DNA of 64,000 bases from Patiria pectinifera (lineage: Eukaryota > Echinodermata > Asteroidea > Valvatida > Asterinidae). Of the stretch, positions 1 through 64,000 are shown piece by piece (within the stretch, counting starts at the first letter, position 1; every line of letters begins with the position of its first letter). The stretch lies in the NCBI GenBank assembly GCA_029964075.1, contig CM057136.1, positions 9,424,001 through 9,488,000 of the forward strand. Direction: 5' to 3'. Made by a program: the position numbers and the translations under genes. The notes under the pieces are model-generated. The model saw nothing but the letters and a program-made list of their open reading frames with translations, did no database searches and was not told where the DNA came from.

Positions 1-189
1 GATATTTGACCTGAACAGCCCTGTCAGCCGACCCACTGCCCCTTAAGATTCAATTCAATTCTAGCTTCAAACCTGAAAACTGATACATGTATGTACACTG
101 TACTATATACATGTAATCGGGTGTTCTTTTAATTCGCCAGCTACCTGTGATTTCGCATAATTACCCATTTTTTGAAGCAAACGTTGATA

Positions 190-1015
190 TCTGTAATGAA
201 AGGACTCCCGTCTGTCGTATATCTGTAAAGTTTTAGTTCAACCTGTTAAAATATTTTGATGTCATGATTATTTTAAGTCGGCACTCTCATGCGCCCTCCG
301 ATGTACGTTTTAGGCTTACATGCTCCATGTAATGGAAAGTTAACATTTAATCCGCGCCTATACCTGTTTAAATATTTGGACATTTTGTGACGAAGGTATG
401 CCCTATTGCCGTAAACATGCTGTCAAAATAACTGCAAAACATCAGAACAACTGTCAGAGAAACTGAAAGAATTGAAATAGTGCATTGCGACGATAGGAGC
501 TCAAATGTACATGGAGGGGGGTTGCGGCCCCGCCCCGTCCACGCTCTTCGCACCGCTCTGAAGTTAATTAGTCTGACCAAAAATCATTCTTAAGTTATAT
601 TTTCATGTTCCACACGGGCCAAGGCATCAATACAAAATGCTTTCATTTTCTCCTCTACCGTTGCAATTTAACGCAACGGTATCAGCGAAAATGAAAAAGA
701 GGGGGTGACGGCCACGTCCACCCTCCGCGCTTTTCGGGCTGCTCCTAAGTTAATTAGTCTGATCTAAAATCGCTCTTAAGTTATATTTCCATAATCTACA
801 AATTCCAAGCTATCAAATAATACTGGTTTTGTTCTTGTTCTCAAAATTTTGATTAAATGCAAAATTGGCCACATTTGGCATGGCGCCAGAGGGCCTTTGT
901 CTGATCTGACGAAACTTAAGACTGGCCATTCTGTGATCATGGTCGATGATACTGTGCTTTAAGACAATCAGGGGATTTGTTCCCAAAATTTTGATTAAAC
1001 CCTATCCAGCTCTGT
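190..1015 (-). repeat. Dispersed repeat R1, copy 1
   Basis: The reverse complement of this segment recurs at 30190-31500, partly at 32403-32930, and directly in the duplicate at about 34120-34930. It is built from two related modules. Each contains a TTAATTAGTCTGA motif next to a G+C-rich stretch ending in GGGGCGGGGCC or GGGTGGGCGTGG, followed by an AACTTAAGA motif. No open frame or terminal inverted repeat is evident. The family is not recognised. Confidence 0.75.
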
Positions 1016-1029
1016 CTAAATGTATAGTC

Positions 1030-1250
1030 AGTGTTGTCCGAGGGTTTGTGAGATAAAATTCACAAGCTTCGGCTGGGACTCAAACCCAAGACCTCCTGTT
1101 TGCAGGTGCTGATGTTGGATGAAAATTAAGGTCGATCAGATTCGAACCATCCACAGACCAAGGCAACTTTGCTGGTCGAGTGGCAAGACATTCGCACAAG
1201 TAAGCACATTGTCGTGGGTTTCAGTCCCACCCAAGTAAACATATATCCCT
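1030..1250 (+). repeat. tRNA-derived SINE-like sequence
   Basis: A box A-like TGGTCGAGTGG lies at 1173-1183 and a box B-like GGGTTTCAGTCCC at 1216-1228, the spacing of an RNA polymerase III promoter in a tRNA. A second, antisense box B-like sequence (GGGACTCAAACCC) lies at about 1075-1087, head to head with the first. No complete cloverleaf can be drawn, so this looks like a degenerate SINE rather than a tRNA gene. The duplicate copy is near 35090. Confidence 0.45.
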
Positions 1251-2248
1251 CGTCGCTATATAATTTAAAAGTAAATGAAATCAAAAAAGAAAGTATACTG
1301 AGAAGGGAAAAAGGCCAACTTGGGATTTGTTGTAAGATCGACTTATGTTTTCTTCCATTTGCCAATCAACAAATGTGTTGTCTTGCCTTAGTGTTTTCAA
1401 TACTCTAATTATTTTACTGATTCTACAAAGCCCTGAAAACTAAGATTATGCACGCCGTAGGACGAGGGCTCCCGCTATCGCTCCTGCTGAAACCGTGTGA
1501 CAGCAAGGGAAAACTCATCCCCATTAACCTTTCAACGCTGGTTTAAAAATCGTGTTCATATTGTTTATTCCACAGTTCCCTGGAAACTCGGACAGAGACA
1601 CCCACGTGACCACCACTTTCCCGAAGGCTTTCCAGGCCACGTTCCTGCGTATCCTACCTACTCTGTGCCACAATTGGTGCTGTATGCGCTTTGAAGTCCT
1701 CGGCTGCACAATTAATGAGTAAAGTCCATCGAGGCTAGCTTGGGAAAAACCTAGCTCTAGTGCTAGCTGGAAATCCGACAAATTGGAGCATGGGGATATA
1801 TATAAGTCATAGATGCGTGGTGTTAAACTTAAGAATGCTTCAGTCAAAACATAAAGACACATAGGATCATTTGCAGTTACCCCGAATCGTACCTGGCGAT
1901 TTAACAAGAAATTCCTCGCTCAAAATGAAGATAGGACTGGTAACCGATTCCCTGCCTGAAATTGTATCATTTGGAAGAAACAATCTTTGAAGGTGATTCT
2001 AGAAATTTGCCTACAGGCACAGCCTTGTACGTGCGTTAGCAACGGATTTTTTTTACGAGACGCCAACAAATTGCATTTGTTCTCAAAATGTCTAGTATCC
2101 ACTGAGCTGCAAATTCATCAAGTTAGTTGTTATGCACCCTTCTCGTGAATTTGAGCGATTTTAAACTGAAAAAAAAAAATGCTCAAAAGCAAAAGAGACA
2201 CTTGCACTTTAAGTGCTCCTCCAGAGTCCCCAATATGGACGTTAGGAC
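1251..2248. other. No gene seen
   Basis: About 1 kb of non-coding sequence shared with 35166-36162. Open frames on both strands are short, differ between the two copies, and show no recognisable domain. Confidence 0.6.
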
Positions 2249-2519
2249 CATGGGCGTCGCGAGGCGGGCGCACTTGCCCTGGAAAAGCAAAAAAAATAAT
2301 AAAAAAAAAATAAGGAAGGGAAAAAAAGAAAAAAAAAAGAAAAGAAAAAGGGGCGCGAAGACAAAGTGGTGTAAATTTAATGAGTTGGGGGGGGGGGGCA
2401 AAATGTCCCTGCCCCCTCTAAAACTGATAAATGTATCGAGAATGTGTTGAGAAATACAAGCATTTTTTGGCAAATTTTTTTTTTGCCCCCCTCTAGAAAA
2501 AATCCTGGCGACGCCCATG
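2249..2519. mobile_element. 271-bp hAT-type MITE with 8-bp target duplication
   Basis: The ends are CATGGGCGTCGCGAGG and the inverted CCTGGCGACGCCCATG. The exact 8-bp direct repeat GTTAGGAC flanks it at 2241-2248 and 2520-2527. The duplicated region has the empty site, a single GTTCGGAC at about 36163-36170. An 8-bp duplication is typical of the hAT superfamily. The interior is homopolymer-rich with no transposase, so the element is non-autonomous. It inserted after the segmental duplication. Confidence 0.85.
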
Positions 2520-3779
2520 GTTAGGACTTGCTCCCACCTCCTGCATTCCGAGTGAGGGCTATGACGGAGGGACCCGTAACCAGTCTAACGGTTAACCCAG
2601 GTTTAAGACATAGACTTTTCCACAGTTTTGAATCCTCCAATTTTCCAGTGAGCTTTAGAGGCAGGAATTTCCCATGCTACATTGATGCTGGCAAAAGAAA
2701 TCAGTTGCATTAAAAAATTTATGGTGAACAGAATTTAAATTTACCTTTTTCAAGTTTTTGCTAAGCATATTTTTAGATTCTTAGTGGTACAATCTGTAAT
2801 AAAATACAAGGGCATATAATTACGTAATAACATTTTTGCATGTAGAAAAATAATGGTAAAAGGGATATTTTTGGAAAACCAGCTAGAACATGAAATTGTT
2901 TTCATTCAAAATACAATACTCTTAAATGTGCACTTTTGGCCGGTTGCGCTCTTTTGGGCTCTAAAAACGCATTTCTCACGAAACAATAATCCTTGGAAAG
3001 ATTGATGACCAGTAGAATATAAACGTGCACACAACTATACCTTGAACTAGAACGGCGAAGTCGCCATGGCTCGCTGTCGAAGGCGGGAAGGGAGGCTGGA
3101 GCTAGGGTTGGGGATGTGCATGATGGGGATCAGGATTCTCGTTGATGTGCCAAGGTGTAGGGTAAGTTTTTAAATGTCAACGTAAAAAGTCAACAGATGA
3201 CCTGATAAATACATGTGTATACATAGGTTAGCAGCCGTGGTTCTACGGGTTAGGGGCTGTAGCCCCCCAAAATTTTGTCTAGCCCCCAAAAATAAATTCC
3301 GTAAAAAAAAATTTGCATTAGCAAAATGAAGGATTGTGATGTACATGCGAACAGTCTCCCCCTAAAGAAGAAATAGCCGTGTCAAGGGTTTATTAGTTAA
3401 TATAGTGTGAATGATTTTAGGATTTTATTGGCGCTCCCCATTGAAAATATGGTATGACACCCCCCCTATTGATTTTCGGAGGCCTAAGTGTCAGGAAAAA
3501 ATAACCGGTCTACATTTCAGCACGCCTCCCTGAAAAAATTCTGGATCCACCATGATAGCCCCCCCCCCCAAAATATTTGTTCTAGAACTGCGCCTGGATT
3601 AGCCGTCACTGCGTTATGGGGAAGTTTTCCATTGTTAGGGTAATTAGGACCCAGTTGTGGAGCCTTTTGGCAGCCCCCACAGTGTCTTCGGGTCCCCGTA
3701 GTTGTATTACCATGGGAAAACTCTTGTGTAGTCCCCACAATTAAATGCGGAACAAGAATGGGTATACATGTACATGTAG

Positions 3780-4450
3780 ACACAGCACCATCACCACATG
3801 CCCGGACCCGCCCCCTCCCCCACCCCAAGCCCCTACCCACACCCATCCCATCCTCCACCTACTCATCTCCACCCCATCACCTACACATCCCAACCACACC
3901 CAAACTCCTATCCCTATCTCCTTAACCCTCCCCTCCCCCAACCCCCTACACCCACTACCCTATAATGTCCCTATCCCTCCTTACCCACCCCTACACATCC
4001 CCACCCTAACCCCTACTCGAATCCCTATATCCCGCCCACCCCAATCTTCCCTAGCCATACTGACCCATACCTCCCCGCCTGACCCCAACCCCTACTCCGA
4101 TCCTTATACCCTGCCCCCTCCCCTTACCCAACCCTATACACCTACGCTACTCATCCTCACCCACCCCTACACATCCCCACCCTAACCCTACTCAAATCCA
4201 TATTTCCTTCCCCCTCCCCGACCCCCTAACCCTCCCCCTACCTGTCTCCACCCCACCCATACATTTGTACACATCCCCACCCCACCCAAACCCAGTATTC
4301 CAACCCCAGCCGCCACCCCAACCCACCCACCCCACCCCACCCTATCTCCCCTACCCATCCCTATACCAACCCAAACCCCAACTCCAACCCCTATCTCCCA
4401 CCCCTATTCCCCACCCCCATCCTCCCCTACCCCATCCCTACTCCACCCAC
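3780..4450. repeat. C-rich degenerate array (CCCCACCC/CCCTAACCC type)
   Basis: Nearly pure C, A and T on the + strand, with runs of three to five C separated by A/T/AC and several CCCTAACCC words. It is duplicated at 36830-37437 with different length details. The long proline-rich frames here are a by-product of composition. The complementary strand is a run of G tracts with potential to form G-quadruplexes. Confidence 0.85.
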
Positions 4451-4499
4451 ATAAAACTAAAAGTTCAAGTACATGCACATCCCCGAAATGCATAGTGTA

Positions 4500-6500
4500 A
4501 ATGTTATATCGGTATACATACATGTACATGTTATACCGGTTTCCATGAACATGTCACAATTAAAAACTTAATAAAACATTTTCTTGAATTAAAAATCCTC
4601 AATAAAATAGTAAAATTTACTGCGATATGAACCTAAATAAAGTTATAAAGATGATACATGTAAACTGCATTTCATTTTTCCCCAAGTTAGCTAGAACCAA
4701 AAACGTCAACATTTTTATCTGAACGCGGACGGCCGGCCGGATGTCCGTTCTGACCATACCACCCTTGTGGGGTGATGTTCCTTTCAGGACACATCACCCC
4801 ACATTTTTCACAATAGAAAAACATCACCCCAGAAGGGAATCTTTAGAAAAAGGGATAATGGGAACACAATGCTATCACCCCACAATTCCGTCTGGCTGGA
4901 ACGGACATTCCAGCGGATGGACAGTTCTGTCGTAGGAGCATTGTTGTCCCATTGTCCCTATTTCTAAAGATTTCGTTGCGGGGTACCCTTTTTTCTAAAG
5001 ATTTTATTTGTGGGGTACCTCGAACAAAGGACGGGTACCCCTCAAGTGGTCCCTGGTAAGGGCGGACGGACGGAAATTGGTATTACATAGGCTCGCTTCT
5101 GCTTCGCAGCTCGCCAAAAATGACGGTTTCATTTTTGAGTTGAAATTCAATGGCTTTTTTTTTCACTGCTAGAAATACAGGAGAGGCAAAAATCGCTAAC
5201 GCGCCAAAAAGTAAACAAACGGGTGTTTTCAACGTTTTCTCTGGAAATGTCAGAAATTTTGCACAGGATTTTCCGGGACCCAGAAAACACTAAGTTTTGA
5301 CATTCTGCGGATGAAAGTGCACCTGAAACTTTGATAATAATTACTTCAAGCGTCCCAAACTATTTTACTTGTTGAAGTATGGTGGACGCAATAAGAGGGC
5401 GCTATTTGAAGTGGGTAAATTTGAGTCACTACAAAAGAGTTTACCCACTCAAAATCATTTCGTAAACCCATGGAATGAATATTATTCAGTATGCACTGCC
5501 GACAATTTTGTTCTACAACACTAGATGAAATTCCAAAAAATATTGCATGAAACTGTTCAAATATCCAATATACCTTACTTAATTATCTTAGCAAATCTGG
5601 TTTACACCATTTTCTTATTAGAAATATATAGATTATTTCTCGTTATTAATTGTCATTTCCCACATGGTTAAGCATGAATCTCAGTAACTGGTGGAAATAG
5701 ATAAAAACCAATTGTAACTGGAAATATTCCTTAGCAAATTGTTTTGGGTTTTTTCCCCTTCTTTTTGTTTCTTTTTTCCCCTTTCCTTTAACTTTTGAAG
5801 TGGTTAAAGGTAATCGACACCATTTGCAAACACTCAAACATAAAACTATCAAAATATCATGAATTATCTTACTTAATTTTCAGAAAATAAAAGGATATAA
5901 AGCATCCTGTGAAAAAAATTCCGCCCAGTATTCTGTCTTTTTCCAGGCAAAAAGAATAACCATCAATTCATCGCGATGGTTAGGATCAAACCTTCAAACA
6001 GCCAACAAAAACATGCTTTGCGTGAGAAAAAAATAAAGATGCATTGTTACAGTTTTCTCAAGAGTATGACATCTACTGTGCCTAATTAAGACGAAATTTT
6101 TGTTTGTTTGTCATTAATATCCTGCATCAGATTGATTGCATTATTTTTATATATCTTGAGACACCAAAAAAAAAACTGTTTGCAAATGGTGGCCATTAAC
6201 TTAAAGCCCAATAAATTAGATAAATATGTAGCCAGAGACGTGATAGAGAAAGTTTGGCATATAACACAAGCCTTTTTCTTCCACGTCTCTTTTCTCTGTT
6301 AAATTTATACATGTATTCATTCAATAAAAGCACTTTAGATAGAGTGTAAGCGTGCACCTGCAGTGTTGTGTTGTTTCTAGATATCATTTATTACTGTCAG
6401 TGATCTGTTAAAGTGTGTCATGGCCTTACATGTATTTGTTTAAACTAAAGTTGCGCTGGTCCCAGAGGGCCAGCCTATACTATTTAGCACTTATCTAGCA
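4500..6500. other. No gene seen; duplicated non-coding DNA
   Basis: Shared with about 37490-40260 apart from insertions in that copy. It contains the empty sites of three elements present downstream: TTA at 4531, TAA at 4634 and CTAACG at 5196. No coding sequence is supported. Confidence 0.7.
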
Positions 6501-6514
6501 CACAGGCACGCACC

Positions 6515-6915
6515 GACCGACTGGACCGGGCCGGACTGTCTTTTGTGATTTCGACTAGAATATTAAGCCCGACCGGCCGACCCAAACTGACTGACCTGAT
6601 TTGACCTGCCCTGATCTGAACTGAACTGACCTGAACTGACTAACTGACCTCACCTGTCTAAGATTTAGACTTGAATAAAACCAGACCCAACCCGAACTGT
6701 CCTGACCTGATTGACCGGCTCGACCTGATTGACCTGACCTGCACGACGTGACCTAACCTGAATGATCTGACCTGACGTGAAGTAGCTGGCCTAGACTGAC
6801 TGTCTCTTGTGATTTAGACTTGAATAAGCCCGACCCGATCTGACTGACCTGACCTAGCTGACCTGACATGACCTGACCTAACTGACCTGACCTGACCTGA
6901 CCTGACTGACAGTCT
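6515..6915. repeat. TGACC pentanucleotide array
   Basis: A degenerate 5-bp tandem repeat (CTGACCTGACCTGACC type) interrupted by CTGTCTCTTGTGATTT spacers. The duplicate at 40280-40600 has an expanded CCTGT subarray. TGACCT is also the complement of the nuclear-receptor half-site AGGTCA. That is probably incidental to the repeat. Confidence 0.85.
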
Positions 6916-7060
6916 CTTAAGATTTCGACTTGCCTATATAAGCCCTACCATGGCCCGCAAACAAATGACTAAGGTAACTCCTCAGACCCCTGAGACCAAG
7001 TTCATCTCTAAGACCATCTTCACTACACATGCCTAGTCTTGTTTTCTTTCGCGGTAGTTG

Positions 7061-10000
7061 CAAACCAGATTTGAGCTAACGGTATAAATTAGCCCCCCCC
7101 CCTTTCAAAATAGTAATAACAATAATAATAATATCGATAAATAAATAAATAAAAGTTGCTACAATAATTAAAAGCACTTTCTGACTAGATTCCCTTAAAC
7201 GTTTCCCTGTGAAACTCTCACTGAAAATTAACATGAAATTTAACAATATTCTAGATTTCAAATATGTCTGCACTGACATCAAAAATCTTAGAAATTAAAA
7301 CTCCTTACCAACAAAACTAACATGACTAACAACTACAGCAAGTACACCATTCCTTTGTCCACCGTCAATAATGCTTATAATACAGCACACCATCATTTTC
7401 GTATCTCATGAATTTGCATAGTAAAGCTGTCCCAGCGGTAGAGGGCGTTATCAACAAAGCAGTTGTTACTTAACATCACCATACCTCAGATTGATTTAGG
7501 GGAGAATGGGAAGTGCATGTGATATATAAGTAAACTATTTAAATGCGGAGTGTCCTGACACTACAATTTGTAAAATTATATTGATGTCATTCTTTCACGG
7601 TTCCCGTCAATATTCGAGATTCTTTTGTCAAATATCATGACATGATATTGGACGAGATTTCATTTTAATGCAAAGTGAGATTTGTTCATTACAATAGCTT
7701 TGTTTATATCGTGGATGGACAGAAGTCGGCGTTCGGTGATCAGTGTTTATATAGACCGACCTCTTTAGGAAGAAATTTGATGACGATACAATAAGACGTG
7801 TCGGCCTAAAATGCAATTTCCTTAAACTTATATTCATTCTTTCGCGGTTCTTGTCAAATTTCGAGATTTGTGTGTCAAATACCATGGCAAAATATTGGAC
7901 GTAAAATATTCTATACCAAAGAGTTCTGAGAGCCATGGAATTGGGACATGAAGATATATGGCAATGCATCTCTGGCCCGGACTTGGGACTTCCAATTCAG
8001 AGCATTTCCGATGCAATAGGGCCCAAAAGTGGCGCTAATAGCCATGTTGTGGATGGATCCGTTCTCAAGATGGCAACCTTTCCACTTTGGGAAACATCTC
8101 TCGTTGAAGGGGTCGTCTTCTTTGGGTTTGAATGTTTCGAAAAGTCATATGTTAACCCACCAAAAATTGAAAAGAAAATGAAAGATGACATGTTGCTCAT
8201 CATTTTCCTGTGCAGCCTGAACACCCGTGAGAGTTTTGAGTATTTTTGTTAAAAGAATTTTGAAGTATGGGCATTCATCACTGTTGTCTGTGGGAATTTA
8301 TTTGATTGGGTGCACTGCTACTGGTCTAGCACATATGCCCACTTTAATTTTCTTTCAATAGAGGGCGCGCCACATGAATAGTGGTCCCAATATTCACCAC
8401 CAAACTCGAGTTAGGGGCAACAACTCAAGAAATACAAGATGTATTGTTGACTTATCGTCTATGTTTAATAAAAGTGTAGCATCCGTGTGGAGACCAATAT
8501 TTTAGGGGCGCGCCCTCTATTGAACGAAACTAGCTCAATTAGGCACGTTCGCAAGTTCGTCTAGGTGCGAGACCACTAGTTTTATTTGGCGCGCCCTTTC
8601 TCGAAAGAAACTTTCAGTTGTTGTTTGACGGTTTCTCACGAAATTGAATCTCCTTATGTAAAATATTAAGACCGATCGCTGGTCAAACTTAAAACTGAAT
8701 ACAGCCGGGGCCTGCATAGGCTCGGGTTATTGCCCAAACAACAATTGTGTTATTTTGTCCATGGGCGTTGACTTTCTTTTTTTCATTCGGTTTATATTTT
8801 TCGCGACTAAAATACTTTATTTGTTTCGGTCATTTTATTTGTTATTATTTGACGGTTTCCCATAAAATTATATCTCATCATGTTACTCAGTCATTATGAC
8901 AAATCACTGGACGAAATTTCAATTTTGAAATACAGAACAAACTCGTTTTAGGGGCAACAACTCAAAAAATCTGAAAATCGGTCATCCATTTTCGTCTGAA
9001 TTTGAATGCATGCCTTTGATCCCATTTCAATTCAATGAAAGTTGAAAGGTTTTCATTGTCCGTGAATTTGGTTTTGAGGTTTTGGTTCTTTAAATGCAGA
9101 GTTCTGGAGTCGAAAGGCGCTGCTCAATCACTTAATTGATTGAACTAAAATGGAATCGAATGCTCTGGTAGCGAAAATGAAACGCAGGTTCAGAGCGATT
9201 CTTAAATTCAGATGAAAACGAATGACCAATTTTCAGAGGTGAATGAACATATTAGGAAATTGACCGAGAAAACCTATACAACAGATGTATTAAAATTAAA
9301 ATTTCAAACGCCTTGAAGATCTAGAGTGTTGAGTATTTTTAAAAAAAATGTGGAGGTACGTGTATGTAATTATTGGGGAGTCGATTTACAGGTCTGAAAC
9401 CCTGGGAGTAGACCCATGTAAATAAGCCAAAAAATCCGTCCGCTGAGCTCATCAATACAAGTTATACACTCAAATTCTTCTATATTTAATAAAGGGTTCT
9501 AAGAGCCATGGAATTTGGAAATTTAAGAAATATGGCAATGCACCTCTGGCCTGGACTTGGGGCTTCCAATTCAGAGCATTATATGCAGGACTATCATAGG
9601 TCTGATTCCCGCCCCGTGAATACAAAATCACAAATGTTAGCGCGGAACCAGCCTATTGCAAAATGGCAACAAGGCTATCACCAATGTGTAGTTTGTTTGG
9701 TGATAAGCTTCGATTTTCGCTGAATTCGAAAGTGTCTCTGGCAATTATCAATAAAGAGATATAAAGAGGGGCAGTACTTTTCAGCATTTGAAACCTATGC
9801 AGTTGAAGTGTGCCTGAAAGTTGCCTTTGTGGAGACACAGGCGATTTTGCCTACTGGTTATGATGAGAGTCAGTTTTTTTTTTAGATAAGCCATGGGTTC
9901 AACTGTCGTCCATGATGTAAACATCATTTTTCAAAAAAATAAATAATCATGCTGCGCACGCGCAGAGGTGATCCAATCAATAGCTTTAAATGGGAACTAG

Positions 10001-10340
10001 CTACCGGTCCCCATATTATTGGAGCGAGAACCAGCCTAGTCTTCCCAAAGGTCTCCCTCACCGCAAGGCTCCTGTGACATGAATATGCATTAGCGTTAAT
10101 ATTAATCGTAGTAGCCAATGATCGTGCATCAATGAGCCTGCCTGAGCCCCGGCGCGGAAGCTATGCTGAATCGCACCCGATAGGCCTATGATTAGTGCGT
10201 TGAATGTACCCGGCAAAACGTGTTGTCTGGTGGTGAAATATCTACATTTTGAAACATCTGTCATTCGGATTTCGAACCCAGTAAAAAACCCAAACCGGAC
10301 TAAATTCTATCGAGAGGAAGTTACCGAGCCTGTCATCAGG
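7061..10340. repeat. Upstream region with dispersed repeat (7600-9590)
   Basis: No gene is visible. Parts of 7600-9590 repeat within the region (two segments containing GAGCCATGGAATT and CTCTGGCC, at about 7930 and 9505). The 7930-8340 part recurs in inverse orientation at 48430-48835. Around 7061-7500 a weak, decayed continuation of the segmental duplication can still be followed against 40740-42110. The last few hundred bases before 10341 should hold the promoter and 5' UTR of the F5/8C gene, but I see no clear TATA box. Confidence 0.55.
8356..8522. repeat. Small inverted repeat with GGCGCGCC ends
   Basis: CAATAGAGGGCGCGCC at 8356 faces its inverse, GGCGCGCCCTCTATTG, at 8507. A third GGCGCGCC lies at about 8587. 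The 16-bp arms are near-perfect and G+C-rich in an A+T-rich setting, suggesting a short MITE. I could not identify a target duplication. Confidence 0.5.
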
Positions 10341-10383
10341 ATGCGGCGTCTTGCCCTGGCGTCACTTGTTGCTTGCGTCTTTG
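10341..10383 (+). CDS. F5/8C-domain secreted protein, exon 1 (signal peptide)
   Basis: The first coding exon, encoding 14 residues plus one base. It starts ATGCGGCGTCTT (Met-Arg-Arg) followed by a hydrophobic run (LALASLVACVF) and ends at a consensus donor, G|GTAAGT, at 10384. Splicing in phase 1 to 14434 completes a signal peptide of about 23 residues ending in VVSA, a good signal-peptidase site, so the product should be secreted or surface-exposed. The start was chosen because a basic n-region plus hydrophobic core begins exactly there. Longer upstream frames in the same phase would bury the signal peptide. The exon was identified by splice phase and signal character, not by transcript evidence. 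Confidence 0.6.
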
Positions 10384-11039
10384 GTAAGTCGCCATTATTT
10401 CACCTCATCCCCCCAGCATTTGATTAGTTTTATTGTCCCGTTATTCCTGATGATGATGTTCACCCAACCTCAGCTTCGCTTGGCGTGTTGTGGTTCCTGA
10501 AGGCACTTCACTTCCGAACCAAACGAATTTGTATAGGAAAGGAAGGCAAGAACTGTTATTAGGGTTGGGAACGAAGTTAACATTATTTGAATACATCAAA
10601 ACTCACAAATTGATAAACGTGGGCATTCCCATGGGCAGTGACATGACACCCTCAATATAATTGTATATATTTTTTTAGTATTTTAGTAAGCCATGAATTA
10701 CAATTCGTTTATTACGGGCCGTTAAATTGTGATTGACCATAAGGTTAATGCCAGTAATAATCACTCTCTTGAAGACGGTCAGAGCATACTGACCGGAACG
10801 TCGCGTATATACCTGTGGGTTTTTTTTCAGAACCATTCTCTTAGTTGAGAAATTATTCCCACATGGTTTTTCCGCAAACCTTTCATTCATTAGTATCTCC
10901 ACCATGCATGCAAAGCCTCCAATCTTACTCATAATGCCAGTGAAAAGAAGACTGTAACTGCGCTGAAGCTGCTTTTGGCAAGTGCAGCACCAAGACATTA
11001 TTTTTTTGCTTGAAACTAGGCCGATTCGTGAATGGCATT

Positions 11040-11710
11040 AAAATTAAAACAAATCGGATTTATTTAATTAAAAAAAAGATTTCTTAAATTTAAATCAGAT
11101 TGTGTTTTTTTTAATTCAAAATATTGATATATATAAAATGTGTCTAAAAACTCCCCATGTACCCTTACACCCATCACTAAGGAGTTTACAGGTTCCTATA
11201 ATACTCATCATCCAAAAAACTCAATTGATAAATGCTTTTGAAAAAAAATCAGAGATAAACAATAAACAATCTCTTGATTTCATCTACATGTAGTCTACCT
11301 TATAGCCCAGGTTGGACGAAGTCTTCATTGCATTACGACTGACGTCCAGGATGAGAAATCTCTACATATAATTTTGACCTGATTTTTGTTGCGTTTTACC
11401 TCGTTATAGCAGCTTGTTTCACGCCTACATACTCTATGCATCTTATCTATTGATCCGGGGGGTTCAGGAATTCCATATGTGATGCTGACCGACGTTAATC
11501 AGGAAAATAATCTCTAAAGCAACGTTACACTTTGTAATAAGGTGGAATCAGTTAATTTAAATGATTAAAATGATCCTCGATCAGTTTATTTTGCCAAAAA
11601 TAAGATCTTTACAAAAAAGTGATTTAAAGCAGTGATTTAAAAAAAAATCATATGAATTAAATCGCGATATAAATCAGTGATTAAAATCAACGTGATTTAA
11701 ATCAACCAAC
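11040..11710. repeat. A+T-rich repeat with GATTTAAATC palindromes
   Basis: Repeated GATTTAAATC/GATTTAAA words occur, clustered at 11610-11705. The TTTAAA centre is palindromic. It is likely a decayed A+T-rich MITE, but I could not define its termini. Confidence 0.35.
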
Positions 11711-11879
11711 CACGGGCCTTTTACTCACTTTTTTCCCACAAATAAAATGAAACGGCGAGCTTGATTGATTTAACTGAAAGCAAAACGGCAGACAAAATTG
11801 AACCAAATAATATAAAACAAGTGGGATAGACAAACGTCATGAACTTGTTTGAAGAAGCCTCAATACTTGTAAGGTGGAT

Positions 11880-12200
11880 ACGGTCGCCCTGTAACGACAC
11901 TTCAATGTTAACCTTTTCAATATTAACGTTGAAACTTCGCAATATAAACGTTTAACCTTCGCAATATGCACGTTGTACGTTGCATAATCTCGCAATGTGG
12001 AAGCTGCTTCTTGTCATTGTGAACGATCTATCTTGTTAATGTTAACGATCGATCTGGTCAATGTGAACCATGAATCATGCTTGATATCAATGTCGCACCT
12101 TGCTTCTTTGCAATTTGAACCATGTACATTCGCATCGTTAACATTTGACCTTGCATCTTCTTAATATTATATTGTTGAACCGTGCTCCTTCGCGATGTGA
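11880..12200. repeat. Degenerate minisatellite, CTTCGCAATATGAACGTTG type
   Basis: Diverged units of roughly 20-30 bp (for example TTCGCAATATGCACGTTG and TCGCAATGTGGAAG) follow each other. A related array, and its downstream flank with a GACGGCTGTT motif, occurs at 58070-58450 inside an insertion, so the two are copies of one larger repeat. Confidence 0.6.
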
Positions 12201-14433
12201 ACGATGTCTACCAAGAGTATACGATGTCCTCGGCAAGCCATATAAACCGACCACTCAATTGGATAATTGTCAACATGACGGCTGTTCAATTCCACTTAAC
12301 CCTCATACTTGGGGTCTCGCTTATCCGGTATTTGGTCGCTCACTAATTATATCATTCATTTTGAGGCCATGGGATGTTTGACTGAAAAAGAAGTGTTCAT
12401 TAAATTAGACTAATTATTGTTTTGCCCCCCCCCCCTGATTTACCGAAGTGCCCCTCGTGCGGACATAAATGTGCCCCCTCGCAATGCAAAACAAAACTGG
12501 CCCTAAAATGTCGTAGAATTTGTTTTCAGTAACCATTTCCCAAAATGGTATAGAGGGTTTTGAAATGAACGAGGAATATGAAAACCAAGCCCCAAAACCC
12601 TTACAATGGCACATAATGCGTACTTTGCATAATGGCCGGTTTTGAAGAGCGCCCCTATTTTGGAAGATGCTTCCAACCCCCCCCCCCCCCCCCCACCAAG
12701 TGTCAGGTGAAAAAAATCGTGTTGACATTTCAGCACGGATGTGCTGTTGCACCGACGAAAGATGCATTTTACTGACCAAGTGCCCCTTTTTTGGTGATGC
12801 CCCTCCCCCTGTTTGAAAACCGTTCCGCCGCCGCTGGACTCATTGTCAATTGGAATAAAACAAAGAAAGAAGTCATTTAGTATTTTGTGATCACGTTAGA
12901 TGGCTTTTCTTGCCACACTTACTTTCAGAACAAAATGACATCTGTCAAGCCCTTTACATACTGATTTTATTTAACAGAACACTCGCTTGGCTGTGTGCAA
13001 CATGTTCCAAATTTTCGGCAAAATTTTCGGGTTTTGTAAAAAAGAGAAAGTCTGACAACATTCCAAAGGGAAAACGTTCCTTCGCGCAACTTCCAGGCTA
13101 ATGTAATTTTGCAGAGTTAGCCGGTTATGCTGTGAAATATGGCAACCGTTTGCACTTCATTGTCATAAATGAAGGATATTAAACAAATCATCACGCAACC
13201 TCGCCCTCTGCAGGGTGTCGAGAGTACGCGCCCACCACTATCTGCTCTCTCACCCTGGTATTGGATCATTTGCATGTGTAACATTTTTGAACACGTATGC
13301 AAATGAGGAATACTCTGGTGCCTGCCTGTGCGTTACATTAGTGTTTTTTTATGCAGTGTCTGTGGTAAAAACGGAATCAATTTGTCGCACCGTGAGCTAC
13401 GACAACACGATTGTTTATAAGTTAAAATATTACAATCTTGTCCAGCCAATCTACAGTATCACATTTCATATAAATATGAGCAAATTGGAAAGAAAAGGAG
13501 TATTATTTAGAAGGCGGTGGACGTTATAATTACAATGATCGTGAAAACACGTAATGCACGTTGAAAATACAACACCAACTACACGATATAAATCCATAGC
13601 CAATCGCGGTATCGAATCAGGATACAGGAAGAAAGTTTTGTAGAAATCATTTGAAATGTTTAGATTTGTTCATCATAATTGTAAAGGAGAGTTTAAAAGT
13701 TGTACCGTGTGGGTTTTTAAGCTCTGGCAAGACTACATGTCACTTGTTGGTCGGTCCGTCGGTCTGTCTGTCTGTCCCCAAAATTGACTATGAATAATTG
13801 ACTAATTGTCCAAATGCCATGCCGTGGTCATAAAATGCACTCTTGCTGACGGTTTTCGGAACAGCGATTTTGTTCGATCGACGCGCACGCGCGTTAATTG
13901 TGCATTTGTCTGTCCCCGACAATTGACCAAAATCAGCCCATAAGTTTCCCACAAAATAGAAGTACCAACGAAATTTTAATTTATAGAAAAAAAAAACATA
14001 CAAAATAAATTAAAAAGTTAACCAAACATTGTTTGTAACAATTTCGAAAGATGTTTATGAAAAAGTTTGTAAATGGAGGCAAAATATGTGCAGTAATAAT
14101 ATTGTCACGTGGTATTCATCACAAATCGCTATAAATCTAGGTAGAGTCTAAAGTATGGTGCTCCATGTGTGCCATCGGTGTCGCATTTTTGGGCGTCATA
14201 TTTTTAAGCTCTGGCAGGGATCCTTTTGATAGATTTCATGCAAGACGGCCAGAGCTTATTGTGCACTCGCACTTGTTTGTTTTTTGTAGGGATATTTGTT
14301 TGCTTGTTTAATTTTATTTTTTTGAAAGGGTGGGTTTGTTTTGCTTTTGTTTTGTTTATCTTAGCGGATACAATCAATACCGAAAACATACCGGCAATGC
14401 ATTTTTTATTGCGTGAATTTTTCTTCATTTTAG

Positions 14434-14679
14434 ATACCCTTATGGGCGTGGTTTCGGCCGAGCGGGTCTGCTACTTTAGCCAGGAGCCTGATGCGAGACA
14501 GCCAGGCCGTCTTCGCTGGTTTATGCCGGGGAGTAAGGAAGATCATTGCGCCTGTACCAGAACCAGACCGGGTCCCGTCTACATGCAGCCAGTCCGTTGG
14601 TCTCAACCACCGTTCTACACCGACACTCCAATCTTTACCGACGACCAGGAGGACATTCATGATTACTTCAACTGTCATG
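14434..14679 (+). CDS. F5/8C-domain secreted protein, exon 2 (novel Cys segment)
   Basis: Encodes residues 15-96 of the spliced product. The acceptor TTTTAG is at 14433 and the donor G|GTGAGT at 14680; both ends are phase 1, so the exon is symmetric. After the end of the signal peptide (cleavage predicted near residue 23) comes an extracellular segment with four cysteines, at residues 27, 53, 55 and 95. It also has a basic middle part (RLRWFMPGSKEDHCACTR) and an acidic C-terminal part (DDQEDIHDYF). I recognise no family; the four Cys could form two disulphides. The unbroken frame, the in-phase join on both sides and the mixed composition support a real exon. Confidence 0.7.
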
Positions 14680-14821
14680 GTGAGTATAGGCCTATTGTAA
14701 TAATTATACCTAGGACCTAATGACATTACACTTTGTTTTACAAGCTCAACACAAACAGTTTTTGTTAAGGAATATTGCGACTCAATGCTATAAAGCATTC
14801 TAAATTCCTTCACGGACATCC

Positions 14822-15165
14822 AGTGGCGTAGCCAGGAATTTTTCAGTGGGGGCGCTGGGGAGCTGGAACATTTCAAGGGGGCGTCATGTAGGGGCGTCAA
14901 TCGCTTCTCAAAAGTGTGGGGGGGACATACCTTGATCAGAACTGATGCGAGCGCGAAGCCCTTTACGGCGTGGGGGTTCGGGGACCGTTTAAGGGCCCCG
15001 AAAAAATTGGATTCTAGATGTTCTGTGGTGTGATCTGAAGCAATTTCTTACCACTTTCCTCCATGCTTTAACTAATATTTTCTTAGCAAAAGATAATTAT
15101 TTCAACATCGTTTTCGAGGTTGGAGTCATTGAATCAGCTATCGGTATTCTGAGCTATATGAAGAA
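14822..15165. mobile_element. Truncated hAT-type element (CAGTGGCGTAGCC end)
   Basis: Begins with CAGTGGCGTAGCCAGGAA, the same terminus as the complete element at 24965-25798. It then follows that element's other half in inverse orientation (…GGGCCCCGAAAAAATT…) until about 15165. No matching right terminus or target duplication is seen. Confidence 0.65.
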
Positions 15166-15679
15166 GAATCATGGAAATTATAACCTAAGGTGTACTATTG
15201 ACAACACAATGCATCGCCTCTTCAAGGCGACGGCACGGTGGCACCGTTGCATTATCACGTCGTGCCCGTCGCGTCGTACTGTCCTTTTCATCTTGTAGAT
15301 TTCTGTGCCTGCAAGTAGCTCCTTCCGTCACCCGTCGCGTCGCATGCCGCTCCGTCGTGTGTCGCGTCTGTCACCGCGTTGTGCATCGCCTCGTGCTTTC
15401 GCCCTCTAAACATTTTAATGTTGCCCTTACTGAGTGTAGGGAGCCCATTGATTTTTTTTTTAAAGAAATCTCATCTGTATCGCTGAAAACCACATTACAC
15501 AGCAAAATCAATGGCGTTTGAATCAGCATTATATGCATGTTTCCATTTTGGAGATACAACAATTTAAATGGCCATATTTGGAGTTTCTATTATTCTGTAA
15601 GATTTACGTTATTTACTTTCAACATGTTTTATAAATCTCATTTTTTCCAACCTATCAAAATGTTTGATATCATAGGATC

Positions 15680-17843
15680 CAGTGTTGTAGGTCTCGAGAC
15701 CACTTTTTGCCGGTCTCGGTCTCGGTCTCGGTCTCGGGAGCTGTGGTCTCGGTCTTGGTCTCGGTCTTGGTCCCCTTTGGTCTAGATATTTTGGCTGGTC
15801 TCGAGTCGAGAGCAGCCAAAAATTGAGGGGTTGCGGAATGGCCCTTTTAGGGTTAAGTAAAGAATCAGTTTAGGGCAAATGTGACTGCAGTGTGATGCTA
15901 ATGGACATGTCTCTCTTCACTTTCTAGTGAATGAGGCATAGTCCAATAACCATTGCTCCTCTTCTTATTTCTCGTTTTTATTGTGGGATGATCTGTTGAA
16001 ACAAGCACTTTATAGCCATCCTCATTGATTCCAAATACAACTGAGATTTAAATCTTATGAATCAAGACTGAAACATTATTTTTACCGTCAGATTTTGTAT
16101 TTTGAATATGGGGAACAATTCAACTCTTTTTCCCTAGAAATATTGGTGATTTTTTTTCTATTTTCCTTTTCAATTTTTCCTTTATTCGTGGAGGCGGGAA
16201 AATGTTTTTTTTTCATTATATTTATTAATGGATATTCATCAATTCGTAGACCGTTAAATTGGTATTAGTGGTGGACAGCTGAATTTTGTGATCTCTTTAT
16301 TAAAATAGATACGACTTGGGAATAGAGTATGCAAATTACGTGAAATGTTCAAAGTTACTACTCAATAACATGTTCTTCATCCCAATTATATTTTTTACAA
16401 AATGGAGCGTGCAATTTTTTTTTATCATACGGTCAATTTCTTTTTGACTTGCCATGTATTCATCTTTTCATCTGTAATAAACACAAATTGAGCTACTGCC
16501 ATGGTCACACAAAAATAGAGTCTAATTGCCTGCCTCGTCTCCTTCCTAAATGTCAATTGCATTTGCATGAGTCGAGAAGAATTATGTTCCATTAATCGCT
16601 ATATGCTGTTTACGGCCATCACAATAAACTATTAATATATTGGCAATATGTCGTACTTGTTAATCACTAAAATATTCAAGTAAATTTCCCTGCAAAGTAG
16701 CCGATGCGGGCAATACGATGGCATGGTACAAAACACAGAGAGGCGTGCGCACTGAGCCATGAATCCTAAAAGTACATCTCGCCCACCACATTCAGTTTGT
16801 GACAGCGCCCTTCTATTGTGTCGGCCATATTCTCAAATAGGCTAATGGCGATGATGACGGCGGGCAGATTAACAGAAGATAGATCAGGCAAATATGGTTC
16901 ATCAATCTTCTATAGTATATGTAACGTTATTGATATTAACCAAAAATAAAGTGGCATTACATTTCAGCCTTAGCCAGGCCTTCTTCAGAGGTAAATGACA
17001 GAGGAACAAAAAACAAACATGTAGGGGACACACAAACATGCAGGGTTGGAAGGAGAATCACAAACAGGGATGGGGGGGGGGGCAGACCAATCCATATCTG
17101 GCTACCATCTCTCAATTTTTTGGTCTACATGTACAAATCTATATTCCATGACTGAAATTTTAAAAAATACATCAATATTTTCTTGCTCTAAATTTTTTTC
17201 GAATCAGGTTTACAAGGAGGTCCAATGTAAAATTAAAGTTGCATTTAAATATCCGTTAGTGGTCATTGCTGAAACCAAGGGGTGGCTCTGGAGTTTAGGG
17301 TCCGACTTCCTAAAACAGATGAAACATCCACCTTTAACTTTTTACTTTTGTCAAGTTTCAACATTGCAAAAAACTAGTACAAATTATCGTACTCCTAAGT
17401 TAGAGTTTCTTCTTCAGATTGACACTTTAAAGTAGTTAAACAATATTTTTTAAACAAAATATTTTTTAAAAAGTGGCAAAAATATATGGAGTTCATCAAA
17501 TAAGGTTTTCCCTTTCTTTAAATTAGGTTGTTTCCAATTTTTTAAATTGATTGTGACAATAACAAATTCTGTTGCCATGTTGTAATTTATGGCATGAAGC
17601 AAACACGAAGAGCACTCACATGACACAATTAAGCAGGTACAAGTGATTCCTAACTTTCAATCACTTCCTTCACATCCCATAAAAAATCAACATCTCAAGG
17701 ACAGACTGTTCAGCTGTAATTAGTGTCTTGTTGTTTATTTAGATTATTGTTATTTATTATCCGCGGTCTCGGTCTCGGTCTCGCAACTTCGGGTCTCGGT
17801 CTTGGTCTCAGTCTCGGACTATCCGGTCTCGACTACAACACTG
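15680..17843. mobile_element. 2.16-kb non-autonomous hAT-type transposon
   Basis: It is flanked by the exact 8-bp direct repeat ATAGGATC (15672-15679 and 17844-17851) and has inverted ends starting CAGTGTTGTAG. Just inside each end is a GGTCTCGGTCTC subterminal array (about 15710-15780 and 17763-17830). The two arrays run in the same orientation, although the outer termini are inverted. The longest frame inside (17046-17435) shows no hAT transposase or zinc-finger features, so the element appears non-autonomous. The interior is A+T-rich. Confidence 0.85.
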
Positions 17844-18190
17844 ATAGGATCCCCATTAAACAAACAATAACTTGATTTTTGAATAAGGTTTTTACCACTG
17901 ATAACAAAAAGTAACGACTCCCCCCCCCCCAGTGGCGGTTCTACGGGGGTTCTACGCTCCCCATTGAAAATATGGCACGATGAATATGAATATCACGTGC
18001 GGACCCAGATAGGTTACTCCCGGGGGAGGGTGTACGGTGTGCCAAGGGCCCAAAGGCTGATCCAAGGGAGGGGGGGGGGGGAGGCCGGGCCATGCCTCTT
18101 CCACCAAAAAAAGCAAAACGAACCCAATTTCTTTTTTTGGGGGGTGACGTCACAAACAAAGGTAGCACAGCACCATCTTTTCCTAAAATA

Positions 18191-21100
18191 TAGGTTTTTC
18201 CGGCCAATTTCACCAAGTTTTCATTGAATTTAATGCCTGGCTTATTCGATTTAGATTGAAATTGAAAGATCACGCAGATCGGTATTCGACAATCAAAAAG
18301 AATAATTCCATTTCACTATCCGAGCATTCTATCGCCTTTAGCTTCACTCGTCCCTATCAAAGATGCATTCGTTTAAAAGTATCGCGTTGTTCATTCAATT
18401 TCGTCTAAACCATTAGTAAGGGGTTGATCGGGCATTCGTTTTCATTAATGGGCAAACATAATTATGTTACATTTTGTCAAACATCTTTTAAGACTTCATA
18501 CCTGTCCGTCATGATTCCTTAGCGTAAATCATATTTGATAACTTCATTCCGTAGATGCCTTTCTTTCTTAATTATGTGCAATGAATTTTTCTCAGGAAAT
18601 CTTACTGTGCAACTCTTTACTACTGCAAAATGTAAGAAAACTACACATTTGAAATTCAGTTTATCTTACTGCAAAAAGGCACTTCTTTAAATATTTTCCA
18701 TGCTTTTCCGGACTACGTATGAGCGCACTGTTACTGTGATGTCATTTCAGGAAGACACTGTTCAGTTTAGGGGTTTTTCTTTAAAATTATTCATCCAAAA
18801 TTTCTTAATTGAAAACATTTGTGGGAAAGGGTTGGTCATTGGCTTACTGCCATACTGACACAACATATAATCACTAAATAAAAGAAATTGATGACAGCAA
18901 AATATTCCAAATTCTAGCAACCTTTTTGCTGAAATAGCCGTGTAACATTAATCATGCCCGGAATGCCATCACAGGTTTTCTAATGATGATGAAACTTTGC
19001 ATTAGCATAAAAACGGAGAAGACACGAAAAACACCCCTCAACATGAAAAATAAAACGTGCAAATAAGGTTAAATGTGACACAAAGATGTATTTTTAAGGT
19101 TTGCATTGAAAACTTTGCGTGGGCCCTTTGAAAACGGTAAGTGTTCGGTCAGACATACGCAAAAAAGCGTTTAAGAAATAACGCAAGAGAAGTGTTCCCG
19201 ACGATACAACCATTGCCAAACATACGTGTCCCGATGCCTAAATCGTCAACGTAAAGATGCCCTTGCTCAAACGTTTAAACAAGAAGATAAGATCAACAGT
19301 GAAAAGAAATTATCTAAGTCCCTTTCAATTAATTATTTCGTTACATCTTGTTTCCCTCATATCAGTTAAATTGTAACATTGTAAATTTTACAGTCATCAA
19401 GATTTTTGAGGAGAAATAAACATCGGTTGTACCGTCGGGAACACTTCTCTTGCGTTATTTCTTAAATGTTTTCTTGCATAATGTCTGACCCAACATTTAA
19501 CGTATATTCAAAGGGCCCATGCAATTAATTTTTCAATGCAAACCTTAAAAATACATCTTTGTGTCACATTTTACCTTATTTGTTTTATGTTTCCATTTTA
19601 AAGGATTTTTTGGGTCCCTTCCCCATTTTTATGCTAATGTAAAGTTTCATATTCATTAGCCTGAACCTGTGATGGCATTCCGGGCATGATTAATGTTACA
19701 TGGCTATTTCAGCACACAAAAAATGCTAGAATTTTGGATATTTTGCTGTCATCAATTTCTTTTGGTTGGTGATTCTTTGATGTGTCGGTGCATGGCAGTA
19801 AGCCAATGAGCAACCCTTTCCCATAAATGTTTTCAATTAGCAAATTTTGGATGAACAATTTGAAAGAAAAACCCCTAAACTGAACAGTGTCTTTCTGAAA
19901 TGACATCACAGTAACAGCGCGCTCATACGTAGTCCGGAAAAGCACGGAAACTTTTAAATATTTAAAGAAGTGCACTTTTGCAATAAGATTTTCGATTGAA
20001 TTTCCGAATTTGTTTAATCAGTCTCATTATCATGTGGTCCAATTGGGGTTTCGTTTTCATTTGGGGTTCATTCAATTTCATTTTTAGGCAGCCAAGATTT
20101 TGCTGTGAATGTTCGTTTTCGTTTTTGGGCAGCCTATTTAGTTTTGGCGCATTCAAGACTTAATTTGTAGCAGTCTTAAATTAAGTCTTTGCAACCTTTT
20201 GACGGTTGACGCATTCAAATTAGCGAACATCTGTGCGCTTATAACGTATAACCATGCTTTTCATTTCTTATTCGTTTATGGGCAATCGCTTTCATCGTTT
20301 GGTCATTTAAATTAGTAAGATTTTTTAATCGATATTTTTTCTTTTTTTTCTCCGAGGTTTATTTCCCCTCAAAAATCTTGATGACTGTAAAACTTACAAT
20401 GTTACAAATCAACTGATATAGGGAAACAAGATGCAACGAAATAATGAATTGAAAGGGACTAAGATAATTTCTTTTTCACTGTTGATCTTTTCTGTATAAT
20501 TGTTTAAATGGTTGATCAAGGGGCTTTTTTACGTTGACGACTTCTTGACGTGCAATACATCGGGACACGTATGTTTGGCAATGGTTGTATCGTCGGTAAC
20601 ACTTCTCTTGCGTTATTTCTTAAATGTTTTCTTGCGTATGTCAGACCAAACACTTACCGTATTCACAGGGCCCATGCAAAGTTTTCATTTCAAACCTTGA
20701 AAATACATCTTTGTGTCACATTCAACCTTATTGGCAAGTTTTATTTTCCATTTTGAGGGGTGTTTTTGGTGCCTTCTTCGTTTTTATGCTAACGCAAAGT
20801 TTTATATTCATTAGAAAACCTGTGATGGCATTCCGAGCATGATTAATGTTACACGGCTATTTCAGCAAAAAACGTTGCTAGAATTTGTGGATATTTTGAT
20901 GTCATAATTTTTTTTCTTTGGTGATTATATGATGTGTCAGTATATGGCAGTAAGCCAATGACCATCCCTTTCCCACATATGTTTTCAATTAGTAAATTTT
21001 GGATGAATAATTTCAAAGAAAAAACCCTAAACTGAACAGTGTCTTCCTGAAATGACATCAAAGTAACAACATTAGTCCGAAAAACATGGAAACATTTAAA

Positions 21101-22080
21101 TGTTTAAAGGAGTGCACATTTGCAATAAGATTAACCCAAAAAGTGTTGTCAAATGTGTAGTTTAACATTTCACAGAGTTGCACAAAAAGAATTCCTGAGA
21201 AAAATGCATTGCACATACCCTTTAATTAAGAAAGAAAGTCAGTCTACGGTTTGAAGTCATCAAATATGATTTACGCTAAGGAATACGGACACTTCTGAAG
21301 TCTTAAAAGATGTTTGACAAAATGTAACATATGTTTGCCCATTAATGAAAACGAATACCCGATTAACCCCTTACTAATGGTTTTAGACGAAATTGAATGA
21401 AAAACGCAATACTTTTAATATGAATGCATCTTTGATGGGGACGAGTGAAGCTAAAAGGCGATAGAATGCTCGAATAGTGAAATTGAATGATTCTTTTTGA
21501 TTGTCGAATGCCGATCTGCGTGATCTTTCAATTTCAATCTAAATCGAATGAGCCAGGCGTTAAGTTGAATGAAAACTGGGTGAAATTGGCCGGGAAAACC
21601 TTAACCAAAAATTGTTGTCAAATGTGTAGTTTACTTACATTTTACAGTAGTAAAGAGTTGCACAAAAAGAATTCCTGAGAAAAATTCATTGCACATACCC
21701 TTTAATTAAGAAAGAAAGGCATCTACTTATTGAAGACATCAAATATGATTTACTCTAAAGAATAAGGAAACGTATGAAGTCTTAAAAGATGTTTGACAAA
21801 ATGTAAAATATGTTTGCCCATTAATGAAAACGAATGCCCGATCAACCCCTTACTGCTGGTTTGGACGAAATTGAATGAACAACGCGATACTTTTAATATG
21901 AATGCATCTTTGATAGGAACGAGTGAAGCTGACAGGCGATGGAACGCTCTAATAGTGAAATTGAATGATTCTTTTTGATTGTCGAATGCCGATCTGCGTG
22001 ATCTTTCAATTTCAATCTAAATCGAACGAGTCGGGCGTTAAATAGAATGAAAACTTTGTGAAACTGGCCGGGAAAACCTA
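18191..22080. mobile_element. Fold-back element E1 (TAGGTTTTCCCGG family)
   Basis: Starts TAGGTTTTTCCGGCC, ends GGCCGGGAAAACCTA, and is flanked by TA on both sides. Most of its length is inverted repeats. The block around 18730-18830 recurs inverted at 19830-19920 and 20990-21060, and the TTGCGTTATTTCTTAAATG module occurs in both orientations (19165, 19450, 20605). Several internal junctions suggest nested copies. It is rich in TTGAATGAAAA-type words and has no coding frame. The TA duplication fits Tc1/mariner-like mobilisation, but that is inference. Confidence 0.75.
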
Positions 22081-22536
22081 TAGTAAAATGTTTTCGTATT
22101 CAAGTTTTATTCATTCCTCATTGTACTTTTCGGTAGCACACGAAGTAAAGATCAAGCGTCATTATGCTCCGGAGTCAAAACATTGCCCAGGGCAATTTTT
22201 ACCACTCCGCATAAAAAAATGAACATAGTAGGGCCTACTTCATTCAGTGCAAAAAGTTGATGTACTAACTAATTTATTTTTTCAACTTTTCACCTGAAAT
22301 CGCTTGTAATTTGAAACTGATGACGTCACAAAATTCGTCACATTTCGGACCAGGATTCATGTTCAAACCAGGTTACCTCCTCATCCATTCACCCGTTATT
22401 TCGAAGCAATACGTTTTCTTATGATTTTGAGGATTCTGTATGTATTTTGAATTCAACTAACTTTAACCTTCCGGTAACTCCGGGAGGAAATGTCAAGCAT
22501 GTTAATGAAGGTATAGCCTATCAGATTTGCAAAGTA

Positions 22537-23328
22537 TAGGTTTTCCCGGCCAATTTCCATATATTTTTTTCCTGATCATTTTCTTCATCAGCCATTCAAT
22601 TGTGCGTGATGTTTTACACATATCTGATCAATTGGGGTTTCTTTTTCATTGTTTGGGCATTCGATTTTAATTTGTAGGCACCCAAGATTTTGCTCCAAAT
22701 GTTCGTTTTCGTTTTGGGGCATTCTATTTCGTTTTAGTACGTTCAAATTTTAGGCTGACAATTTGAACAGAAAACCTCTAGCTGAACAGAGTCTTTCTGA
22801 ATTGGCATCACAGCAACAGCGTCCCCAGTAGTCTGGAAAAGCACGGAAACGTTTAACTGTTTAAAGAAGTGCACTTTGCAATAAGAGTATATACCAAAAA
22901 GGGATGTCAAATAGTTTTCATGCATTTAAGAGGGGTCAAAATTTGCAGAAAATGTGTCCCCTTAGATAAATTTATTGCATGGACTCTTGAAGAAAGAGAG
23001 GTGTGCATCTACGGATTGAAGACGTCTGATGTAATTTACGCAGAGATAATTCAGAACTTTATAGGAATACGGGCACACACAAAGATGCTTGATAAAATGT
23101 ACAATATGTTTGCCCATTGATGAAAATGAAAGTCCGATCAACCCTTACTGCTGGTTCAGACAAAATTGAAAGAACAAGACGATACTTTTAGAATGCGAAG
23201 ATAGTGAAATTGAATGATTCTTTTTGATGGTCGAATGATGATGTGCGTGATTTTTCAATTTTAATATATATTGAATGAGCCAGGCGTTACATTAAATAAA
23301 AACTTGGTAAGTTGGCCGTTAAAAACTA
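22537..23328. mobile_element. Fold-back family element E2
   Basis: Starts TAGGTTTTCCCGGCC after a TA and ends in a decayed GGCCGTTAAAAACTA before a TA. It is a shorter relative of E1 with the same TTTAAACAT, AATTGAATGATTC and inverted modules. No coding sequence. Confidence 0.65.
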
Positions 23329-23419
23329 TATTAACATGCTTGTTTATTATTTTGTCCATGAGTTAAAAAAAGGACGATTTGTTAATTTGATACTCGATGA
23401 CGTCATGATGATGTACCCT

Positions 23420-24130
23420 CTTTTTCAGGGTTGATTTTCGTTCCAAGTCTCAAGTTCCTGCTGGGAACAGCTTGGAGAAAAGTCGCTAAGAATGACGGTC
23501 CGGGAAAAAGAAAGAAAAGCTCGAACGATTCTAAAACTGTAGCCGGGTTGTGGCAGATTCCCCAAATCCAAATAAAGGCTGCCGTACTCAGGGATAATTA
23601 TTTTCACTAAAAGCGTGATCACTGAAGCCTTTCTGTATTTTATGCTACGTCATTTATAATACATTAACATCCGGAATACACACAAAGGAACGCAGTCATC
23701 AAGCGCTTCCTTTCTGCCTCATTGCTTACCAGTATTGTCGATAGGTTATTAAATATGAATTTAATCATTTTCCTCCATCGTAGTTTTTTGTTATAATGAT
23801 TTTGCACTTAAATGCAAGGCCAGTAGAATCGGGCGAACAAGAGAGTTACTGCATGAGACCTCATAGTGTGTACATTCATGTACATCTTCCTGATCCGAAA
23901 GTCACAGGGAGCAATGATATTTATAAGAAATAACAATATTCAAACGAAATGATACAGGGAGGTACTGAGGGGTGATCAGTCGTTGGTTAATGAGTATGAA
24001 GACAAAAATTGGCTCAATTCCTTTTAAAGTATAAAGAAGTCAGCCTATAGGCCTTCCTTTTCAGTAATATAAGACAAATTATTGTATTTTGAAATTAAAA
24101 TAAAAAATTGGGCACGGTTGTCACTATTTT
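23420..24130. repeat. Start of second duplicated block, copy 1
   Basis: Matches about 52078-52185 and then 53690-54090 in the same orientation. The intervening 53-kb-region sequence is element E5, which is absent here. This marks how far the tandem duplication can be followed upstream of exon 3. Confidence 0.7.
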
Positions 24131-24135
24131 TATTA

Positions 24136-24568
24136 TAGGTTTTCCCGGCTATATTAAAATGTTCATTATTCGAATTCACTGTTTCTAATATTCATATTCG
24201 TCCATCAACATCGATTTAGTGCACTTCAATGTTTTATTTTATTTTGTTGTCAAATTTAAATAATGAGCACACGTTTCGCCCCGGAGTATTCGATCTCGTC
24301 TCGTCTACGCCAAACCTTGTTATTCAGAAATTAAATTCGTCTAATTGATTCATATAAGATGAATTCGATTTCTGAATGCCGGCTGCACGGCGAAATTGAT
24401 CGGTAATGTCGAATATCGACCCGGTGACTAAAGAGGGTTACCAAACTTTGAATAAATGGCTAAAGTGGTTCTTTTTAAAGCATGTGATTTTTTTCTCGGA
24501 CGAATTTGAATGTTAGAGTTGGTGCATTGGAATGAAGAATGTTTTAATTTAAATAGTCGGGAAACCTA
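24136..24568. mobile_element. Fold-back family element E3
   Basis: 433 bp, TAGGTTTTCCCGGCT … AGTCGGGAAACCTA, flanked by TA. The element at 59294-59770 lies at the corresponding place in the other copy, so this insertion predates the duplication. Confidence 0.75.
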
Positions 24569-24964
24569 TAGTATCTTAGAACGTAGCATTGCCAAGGCCT
24601 TTCTGGTGATATTTTTCCTCTCATCAATTGGATCATAAAGTGAGCCTCGTTCATTTATAATGCAGTATCTCCGGGAAAATATACAAAAGAGACACAACCA
24701 TTAATTGCTAGCTTTCTGCCTCGTCTTCCCGCCCAAAATCAATTGGGCATTGATGAAATAAATAAATTAAGTCAAATTATTCATGACATTTCAATTGTAT
24801 AGTTCACTGAAAAGCAGAGCCAACATAAAAAAAAATTCAAAGCGGAGTACTCCCTGTACTTTTGGTTTTTCATCACAGAGCACGCATAACCCTTGGTTTA
24901 ACCCATCGGATACGCACCAAGAGAGGCTATTTCTAGTCAGGATTTGGAGGGGACAGCGGCGTCG

Positions 24965-25798
24965 CAGTGGCGTAGCCACGGGGGCGTGGGGGCGACTGGG
25001 ACTGGTCCCCCCCCCACTTTTTGAAGGGTGGGGGACACAATATCAAATGCCCCCCCCCCCCGATTTTTGAACTCTTGTCTCATTTACAGGGCCCTATTAT
25101 GTACTACAATGTATATTTTGCTTAGAAAATATTGGTTAAAGTAGTCAGAAATTGCCTCAGATAGCACCACAGAGCATTTAGAATCCAAAATTTTTCGGGG
25201 CCCTTAGGCCTATAGCTCAGAATTCTGGTAGCAGATTCAATGACTCCAACCTCGAAAACAATGTTCAAATTTTTTTCTTATGCCTTTAGCTGAGAAAACC
25301 TCGAAAATTATGTTTAAATTATTATCTTTTGTGCTAAGATAATAATTGGTTAAAGTGGTAAGAAATTGCCTCAGATCACACCACAGAGCATCGAGAATCC
25401 AATTTTTTTTGGGGGCCCTTAAGCGGGCCCCGAACCCCACGCCTATAGCTCAGAATACCGATAGCTGATTCAATGACTCCAACCTCGAAAACATTGTTCA
25501 AATAATTATCTTTTGCTAAGAAAATGTTAGTTAAAGCATGGAGGAAAGTGGTAAGAAATTGCTTCAGATCACACCACAGAACATCTAGAATCCATTTTTT
25601 TTCGGGGCCCTTAAGCGGGTCCCGAACCCCGCGCCGTAAGGGCTTCGCGCTTCGCGCTCGCATCAGTTCTGATCAAGGTATGCCCCCCCCCCCACTTTTG
25701 AGAAGCGATTGACGCCCCTACATGACGCCCCCCCCCATGAAATGTTCCAGCCCCCCTAGCGCCCCCCCACCACTGAAAAATTTCTGGCTACGCCACTG
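24965..25798. mobile_element. 834-bp hAT-type element, CAGTGGCGTAGCC termini
   Basis: Inverted ends CAGTGGCGTAGCCA and TGGCTACGCCACTG lie between exact 8-bp duplications CGGCGTCG (24957-24964 and 25799-25806). The other copy of this region has the empty site near 60161 (ACAGCGGCGTC). The interior contains about three imperfect tandem units, each with CAGATCACACCACAGA, GGGGCCCTTAAG and CTCCAACCTCGAAAAC. There is no transposase. It inserted after the duplication. Confidence 0.85.
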
Positions 25799-26144
25799 CG
25801 GCGTCGACAGTGGCGTCGACAGTGGAATCTCCGGGGGGGGGGGAGGGGGAGGGAGGGGAGATTGCCATGTAGGCATATTAACGGTTCGAGCTTAGTGGTA
25901 GCCCGCTAGCCAAATGCGAGTAAATACAGCGGCGGGCTAGTCAAAGCACTGGTTACATTACAGTGTAATAATCCGTTTGTCTTGTTAATGACTTTTACTT
26001 TTTAAGGAGATAATTCAAGGGGGAATTAATATAAATGATGTGGTTGTTTAATGTTTGTCATGTAAAGTTTAATGTATTTTAATGTTTTGAGCACGAGAAC
26101 CACAACACTTTCTATTGTATACCATTGTATATAAATGGCAATCA

Positions 26145-26176
26145 TTCAAATCAATCAATCAATCAATCAATCAAAT
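26145..26176. repeat. (TCAA)n microsatellite
   Basis: Tandem TCAA units follow a GTATACCATTGTATATAAATGGCAAT sequence split across 26115-26140. The copy-2 counterpart is at about 60490-60522. A tetranucleotide run after such a sequence resembles the 3' tail of a non-LTR element, but no coding part is present. Confidence 0.7.
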
Positions 26177-26811
26177 CCAGTATACCCCCTGGCGAGTCAA
26201 AATTATTGAAATAAGGCATGCAACTTTCTCGTGTATCCGTTGAATTTAGCGTTTTTAAAGGGAATTGCGGCCTAAAATCCCCGAAAATGTCATGTTTTGG
26301 ATTGATTAATACTTATCCTATTTCAGAGGTCTGGTTGAAAGGAAACTAATGTCTTACCGTTCCAAAGAAAGACAGGGGGGACGGTCGTTTACATCGCATG
26401 GATCGGACGCGGCGGTCATTTCAGCCGTGTTCATTTAATGTACGGTACTTACTCGTTGCGCGCGTGTGGCACATAATACACAAACTAGCACCCAACAGCT
26501 CGATTTTTGAAAGTCAAAATTTTGACTTTTAAAGGATAGTTATGGAGTCGATATTTTTATCCTTCTTTTAAATGCTCTTTCCAATTTTGTTGCCCAACTT
26601 GGCGCATTCGAGAACGTAATATCCCTTTAAAATTGCTGGTCTCATAAAAAAACATAATCTGATACTGACGCGCATTCATTTGTTTCATGGCATTGCGCCG
26701 CCGACTTCTGCGCCAAAACCGCTTGCGTGTAAATTTAAAAAGCATGGCCTGGCTGTGCGTTTTGAAGAGCGTACCACTTTTGCTGCCAAAAAAACAACAC
26801 CAAAAACCGAC

Positions 26812-26987
26812 ATAGTATCTCCTTTAAACGACATAGTATCTCCTTTAAACGACTTATTGTCTCGTTTAAATGACTTATTTATGTTTTTTAAACTACGGAT
26901 TTTATCTTGTTTAAACGACTTTTTTTATCTGGTTCAACGACTTATTTATGTTATGAATGACTTATTTTTCTCTCTTTCAAACGAGCC
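26812..26987. repeat. 21-bp palindrome array, TTTAAA centre (copy 1)
   Basis: Imperfect units of a TCGTTTAAACGA-type palindrome separated by 9 bp (CTTATTATC type); the unit period is 21 bp with indels. It lies 60 bp upstream of the exon 3 acceptor. The counterpart, 62683-62808, is better conserved. See the finding on 21-bp arrays. Confidence 0.7.
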
Positions 26988-27047
26988 TAGGCACACTATT
27001 AATAACCCCGCCCCACCCTGATCGATATTTCCCATTACCTCCGACAG

Positions 27048-27182
27048 ATGATTTGAAGTGCACTAAGGGAGGACCCTTTGGGATGGAAGACGGTCGCATC
27101 CCAAATGCAAGCATCAGCGTGTCGTCAATGTGGGCAAACCTGGCCAATCACGGACCCACCAGGGCTCGGCTTAACCTTCAAG
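27048..27182 (+). CDS. F5/8 type C domain, exon 3 (N-terminal part)
   Basis: Encodes residues 97-141, beginning DDLKCTKGGPFGMEDGRIPN. It contains the hallmark opening of an F5/8C (discoidin) domain: a domain-starting Cys, then G-MEDGRIPNASISVSS and ARLN. These domains are beta-barrels that bind phospholipid, glycan or protein ligands outside cells. The acceptor is CCGACAG at 27047 and the donor CAAG|GTAACA at 27183; both junctions are phase 1, joining in frame to exons 2 and 4. A near-identical exon starts at 63912, with the same acceptor flank. Confidence 0.85.
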
Positions 27183-27420
27183 GTAACATTATTGTCGTGC
27201 AACAATTACATGGGATGAAGAATAAGACAACTCAAACAAAAACAATTCGTCAAAAGTGACAAAAAAAAAGTTTAAGACTCTCCTCGGAGGGGTGGTTCTT
27301 CAAAGTGAAGTCTGCTTTGCTCATTTGTATAACTACACATGTTGTGGCAGGAACTTTCACAAGTTTCACAAGTCGTTCATTCCTCAATGGCTGACTGTCA
27401 TATAGAGGTGCTAAGCACAA

Positions 27421-28351
27421 CATACAACCTGTCCCCCCCCCCCCAAAAAAAATGCTGCAAGTAGAAACGGGCTCTGTGTCCTTGGAATATTGAAAAATGT
27501 TTCATGATGCTTATATAATGTTACACCTGGGATATTAAGCTTTCAAAATAATGCTAGCTATTTGTTTTATCAATTTTGCATTTGCCAAACCAAAGATATG
27601 GGCCCAATTTCACGGCGCTGCTAAGCACACGATTTTCTGCTTACAGAGCCTCTGTCTATTTCATGGAGACCGTAAGCATAAGCACAGCAAAATGCACGCT
27701 TACTTCAGAGGACAATTTGCTTAACTTAGTGATGTAACAATAGAAATCTCCATGCACGCGCGACTGTTAGCACGTCCACGCCGTGAAAAAGTGCTTAAGG
27801 TTAGCAATTTTTCTGCCATGCTAAACACAACTTTTCTGCTAACTGTTAAGCAGCGCCGTGAAATTGGGCCATAGTCCGTTGAACACAAACACTCAAACTT
27901 GTTGCCACTTTCCGTAAGCTGATGCTAGAAACAGAAATTGCCAGTATTATACACATGTATGATCGTGCAGAAATACAATTAGTAACGAATAGGTGAAGAA
28001 ACACTTTAGTTATTCATATTATAATGTTCTTTTCTTTATTTGTAACACACTCTCCAAATCATCATCATAAACATATCTTCTGGAATTGCGAACCTCAAAT
28101 GAAGTCGGATTTGAACAGGTGCCATGTCTTGTTGCCTTATAATGTAGAAAGTCACACAAATTGATTTTTGAGTGTTTGTGTTCAACGGACTATATCTCTA
28201 ACTTGGCAAAAGCAAAATTGATGAAACAAATAACATTTGAAAGCTGAATATCCGTGGTTTAACATTATATAAGCATCATGAAGTATTTTTCAATATTTCA
28301 AGGACACAGAGCCCGTTTCTGCTTGCAGCATTTTTGGGGGGACAGGCTGTA
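27421..28351. mobile_element. Fold-back element with long inverted arms
   Basis: The left arm, about 27421-27903, and the right arm, about 28164-28351, are inverted copies sharing ATGCTGCAAG, GAAACGGGCTCTGTGTCCTT and GTTGAACACAAACACTCAA. Outer ends read CAACCTGTCCCC and GGGGACAGGCTGT. The left arm is interrupted by a separate MITE at 27599-27871. No coding frame. Confidence 0.75.
27599..27871. mobile_element. 273-bp MITE, TGGGCCCAATTTCACGG ends, TA target
   Basis: Inverted ends TGGGCCCAATTTCACGGCGC and GCGCCGTGAAATTGGGCCA with a TA on each side. The uninterrupted right arm of the surrounding fold-back reads GATATAGTCCG in the matching orientation, which is the empty site and fixes the target duplication as TA. 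The interior has CTAAGCACA/TTAGC words and no coding potential. Similar GGGCCCAATTTC termini are, as I recall, widespread in marine invertebrate genomes. Confidence 0.85.
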
Positions 28352-28490
28352 TAAAACACATAAAGGAGGAGGGTTACTAGCAAAAAGTCTGTGATGGAAC
28401 TAGTGACTTTTTTCCTGCCGATTTTTGATTTGCATATAAAACTGGTCATGCAATACTTTCTCCTTATTATCCGCTTACTTTGCAAGTGTA

Positions 28491-29792
28491 CACTCTAAAA
28501 AATAGTTGCTCAATATTGGGTAAAATTACTACCTTTTCGAGAGTAAAAAGGGAACATGGTCGTCAACTTGTGTACTTTTTTTTTACACAACAGCTAAAGT
28601 GCAGAAAAGTACCCATTTCAGTGTAACTTTTACCCATAATTGTGTTAGTGTTTGCACAACAAAGTTGGGTAAAAAAGTTTACCCATTTGACGACCATGTT
28701 CCCTTTTTACTCAATTATTGGGTAAACTTTACCCAACCCTTCTTTTACCCAAGTGTTGTGTCAGTTTCTTACCCAGATATTGGGTTCTAATTTTTACCCT
28801 GCACTATTGGGTTCTAAATTTACCCATCACTTGGGTTGTTTTTGAATTAGTTGTTGTGTACCTTTGTTATTGATCCTTGCGGTTTTATTCAACTTTGAAC
28901 TCTGCAATGTGAATTGCATGCTAGAGACAGCAATCGCGAGGGATTTCAATAACTGAGTACTGGGTTAAAGTCAGTAAAATGAATAAGATGATATTTCCCC
29001 AAATATGGTGCTGATGCATGAGGACTATTACGAGGAACGTGGGCTAAATGATGGGCAGGGGTGTTAGAATTTCCCTCAATCAACTCATTCAAAAACAATT
29101 CCCCAAATGTCGGTCACTTTACTCCGTGTTTCTAGATCTGAGAACACTCACTATACGGTACATGAAACGTATGCATCATGTGCATGGAATCGTGGTTGGC
29201 AGAGCCGTGACGTCCAAGTTGCACATAAATGTCCAAAAAATAAGCATGTTACTTCTCTAATCTCCCCGATATTAATCCTCATACATCAGCATCCCATTTG
29301 GAGGAAACAACACTGAAATTCATTTCACTGACTTACCTGGAACAAAGAAATCACGTCTTCAAAATCCCCAAATTGTTGAAGGTCTCACAAGCGGCGGCCA
29401 TTTTGTACATGAGTGATGACGCGTGCACAATATTGGGTAAACGTTGTCACGTGCGTCAGTTTACCCCACACAGTGGTAACATTTTACTAATGTCATGGTA
29501 AATTCTACTCTTCAACGTGTACAATGAAATAATTGTTACACAGCGGTGGGGTAAATCCAGTTTCTTTAACCCATCACTTGGGTAATAACACCATGATTTG
29601 AACTCTTTGCCTGTGCTGCAGGGACTTGTAGTCAATGTTGGGTACTATTTTACCCTTTTCATGTGTAGCACATTTGACACAAGTAGGAGGTACAAGCGAA
29701 ATTTTAATTTTGCTCAATATTGGGCAGATATGACGCAATTTTTTTACACAACAGTTTTACACAACATAAATTTACACTTCTTTTTTAGAGTG
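28491..29792. mobile_element. TIR element, CACTCTAAAAAA ends
   Basis: CACTCTAAAAAATAG at the left and CTTTTTTAGAGTG at the right are inverted, each preceded or followed by TA. Both outer thirds are full of TTGGGTAA/TTACCCA words and TTACACAAC words, while the core (28860-29400) is not. No transposase is visible. A TA duplication would fit Tc1/mariner-like mobilisation. Confidence 0.75.
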
Positions 29793-29904
29793 TAGCCTCT
29801 CTCAGGTGTAATGCTTGTGGCAGGTTGTCAGTTTTTGCTTAGCACGTACATTTGCACAGCCGAATGTTCTGCTCAGCTTGTTTGATTATCTGCTTACTCT
29901 GCAG

Positions 29905-30119
29905 TCACGAGCGGAGCCGCAGCCTGGTGTAATGATGAAGCTAGTGATCCCGATCCATGGATCCAGGTCGACCTGGGTTCTAAAGTGATCATCACTGGCG
30001 TTATCACGCAGGGGCGCGGGAATTTGAACCAATGGGTGACAGAGTTCAAAGTGGCCTACAGCGACGATGGCCAAGAATGGACTGACGCCACCGATGATGG
30101 ATCAAGTACACCGATGAAG
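29905..30119 (+). CDS. F5/8 type C domain, exon 4 (middle part)
   Basis: Encodes residues 142-213: AAWCNDEASDPDPWIQVDLG, then the core strands VIITGVITQGRG and EFKVAYSDDGQEW, ending DDGSSTPMK. These are classic F5/8C elements, including the WIQVDLG and ITGVITQGR motifs and the FKVAYSDDG strand. The acceptor CTCTGCAG is at 29904. The first two bases complete a Val codon with exon 3, giving LNLQ-V-TSGAAAW, a natural sequence for the family. It ends phase 0 at AAG|GTAGTC. The usual last third (FDGN… to the closing Cys) must come from another exon, and none was found downstream in this window. Confidence 0.85.
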
Positions 30120-33100
30120 GTAGTCCAACGGCATTGTTCAATTTGCCCTTTCAATGATGTGATTTCAAAAACAATTAGACTGAGAGCTGGATGGGGTTTA
30201 ATCCAAATTTTGGGAACAAATCCCCTGATGGTCTTAAAGCATAGTATCATCGACCCTGATCACAGAATGGCCAGTCTTAAGTTTCGCTAGATCAGACAAA
30301 GGCCCATTGGCGCCATGCAAAGTGTGGCCAATTTTGCATTTAATAATCAAAATTTTGAAAACAAGAACAAAACCAGTATCATTTGATAGCTTTGAACTTG
30401 TAGATTATAGAAATATAACTTAAGAGCGATTTTAGATCAGACTAATTAACTTAAGAGCGGCCCAAAAAGCGCGAAGGGTGGGCGTGGCCGTCACCCCCTC
30501 TTTTTCATTTTCGCTGATACCGTTGCGTTGCAACGGTAGAGGAGAAAATGAAAGCAGTTTGTATTGATGCCTTGGCACTTGTGGAACATGAAAATATTAC
30601 TTACAGAGGGCTTTTAGGTCAGACTAATTACCTTAAGACCGGTGCAGCGTGAATTTAGGTTTCTATGAAAATCGGACTCATTGGTAATACTGCGCATGCG
30701 TGAGTATGCTAATTAGGAAAGTGACCGGTCACGTGAGAGGGATTAACCAATAAAAGGGAAAAGGGGTCCGATTTTCATAGGAGTCGGATTTTCATGTGAC
30801 ACCGGCGGGAAAAGCTAGAAAGGGGAGGGGCCTCAACCCCCGTCCGTGTAAATTTGGGCTCCTATCGTCAAAAAGCATTTCTTTAATCATACCAAGTTTC
30901 TTTGACAGTTGTTCAGATGCCTTGCGGCTATTTTGACACCCGGTTTATGAAAATGTGGCATACCTTCATCACAAAATGTCCAAATGTTAGCTTTTCCCAT
31001 TGAAAAGTACATGCACATAAAATCATGCACCAGAGTGCCGACTAACAGATCGAATAGAAGCTGTGCAAATGTACTTCAAATTAAAAATGGGAAAATGAAA
31101 CAATTTCATTGATGCCTTGGCACATGTGGAACATGAAAATATAACTTAAGAATGATTTTTGGTCAGACTAATTAACTTTAGAGCGGTGCGAAGAGCGCGG
31201 AGGGGGCGGGGCCGCAACCCACTCCATGTACATTTGAGCTCCTATCATCGCAATGCACTAATTCAACTCTGCCAAGTTTCTCTAATAGTTGTTCTGATGC
31301 AGTTATTTTGACAGCATGTTTATGGCAATAGTGCATACCTTCGTCACAAAATGTCCAAATACCAAAACAGGTATAGGCTTTAATGCTAACTTTTCCATTA
31401 CATAGAACATGTATAATGTACATCAGAGGGCGCATGCAGAGTGCTTACTTTAACTACCACTATAACAAAACGTTTTAACAGGTTGGATTGAAACTTCACA
31501 GATGTACTACCCATATTCTGGTGTCAAAATATAGTAAAATAATGGCCAATGTGGGAAGAGCATTTTACAACTCTGTTGCCCCCAGCTGGGACAGGTCAAT
31601 TACTTTGTATACCTTAGTTAAAGGGAATGTACATTATTGGCTTTTGCAGTAATTTTCAGAAATGAACTATTTGGGGGTTAGTATAATAGATCAAATATTG
31701 TTACACCGACATGTTTGAAGTTTTGTGTTCGAAAATGCTGGGAAAACCACGAAAAACAAAAATGTTCAAGTAGTCTGGTTCCCTGACTCCACTAAAGATG
31801 AAATGGATAAAAAATGCCGAAAAATTGTAAGGTAAGGGGACCAATCTAGCTGGCCTGCACCCGTTGATGAACATATAAACGGAGAGTTGGATAGTGTTTA
31901 AAGGGAAAATACAACATTTGCAAACATCAAAAAATAAAACTACCAAATCATTTTGAAATACCTTGCTGGACTGTTAGTGAATGACAGTGTAAAGCATCCT
32001 GTAAAATCATAGCACCTGGTATACTCTCAGAAAAGTGTTATTTTTGTATCAATTTCCAACGCTGGTCGGCCGAACAGCGTTGGAAAAAAAATGGCTTTTT
32101 TCAAATACTGGCCCCAATTGACCATCGCACTTGTTTGCAATCGATTACACACCTATGAACGGTTACAAGCCAGCTAGACTGGTTCCCTGACCTTACAATT
32201 CCCCAATGTATGTAAACGGCTCTGTTTCTTCTTATATGGAGTCAGGGAACCAGACTACAGGAAAATGATTGTTTTTCTTGGTTTTTATAGCATTTTCGAA
32301 CCCAAAACCTCAACACAGTCAGTGTAACTATATTTGCTATATATTTCCAAACCCCCAATTCCATCCATTTCTGAAAAGTACAGCAAAAGCAAATGATGTA
32401 TATTCACTTTAATCAAAATTTCGGGAACAAATCCCCTGATTGTCTTAAAGCATAGTATCCACGACCCTGATCACAGAATGGCCAGTCTTAAGTTTCGCTA
32501 GATCACTAATGCCCTTTGGCGCCACGCCAAATAGGGTCAATTTTACATTCAATCAAAATGTTGAGAACAAAAACGAAACAAGTACCATTTGATAGCTTGG
32601 AATTTGTAGATTATGGAAATATAACTTAAGAATGATTTTAGATCAGACTAATTAACATAAGAACGGCCCGAAAAACGCAGAGGGTGGGCGTGGCTGTCAA
32701 AGCTCCTTTTCCTTTTCGCTGATACCGTTGCAACGCAATGATAGGGGAGAAAGTGAAACCAGTTTCTATTGATGGCTTAACACTCATGAAATATACAAAA
32801 TATAACTTAAGAGTGGTTTTAGGTCAGACTTAATGCCTAAAGGCTTAAGAGCAGCGGGAAAAGCGCGGAGGGGGCGGGGACTCAACCCCCACCATGTACA
32901 TTTTGGCTCCTATCGTCGCAAGGCATTTGTTAAAACCTGCCATACTATAAGTGGAAAAGAACGGCATTGCAACTTTTATTCTACACTCATAATATAAATT
33001 CAGAACCAAAAGACAATGGGGTGACCTTTGACCACTATTTCTCTTTTTCTAGTGGCAGCCGCAACAATGACATGACTGCATGGAAGGGTATGGACCGAGG

Positions 33101-33928
33101 TGCAAAATTCAAAGCTTGGTGTGAGATAGTGCTATAGCAGTTAAGGCATAAGCATATGGTTTTGCTTGATGGGGGGGGGGGGGGGGGATGCCGCCCGGGA
33201 AAAAAATGACACAAATTAATGAGACGAATTTCTAGTTGTTGCAGTACATGGGGGCGCAGTGTTTAAATTCAAAGCAACAGATTTATGATCTTTGCACGAA
33301 ATCAAAGTTGCCAAAGCGCTTTACCCACAACTATGAAACATTATTTCTCGTACGCGATAACCAGCCACATTTTGTAACCCATTTACCAAACTCACTGGTG
33401 CACTGTCGTAATGTTTGTCCGGGTTGCCTCTTAAAATTATTTCCTGTTGCGCCTGCGTTGGTATAAAACAGGGGATGTGGGGATCAGATGCTTTGAAGAA
33501 AAAAAAAATCGTTTTTGGATCTAAATTCATGACATCATGTATAGAACAATAGAGTAAAAATAAATTTCCATTCATTATTTTGACTTGGAACATGAACAGT
33601 TGGCATTTTTAAGTAATAGTGGAAAATGGGTATATAAAGCTCGCAGACTTTTAAATTTTCACCATGGGTCAGATATGACCTTTCCCTACATTTGAAACAT
33701 GTAATGGCAAGAATTCACATCGAGAGTTTAGATACGGGTCGTGGCAAAGTAGGGTTTGAATAATACATCTTTAAAATATCAATAAACAGGGTATGCACAG
33801 TTAATAGACCTTTCGAAAGTCACCAGAGAGCAAATGTGACATTTTCTCACATCCGATCATATTCACAATAAGAAGAACCAACGCGTGAAGTTTTATGCCT
33901 TTATATGCTCAAAGTGCCCAACTGGTTA
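30120..33928. repeat. Post-exon 4 region: R1 repeats, no gene seen
   Basis: R1 copies occupy 30190-31500 and 32403-32930 in the orientation opposite to copy 1. Between them (31600-32400) is an inverted pair of modules: CTAGCTGG/CCAGCTAG and GGTTCCCTGAC words around 31780-31860 and 32160-32260. After 32930 there is a long G run at 33171-33187 and unique-looking sequence. A TTTTTCTAG at 33044-33052 resembles an acceptor, but the following frame stops after a few codons in the required phase. Confidence 0.6.
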
Positions 33929-34119
33929 CGATATTTGACCTGAACAGCCCTGTCAGCCGACCCACTGCCCCTTCAGATTCAATTCAATTCTAGCTTCAAA
34001 CCTGAAAACTGATACATGTATGTACACTGTACTATATAATTGGGTTTTCTTTTAATTCGCCAGCTACCTGTGATTTCGCATAATTACCCATTTTTTGAAG
34101 CAAACGTTGATATCTGTAA

Positions 34120-34930
34120 TGAAAGGACTCCCGAATATCTGTCGTAAAGTTTCAGTTCAACCTGTTAAAATATTTTGATGTCATGATTATTTTAAGTCGG
34201 CACTCTCATGCGCCCTCCGATGTACGTTTTAGGCTTACATGCTCCATGTAATGGAAAGTTAACATTTAATCCGCGCCTATACCTGTTTAAATATTTGGAC
34301 ATTTTGTGACGAAGGTATGCTCTATTGCCATAAACATGCTGTCAAAATAACTGAAAGACATCAAAACAACTGTCAGAGAAACTAAAAGAATTGAATAAGT
34401 GCATTGCGACGATAGGAGCTCAAATGTATGGAGGGGGGTTGCGGCCCCGCCCCGTCCACGCTCTTCGCACCGCTCTGAAGTTAATTAGCCTGACCAAAAA
34501 TCATTCTTAAGTTATATTTTCATGTTCCACAAGGGCCAAGGCATCAATACAAAATGCTTTCATTTTCTCCTCTACCGTTGCAATTTAACGCAACGGTATC
34601 AGCGAAAATGAAAAAGAGGGGGTGACGGCCACGCCCACCCTCCGCGCTTTTCGGGCCGCTCCTAAGTTAATTAGTCTGATCTAAAATCGCTCTTAAGTTA
34701 TATTTCCATAATCTACAAATTCCAAGCTATCAAATAATACTGGTTTTGTTCTTGTTCTCAAAATTTTGATTAAATGCAAAATTGGCCACATTTGGAATGG
34801 CGCCAGAGGGCCTTTGTCTGATCTGGCGAAACTTAAGACTGGCCATTCTGTGATCAGGGTCGATGATACTGTGCTTTAAGACAATCAGGGGATTTGTTCC
34901 CAAAATTTTGATTAAACCCTATCCAGCTCT
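34120..34930 (-). repeat. Dispersed repeat R1, duplicate copy
   Basis: Direct duplicate of 190-1015 as part of the segmental duplication, with a few substitutions and a short deletion near its left edge. Confidence 0.75.
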
Positions 34931-35074
34931 GTCTAAATGTATAGTCAGTGTTGTCCGAGGGTTTGTGAGATAAAATTCACAAGCTTCGGTTGGGACTCAA
35001 ACCCAAGACCTCCTGTTTGCAGGTGCTGATGTTGGATGAAAATTAAGCTCGATCAGATTCGAACCAGCCACAGA

Positions 35075-35160
35075 CCCAGGCAACTTTGCTGGTCGAGTGG
35101 CAAGACATTCGCACTAGTAAGCACATTGTCGTGGGTTCCAGTCCCACCCAAGTAAACATC
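35075..35160 (+). repeat. tRNA-derived SINE-like sequence, duplicate
   Basis: Box A-like TGGTCGAGTGG at 35090-35100 and box B-like GGGTTCCAGTCCC at 35133-35145. Box B here is closer to the tRNA consensus than in the copy at 1216. No full cloverleaf. Confidence 0.45.
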
Positions 35161-36829
35161 TATCCCTCGTCGCTCTTGAATATAAAAGTAAATGAAATCA
35201 AAAAAGAAAGTATACTGAGAAGGGAAAAAGGCCAACTTGGGATTTGTTGTCAGATCGACTTATGTTTTCTTCCATTTGCCAATCAACAAATGTGTTGTCT
35301 TGCCTTAGTGTTTTCAATACTTTAATTATTGTACTGATTCAACAAAGCCCCGAAAACCAAGATTATGCATGCCGTAGGACGAGGGCTCCCTCTATCGCTC
35401 CTGCTGAAACCGTGTGACAGCAAGGGAAAACTCATCCCCATTAACCTTTCAACGCTGGTTTAAAAATCGTGTTCATATTGTTTATTCCACAGTTCCGTGG
35501 AAACTCGGACAGAAACACCCACGTGACCGCCACTTTCCCGAAAGCTTTCCAGGCCAGGTTCCTGCGTATCCTGCCTACTCGGTGGCACGGACACTGCAGT
35601 ATGCGCTTTGAGGTCCTCGGCTGTACAATTAATGAGTAAATTCCATCGAGGCTAGCTTGGGAAAACCTAGCTCTAGTGCTCACTGGAAATTCGACACATT
35701 GGAGCATGGGGATATATAAGTCATAGATGCGTGGTGTTAAATTTAAGAATGCTTCAGTCAAAACATAAAGACACATAGGATCATTTGCAGTTACCCAGAA
35801 TCGTACCCAGCGATTTAACAAGAAATTCCTCGCTCAAAATGAAGATAGGACTGGTAACCAATTCCCTGCCTGAAATGGTATCATTCGGAAGAAACAATCT
35901 TAGAAGGTGATTTTATAAATTACCCTACAGGCACAGCCTTGTACGTGCGTTATCAACGGAATTTTTTTACGAGACGCCAACAAATTGTGCATTTGTTCTC
36001 AAAATATCTAGTATTCACTGAGCTGCAAATTCAACCAGTTTAATTTGTTTTGCACCCTTCTCATGATTTTAAGCGATTTTGTTGTTAAACTCAAAACAAA
36101 TGTTCAAAAGCAAAAGAGACATTTGCACTTTAAGTGCTCCTCCAGAGCCCCCATATATGGACGTTCGGACTTGTTCACACCTCCTACGTTGCGAGGGCTA
36201 TGACGGAGGGACCCGTAACCAGTCTAACCCAGGTTTAAGACATAGACTTTTCCACAGTTTTGAATTGTCCAATTTTCCAGTGAGCTTTAGAGGCAGGAAT
36301 TTCCCATGCTACATTGATGCTGGCAAAAGAAATCAGTTGCATTAAAAAAAATTATGGTGAACAGAATTTAAATTTACCTTTTTTCAAGTTTTTTGCTCAG
36401 CATATTTTTAGATTCTTAGTGGTACAATCTGTAATTAAATACAACGGCATATAATTACGTAATATCATTTTTGCATGTCGAAAAATAATGGTAAAAAGGA
36501 TATTTTTGGAAAACCAGCTAGAACATAAAATTGTTTCACTCAAAATACACTACTCTTAAATGTGCACTTTTGGCCGGTTGCGCTCTTTTTGGGCTCTAAA
36601 TACCCATTTTTCACGAAATAATAATCGTTGGAAAGATTGATGACCAGTAGAATATAAACGTGCACACAACTATACCTTGAACTAGAACGGCGAAGTCGCC
36701 ATGGCGAAGTCGCCACAGTGTCTTCGGGTCCCCGTACTTGTATTACCATGGGAAAACTCTTGTGTAGTCCCCACAATTAAATGCGGAACAAGAATGGGTA
36801 TACATGTACATGTAGACACAGCACCATCA

Positions 36830-37437
36830 CCACATGCCCCAAACCTTACCCCATCCCCGAACCCCCTACCCACACCCATCCCATCCTCCCCCTACCCAAC
36901 CCCACCCATACTCCAATCCCTATCTCCTTCCCCCAACCCCCTACACCCACCTACCCTATAATGCCCCTATCCCTCCTTATCCACCCCTACACATCCCCAC
37001 CCTAACCCCTACTCGAATCCCTATATCCCTCCCACCCCAATCCCCCTAGCCATACTGACCCATACCTCTCTACCCGACCCCAACCCCTACTCCGATCCTT
37101 AAACCCTTCCCCCTCCCCTTACCCAACCCTATACACCTACACTACCCATCCTCACCCACCCCTACACATCCCCACCCTAACCCTACTCAAATCCCTATTT
37201 CCTTCCCCCTCCCCGACCCCCTAACCCTCCCCTACCTGTCTCCACCTCACCCATACATTTGTACACATCCCCGCCCCACCCAAACCCAGTATTCCAACCC
37301 CTATCCCCCACCCCAACCCACCCATCCCACCCCACCCCAACCTAGCTCCCCTACCCATCCCTATGCCAACCCCAACCCCAACTCCAACCCCTATCCCCCA
37401 CCCCCATCCTCCCCTACCCCATCCCTACTCCAACCAC
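36830..37437. repeat. C-rich array, duplicate copy
   Basis: Counterpart of 3780-4450. It differs in the number of C-rich units at several places, as expected for an unstable array. Confidence 0.85.
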
Positions 37438-37521
37438 ATAAAACTAAAACTTCAATTACATGCACATCCCCGAAATGCATAGTGTAAATGTTATAATCGG
37501 TATACATACATGTACATGTTA

Positions 37522-37816
37522 GGTTTTTTTTTTCTTTTTTCAAGCTTGGATTGTACAGACAAGGTGGGGTACTATTTTGCTTTTTTTGGTGTCCTCATGT
37601 ACATTGGTATCCTCCATAATTAGCCTTGGTGCTCTCGATCATTTGCCTTGGTGCAATTTCCCATTCCTGGTGCTCTTTGGGAAAAAAATTGAGGAAGTTT
37701 GGCAATAGAGGGCGCTGTTGGAGCTACCGTGGAACATTTTGGAAAAAAAAGATTGACGCACATGATTAAAATCGACGCGCGTGCTGACCACAGACCGACT
37801 TATTTTTTTGTTGGCC
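37522..37816. mobile_element. PIF/Harbinger-type MITE H1 (TTA target)
   Basis: Flanked by TTA (37519-37521 and 37817-37819); the single TTA of the empty site is at 4531-4533 in copy 1. The right end reads …GTTGGCC. It shares TTCAAGCTTG, TTGTACAGACAAGG and a GACGCGCGTGCTGACC region with H3, but its left part is shorter, as if the segment after GG had been deleted. A 3-bp TWA target and GGCC ends are the PIF/Harbinger signature. Confidence 0.75.
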
Positions 37817-37922
37817 TTATACCGGTTTACATGAACATGTAACAATTAAAAACTTAATAAAACATTTTCTTGAATTAAAATTCCTCAATAAAATAATAAA
37901 ATTTACTTCAATATGAACCTCA

Positions 37923-38298
37923 GGCCAAAACAAAAAAGTCTCCGGTTTCTGGTATGGAGCTTGCCCAAAAAGTGGTGCAGCGACGTGGCTTTTATTTTTT
38001 TTTACCTGATTTTTTTGCTTCAAATGTCGGCTGATGACTGCAAATGGTGCCCGACTAAACTTAGTGCAAATGGGAATCCAGAGAGGTCACATAAAGCATA
38101 TTCTCGACCATACCCAATCTAAAAACACGTTAAAATTGTGCAGCAGCAGGATTCCAGTCAAATTAGCGAGTTTGGCGGTTTTGATACATCATCATTCATT
38201 GAAAAAATAACTTTTTCATTTTGCCGACGCGCATGGCTACGGCGACGCGCGCGCATACCAGAAACCGGAGACTTTTTTTTTTTGGGGGGGGGGGGGCC
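37923..38298. mobile_element. PIF/Harbinger-type MITE H2
   Basis: Begins GGCCAAAACAAAAAAGTCTC, ends in the inverted GAGACTTTTTTTTTTT plus a G run and GGCC. The flanks TCA and TAA are a slightly decayed 3-bp target; the empty site in copy 1 is at about 4634-4636. Subterminal arms carry CCGGTTTCTGGTAT and its inverse. Non-coding. Confidence 0.75.
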
Positions 38299-38715
38299 TA
38301 ACTGAAGTTATAAAGATGATACATGTACATGTAAACTGCATTTCATTTTCCCCCAAGTTAACTGGAACCAAAAACTTCAACATTTTTATCTGAACGCGGA
38401 CGGCCGGCCGGACGGGCATTCCAGCGGATGGACAGTTCTGGGGTAGGAGCATTGTTGTCCCATTGTCCCTATTTTTAAAGATTTCGTTGCGGGGTTCCCT
38501 TTTTTCTAAAGATTGTATTTGTGGGGTACCTCGAACAAAGGACGGGTACCCATCAAGTGGTCCCTGGTAAGGGCGGACGGACGGAAATTGGTATTACATA
38601 GGCTCGCTTCTGCTTCGCAGCTCGCCAAAAATGACGGTTTCATTTTTGAGTTGAACTTCAATGGCTTTTTTTTCACTGCTAGAAATACTTAAAGGGGAGG
38701 CAAAAATCGCTGACG

Positions 38716-38971
38716 TATGAAGCCCGGGAAGGGACAGGGTGGAGTTTTTTTTGGGAATTTCCTAATTCGCTCGCACGAATGACTAATTCGTAAGACGAAT
38801 TAGCAAACTCCAGTAATTCGTTCGCACGAATGACTAATTCGTTCCCACGAATTACGAATAGGAATTCGTGCGAACGAATGACTAATTCGTGCGAACGAAT
38901 GACTAATTCGTGCGAACGAATTAGGAAATTCCAAAAAAAAAATTCCACCCTGTCCCTTCCCGGGCTTCATA
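38716..38971. mobile_element. 256-bp hairpin element with 21-bp palindrome array (TGCGAA centre)
   Basis: Ends TATGAAGCCCGGGAAGGGAC and its inverse, flanked by CTGACG at 38710-38715 and 38972-38977. Copy 1 has the empty site CTAACG at 5196-5201. The inside consists of 21-bp units, a TTCGTGCGAACGAA-type palindrome plus TGACTAA; the arms carry centres TTCGCA and TGCGAA, reverse complements of each other, so the strand can fold into a long hairpin. It inserted after the segmental duplication. Confidence 0.85.
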
Positions 38972-40279
38972 CTGACGCGCAAAAAAAAGTAAACAAACGG
39001 GCGTTTTCAACATTTTTCTGGAAATGTCAGACATTTTGTCGGGATTTTCTTGGACCCAGAAAACACTACGATTTGACAATCTCCGGATGAAAGTGCACCT
39101 GAAACTTCGATAATAATTGCAAGCGTTACCAGCTATTATCCTTGTTTAAGGTATGGCGGACACAATAAGAGGGCGCTATTTGAAGTGGGTAAATTTGAGT
39201 CACTACAAAAGAGTTTACCCACTCAAAGTCACTTTGTAAACCCATGGAATGAATATTATTCAGTATGCACTGCCGACAATTTTGTTCTACAACACTATAT
39301 AAAATTCCAAAAAATATTGCATGAAACTTTTCAAATATCCAATATACCTTACTTAATTATCTTAGCAAATCTGGTATGCACTATTTTCTTTTTAGAAATA
39401 AGCATTATTATATATAGATTATTACTCTTTATTAATTGTCCTTTTCCACATGGTTAAGCATGAATCTCAGTAACTGGTGGAAATAGATAAAAACCAATTG
39501 TAACTAGAAATATTCCTTAGCAAATTGTGTTTCGGGTTCCCCCCCTTCTTTTGTCTTCCCCCCCCTTTCCTTTGACTTTTGAAGTGGTTAAATGTAATCG
39601 ACACCATTTGCAAACACTCAAACATAAAACTATCAAAATATCATGAATTATCCTACTTACATTTCAGAAAATAAAAGGATATAAAGCATACTGTGAAATA
39701 ATTTCCGCCCAGTATTCTGTCTTTTTCCAGGCAAAAAGAATAACCATCAATTCATCGCGATGGTAAGGATCAAACCTTCAAACAGCCAACAAAAACACGC
39801 TTTGCGTGAGAAAAAAATAAAGATGCATTGTTACAGTTTTTTCAAAAGTATGACATCTACTGTACACAATTTCGACATTTTCTTACTGAGTTTTGAATTA
39901 ATAACCTGCTTTCAGATTTATTATTTATTGTTTCGTGAAAACGCAAATATAAACTTGTTCTGCAAATGGTAACCATTACCTTAAAGCCAATGAAATTAAT
40001 TGAATATTTATTCAGAGACATGATGGAGAAAGTTTGGCATATCACGACACAAGCCTTTTTCTTCCACGTCTCTTTACTGTGTTAAATTTATACATGTATT
40101 CATTCAATAAAAGCACTTTAGATAGAGTGTAAGCGTGCACCTGCTGTGTTGTGTTGTTTCTAGATATCATTTATTACTGTCAGTGATCTTTTAAGGTGTC
40201 TCGTGGCCTTACATGTATCTTTCAAGACTACATTTGTGCTGGTCCCAGAGGGCCAGCCTAGTGTGCTCCAAAGCACGCA

Positions 40280-40600
40280 CGCACTGACCGACCGACCGGA
40301 CCGGACTGACTGTCTCTTGTGATTTAAACCCGACCCGACCTGACCAGATCTGACCTGACCTGACCTGACCTGACCTGACTGTCCTGTCCTGTCCTGTCCT
40401 GACTTGACCTGATCTGATCGACCTGACCTGACTGACCTGACCTGACCTGACCTTATCTGACCTTACCTTACCCACTGACATGACTGACTGTCTCTTAAAT
40501 CAAGACTTGAATAAACCCGACCCGACCCGACCTGACTGACCTGACCTGACCTAGCTGACCTGACTGGCTGTCTCTTAAGATTTAGACTTACATAAGCCCT
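40280..40600. repeat. TGACC array, duplicate copy
   Basis: Counterpart of 6515-6915, with longer uninterrupted runs of CCTGACCTGACC and a CTGTCCTGTCCTGTCC subarray not seen in copy 1. Confidence 0.85.
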
Positions 40601-40740
40601 GTACCGTGGCCCCCGAAGAAATGACCGAGTTAACTCTTTAGACCCCTCAGACCAAGTTGGTCTGAGACCACCTTTACTAGAAGTGCCTAGTCATGTTTTC
40701 TTTCGTGGTAGCTGTAAACCAACTTTGAGCTAATAGTTAA

Positions 40741-42600
40741 CAAGTAAATCAGAAACCCCAAAAAGCTGGCAGAACAATTAAAAGCAACTTTTGGTAAGAT
40801 CCAGAGAAAGAAAAACAGTTTTCCCATTAAACTCTTACTGGTTTAAGATGAAATTAAAAGAATATTTTCCAAAAATAATTAGTTTCTCTCTCGATACAGG
40901 GGCAAACACGTCTGAACTGGCGTCCAAGTCTAAGATATTAAAACTCCTTGCCAAAAAAACCTAAAAACCTACTGGAAACACATAATTCCGTTAAAAAAAG
41001 TGAAGATGTAAATATTTGTGCACTTAGAAGTTAAAACTTCTTGCCAAAAACCCACTTAAACACTGCTACGAGCACATAATGAAGTACCGAAGTGAATACG
41101 TCATGCGCACAAAATGTGTGTGAAAGACATTACACGCGCGCGAGTACATGTTCGTTTGCACTACGCTTTCTGGTTCTAATTGACGTCACACTTCGGTACT
41201 CCATTCCTTTGTCCCCATCGAACGTACAATCATATGCATACGCATAGGAAGCCGCCACAGCTGGAGACTTGATGACAAATCATTAGATAATCGTATTTTG
41301 TCTGTGAACTTCAGTCGAACTCCATCGGCGCGGCTGGTATAAGACTAGTACGTTATCGGCCGGGTTGCGACATAATACGACTTGACGGGTTCGTTCTCGG
41401 AACGATATTCTACGGAAGCGTACTTAGGACATGACCGAAAATATTTTTTAGGCCCACTACTTCGCCCCGGGCGGATAACTATTTCGCCCGGGCGGATTAC
41501 TATTCCGCCCTAAATACACTTCCGTAAAATGAGGACCCGTTCATTCCGTTACATGGGGAGTTCTTCTCAATACGTCGGGACATATCGGGCGGATCGGGCG
41601 ACGTTTTAACGGCCAAATCCCTCAGCTTGGTCAAATGTGTATAGAAATAAAATGTATCATTGTGATATATACTTGATTTATTTGAGTCGTGTATGCCCTA
41701 TAATGAATTTTTGAATGTTACACAACACAAAGCACAAACCCTCGAAGTAATGAGAATGACCTTCCGTAGCGGCCTAGAATACACGCTGGAATCTGAACCA
41801 ATCAGAGTGCTCGCATAGAATTCGCTAGCGATTTAAAATACTCCCATACGTTGTGTACACAATAGAAAACATTTTCGCCAAGTCGGTTATTGAACATCAA
41901 TAGTCAGCATCATTTGGTCTGGGAACCAGGCTACGCCACTGATCTCTGTCTTACTAATGGAGATCAATGACTAACGTGTATAGATCAGTGGGCTACGCAC
42001 ATTGCAGTGATATTTTTTGTGCGTGGAACCAGTAACCGACTGGGCACCAAGTCTACCACAGCCGCCAAAGCGCTAGGGGCGCTATCACCAAAACAGTTAC
42101 ATCACATCAGTATCTTAATATATAGGAAAGAGAAAGGAAAGCACAAGTCATGAATAAACATGAGGCACAGTTTTCCAATCGACTTTCCAATTAGCTCGAC
42201 ACATTCTGACATTAATGAATGAAATATCTTCAATCTATAAATATTCATCGGCTTATTCATATTTTGTATTGAGACATTAGCCAATGATAAGCCCCGGCCC
42301 TCTATGTCTCCCCAATCACAATTGTTTCTTTTCCAACTTCGTCCCCTGTATGTACTGTACATGTACATGTACGTCATGTACGTGTATATAGACCCACTGG
42401 GGCATGGGAGGGAGATGGTTTTTCAGTAGACTTGGAACCCGGGCGTTTGTAGCGGTTTAGGCCGTGCAGAGGCAGCAGGGTACCAGGTGTACTATATTGG
42501 CTCTATAACACGCCGCGGGCGTCGATTACCAATCGCTATAAAAACTGGACTATTCAACCACTGGACTCCAAGACTACGAGGACCGCAGCCTGTGATGTGA
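40741..42600. other. No gene seen; decayed duplication and one small element
   Basis: Faint similarity to 7061-7500 continues (CATTCCTTTGTCC, and GGGCGCTATCACCAAAACAGTT against GGGCGTTATCAACAAAGCAG at 7443). The small element at 41411-41526 is annotated separately. TACATGTA words cluster at 42345-42385. Confidence 0.5.
41411..41526. mobile_element. 116-bp MITE with CCCGGG-centred palindrome units
   Basis: Inverted ends TACGGAAGCGTACTTAGG and CCTAAATACACTTCCGTA (TA included). It encloses two and a half units of a TTCGCCCGGGCGGA palindrome followed by the 7-bp spacer TTACTAT, a 21-bp period in the exact unit. Its termini match those of the larger element at 60898-62682 (TACGGAAGCGTAG), linking the two as one family. 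Confidence 0.75.
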
Positions 42601-44600
42601 TGTCTGCCCAAACCCGATGTTTTTCTTTCGCTCGTATCCCCCCCCCCGCCCTGCAAACAGGGCGGGGGTACGAGTGAATGTTTTTCTCAGCTACCTCACG
42701 TGACAGGCACACACCCTCGTATGTCACATGTCATCCACCTCATCCAAAAAACGACAAAACCACGGCCATGTTTATGGCTTCCAAGACTGCAACATGTCTT
42801 TCCCAACAGCATATCAGCTGGCAAAACACAAGGAAACTGAAGGTCACCAGTGCAAAAGAGGAAGACCGACAACTTCACGCCGTCACTGAACTACATGTAG
42901 AAACAAATGTACATGGGTATACCTGTACATGTTCAAGTATATGTACATGCAAGTGCATGTACATATACATGTTAAGTTTTTTATTAATCGAAATTAGGGG
43001 TGGGTGGGTGGGGCAAAACATTTTGGAAAAAAAAGTGGAAATTTTAAAACATTGAACATTCTGAATGGCCCCTTATATTATAGCCTTACTTTTTTGATGA
43101 AATTTGGCCCAAATATGACTTTTCTGAAAACGATGCAGAAATTCCTTTAGAGGTAAGAGGAGCATCAATCAACCTTCAAATACCCAATATTTTGCAGATT
43201 TGGGCAAAAATCATGGATTTTTAGAGGAAAAAATTCTCATTTTGGACTGATTTCACCCCAAATTTTCGTCCAAATTTCATTTTGAAAAGCACATCTGTCC
43301 AGAAATCGAATTGAAATGTGTTCTAGGGTCCTATGGGCATCTTTCCAGCAAGTTTGAAGCAATTTGATTTTTTGGCCAAAATTAAGGAAAAAAATGCAAG
43401 GGTTAAAAGACAAAATTATAGCTGCGGCTGTTTAAAGGGTTGAGGCAGTAAAATGGGTCCGAAGTAGCATACGCCGGCCAAATCAAATGCCCTCAAATTC
43501 TTCAGTACTTGAGCATATTGTGGGCCATGCGCTTGAGGGTTCGTAAACAGTGAGGGTGGAAGCCGTGCACAGGAACGTGAGCTTGTATTTCTGTGCAATT
43601 CGCATAAAATTGGGGCTCTAAAAGCGCTCTATTTTGCATTGGAGTGTAGGCGCCGTTTTTCAAAATGGCGATGAGTGATCATATTTGAATCTCCCAACTT
43701 ACAATCAGATTACCACCAAAAAATGAGGAAAAATAGAAAGACGATCCAAATAAGCTTTATTTTTAATGCATGTTTCGAACACCTGATAGAGAGCAAATTG
43801 TGATTATTTTCTTGAATTTCTAAAGTGGGGAAATTTATCATTGGAGTCTACGGCAATTCATTGCACCTATAGGGGCACTGTTGAAAGCGGACACTCTCCT
43901 TGGCAGTAGGTGGCGCTCTTCATCCCTGCCGACTGACGAGACAAGCTTTTTACGACCGGCCGATGTCGCTGGCCCGATTTTTCTTCGCACATCCCCGCCT
44001 GGCTCGCTCTTAAAATCTGTAGCTAGCAGTTTGCCGTTTGCCACTCTGCAAACACCCCTCTACCGCTGTGCCACTGGCCAGAGGTGGATGAAATTAGTGG
44101 CGCACGCGGGGGGGGGGGGGTGTTTAACCCCTCCCACATGCAGAGGTTGCTAATTTTTAATATTTTTTTTTGGGGGGGGTTCATTTTTTCGGTCCACGAA
44201 TTGACCGATATGTATGTGGCATATTTTCGAGTGTTATAATAGGGGTGTAAGTGGCGCCACCAACGTCAATATGTTTCCCCCTCCCACAAAAAAAAACCCA
44301 CCCAATTTGTTTGAAAAAACAACCTCCCCAAAATTCCCAAAATTCCCATCCAAATGAGGGCGCTCATGATGGCGCCTCCTCCATGATGCTACTTTGTATG
44401 AAATGTCTTGAAGCAATCGCAAGAAAATCAGGGTGATGGGGCTTGACACTACTTGGGTAAAATTCAACTATCCCCGTCAACCAGAATCCTTACCTTTTTC
44501 CAGAGGGGAAATCATGCTAACAAGTAAAAACAGGGGACAAAAAATGAAGCACTTCGTGCAAGCCATTGCTGGACGCGTCTGGTGCACTTTTCAAACAATA
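42601..44600. other. No gene seen
   Basis: A+T-rich, non-coding looking sequence with a TACATG-rich patch (about 42905-42975), a purine/pyrimidine-rich stretch, and G/C homopolymers at 42640, 44110 and 44160. Frames up to about 125 codons lack recognisable domains or splice support. Confidence 0.5.
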
Positions 44601-44619
44601 AAGTCTAAAAACTCCCAGG

Positions 44620-46710
44620 ACGTTAATGTTCAGTTTATGTGCCTACATGGCAATCACCCACCCGGCCCCCTCTCCTTCCCCTGTAAGATTCATCTGTTGA
44701 CACCACTTTCTCTGCAAATCCTGACTCGAAATCGCCGCCATTGGTGCGTATCAGACGGTTACACCAAGGGCGATGCGTACTCGGTGCTTTGCGCTTCAGC
44801 GAACTATACAACTGAAATACAATGAATAACTGAACTTAATAATTTAAGTCTAATTTATTATGCCTAATTCACCATATGTTGGGCGAGAAGACGATGCAGA
44901 AAGCTAGCAATTAATGGTTGTGCTTCTTTGTTGTATTTTTCCGGTGTTACTGAATCATAAATGAACGAATCTCACTTTATGATTCAATTTACGACAGAAA
45001 AATTACCAAAAAGGTAATGACAATGAAGCGTTCTATGAAATTAATACCAAATTGTTGTTATCAAGGCCCAACATTTCGATTTTTATATAAGATGTTTATC
45101 TTATTTTTGAAAAGGGATGCCTTTCTAGGATGAGTGCTCCATACATCAAAGGGCATGTAGCAATTGTGTGTCCCCATGTTCATTCAGCAACGACTGATTT
45201 ACCGCCTTTTCAGTACTTCACTGTCTCATGCTGATTGAGTAGTGTGACTGCGTTCAAATATCATTGTTTCCTGTGACTTTCGAGTCTAGCTTATCTGGAC
45301 ACGAAAGCCTTGTGTCTTGAGTTTAAGTTATACATTTATTTTACAGACAAAGTCTCAGTTACTATACTCTCTTATTTACCCGATTCTACCGGGTGTGAAG
45401 TTTGCCTTTAGGTACACAATCATTACAAAGTAATACATGATGGAGGAAAATTGTAAAAAAAAATATTGTGAATAACCTCAGTAAAGCACTTCGGTATTTC
45501 GATGAAGTAGTCCAGATCTAAGGTCAGTCGGGATAATATAACCGATGTGATGTTGAGGCCGGTTTAAGGCCGGTTCATTATAATGGAGACCAGTGGTTGT
45601 TCCCCCTAAAGTATGGCCGTCGATGTCGGCACATGCGCGTACAGCGAGTGCGTTTTTTTTTAATTTTTTTTTTTTAATATAACTCTATTTTCTTCGCCAT
45701 CGACGTTACTTTTTAGCGCGTCCATACTCAAAGAGAACATTCTCTGCAAAGTGAAAAAACTACCGGGACTTTAATGTTCAGTTTATGTGCCTACATGGCA
45801 ATCACCCCCCCCCCGCCCCCTCGCCTTCCCCGTGGAGATTCATCTGTTGACACCACTTTCTCTCCAAATCCTGACTTGAAATCGCCGCCATTGTTGCGGA
45901 TTACACCGAGGGTTATTCGTACTCGGTGCCTTGCGCTTCAGCGAACTATACAACTGAAATACAATGAATAACTGAACTTAATTATTTAAGTCTAATTTAT
46001 TATGCCTAATTCACCATATGTTGGGCGAGAAGACGAGGCAGAAGGCTAGCAATTAATGGTTGTGCTTCTTTGTTGTATTTTTCCGGTGTTACTGAATTAT
46101 AAATGAACGAATCTCACTTTATGATTCAATTTACGACAGAAAAATTACCAGAAAGGTAATGACAGTGAAGCGTTTTATGATACAAATACCAAATTGTTGT
46201 GATCAAGGCCCAATATTTCGATTTTTATGTTGGATGTTTGTCTTATTTTTGAAAAAGGATGCCTTTCTAGGATGCTTCATACATCAAAAGGCAGTTAGCA
46301 ATTTTTTGTCTGCATATTCATTAAGCAATGATTGTCTTACCCCCTTTTCAGTACTTTACTTGTCTCATGCCGATTGAATATTGTTACTTCTTTCAAATAT
46401 CATTGTTTCCAGTGACTTTCGAGCCTAGCTCTAATATCTGGACACGAAAGTCTTGTCTGTACGTTAAATTAGTTAATTTTACACACAAAGTCTCAGTTAC
46501 TCTCTTGTTAACCCGATTCTACCGGGTTTGAAGTTTGCATCTAGGTAGGCCCTACACAATTATTATAAAATAATACATAATGCAGGAAAATATTGTTAAA
46601 AAAAGAGTATTTTGAATAACCTCAGTAAAGCACTTCGGTATTTTGATGAAGTAGTCCAGATCAAATGTCAGTCGGGATAAAATAACCGATGTGATGTTGA
46701 GGCCGGTTTA
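44620..46710. repeat. ~1.14-kb tandem duplication
   Basis: The segment from about 44622 to 45600 repeats from about 45766 to 46710, with substitutions and small indels. The first copy is interrupted near 45600-45765 by an unrelated stretch with a T-rich run. Part of it (near 44690-44790) is an inverted relative of 24880-24960 and 60060-60160. Frames inside are not conserved as proteins between the two units. Confidence 0.75.
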
Positions 46711-46711
46711 A

Positions 46712-47030
46712 GGCCGGTTCATACTCGGCGCGAAAAGCGAACGCGATAGCGAATTTGTGACGTCAGGGCAGTTTTAAAAGTTGAGCACATTTCAACTCCG
46801 TCGAATTTCGTAGCGAATGCTTCGTGACGTCAAATTTCCATCGCATGAAGTATGAACCGACCACGATACTTCACACGAATGCGAATGCGAAACGAATTTG
46901 GAGTCATGAAACATTCGCTGCAAAATTCGCCGGAGTTCAAATGTGCTCACCTTTTGCGAAATTGCAGCGCAAAAATTTGCCATGACGTCCCAAATTTGCG
47001 TTCGCATTTCGCTTTGAGTATGAACCGGCC
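46712..47030. mobile_element. MITE with GGCCGGTTCATACTC termini
   Basis: GGCCGGTTCATACTC at the left and GAGTATGAACCGGCC at the right are exact inverted ends. Subterminal GCGAAAAGCGAACGCGA faces TTCGCATTTCGC. The interior carries two perfect TGACGTCA palindromes. The first unit of the adjacent tandem duplication keeps only a stump of the left end (near 45570). No coding frame. Confidence 0.75.
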
Positions 47031-47060
47031 TGAAACAGAAGTGACGTCATGATGACGTCA
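46758..47060. promoter_or_regulatory. Cluster of four TGACGTCA (CRE-type) palindromes
   Basis: Perfect TGACGTCA occurs at 46758-46765, 46825-46832, 47042-47049 and 47053-47060. The first two are inside the MITE and the last two just outside it. This 8-bp palindrome is the CREB/ATF consensus. The nearest start of a secreted-protein exon is about 710 bp downstream. Regulatory function is inference only. Confidence 0.3.
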
Positions 47061-47134
47061 TAGGTATCACATCACAAGCGAGTTTAGTTTCACAAGATTT
47101 ATTCATTTATAACTCATAGTGTGAGATTTCAACT

Positions 47135-47299
47135 ATGTTTTGGACCCAGGTTAATGATTGGTTTGAGAGGACTCTTAATTTAAACATACGCTTAGACAAT
47201 AAGGCTATACTTTTCTGTGTAATTAAAAAAATCGTGGAAGGCTCTCAACCTGATCCTTATTTGGTGTCGTTTACACATTTAGAAGATGAAGATGAATGA
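47135..47299 (+). pseudogene. Possible LINE reverse-transcriptase C-terminal remnant
   Basis: A 54-codon frame reading FWTQVNDWFERTLNLNIRL, then KAILFCVIKK and a stop. The pattern Phe-Trp…Val…Trp…Leu-Asn-Leu…Ile-Leu-Phe resembles the segment after the reverse-transcriptase domain in non-LTR retrotransposons. No start context or upstream domain remains. The match is from memory of the family pattern and is weak; it could be chance. Confidence 0.35.
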
Positions 47300-47772
47300 T
47301 AGCAGACCATCCCTTGCACTATTGAATCTTGTTTAAATCGTTATTTTAGTTTGGAAAAGCACATCTCGATTACAAATGGATCTATTGCAAAATGTCATAC
47401 AAAATGGGACTCCTTTGAAGTACTGTGTCAAAATTAACTCTGTATTCCCAAATGTGTTATAGGTCAAGATATTTTGCGACATTGCCTTGGTTTCTTAAGT
47501 GATTTTTGTATAGCTGAGAAGTTGCTTTGAGGTTGAATACAATATTTCCTCCAAGGGAAAATAAAACAATCCCGAACGTCACATGACATTGGGTTTCGCT
47601 CTGTCATGATCGTCGATGAACCAACGCCAAACAATATCCACTGTTATACGGTTACCGTGGAAACTATGTGACGACAGCAAGTGATATCCCAAACATTAGG
47701 CGTATCGTGCCAGGGAGTGGTGCTCTGCCCGTTTTGATTGCAGATATCAAAGTGAAGACCTGCTGGCTGGTC

Positions 47773-47956
47773 ATGAAAAACCCGCGTAAAATGTGGGTCT
47801 TCAGTTGGACTTTGGGGCTTTTTAGTTCCTTCGTTATTCTACCTGTGCGAGGGAACACGTGTAGTGCAATGGTCCAGGCTGCACCCGGTGATGATCTGAC
47901 CGCACTTCGTAACAAGGCTTTCGCATCTTTCAGAGCCCAGTGCCGTGGTAAAAAAG
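47773..47956 (+). CDS. Signal-peptide exon of a second secreted protein
   Basis: Begins MKNPRKMWVFSWTLGLFSSF: a basic n-region (K2, R5, K6), a hydrophobic core to about residue 23, and a likely cleavage after VRG (residue 27). The mature part starts NTCSAMVQAAPGDDLTALRN and ends AQCRGKK. The donor AAAAAG|GTAAGT at 47957 matches consensus perfectly and leaves phase 1. That is the phase of the F5/8C exon at 63912, so this is plausibly the first exon of a paralogous F5/8C protein. Alternatively it splices to 48018 and encodes a 73-residue secreted peptide. Upstream in-frame Met codons exist, but would push the signal sequence inwards. Not homologous to the exon at 10341. Confidence 0.55.
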
Positions 47957-48017
47957 GTAAGTAATTCTACTCCATAAAAATATGTTAAAAGTGCAACTAA
48001 CGTATGATGTCTTACAG

Positions 48018-48055
48018 GGAAATCTCAGAAATGTGGTGGTTGTGATAATTACTAG
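48018..48055 (+). CDS. Candidate short second exon (Cys-rich tail)
   Basis: After a 61-bp intron (GTAAGT … CTTACAG, with a CTAAC branch-like motif at 47998-48002), phase-1 joining to 47956 gives GKSQKCGGCDNY and a TAG stop. The result would be a 73-residue precursor with four Cys, at positions 30, 57, 67 and 70, and a 46-residue mature peptide. Against this, the intron is shorter than others here, and the alternative join to 63912 is equally in phase. Without splicing the frame stops two codons after the donor. Treat as a hypothesis. Confidence 0.3.
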
Positions 48056-48429
48056 CATGAAACTAAAATGATCTGTTTGCTGGCGTTTTGCGATCCGTGT
48101 GCAAATTGGTAGGCCAAGTAACTGTAGTGTTAGTTTTCTTTATCATATTTAAAATCGAGCTTCATCTTATCGAATAGACATTTAAAGGACCGTGCAATGG
48201 AGTTTTTCCCATGATTCGAATTCGTTGGAATGCAATAACTTTTCGAACTTCAGGCTTTTCCGCCAACTTTGCAGATTGGCTTTTCCGCCATCAACGGAAA
48301 AGCCAATGTTTTTTGTTTTTTTATTTTGGCTTTTCCGCATAGTTGCAGAAAAGTATTTCTTTTTGTTCCTCGTCTATGATTATGCGTCAAGGAGGGCGCT
48401 GTAAGATCTACCGGCTTAACATCGTATAG

Positions 48430-48835
48430 GGGTGCACCCAATCAAATAAATTTCCATAGACAACAGTGTAAATGCCCATACTTCAAAATTCTGTTAAAAA
48501 TACTCAAAACTCTCACATGTGTTCAGGCTGCACAGAAAAATCTTTTATTTTATTTTCAATTTTTGTTGGGTTGACATATGACTTTTCGAGACATTCTCAC
48601 CCAAATAAAAACGACCCCTAAAATTAGTGATGTTTCCCAAAATGGAAAAGTAGCCATCTTGAAAAGGGATCCCTCCACATTATGGCTTAATAGCGCCACT
48701 TTCGGGCCCGATTGCATCCAAAATGCTCTAAATTGGAAGCCCTAAGTCCGGGCCAGAGGTGTATTGCCATATCTCTTGAATCTCCCGATTCCATGGCTCT
48801 CAGAACTCTCTAATATAGAAGAATTTGAGTGTATA
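48430..48835 (-). repeat. Dispersed repeat, inverted copy of 7930-8340
   Basis: Shares, in inverse orientation, the words around CACCCAATCAAATAAATT, CTGTGCAGCCTGAAC and CCATGGCTCTCAGAAC with the upstream region of the first gene. The frame seen at 7935-8252 is not preserved here, which argues against it being coding. Confidence 0.7.
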
Positions 48836-50270
48836 ACTTGTATTCATGAGCTCGGCGGACGGATATTTGGCCTTTTTACTGGTGTGCACCCATCTGCCTA
48901 CTAAAAGAAAACCGGATCCGGCATAATATCCACTAGACATTTTTCTACGCATTTTCAGCTGATGCATTGCGTGTAGCGCCGTCAACGCGGTTCTGCTTTT
49001 TCACAGTGCATTGCGCCGATAACCATCTTTTCACGTTACGTTGTGTGATCTTTATCACAGTTTTTAAGCAAACATTTCATATTATTATTTTAAGCGTCAC
49101 TAACATTGTAACTAGTGTGGTTAGTCTAATACGTAAAGGTGCGTTGTTAAGGTATACGGGGCCTGTAACTTCACATTTGCTATTTTTAAAAAGCTTTTTT
49201 AATATACCCACCTTTTCAGATGAGTATACAAGACCATGCTTATTAAATTCTTGAGTTTCATAATATGTCTGGTCCAGTGTGCTTTATGCAATATCATACT
49301 ATGTATGGGTCTGTTGTGTACTCCTGCAATATCTTATTCCTGGTGGCTGTGTCATCTTTTAAGGTCAATTTTATCAATTTTATCAATCGATCTTACTTAA
49401 TTTCAGTGTGTGCATTGTTTTTATTATGTTTTGTTATTTTGGCTGGACCATTACTTTTGCCTTTGTCGTTTTATATAAAAAAACATGCTCTTTTATAACG
49501 TACTTCATTAGTGTGTCAAATTAGATTGGTTTTAAGATACAAAATCATTAATCCAGGTCACTTTCTTTTGACTTACCCAGTATAATTCAAGTTCACACAG
49601 TTATAGTTTGGTCCTTCATGAAAATGCATAGACAGATATGCATCTTTCACACCTTTCAATTTTCAGACTTTTTTATTTGACAATCTCATTCCTGCAGCCG
49701 ATTTCATTTAACCTTATGCGATGACATAGTAAGAACACTCGTGCCACCATTTATAATGTACGTTGCGCAACATTTCAGTCATGACAATTTTAAGAAAGTT
49801 TCTCAGTGGGTAAGTCTGTGGATTGCTCAACGAATAATGGCATGACACAGTTATTTGAGGTGGCTTACATTGTACTATTTTACTTGTGACAAAATTGTAA
49901 GTTCATGGGCGGATCCAGCGGGGGGGGGGGAGTTGAGGGCGAATGCCCCCCTCCCCTTTTCCCTTCAGAAAAAAACAACAACAAGATGTTCTCCCCACGT
50001 ACAAACGTGCGTATCGGCCCGATTCGCCGGAATTACACACTGTAATCGTTACAAAAGCCACTATTTCATCTTGACATGATAAATCTGGACGAAAAAGCTC
50101 ATAGTTCTGACGCATTTGTGATCAAAATGCACCAAAGCCATGCCGCTGTACGCGTATACGATGCTCCGTTCGGCATAGCATGACAGTTCAGTGCAGTGCC
50201 ATCGCCATTCACTGGTTCCCACCGCGTGCTTACAGAATCAAAGCTCCGAACCAGCCAACCGATCCCCTTA
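48836..50270. other. No gene seen
   Basis: A+T-rich sequence with frames of 70-95 codons that read as hydrophobic low-complexity peptides and lack splice or domain support. There is a G run and GGCGGATCCAGC motif near 49910, possibly the end of a decayed element. Confidence 0.45.
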
Positions 50271-50346
50271 GATGGGTGGTCGAGTGGTATGACATATCAC
50301 ATATGCACTAGAAAGCAGGAGGTCGCGGGTGAGTCCCACCCGAGTG
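50270..50346 (+). repeat. tRNA-derived SINE-like sequence
   Basis: Box A-like TGGTCGAGTGG at 50277-50287 and box B-like GCGGGTGAGTCCC at 50325-50337, with tRNA-like spacing and a CCACCCGAG 3' arm. Unrelated flanks separate it from the copies near 1173 and 35090. Confidence 0.45.
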
Positions 50347-50422
50347 ATTTTTTCCAACGTCGGTGAAGGGCAAAACCGAATTTGATTTATGTCACCACGA
50401 CGCAAAATTCCATCTTATAATA

Positions 50423-52068
50423 TAGGTTTTTCCGGCCAATTTCACCAAGTTTTCATTCAATTTAGCGCCTGGCTATTTCCATTTAGATTGAAATTGAAAG
50501 ATCATGCAGATCGCCATTCGACAATCAAAAAGAATCATTCACTTTCACTATCCTAGCAATCTATCGCATTTAAGCTTCCTGTAAATGATGCATTCAAATT
50601 AAAAGTATCGCGTTGTTCATTCAATTTCGTCCGAATCACTAGCCTGGGGTTGATCGTGCATTCATTTTCATTAATGGGCAAACATATTTTACATTTTGTC
50701 AAGCATGTTTTAGACTTCCTACATGTACCATTCTTAATTATCTCGTCGTAAATCATATCCGATGTCTTCAATCAGTAAATACACCCCTCTGTTTCTTTAT
50801 TAAAAGGGCCGTGCAATTAATTTATCTCAGGAATACATTTTGCGCACTTTGCTACAACTCTGAAATGTATGAAAACTATTTTGACATCCTTTATTGATTA
50901 GTCTTATTGCAAAGTGCACGTCTTTAACATTTACAAGTTAACATACTTTTTCCGAATTACTGAGCCCGCTATTGCTGTGGTGTGAGTTCAGGTAGACACT
51001 GATCAGTTGAGGGGTTTTCTTTCAAATTATTCACCCAAATTTTGCTAATTGAAACCATTAGTGAGAAAGAATTGCTCATTAGCTTACTGGCATGTACTGA
51101 CAAAGCAAAGAATCATCAAAGAAAAGAAATTTATGACAGAAAAATAATCCATAATTCTAGCAATTTTTGTGCTGAAATAGCCAGTTAACACATATCTGCC
51201 CGGAATGACATCGAAGTTTTGCTCATGAATATGGAGCTTTGCGTCAGCATAAAAAGGGAGAAGGCACCAAAAACACTTTTCAAAATGAAACAATTTGAAA
51301 CTTGAAAATAAGGTTAAAATGTGACAAAAAGATGTGTGTTCAAAGTTTGAATTGAAAAAGTACATGTACTTTGCATGTGCCCTTTAAATTGGTGTTCGGT
51401 CAGACACACGCATGAATTTTTTTTTTTTAAAGAATCACCCAAGAGAAGTGTTCCCGATGGTATTGCCAAACGTACATGTCCCGATGTCTTGCACGTCAAG
51501 AACTCGTCAACGTTAAAAAAAGCCCCTTGATCAAACGTTTAAGCATGTAGAAATGATTATCTTAGCCCTTTTCATTTCATTATTTTGGTACATATTGTAT
51601 CCCTTATATCAGTTAACTTGTTTCATTGTAAATGTTGCAGTCACCAAGATTTTTATGCAGAAAATTTACCTCGAAGCAAAATAGGAAAATGTATCATTAA
51701 AACATCTTATTAATTGGAATAACCAAATGATGAAAGTGATTGCCCATAAACGAATAAGAAACAGAAAGCATGATAATACGCTATAAGCGCACCGACGTTC
51801 GCTAATTTGAATCGTCAACCGTCAAAAGGTAGCAAAGACTTCATTTAAGACTGCTACAAAGTAAGTCTTGAATGCACCAAAACGAAATAGAATGCCCCAA
51901 AAACGAAAACGAACATTCAGTGCAAAATCTTGGCTGCCTAAAAATGAAATTGGATGCCCAAAATGAAAAAGAAATCCCAATTTGATCGCATGTGCAAAAC
52001 TCACGCGTAATTGAATGGCTGATAATGAAAATGTTTCGAAAAATTCTGAAATTGGCTGGGAAATCCTA
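50423..52068. mobile_element. Fold-back family element E4
   Basis: TAGGTTTTTCCGGCC … GGCTGGGAAATCCTA, flanked by TA. 1.65 kb of the same modules as E1 with inverted halves: CATTAATGGGCAAACAT at the left faces CGTTTATGGGCAAT-type sequence at the right. No coding frame. Confidence 0.75.
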
Positions 52069-52183
52069 TAGTTTGTATCAGGGTTGATTTTTGTTCCATG
52101 TCTCAAGTTCCAGCTGGGAACAGGTTGAAAAAAAGTCGCTGAGAATGACGGTCCGTGGAAAAGAAAGAAAAGCTCGAATAGAA

Positions 52184-53689
52184 TAATTCAATTTCACTAT
52201 CCGAGCATTCTATCGCTTTTAGCTTCACTCGTCGCTATCAAAGATGCATTCATTTTAAAAGTATCACGTTGTTCATTCAATTTGGTCTCAACCAACAGTA
52301 AGGGGTTGATCGGGCATTCGTTTTCATTAATGGGCAAACATATTTCACATGTTGTCAAACATCTTTTAAGACTTCATATACGGTGTCCGTATTCCTTAGC
52401 GTATTAAAATCATATTTGATGTCTTCAATCCGTAGATACCTTTCTTTCTTAATTAAAGGGTATGTGCAATGAATTTTTCTCAGGATTTTTATTTTGTGCA
52501 ACTCTTTACTACTGTGAAATGTAAGGAAACTACACATTTGACAACATTTTGTTGTTTAATCTTATTGCAAAGGTGCACTTTTTAAACATTTAAAAGTTTC
52601 CATGCTTTTCCGGACTACGTATGATCGCGTTGTTACTGTGATGTTATTTCAGGAAGACACTGTTCAGTTTAGGGGTTTTTCTTTCAAATTATTCATCCAA
52701 AATTTGCTAATTGAAAGCATAAAAAATTTCCGACAGCAAAATATCCAAAATTCTAGCAACTTTTTTTTGTGCTGAAATAGCCATGTAACATTAGTCATGC
52801 ACGGAATGCCATCACAGGTTTTCTAATGAGTATGAAACTTTGCATTAGCATAACAACAGAGAACGAACCAAAAACACCCCTCAAAATAGAAAATATAACT
52901 TGCAAATAAGGTTAAATGTGACACAAAGATGTATTTTCAAGGTTTGCATTGAAAACTTACTTTGCACGGGCCCTTTGAATACGAAAAGCGTTCTTTCAGA
53001 CATACACAAGAAAACATTTAAGAAATAACGCAGGAGAAGTGTTCCTGATGGTACAACCATTGCCAAACATACGCATCCCGATGTCTTGCACGTGAAGAAA
53101 TTGTCAACGTAAAGATGCCTCTGGCTCAAACGTTTAAACAAGTAGAAAAGATCAACAGTGAAAATGAAATTATCTTAGTCCCTTTCAGTTAATTATTTCG
53201 TTACATCTTGTTTCCCTTATATCAGTTAATTTGTTACTTTGTAAATTTTACAGTCATCAAGATTTTTTATTGGGGGGGGGGATGAACCTCGGAGGAAAAT
53301 AGGAAAGTATATCGATTAAAAAAGGTTACTAATTCAAATGACCAAACGATGAAAGCGATTGCCCATAAACGAGTAAGAAACGAAAATCATGGTTATACGT
53401 TATAAGCGCACAGATGTTCGCTAATTTGAATGCATCAACAGTCAAAAGGTTGCAAAGACTTAATTTAAGACTGCTACAAGTTAAGTCTTGAATGCACCAA
53501 AACGAAATAGGCTGCCCGAAAACGAAAACGAACATTCAGAACAAAATCTTGGCTGCCTAAAAATGAAATTGAATGAACCTAAAATGAAAAAGAAACCCCA
53601 ATTTGACCACATGTGCAAAACTCACGCGAAATTGAATGGCTGATAATGAAACTGAATAGAAAAATTAGGAAATTCGCCAGGAAAACCTA
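52184..53689. mobile_element. Fold-back family element E5 (left end missing)
   Basis: The right end GCCAGGAAAACCTA is followed by TA. The left end is abrupt and lacks the TAGGTTTTCCC terminus. It separates two blocks that in copy 1 (23426-23530 and 23665 on) are joined by only about 130 bp, so the insertion was accompanied by a deletion or the left end was lost. Confidence 0.65.
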
Positions 53690-54309
53690 TACATTAACCA
53701 CCGGAATACAGACAAAGGAACGCAGTCATCAAGCGCTTGCTTTCTGCCTCATTGCTTGTTGATAGGTTATTCAATAAAACTGAATAATTTTCTTCCATGG
53801 TAGATTTTTGTTATGATGATTTTGCACTTAAATGCAAGGCCAGTAGAATTGGGCTAACGAGAGAGTTACTGAGACCTCATAGTGTGTACATTCATGTACA
53901 TCTTCCTGATCCGAAAGTCACAGGGAGCAATAATATTTGGAAGAAGCAAAAAAACATTCAAACGATATGAGTCAGGGAGGTACTGATAAAGGGGGTGATT
54001 CAGTCGTTGGTTAATGAGTATGAAGACAAAAAATGGATCAATGCCTTTTTAAGTATGAAGAAGTCAGCCAAGAGTAGGCCTTCCTTTTCAATATAGGTTT
54101 TCCCGGAAAAAAATCCGAATTGTTCTAATCAGTTTCATTATCAGCAATTAAATTTCGCGTGAGTTTTGCACATGTGGTCAAATTGGATTTTCTTTTTCAT
54201 TGTGGGTTCATTCAATTTCATTTTAGGCAGCCAAATTTGCTCTGAATGTTCGTTTTCGGACATCCTATTTCGTTTTTGTGCATTCAAGACTTAATTTGTA
54301 GCAGTCTTA

Positions 54310-54689
54310 GGCCAAAAAAAAATAGTCGGTCTCTGGTCAGACCGAAGTTCCGGAATTGATGCGGCGACGCGGATTTTTTTTTTTTTGGAGGCCTTTTTTT
54401 CAAGCTTGAATTGTACAGACAAGGCGGGTACTATTTTGCTTTTTTGTGTCCTCATTATACATTGGTGTCCTCCATAATTTGCCTTGGTACCCTGTATCAT
54501 TTGCCTTGGTGTAATTTCCCCATTCCTTGGTGCTCCTTGGTGCAAAAGTTTGAGGAGGGGCGGCAATAGAGGGCGCTATTGTAGCTTCCGTGTTAATTTG
54601 AAGAAGAAAAAAAGGTTGACGCGCATGATTAAAATCGACGCGCGCGCTGACCAGAGACCGAGTAATATTTTTTTTTGGGGGGGGGGGCC
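54310..54689. mobile_element. PIF/Harbinger-type MITE H3 (TTA target)
   Basis: GGCCAAAAAAAAATAGTCGG at the left, inverted A/T and G runs ending GGCC at the right, exact TTA on both sides (54307-54309 and 54690-54692). The uninterrupted sibling sequences at about 20170 and 56105 (GCAGTCTTAAATTAAG) are the empty site. Arms pair through CGGTCTCTGGTCAG. Non-coding. Confidence 0.85.
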
Positions 54690-55886
54690 TTAAATTAAGT
54701 CTTTGCAACCTTTTGACGGTTGCCGCATTTAAATAAGCGAACATCCGTGCGCTTATGACGTATGACCATGCTTTTCGTTTCTTATTCGTTTATGGGCAAT
54801 CGCTTTCATCGTTTGGTCATTAAAGTTAGTAAGATTTTTTAATCGATATATTTTCCTATTTTCCTCCGAGGTTCATTTCCCCGAAAAATCTTGAAGACTA
54901 CAAAATTTGCAATGTTACAAATTAATTGATATGAGTGGAAACAACATGTAACGAAATATTTAATTGAAAGAGACTAAAATAATTTCCTTTTCACTGTTGA
55001 TCTTTTCTACTTGTTTACACGTTTGAGCAAGGGGCATCTTCACGTTGACGATTTCTTGACGTGCAAGACATCGGGACACGTATGTTTGGCAATGGTTGTA
55101 CCATCTCTTGCGTTATTTCTTAAATGTTTTCTTGCGTATTTCAGAGCGAACACTTACCGTATTCAAAGGGCCCATGTAAAGTAAGTTTTCAATGCAAACC
55201 TTGAAAATACATCTTTGTGTCACATTATTCGCAAGTTTTATTTATCCATTTTAAAAGGTTGTTTTGGTGCCTTCTCTGCTTTTATGCTAATGCAAAGTTT
55301 TATATTAATCAGAAAACCTGTGATGGCATTCCCGGCATGACTTAATTATGTTACATGGCCATTTCAGCACAAAAAAGTTGTTAGAATTTTGGATATTTTG
55401 CTGTCATCAATTTTTTTTATTTGGTGATTCTTTAATGTGTCAGTTCATGGCAGTAAGTCATCGAGCAACCCTTTCCCATAAATGTTTTGAATTAGCAAAT
55501 TTTGCAAGAATAAATTGAAAGAAAAACCCTAAACTTCCTGAAATGACATCACAGTAACAGCGCGCTCATACGTAATCCGGAAAAGCATTTTAAATGTTTA
55601 AGGAGGTGCACTTTTTTAAATGTGTAGGTTTTTTTTACAATTCACAAAGAGTTACACAAAAAGAATTCCGAAGAAAAATTCATTGCACATTAAGAAAGAA
55701 AGAAATGCTTCTTCGGATTGAAGACATTACATATGAGTTACGCTAAGGAATACGGACACATATAAAGTCTTAAAAGATGTTTGACAAAATGTGAAATATG
55801 TTTGCCCATTAATGAAAACGAATGCCCAATCAACCCCGTAATGCTGGTTTAGACGAAATTGAATGAACAACGCGATACTTTTAATA

Positions 55887-58018
55887 AAGGTTTTCCCGGC
55901 GAATTTCCGAATTTTTTTAATCAGTTTCATTATCAGCCATTCAATTTCGCATGAGTTTTGCACATGTGGTCCAATTGGGGTTTCTTTTTCATTTGGGTTA
56001 TATTCAATTTCAGTTTTAGGCAGCCAAGATTTCACTGTGAATGTTCGTTTTCGTTTTCGGGCAGCCTATTTCGTTTTGGTGCATTCAAAACATAACTTGT
56101 AGCAGTCTTAAATTAAGTCTTTGCAACCTTTTGACGGTTGACGCATTCAAATTAGTGAACATCTGTGCGCTTATAACGTATAACCATGCTTTTAGTTTCT
56201 TATTCGTTTATGGGCAATCGCTTTCATCGTTTGGTCATTTAAATTAGTAAGATTTTTTTATCGATATGTTTTCCTATTTTTCACCGAGGTTCATTCCCCC
56301 CCCCAAAAAAATCTTGATGACTGTAAAATTTACAATGTTACAAATCAACTGATATGAGGGAAACAACATGCAACGAAGTAATGAATTGAAAAGGACTAAG
56401 ATCATTTCTTTTTCACTGTTGATCTTTTCTACTTTTGAACAAGGGGCTTTTTTACGTTGACGATTTCTTGACGTGCAAGACATCGGGACACGGAAATGGT
56501 TGTACCGTCTGGAACACTTCTCTTGCGTTATTTCTTAAATGTTTTCTTGCGTATGTCTGACCGAACACTTACCATATTCATAGGGCCCATGCAAACTTTT
56601 CAATGCAATACATCTTTGTGAGACACATTTAACCTTATTTGCAAGTTTTATTTTCCATTTTGGGGGGCGTTTTTGGTGCCTTCTCCATTTTTATGCTAAA
56701 GCAAAGTTTCATATTCATTAGAAAACCTGTGATGGCATTCCGAGCACATGAATAATGTTACACGGCTATTTCAGCAAAAAAAGTTGCTAGAATTTTGGAT
56801 ATTTTGCCGTCAGAAATTTCTTTTATTTGGTGACTATATGATGTGTCAGTACATGACACTAAGCCAATGACCATCCCTTTCCCACAAATGTTTTTAATTC
56901 GCAAATTTTGGATGAATAATTTGAAAGAAAAAAACCCTAAACTGATCAGTGTCTTCCTGAAATGACATCACAGTAACAGCGTTAGTCCGGAAAAACATTA
57001 GTCCGGAAAAAGCAAGACATCGGGATGCGTATGTTTGGCAATGGTTGTACCATCAGGAACACTTCTCCTGCGTTATTTCTTAAATGTTTTCTTGTGTATG
57101 TCTGAAAGAACGCTTTTCGTATTCAAAGGGCCCGTGCAAAGTAAGTTTTCAATGCAAACCTTGAAAATACATCTTTGTGTCACATTTAACCTTATTTGCA
57201 AGTTTTATTTTCTATTTTGAGGGGTGTTTTTGGTTCGTTCTCTGTTGTTATGCTAATGCAAAGTTTCATACTCATTAGAAAACCTGTGATGGCATTCCGT
57301 GCATGACTAATGTTACATGGCTATTTCAGCAGAAAAAGTTGCTAGAATTTTGAATATTTTGCTGTCGGAAATTTTTTATGCTTTCAATTAGCAAATTTTG
57401 GATGAATAATTTGAAAGAAAAACCCCTAAACTGAACAGTGTCTTCCTGAAATAACATCACAGTAACAACGCGATCATAGTTACGTAGTCCGGAAAAGCAT
57501 GGAAACTTTTAAATGCTTAAAGAAGTGCACATTTGCAATAAGATTAACCCAAAAAGTGTTGTCAAATGTATAGTTTTCTTACATTTCACAGAGTTGCGCA
57601 AAAAGAATTCCCGAGAAAGATTCATTGCACATACCCTTTAAGAAAGAAAGTCAATCTACGGTTAGAAGTCATCAAATATGATTTACGCTAAGGAATACGG
57701 ACACGTATGATATGAGGTCTTAAAAGATGTTTGACAAAATGTGAAACATGTTTGCCCATTAATGAAAACGAATGCCCGATCAACTCCTTACTAATGGTTT
57801 AGACGAAATTGAATGAACAACGCGATACTTTTAATATGAATGCATCTTTGATAGGGACGAGTGAAGCTAAAAGGCGATAGAATGCTTGGATAGTGAAATT
57901 GAATGATTCTTTTTGATTGTCGAATGCCGATCTGCATGATCTTTCAATTTCAATCTAAATCGAATGAGCCAGGCGTTAAATTGAATGAAAATTTTGTGAA
58001 ATTGGCCGGGAAAACCTA
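55887..58018. mobile_element. Fold-back family element nested inside E6
   Basis: AAGGTTTTCCCGGCG … GGCCGGGAAAACCTA with TA on both sides. The host sequence resumes exactly (ACTTTTAATA before; TATAAACGCATCTTTGATAG after) where sibling copies read ACTTTTAATATGAATGC. It therefore inserted into a member of its own family at a TA. Confidence 0.8.
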
Positions 58019-58057
58019 TATAAACGCATCTTTGATAGGGACGAAAGAAGCTAAAAT

Positions 58058-59084
58058 GTCCGGTGGCCCTGGAACGACATTTTAATATTGACCTTTTTAA
58101 TGTGAACCTTGTAACCTCTTAATATTGACGTTGTACCTTCGCAATATGCACGTTGCACGTGGCTTAATATCGCATTTTGGAAGTTGTTCCTTCTTAATGT
58201 AAATGTTTCAACTTGTTAATATTCACGTTCGATCTTGTCAATGTACACCATTGATCATGCTTGATGTCAACGTTGCACCTTGATTCTTCGCAATATGAAC
58301 CATGTACCTTCGCATTGTGAACGTTTGACCTTGCCTCTTGCTAATATCATTGTTGAACCGTCATCCTTCGCAATGTGAATCGTTCATTCTAAAAAGTACG
58401 AAGTCCTTGCCAAGCCCTATAGTTAGACAACCAGTTATGATTGAGTTTCAATCTGACGGCTGTTTAATGTCACTTAACCTGGGCGTCTACCTTGTAGTGA
58501 TTTTTATCATGACTCAAGGCTCTCTGTTTTATTTCACTCATCTTTTATAATTCATGTTCAGGCTAACCATAACCCAAGGTTGGGCATACATGTAAAAACA
58601 TGCATCCTGAAGCAAATTTGTCATTGTTTCAAATAACCCGATCTAATCATTTCAACCGTTTACTATACACAAATTTATACCGGTTTGCTTTCTGAATGTA
58701 ATGATTTCTTTCTTCCTGTACTTTCATCTTTGCCATATCCCAATAATTTTTGACTCGCCAACAGGGCTCCTTACCAAATAGTATGAGGATCCCCGCTGTT
58801 TTGACGAGCATTTGGTTTTCGGGCTACTGCTAATAAGTCGAACCCTACATACCCTCCCCCCCTCCCCCGGATATCTGCGCCTGATCGCAACATGAAGAAT
58901 ATTCGCAATTGTCTGACGACCAGTCACTCCAATACAAGCAAACAACTTCGTATAGGGTGCCCCGGCAACACGTGATTCGCGCTCACGGTTCGGTCGTGAT
59001 GCGGCGCTCTCTCGCGGTGGCGGGTTATCGCTGCAGCGGGTAATCGCGCATTCAACCATAAAAAACGTCTAGCCCCTAGACATG
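58058..59084. repeat. Foreign 1-kb insertion with minisatellite
   Basis: Interrupts the fold-back sequence between GAAGCTAAAA and ATGCTTGGATAG, which are adjacent (with a few bases between) in the sibling at 57870-57890. Its first third is the CTTCGCAATATG minisatellite also found at 11880-12200, and the similarity continues to about 58450. The G+C-rich last part (58850-59070) is unique here. No terminal repeats seen. Confidence 0.6.
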
Positions 59085-59293
59085 CTTGGATAGTGAAATT
59101 GAATGATTCTTTTTTGATTGTCGTATGCCGATCTGCGTGATCTTTCAATTTGCAATCTAAATCGAATGAGTCAGGCGTTAAATTGAATGAAAACTTGGTG
59201 AAATTGACCGGGAAAACCTACAATAAGACAAATATTACTGTCGTTTTAAATAAAAATTAAAAGATTGGGTCACGGTCGTCACTATTTTTATTA

Positions 59294-59770
59294 TAGGTTT
59301 TCCCGGCTATTTCAAAACGTTCTTCATTCGAATTCACTGTTTCTAATATTCAAATTCGTCCATCAACATCCATTTAGTGCACTTCCAATGTTTAATTTTG
59401 TCTTTTGTCAATTTCAAATTCAGTTCATACAAGCAAATTCCAACACTGATTACACGTTTTCGTCCCGGAGTATTCGATCTCGTCTCGTCCACGCCAAACC
59501 TTGTTATTCAGAAATCAAATTCGTCTAATTGATTTATATCAGAAGAAATCGATCTCTAAATGCTACAATTCGGAAAAAGCTTAGACGACTCTGATCTGTA
59601 ATGTCGAATATTCTCGACCCAGTGACTAAAGAGGCTGACCAAACTTTGAAATTGAATGGTAAATGACTAAGTGGTTTTCTTTAAAGCATGTGAAATGTTT
59701 CTCGGACGAAATAGAATGTTAGAGTTGGTGAATTTGAATGAAAATGTTTTTAAATAGTCGGGAAAACCTA
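59294..59770. mobile_element. Fold-back family element E8 (sibling of E3)
   Basis: TAGGTTTTCCCGGCT … AGTCGGGAAAACCTA, at the position corresponding to 24136-24568 with the same flanks on both sides. Confidence 0.75.
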
Positions 59771-60897
59771 AAGTATCTTAGAACGCAACATTAGCAAGGC
59801 CTTTCTGGTAATATATTTCCTCTCATCAATTGGATCATAAGGTAATTAGCCTCGTTCATTTATAATGCAGTAACTCCGGGAAAATACACAAAAGAGGCAC
59901 AACCATTAATTGCTAGCTTTCTGCCTCATCTTCCCGCCCAAAATCAATTAGGCATCGATGAAAATAAATAAATGAAGTCAAATTATCCATGATATTTCAA
60001 TTGTATAGTTCACTGAAAAGCAGAGCCAGCATAAAAAAAATTCAAAGCGGAGTACTCCCTGTACTTTTGGGTTTTCATCACAGAGTACGCATAACCCTTG
60101 GTGTAACCCATCGGATACGCACCAAGGGAGACGATTTCTAGTCGGGATGTGGAGGGGACAGCGGCGTCAACAGTGGAATCTCGGGGAGGGGGGGGGGGGA
60201 GGGAAAGGGAAGATTGCCATGCAGGCATATTAATGGTTCGAGCTTAGTGGTAGCCCGCTAGCCAAATGCAAGGTTGTACAGCGGCGGGCTAGTCAAAGCA
60301 CTGGTTACATTACAGTGTAATAATTCGTTTGTCTTGTTAATGACTTTTACTTTTTAAGGAGATAATTCTAGGGGGAATTAATTAAAATTATGTGGTGGTT
60401 TAATGTTTGTAATGTAAAGTTTAATGTATTTTAATGTTTTGAGCACGAGAACCTCATCACTTTCTATTGTATACCATTGTATATCAATGGCAATCAATCA
60501 AATCAATCAATCAATCAATCAAAACCATTAAAGTATAGTCCCCCTAGCGAATCAAAATTATTCAAATAAGGCATGCAACTTTCTAGTGTGTCCGCAGATT
60601 TTAGCGTTTTTAATGGGAATTGCGGCCTAAAATCCCCGAAAATGTCATGTTTTGGATTATACTTATCCTATTTCAAAGGTCTGGTTGAAAGGAAACTATT
60701 CTAATGTCTTACCGCGTTCCCAAGAAAGAAGGGGGGACGGTCGTTTACATCGCGTGGATCAGACGCGGCGGACATTTCAACCGTGACCATTCAATGTACG
60801 GTACTCGTTGCGCGTTGCAATGGCAAAACAAAAGCGGCAGAATTCAAGACTAGCACCCAACTGTCAAAATTTTGACTTTTAAAGGATGGTTATTACG
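59771..60897. repeat. Second duplicated block, copy 2
   Basis: Follows 24569-26545 in the same order, without the hAT element at 24965. It includes the (TCAA)n run near 60490-60522 and a G run near 60185. No gene. Confidence 0.75.
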
Positions 60898-62682
60898 TAC
60901 GGAAGCGTAGAAGGGCCAAAAGAAATTAAGAAAAATGTAGTTCCTATCTCGCCGCGGCGAGTTACTATCTCGCCGCGGCGAGTTACTATCTCGCCGCGGC
61001 GAGTTACTATCTCGCCGCGGCGACTTACTTTCTCGCCGCGGCGAATTACGACATCGCGAAATGAATTACTATCTCGCCGCGGCGAATTACGATATCGCGA
61101 AATGAATTACTATATAGAGATAGTAACTCGCCGCGGCGAGATAGTAACTCGCCGCGGCGAGATAGTAACTCGCCGCGGCGAGATAGTAACTCGCCGCGGC
61201 GAGATAGTAACTCGCCGCGGCGACTTACTGTTTTGCATCAGCGAACGTCAGGCACGACGAATAGCGATACTCTTTGGGTCCTATGGAACGCCATAGAGGC
61301 ATTTAATGTGATCATCAAATCGGTGATGCACTTTATCGATAGGCAGTGGAGTTTTGCAATCGGTGATTGACTGTCACAATCGGTGATGGATTTTCGCGAG
61401 TGGTGATGGATTTATGCAATATGTGATCAACTTCTGGCAAAACTAACAACCTAATCACCCACACAGGGCTGGGTTCTAATTTCTTTAGTTAGTACGTCCG
61501 ATGAATGAAATAATATATGCAATAATAAAGTTGTCCTTTCTTTTTTTGTTAAGAATAAATTAAGAAAGAAAACAAAGTTCAATAGGCGGCAACAGGTGAT
61601 TTATCCACTTTGAATGCCAGATCCATTAGCGTACGGGATGAGGATGACCCTGCCAACTATTCAATATTATGATTGCATCTCTCAGAGGGCGGGGAAAGTA
61701 ATTACTGTAATGTACCGTTTTCGATCGTTACTACCGATTTGAATGAAATAGCTCAAATTACCGTTACACAGACATTTGGATGTTCGCGGGTTAACTCTTT
61801 AAACATCATTTACTCCCGTTTTGAAGGCCGTTATCTCAGAGATCATGATCCTACTATGTACTAAAAAATCGTTTTGATATGTTCAGTATTTTCCATTACA
61901 ATTTGAAAAATAGGCTTTGAGTTCGTCATTTTTCAATACTTTCAAGCGTCACGAATATTAAATAAGGTTCTATCCATATGGAATGCAGTTACAAAGTTTA
62001 CGACTCCCTCCTTGACGAGTTCTCCACCCAACAAAAATGTTAAACTTTTTGGTTGTTTTCGATTGGTCTATACCAAGACCCACGGGAAGTCACGCAGAGT
62101 CACGCTAAGTATTATGCTAATAACGCGCACGTCATATTTACGTCAACGTTGCGGCAAAACCGGCCATGGTATAGCGTTCCGGTTGACCGTGTGTTTTAGT
62201 TAGTTATCCCGCGAGCGCGAGTGGAACACGGATTAATGTAGAACATCTATAGTGGACCGGCCGAGTGGTATGTGGGACACTAGACTAGGGCTGGTATTGG
62301 GCGGATATCCGGTGAAGGAACCCTGTCTCACGGCCTTTCAGCTCGGATGAAATTTTGGGTCGCCCCTCCATTGTAACCCCTCCACGTCCCCTAGGATGAA
62401 AACCCTGGCTACGCCGATGCCTCTTTGGCGTTCCATAGGACCCGGAGGGATCGCAATTGTTGTGCCCGACGCTCACCGATACAAAATAGTAATTTGCCGC
62501 GGCGACATAGTAACTCGCCGCGGCGAGATAATAACTCGCCGCGGCGAGATACTAACTCGCCCTGGCGAGATACTAACTCGCCGCGGCGAGATAGTAACTC
62601 GCCGCGGCGAGATAGTAACTCGCCGCGGCGAGATAGGAGCTATTTTTTTCTTAATTTCTTTTGGCCCTTCTACGCTTCTGTA
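60898..62682. mobile_element. 1.8-kb transposon with palindrome-array arms (CCGCGG centre)
   Basis: Ends TACGGAAGCGTAGAAGGGCC and its near-exact inverse at 62663-62682, with TA at both edges. The left arm (to about 61302) and right arm (from about 62418) share AAAGAAATTAAGAAAAA, the 21-bp array and an inner GCGTTCCATAGGACC block. The left array, 60944-61231, has eleven CGCCGCGGCG cores and flips orientation near 61116; the right array, 62490-62636, has seven. The core contains CAATCGGTGATGG repeats (61316-61400) and a tRNA-like GGCCGAGTGG (62260). No transposase is visible. It is absent at the corresponding place in copy 1. Confidence 0.8.
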
Positions 62683-62808
62683 GTATCTCGGTTAAACGAC
62701 TTATTATCTCGTTTAAACGATTAATTATCTTGTTTAAACGACTTTTTTATCTGGTTTAAACGACTTATATCTTATGATTGACTTATTTGTCTCTCGTTCA
62801 AACGAGCC
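62683..62808. repeat. 21-bp palindrome array, TTTAAA centre (copy 2)
   Basis: Units TCGTTTAAACGA plus CTTATTATC, four to five copies. It starts immediately at the right end of the CCGCGG-type element. It corresponds to 26812-26987 in copy 1. Confidence 0.8.
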
Positions 62809-62819
62809 TATGCACGCTT

Positions 62820-63860
62820 GAAGTGAAATTTGCGCTACTAATTTGTTCCCCATCTGCCATCTCGCACCTCGCATCTGATGTGGATGACCTGACCCTTGTT
62901 TCGCGAATTGTAATGCAATTTGTATGCAAAGTTGGAACAATTACCAACCCTGTTACACACAAGAGATTTGCATACATTCACAGACGCTTGAGTGAAACAT
63001 GATAATCACAATACTTGAAACACTTCGTCTGATTGAGCTACAGCGTCAACGTACAAATCAAAATCAACACACTAAGTCGTCACCGTTTTCACGAAGAAGC
63101 GAATTAAGTATTTCACAGTCTGAACAAACATTCGAGATAATCGCGTTTAAAGTTGGTCTTTATTTCATTTGACAATTTGAAACTTAAAGATGCATAAAAT
63201 ATGCAAGATTTAGGTATCAGAGGAAAGAAGAGATTCTAATATTCCTAAATGTAGCAAACTTTAAGGGGAAAAAGGTGATTAGTTTTGCAGAATTAATCAA
63301 TTAAGAACGAAAAAACCCGACCAATTAGCAAATTCGCCCCTTCGCGAAAACGCTAAAGCGAGTACGCGCAGATTTCGCCCTACTGCGGTCTGAGTCAATG
63401 CATTTTTTGTACAGTAGGCGCAGATTCTGCCCCACTGCGCGTGCGCCTTGAAATTCGACCTTCGGGAAAACGTTTTATTGCACGCGCCTGAAATTCGCCC
63501 CTTCGTGGTAACGCGTCATTGTATTACAATGTATTTATTTACTAAAAATGTATTAATACCATAGAGTGCGGAAATTCGCCCCTTCATGAAAATGCAAAAC
63601 GGCACTTGTGGCAAATTCGCCCATTCGTTAATTAGGTTAATTCAGATTTTAATTAATTTTTTGAAAGTATAGCCTCACCAGGTTGTAGATATTGATATAT
63701 TTATTCATTTTCACCAAAAAACAAATTTGGAAAAACAGACGATTTTCATGAAATTCGCCCCTTCGTGAAAACGGTGACGAAGTTTCATAACATATTTCTA
63801 AGATCAGGAGAAGGCGGATTCCGCGCCCGGCCGTGATGTCCATTTAAAAAAAATGATTGT
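62820..63860. repeat. 1-kb sequence unique to copy 2 with AAATTCGCCCCTTCG motif
   Basis: Separates the palindrome array from the F5/8C exon; in copy 1 only about 40 bp do so. The motif AAATTCGCCCCTTCG with a GTGAAAACG continuation recurs in about seven variants between 63328 and 63775 at irregular spacing of 50-130 bp. No terminal repeats or coding frame seen. Confidence 0.6.
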
Positions 63861-63911
63861 TTTAATGAACCCGGCCCCACCCTGATTGATATTTTCCAGT
63901 ACCTCCGACAG

Positions 63912-64000
63912 ATGATTTGAAGTGCTCTAAGGGAGGACCCTTTGGAATGGAAGATGGTCGCATCCCAGATGCAAGCATCACAGCGTCGTCCATATGGGAT
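63912..64000 (+). CDS. F5/8 type C domain exon, second copy (partial at window edge)
   Basis: Acceptor ACCTCCGACAG at 63911, then DDLKCSKGGPFGMEDGRIPD followed by ASITASSIWD at the edge. It differs from exon 3 by a few residues (T to S after Cys, N to D, SVSSMW to TASSIW), and the 44 bp upstream are also nearly identical, so it is a duplicate of 27048-27182. It needs a phase-1 donor; the exon at 47773-47956 provides one. It cannot follow exon 4 directly, which ends in phase 0. It is either a second domain of the same gene or part of a tandem paralogue. Confidence 0.85.

Follow-up and report, generated by a model that had tools for sequence, protein, structure and literature searches.

In this genome, DNA transposons carry tandem arrays of short, mostly palindromic sites just inside their ends, and the central hexamer of the site follows the terminus of the element that bears it. 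Where a transposase is present, the hosts are well supported by sequence as transposons of the IS3EU superfamily, and it is probable that the transposase of each lineage binds its own subterminal array as dimers, with lineages diverging by joint change of the site and of the helix reading it. The arrays were first noticed in the window, the whole 64-kb stretch of DNA that was analysed (C8:9424001-9488000; the assembly comprises 613.5 Mb in 1,020 contigs), which contains the following features:

60898-62682, + strand: IS3EU-type element without transposase, TACGGAAGCGTAGAAGGG / CCGCGG family, 1,785 bp (inverted repeats, boundaries, family copies)
60898-60935, + strand: its left outer terminal inverted repeat, TACGGAAGCGTAGAAGGGCCAAAAGAAATTAAGAAAAA, with 64 exact copies genome-wide
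60939-61098, + strand: left array of 21-bp units CTCGCCGCGGCGAG-TTACTAT (TRF, sites)
61117-61223, - strand: second, inverted block of 21-bp CCGCGG units as in the left array (TRF, inverted repeats, sites)
62486-62636, - strand: right array of CCGCGG units (TRF, sites)
62645-62682, - strand: right outer terminal inverted repeat (inverted repeats, boundaries)
38716-38971, no strand assigned: IS3EU-type element with tip TATGAAGCCCGGGAAGGGACAGGG, 256 bp, target duplication CTGACG (6 bp) on both sides
38763-38924, no strand assigned: ATTCGT-N4-ACGAAT array (TGCGAA of the earlier note), 21-bp spacing with irregular steps (TRF, sites)
41411-41526, no strand assigned: element with ends TACGGAAGCGTACTTAGG / CCTAAATACACTTCCGTA, 116 bp, no target duplication
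41456-41510, + strand: CCCGGG array of about 2.5 units, frame CGG (TRF)
62684-62808, + strand: TTTAAA array in a duplicated segment (TRF, sites)
26808-26987, + strand: TTTAAA array, degenerate, in the other copy of that segment (TRF, sites)

The observation made in the earlier note, that several arrays share a palindrome frame and a 21-bp unit, is confirmed in the main, with corrections on length, symmetry and spacing, and TRF called 21-bp arrays in the window where that note had placed them. For instance, the CCGCGG arrays reported at 60944-61231 and 62490-62636 have a TRF period of 21 and hold 11 TCGCCGCGGCGA sites at 60949-61223, in one inward and one inverted block, and six in-frame sites at 62515-62631, one of which is TCGCCCTGGCGA. 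The CCCGGG array has the CGG frame attributed to it but merely about 2.5 units. Similarly, the TCG..CGA frame of the TGCGAA array holds, but its centre is no palindrome, symmetry being confined to ATTCGT and ACGAAT flanking four bases, and its spacing is irregular. One TTTAAA array shows the expected 21-bp period (62684-62772, copies 82% matching), but these arrays are degenerate, and the other (26808-26947) has periods of 21-23 and no strict-frame site. Host transposon ends were looked for around the TTTAAA arrays and none were found; these arrays had been taken as transposon-borne but are tied to no transposon ends. Three arrays had also been placed in small transposons with related ends; the three elements exist, but that at 60898-62682, at 1,785 bp, is not small. 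Its inverted arms extend over 160 bp, array included (38 bp in 38716-38971), its right tip is changed, it lacks a target duplication (ATTACG against GTATCT), and it contains no transposase match, there being none in the 64-kb window.

The window also holds other repeats. The TTTAAA arrays belong to a duplicated segment (25854-26997 and 60206-62818) whose long pieces are approximately 84-86% identical, and in the second copy the CCGCGG element replaces approximately 315 bp. A 3,077-bp element at 53249-56325 has inverted repeats of 443 bp (92% identical), tips TACAGTCATCAAGATT, the duplication AAATTT and further inverted parts inside, with no TRF array reported and no convincing transposase match. 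Additionally, TRF called (GACCT)n-type pentamer arrays at 6587-6910 and 40328-40566 and, at 21174-22079, a tandem repeat with a 478-bp unit (1.9 copies, 91% matching).

Framed arrays are far commoner genome-wide than expected by chance. Pairs of TCGN6CGA 21 bp apart number 6,317 in the 613.5-Mb genome, against 26 for the reversed pattern, while there are 288 pairs at 20 bp (reversed 39) and 283 at 22 bp (reversed 27), making the 21-bp spacing approximately 22-fold commoner than either neighbour. In the window, strict TCGN6CGA forms six chains (at least two sites, 20-22 bp apart), compared to a mean of 0 in 50 dinucleotide shuffles. GC content is 39.7%, and the CpG observed/expected ratio in the window, 0.89, indicates only mild depletion. 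The shuffles and the reversed-pattern counts rule out a chance or low-complexity origin of the arrays. A free satellite is likewise ruled out, as the arrays lie between inverted tips, in many copies flanked by target duplications.

Copies of the CCGCGG family were sought with an 85-base query spanning the outer inverted repeat and two units, which gave 274 matches; because 40 of 234 first-look candidates were scored, the copy count is a lower bound. Copies start with TACGGAAGCGTAGAAGGG and finish with its complement. Exact 6-bp duplications flank 11 of the 15 distinct CCGCGG elements that are complete within one locus (AATATG, CAATGG, TGTGTG, ACAAGC, CCGCGC, GTTGAT, AAGCAC, CAATAT twice, TATTCC and TTAAGG), the two CAATAT copies probably representing one insertion that was duplicated along with its surroundings. 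The remaining four have a 7-bp duplication (L021), six bases shifted by one (L058), inverted flanks (L025) or none (L036). Among CCCGGG end pairs, 5 of 13 have an exact 6-bp duplication (L021, L035, L043, L050 and L052), with the AATATG of L050 and L052, which are neighbours, probably reflecting a single insertion counted twice, and 8 of 13 do not, including 41411-41526. Exact 6-bp duplications were also found at two TACGTA elements (L049:1582-2448 and L055:578-1437), at 38716-38971, at the outer element L069:1155-2773 and at L078:1098-1938, and not at 60898-62682, 41411-41526, L042 or the inner TGCGCA element of L069. The smallest mobile form observed is tip, array and tip: a 219-bp copy at C19:33680883, with six units, nothing else between the tips and an exact duplication.

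Several individual loci deserve mention. At L069:1155-2773, a TACGAAAGCCCTGT element with the duplication CTAAAC and its own array hosts a nested element with a TGCGCA array, so that two lineages are stacked. A 19-copy, 21-bp array of ATCCGTAATAACGAAT lies close to a CCGCGG element (L016:2283-2695). The flanks of the CCGCGG element L025 (C518:13473-16557) are inverted (ATTGTG / CACAAT), which points to an inverted duplication or else to a fold in the assembly. In the AAGGG-type short elements L036 and L042 the arrays are degenerate or absent; L042 (C1:19237098) is a 111-bp element with tips TACGGGAGTATAGAAGGG / TACGGAAGCGTAGGGGGG, no array and no target duplication, and because of it the array is not universal.

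If the centre hexamer is a property of the lineage, as the earlier note supposed, then it should segregate with distinct termini. Five terminus types were counted, with at most three mismatches, at least 260 bp available and duplicates removed by genome position, and each end was scored for the commonest of seven listed centres (one mismatch allowed) within 260 bp. CCGCGG was commonest in 54 of 59 TACGGAAGCGTAGAAGGGCC ends, the other 5 having none; CCCGGG in 26/26 TACGGAAGCGTATTTAGGACATGA ends; TACGTA in 7/7 TATGGAAGTGTAGATAGGACATGG ends; TGCGCA in 3/3 TACGGAGCCCCTAAAGGGACATC ends; and TTCGCA/TGCGAA (one site read on two strands) in 2/2 TATGAAGCCCGGGAAGGGACAG ends, both from one element. The commonest centre was thus the family's own in all 92 array-bearing ends, five of which have a single site, and no array was present in 5 of 97 (one end of L016, with two degenerate CCGCGG sites, and two each of L036 and L042). 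An alternative removal of duplicates gave agreement in 84/84 ends. For loci found with the 85-base query, array letters were part of the query; L031-L060, picked by terminus only, have a matching site in 43 of 47 ends, a single one in 4 of the 43. Four array-bearing ends also carry a site nearer another centre: the CCCGGG-like TCGCCCTGGCGA at the right end of the window CCGCGG element, TGCGAA within a TGCGCA array, and both mixed ends of 38716-38971. Across families, the frame and the 21-bp spacing are kept while the centre changes.

The position and composition of the sites bear on whether the arrays have a function at all. Counting from the tip, the first palindrome begins at 50 bp in 29 of 48 CCGCGG ends, and in another 12 it begins at 71 bp, one unit further in. 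The corresponding distance is 50-51 bp for 17 of 24 CCCGGG ends and 40 bp for 6 of 7 TACGTA ends. The inner 12 palindrome bases are more constant than the 7-bp spacer in the CCGCGG (0.985 versus 0.890, 221 units) and CCCGGG families (0.952 versus 0.878, 139 units), and the two are alike in the TACGTA family (0.947 and 0.940, 57 units). It is quite unlikely that the arrays grew neutrally, by slippage or unequal exchange in inverted repeats in the style of foldback elements, and were homogenised with functionless palindromes. Such growth would suit the unit number, which differs widely between CCGCGG copies, and the inverted blocks within one arm, and in passages of PMC8268682 the oyster satellites CgiSat35 and CgiSat47 are annotated as IS3EU. 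However, seven different kinds of array accompany transposases, the first palindrome keeps its distance from the tip in the CCGCGG and CCCGGG families, one spacing is preferred approximately 22-fold, and the multi-CpG palindromes are steadier than the spacers in two of three families, though CpG depletion is mild.

A structural role, in which cruciforms or hairpin transcripts lead to small-RNA silencing or replication-linked movement, is very improbable. Although the two arms are inverted and seven of the twelve kinds of array (CCGCGG, CCCGGG, TACGTA, TGCGCA, TTTAAA, TTATAA and GACGTC) are built of self-complementary units, changes in one arm of a unit are almost never compensated in the other (1/232), hairpins need no fixed 21-bp spacing, and the clean 6-bp duplications are a cut-and-paste signature. 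The other five kinds (the TGCGAA type, L016, L081, L083/L085 and L086) lack a clear palindromic centre or are palindromic in outer or inner parts only.

Most array steps measure 20-23 or 29-31 bp; others, for example 25 and 41, are a minority, and steps of 20 or 21 bp take turns with steps of 23 bp in some lineages. These are compatible with two and three helical turns, among other repeats of 9 to 10.5 bp: with eleven modes entered by hand, the helical-phase concentration is 0.955 for 9 bp, 0.967 for 9.5, 0.958 for 10 and 0.934 for 10.5. The proposal that all sites face one side of the DNA is not supported as it was put, and one-face phasing is not claimed here because repeats of 9-10.5 bp suit the steps alike.

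The transposases located beside such arrays match PF24764 (rva_4, an integrase core), a family distantly related to IS3/IS481. Its profile has 87 matches in the genome and 0 in 14 control genomes. The best two, L076 and L077, have no arrays within 1.5 kb on either side, while arrays adjoin the rva_4 matches L078 (4.3e-26) and L079 (2.2e-36); among the loci examined, P0001 and P0002 match L076-L079 only. Seven more transposase loci (L080-L086) were examined over 601-681 bp upstream. The array-bearing loci are as follows:

L078 (C21:3057000-3062800): tip TACGGAAGTGTAGATAGGACATGG at 2110, TACGTA array at 2145-2452, transposase frame from 2581 (292 residues)
L079 (C3): 451-residue open frame beside an array of GAAAGACGTCTTTC with a 31-bp period, tip TACGGAAGCTTAAAG
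L080: tip TACGGAGCCCCTAAAGGGACATCC, TGCGCA array, steps of 20 and 23
L081: 22-bp array, 2.5 copies, at the far edge, a weak case
L083 and L085: tip TACGAAAGCCCTGTAGTGCC, 30-bp array
L084: tip TACGGTGGC, CGCGTTATAACGCG array, steps of 21 and 23
L086: 31-bp array with no clear palindrome

Thus an upstream tandem array with a period of 20-31 bp is present at 8/9 transposase loci, one of the eight being weak, and seven kinds are represented; L082 has none in the 681 bp upstream. Tips are visible at six of the eight, L081 and L086 showing none because the stretches are too short. At L078, which shows the left end, a further exon at approximately 3898-4231, in a region matched by P0002, indicates an interrupted gene, which together with the assembly size marks the genome as eukaryotic. 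Searching with the protein P0001 returned 129 matches, the longer ones outside its own copies being 38-68% identical and weaker pieces down to 25%. Its putative catalytic residues, assigned from alignment, are D131, D190 and E231, and it matches the IS481 (2.6e-8) and IS3 (2.6e-7) models, both well below cut-off. Helix-turn-helix matches (Clr5, HTH_21) in the N-terminal regions of the transposase are below Pfam cut-offs, and no zinc family, such as an HHCC domain, is among its Pfam matches. L078 and L079 have 23/50 and 26/67 identical positions in their N-terminal parts and 63/157 in the core; divergence is no greater at the N-terminus than in the core.

These loci bear on a rather unlikely alternative, that the arrays mark the lineage but bind an accessory element protein, of the kind of TNPA in En/Spm, or a silencing or insulating host factor, and the transposase reads the outer inverted repeat only. 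The shared TA..TA tip does sit in the outer inverted repeat, the L078 array occupies a promoter-like place immediately before the transposase gene, and the helix-turn-helix matches are below cut-off. On the other hand, arrays occur at both ends, inverted, even in geneless elements, and the seven transposase-associated arrays differ in sequence, which is hard to square with a single host factor.

The earlier note had asked for a full-length relative with a transposase, and this was found in part. TACGTA-family ends number 182 genome-wide (reversed pattern 0), and two of the ends listed, at C15:11722712 (+) and 11730221 (-), bracket a transposase match at 11723162-11724037. This element spans approximately 7.5 kb, but its transposase copy is damaged, with two internal stops. 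The distance from tip to transposase start in the family is 450 bp on C15, 401 bp on C1 and 471 bp at L078. Additionally, site pairs spaced by 20 bp, as is typical of TGCGCA arrays, flank a three-piece transposase at C2:1710856-1714321 and adjoin a transposase at C1:5767409; their spacing and the transposase lineage suggest that these arrays are of the TGCGCA type. No such relative was found for the CCGCGG and CCCGGG families: none of 142 listed transposase-match positions lies within 15 kb inward of their 64 and 51 exact ends, respectively. The nearest of the exact ends, C21:22147554, points away from a TACGTA-family transposase approximately 2.5 kb off, and the ends at C7:11623353 and C20:29539982 point away from matches approximately 10.4 kb off. 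As a separate observation, C7 (44.85 Mb, approximately 7% of the assembly) holds 38/87 PF24764 matches, some being fragments of the same gene, and 1/64 exact CCGCGG and 1/51 exact CCCGGG ends, and looks like a special chromosome for these transposons.

The hosts had been proposed as a transposon superfamily of their own; their ends, 6-bp duplications and transposase instead fit IS3EU. In passages of PMC10045372, IS3EU families have TA..TA termini and usually 6-bp duplications, and in those of PMC12730594, rust-fungus IS3EU elements have terminal inverted repeats (TIRs) >30 bp and TAYGG..CCRTA ends, along with 6-bp duplications and an IS3/IS481-related DDE transposase. The elements described here have TA..TA termini, 6-bp duplications, TIRs >30 bp and, the CCGCGG and CCCGGG families excepted, an integrase-like DDE transposase of the IS3/IS481 group; membership of those two families rests on ends and duplications. 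The CCGCGG, CCCGGG, TACGTA, TGCGCA, L079 and L084 families start with TAYGG, and in the TATGAAG and TACGAAAG families the initial TA is retained without the rest of TAYGG. hAT elements, which have 8-bp target duplications and a hAT transposase, are excluded by the 6-bp duplications and the rva_4 transposase. CACTA/En-Spm elements carry short subterminal repeats inside their ends that differ between families, and have CACTA tips and 3-bp duplications. They are excluded by the TA tips and 6-bp duplications, and belong to another superfamily whose repeats, unlike those here, are not regular palindromes.

Subterminal sites are known from other systems in different forms. Passages of PMC10368747 describe subterminal repeats in the hAT element Hermes, two sites of which make a quasi-palindrome, but there, as in Ac and Tol2 cited in the same passages, the motifs are short, irregularly placed and associated with a BED zinc finger and another transposase family, whereas the sites here are longer palindromes in regular 21-bp arrays. 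In piggyBac and piggyBat, according to passages of PMC11707139, palindromic internal sites (19 bp in piggyBac) are bound by paired domains of a transposase dimer, but the sites are few, form no tandem array, and extra ones can inhibit. Foldback elements (Galileo, Tetris) share long inverted arms with tandem repeats but belong to other superfamilies, and the arms of tandem repeats seen here are a structural likeness only, with short tips and palindrome arrays at fixed spacing. The IS3EU passages of PMC12730594 do not describe subterminal palindrome arrays, which are present here. The superfamily is thus a known one, and an end architecture with an array code was not found for IS3EU in the full-text literature searched, Repbase reports and most subscription journals being out of reach.

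Overall, part of the earlier note's interpretation is supported: the arrays lie in the arms of transposons with related ends, and neither of that note's two refuting conditions held, the arrays not being at chance frequency and their centres segregating with termini. The layout of an element is TA..TA tips, in several families TAYGG..CCRTA, an outer inverted repeat and then the array, which in most ends starts 40-51 bp from the tip and repeats every 21 bp (approximately 31 bp in some lineages), each lineage having its own site. The 219-bp copy of tip, array and tip, the inverted arrays, the fixed distance of the first site and the helix-turn-helix-like N-terminus make binding by transposase dimers the best reading. 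The DDE transposase of a lineage, with two helix-turn-helix-like regions before its core, would dock as dimers on both arrays, which would raise its local concentration and aid pairing of the ends, and the catalytic core would then cut at the TA..TA tips common to lineages. Lineages would diverge by joint change of the site centre and the reading helix, such that relatives in one genome may cease mobilising each other. Several observations count against this reading: no transposase was located for the CCGCGG and CCCGGG families, L082 has no array and L081 a weak one, L036 and L042 have degenerate arrays or none, the C15 and C2 copies are damaged, palindrome and spacer are equally constant in the TACGTA family, arm changes are almost never compensated, five of twelve kinds lack a clear palindrome, the N-terminal region is not faster-changing, and exact duplications are lacking in 8/13 CCCGGG pairs and in the CCGCGG and CCCGGG elements of the window.

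A broader and more tentative possibility is that IS3EU lineages form an orthogonal code, in which tips, frame and spacing are shared and each lineage has its own repeated address, mostly palindromic, read by its own transposase. Divergence may then shield a lineage both from cross-mobilisation and from its relatives' parasites, and transposase-less families, perhaps including CCGCGG and CCCGGG, might last only while a reader of their address survives. Within a single genome, seven kinds of array come with a transposase and five more without a located one, and the transposases are related but distinct. With sites that are simple and strictly framed, this is a natural data set on how a helix-turn-helix transposase may change its specificity, and it could be used to test whether address switching isolates transposon families and to obtain integration tools blind to one another. 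The literature found says little about the mechanism of this superfamily, to which the arrays contribute an end architecture absent from the papers searched.
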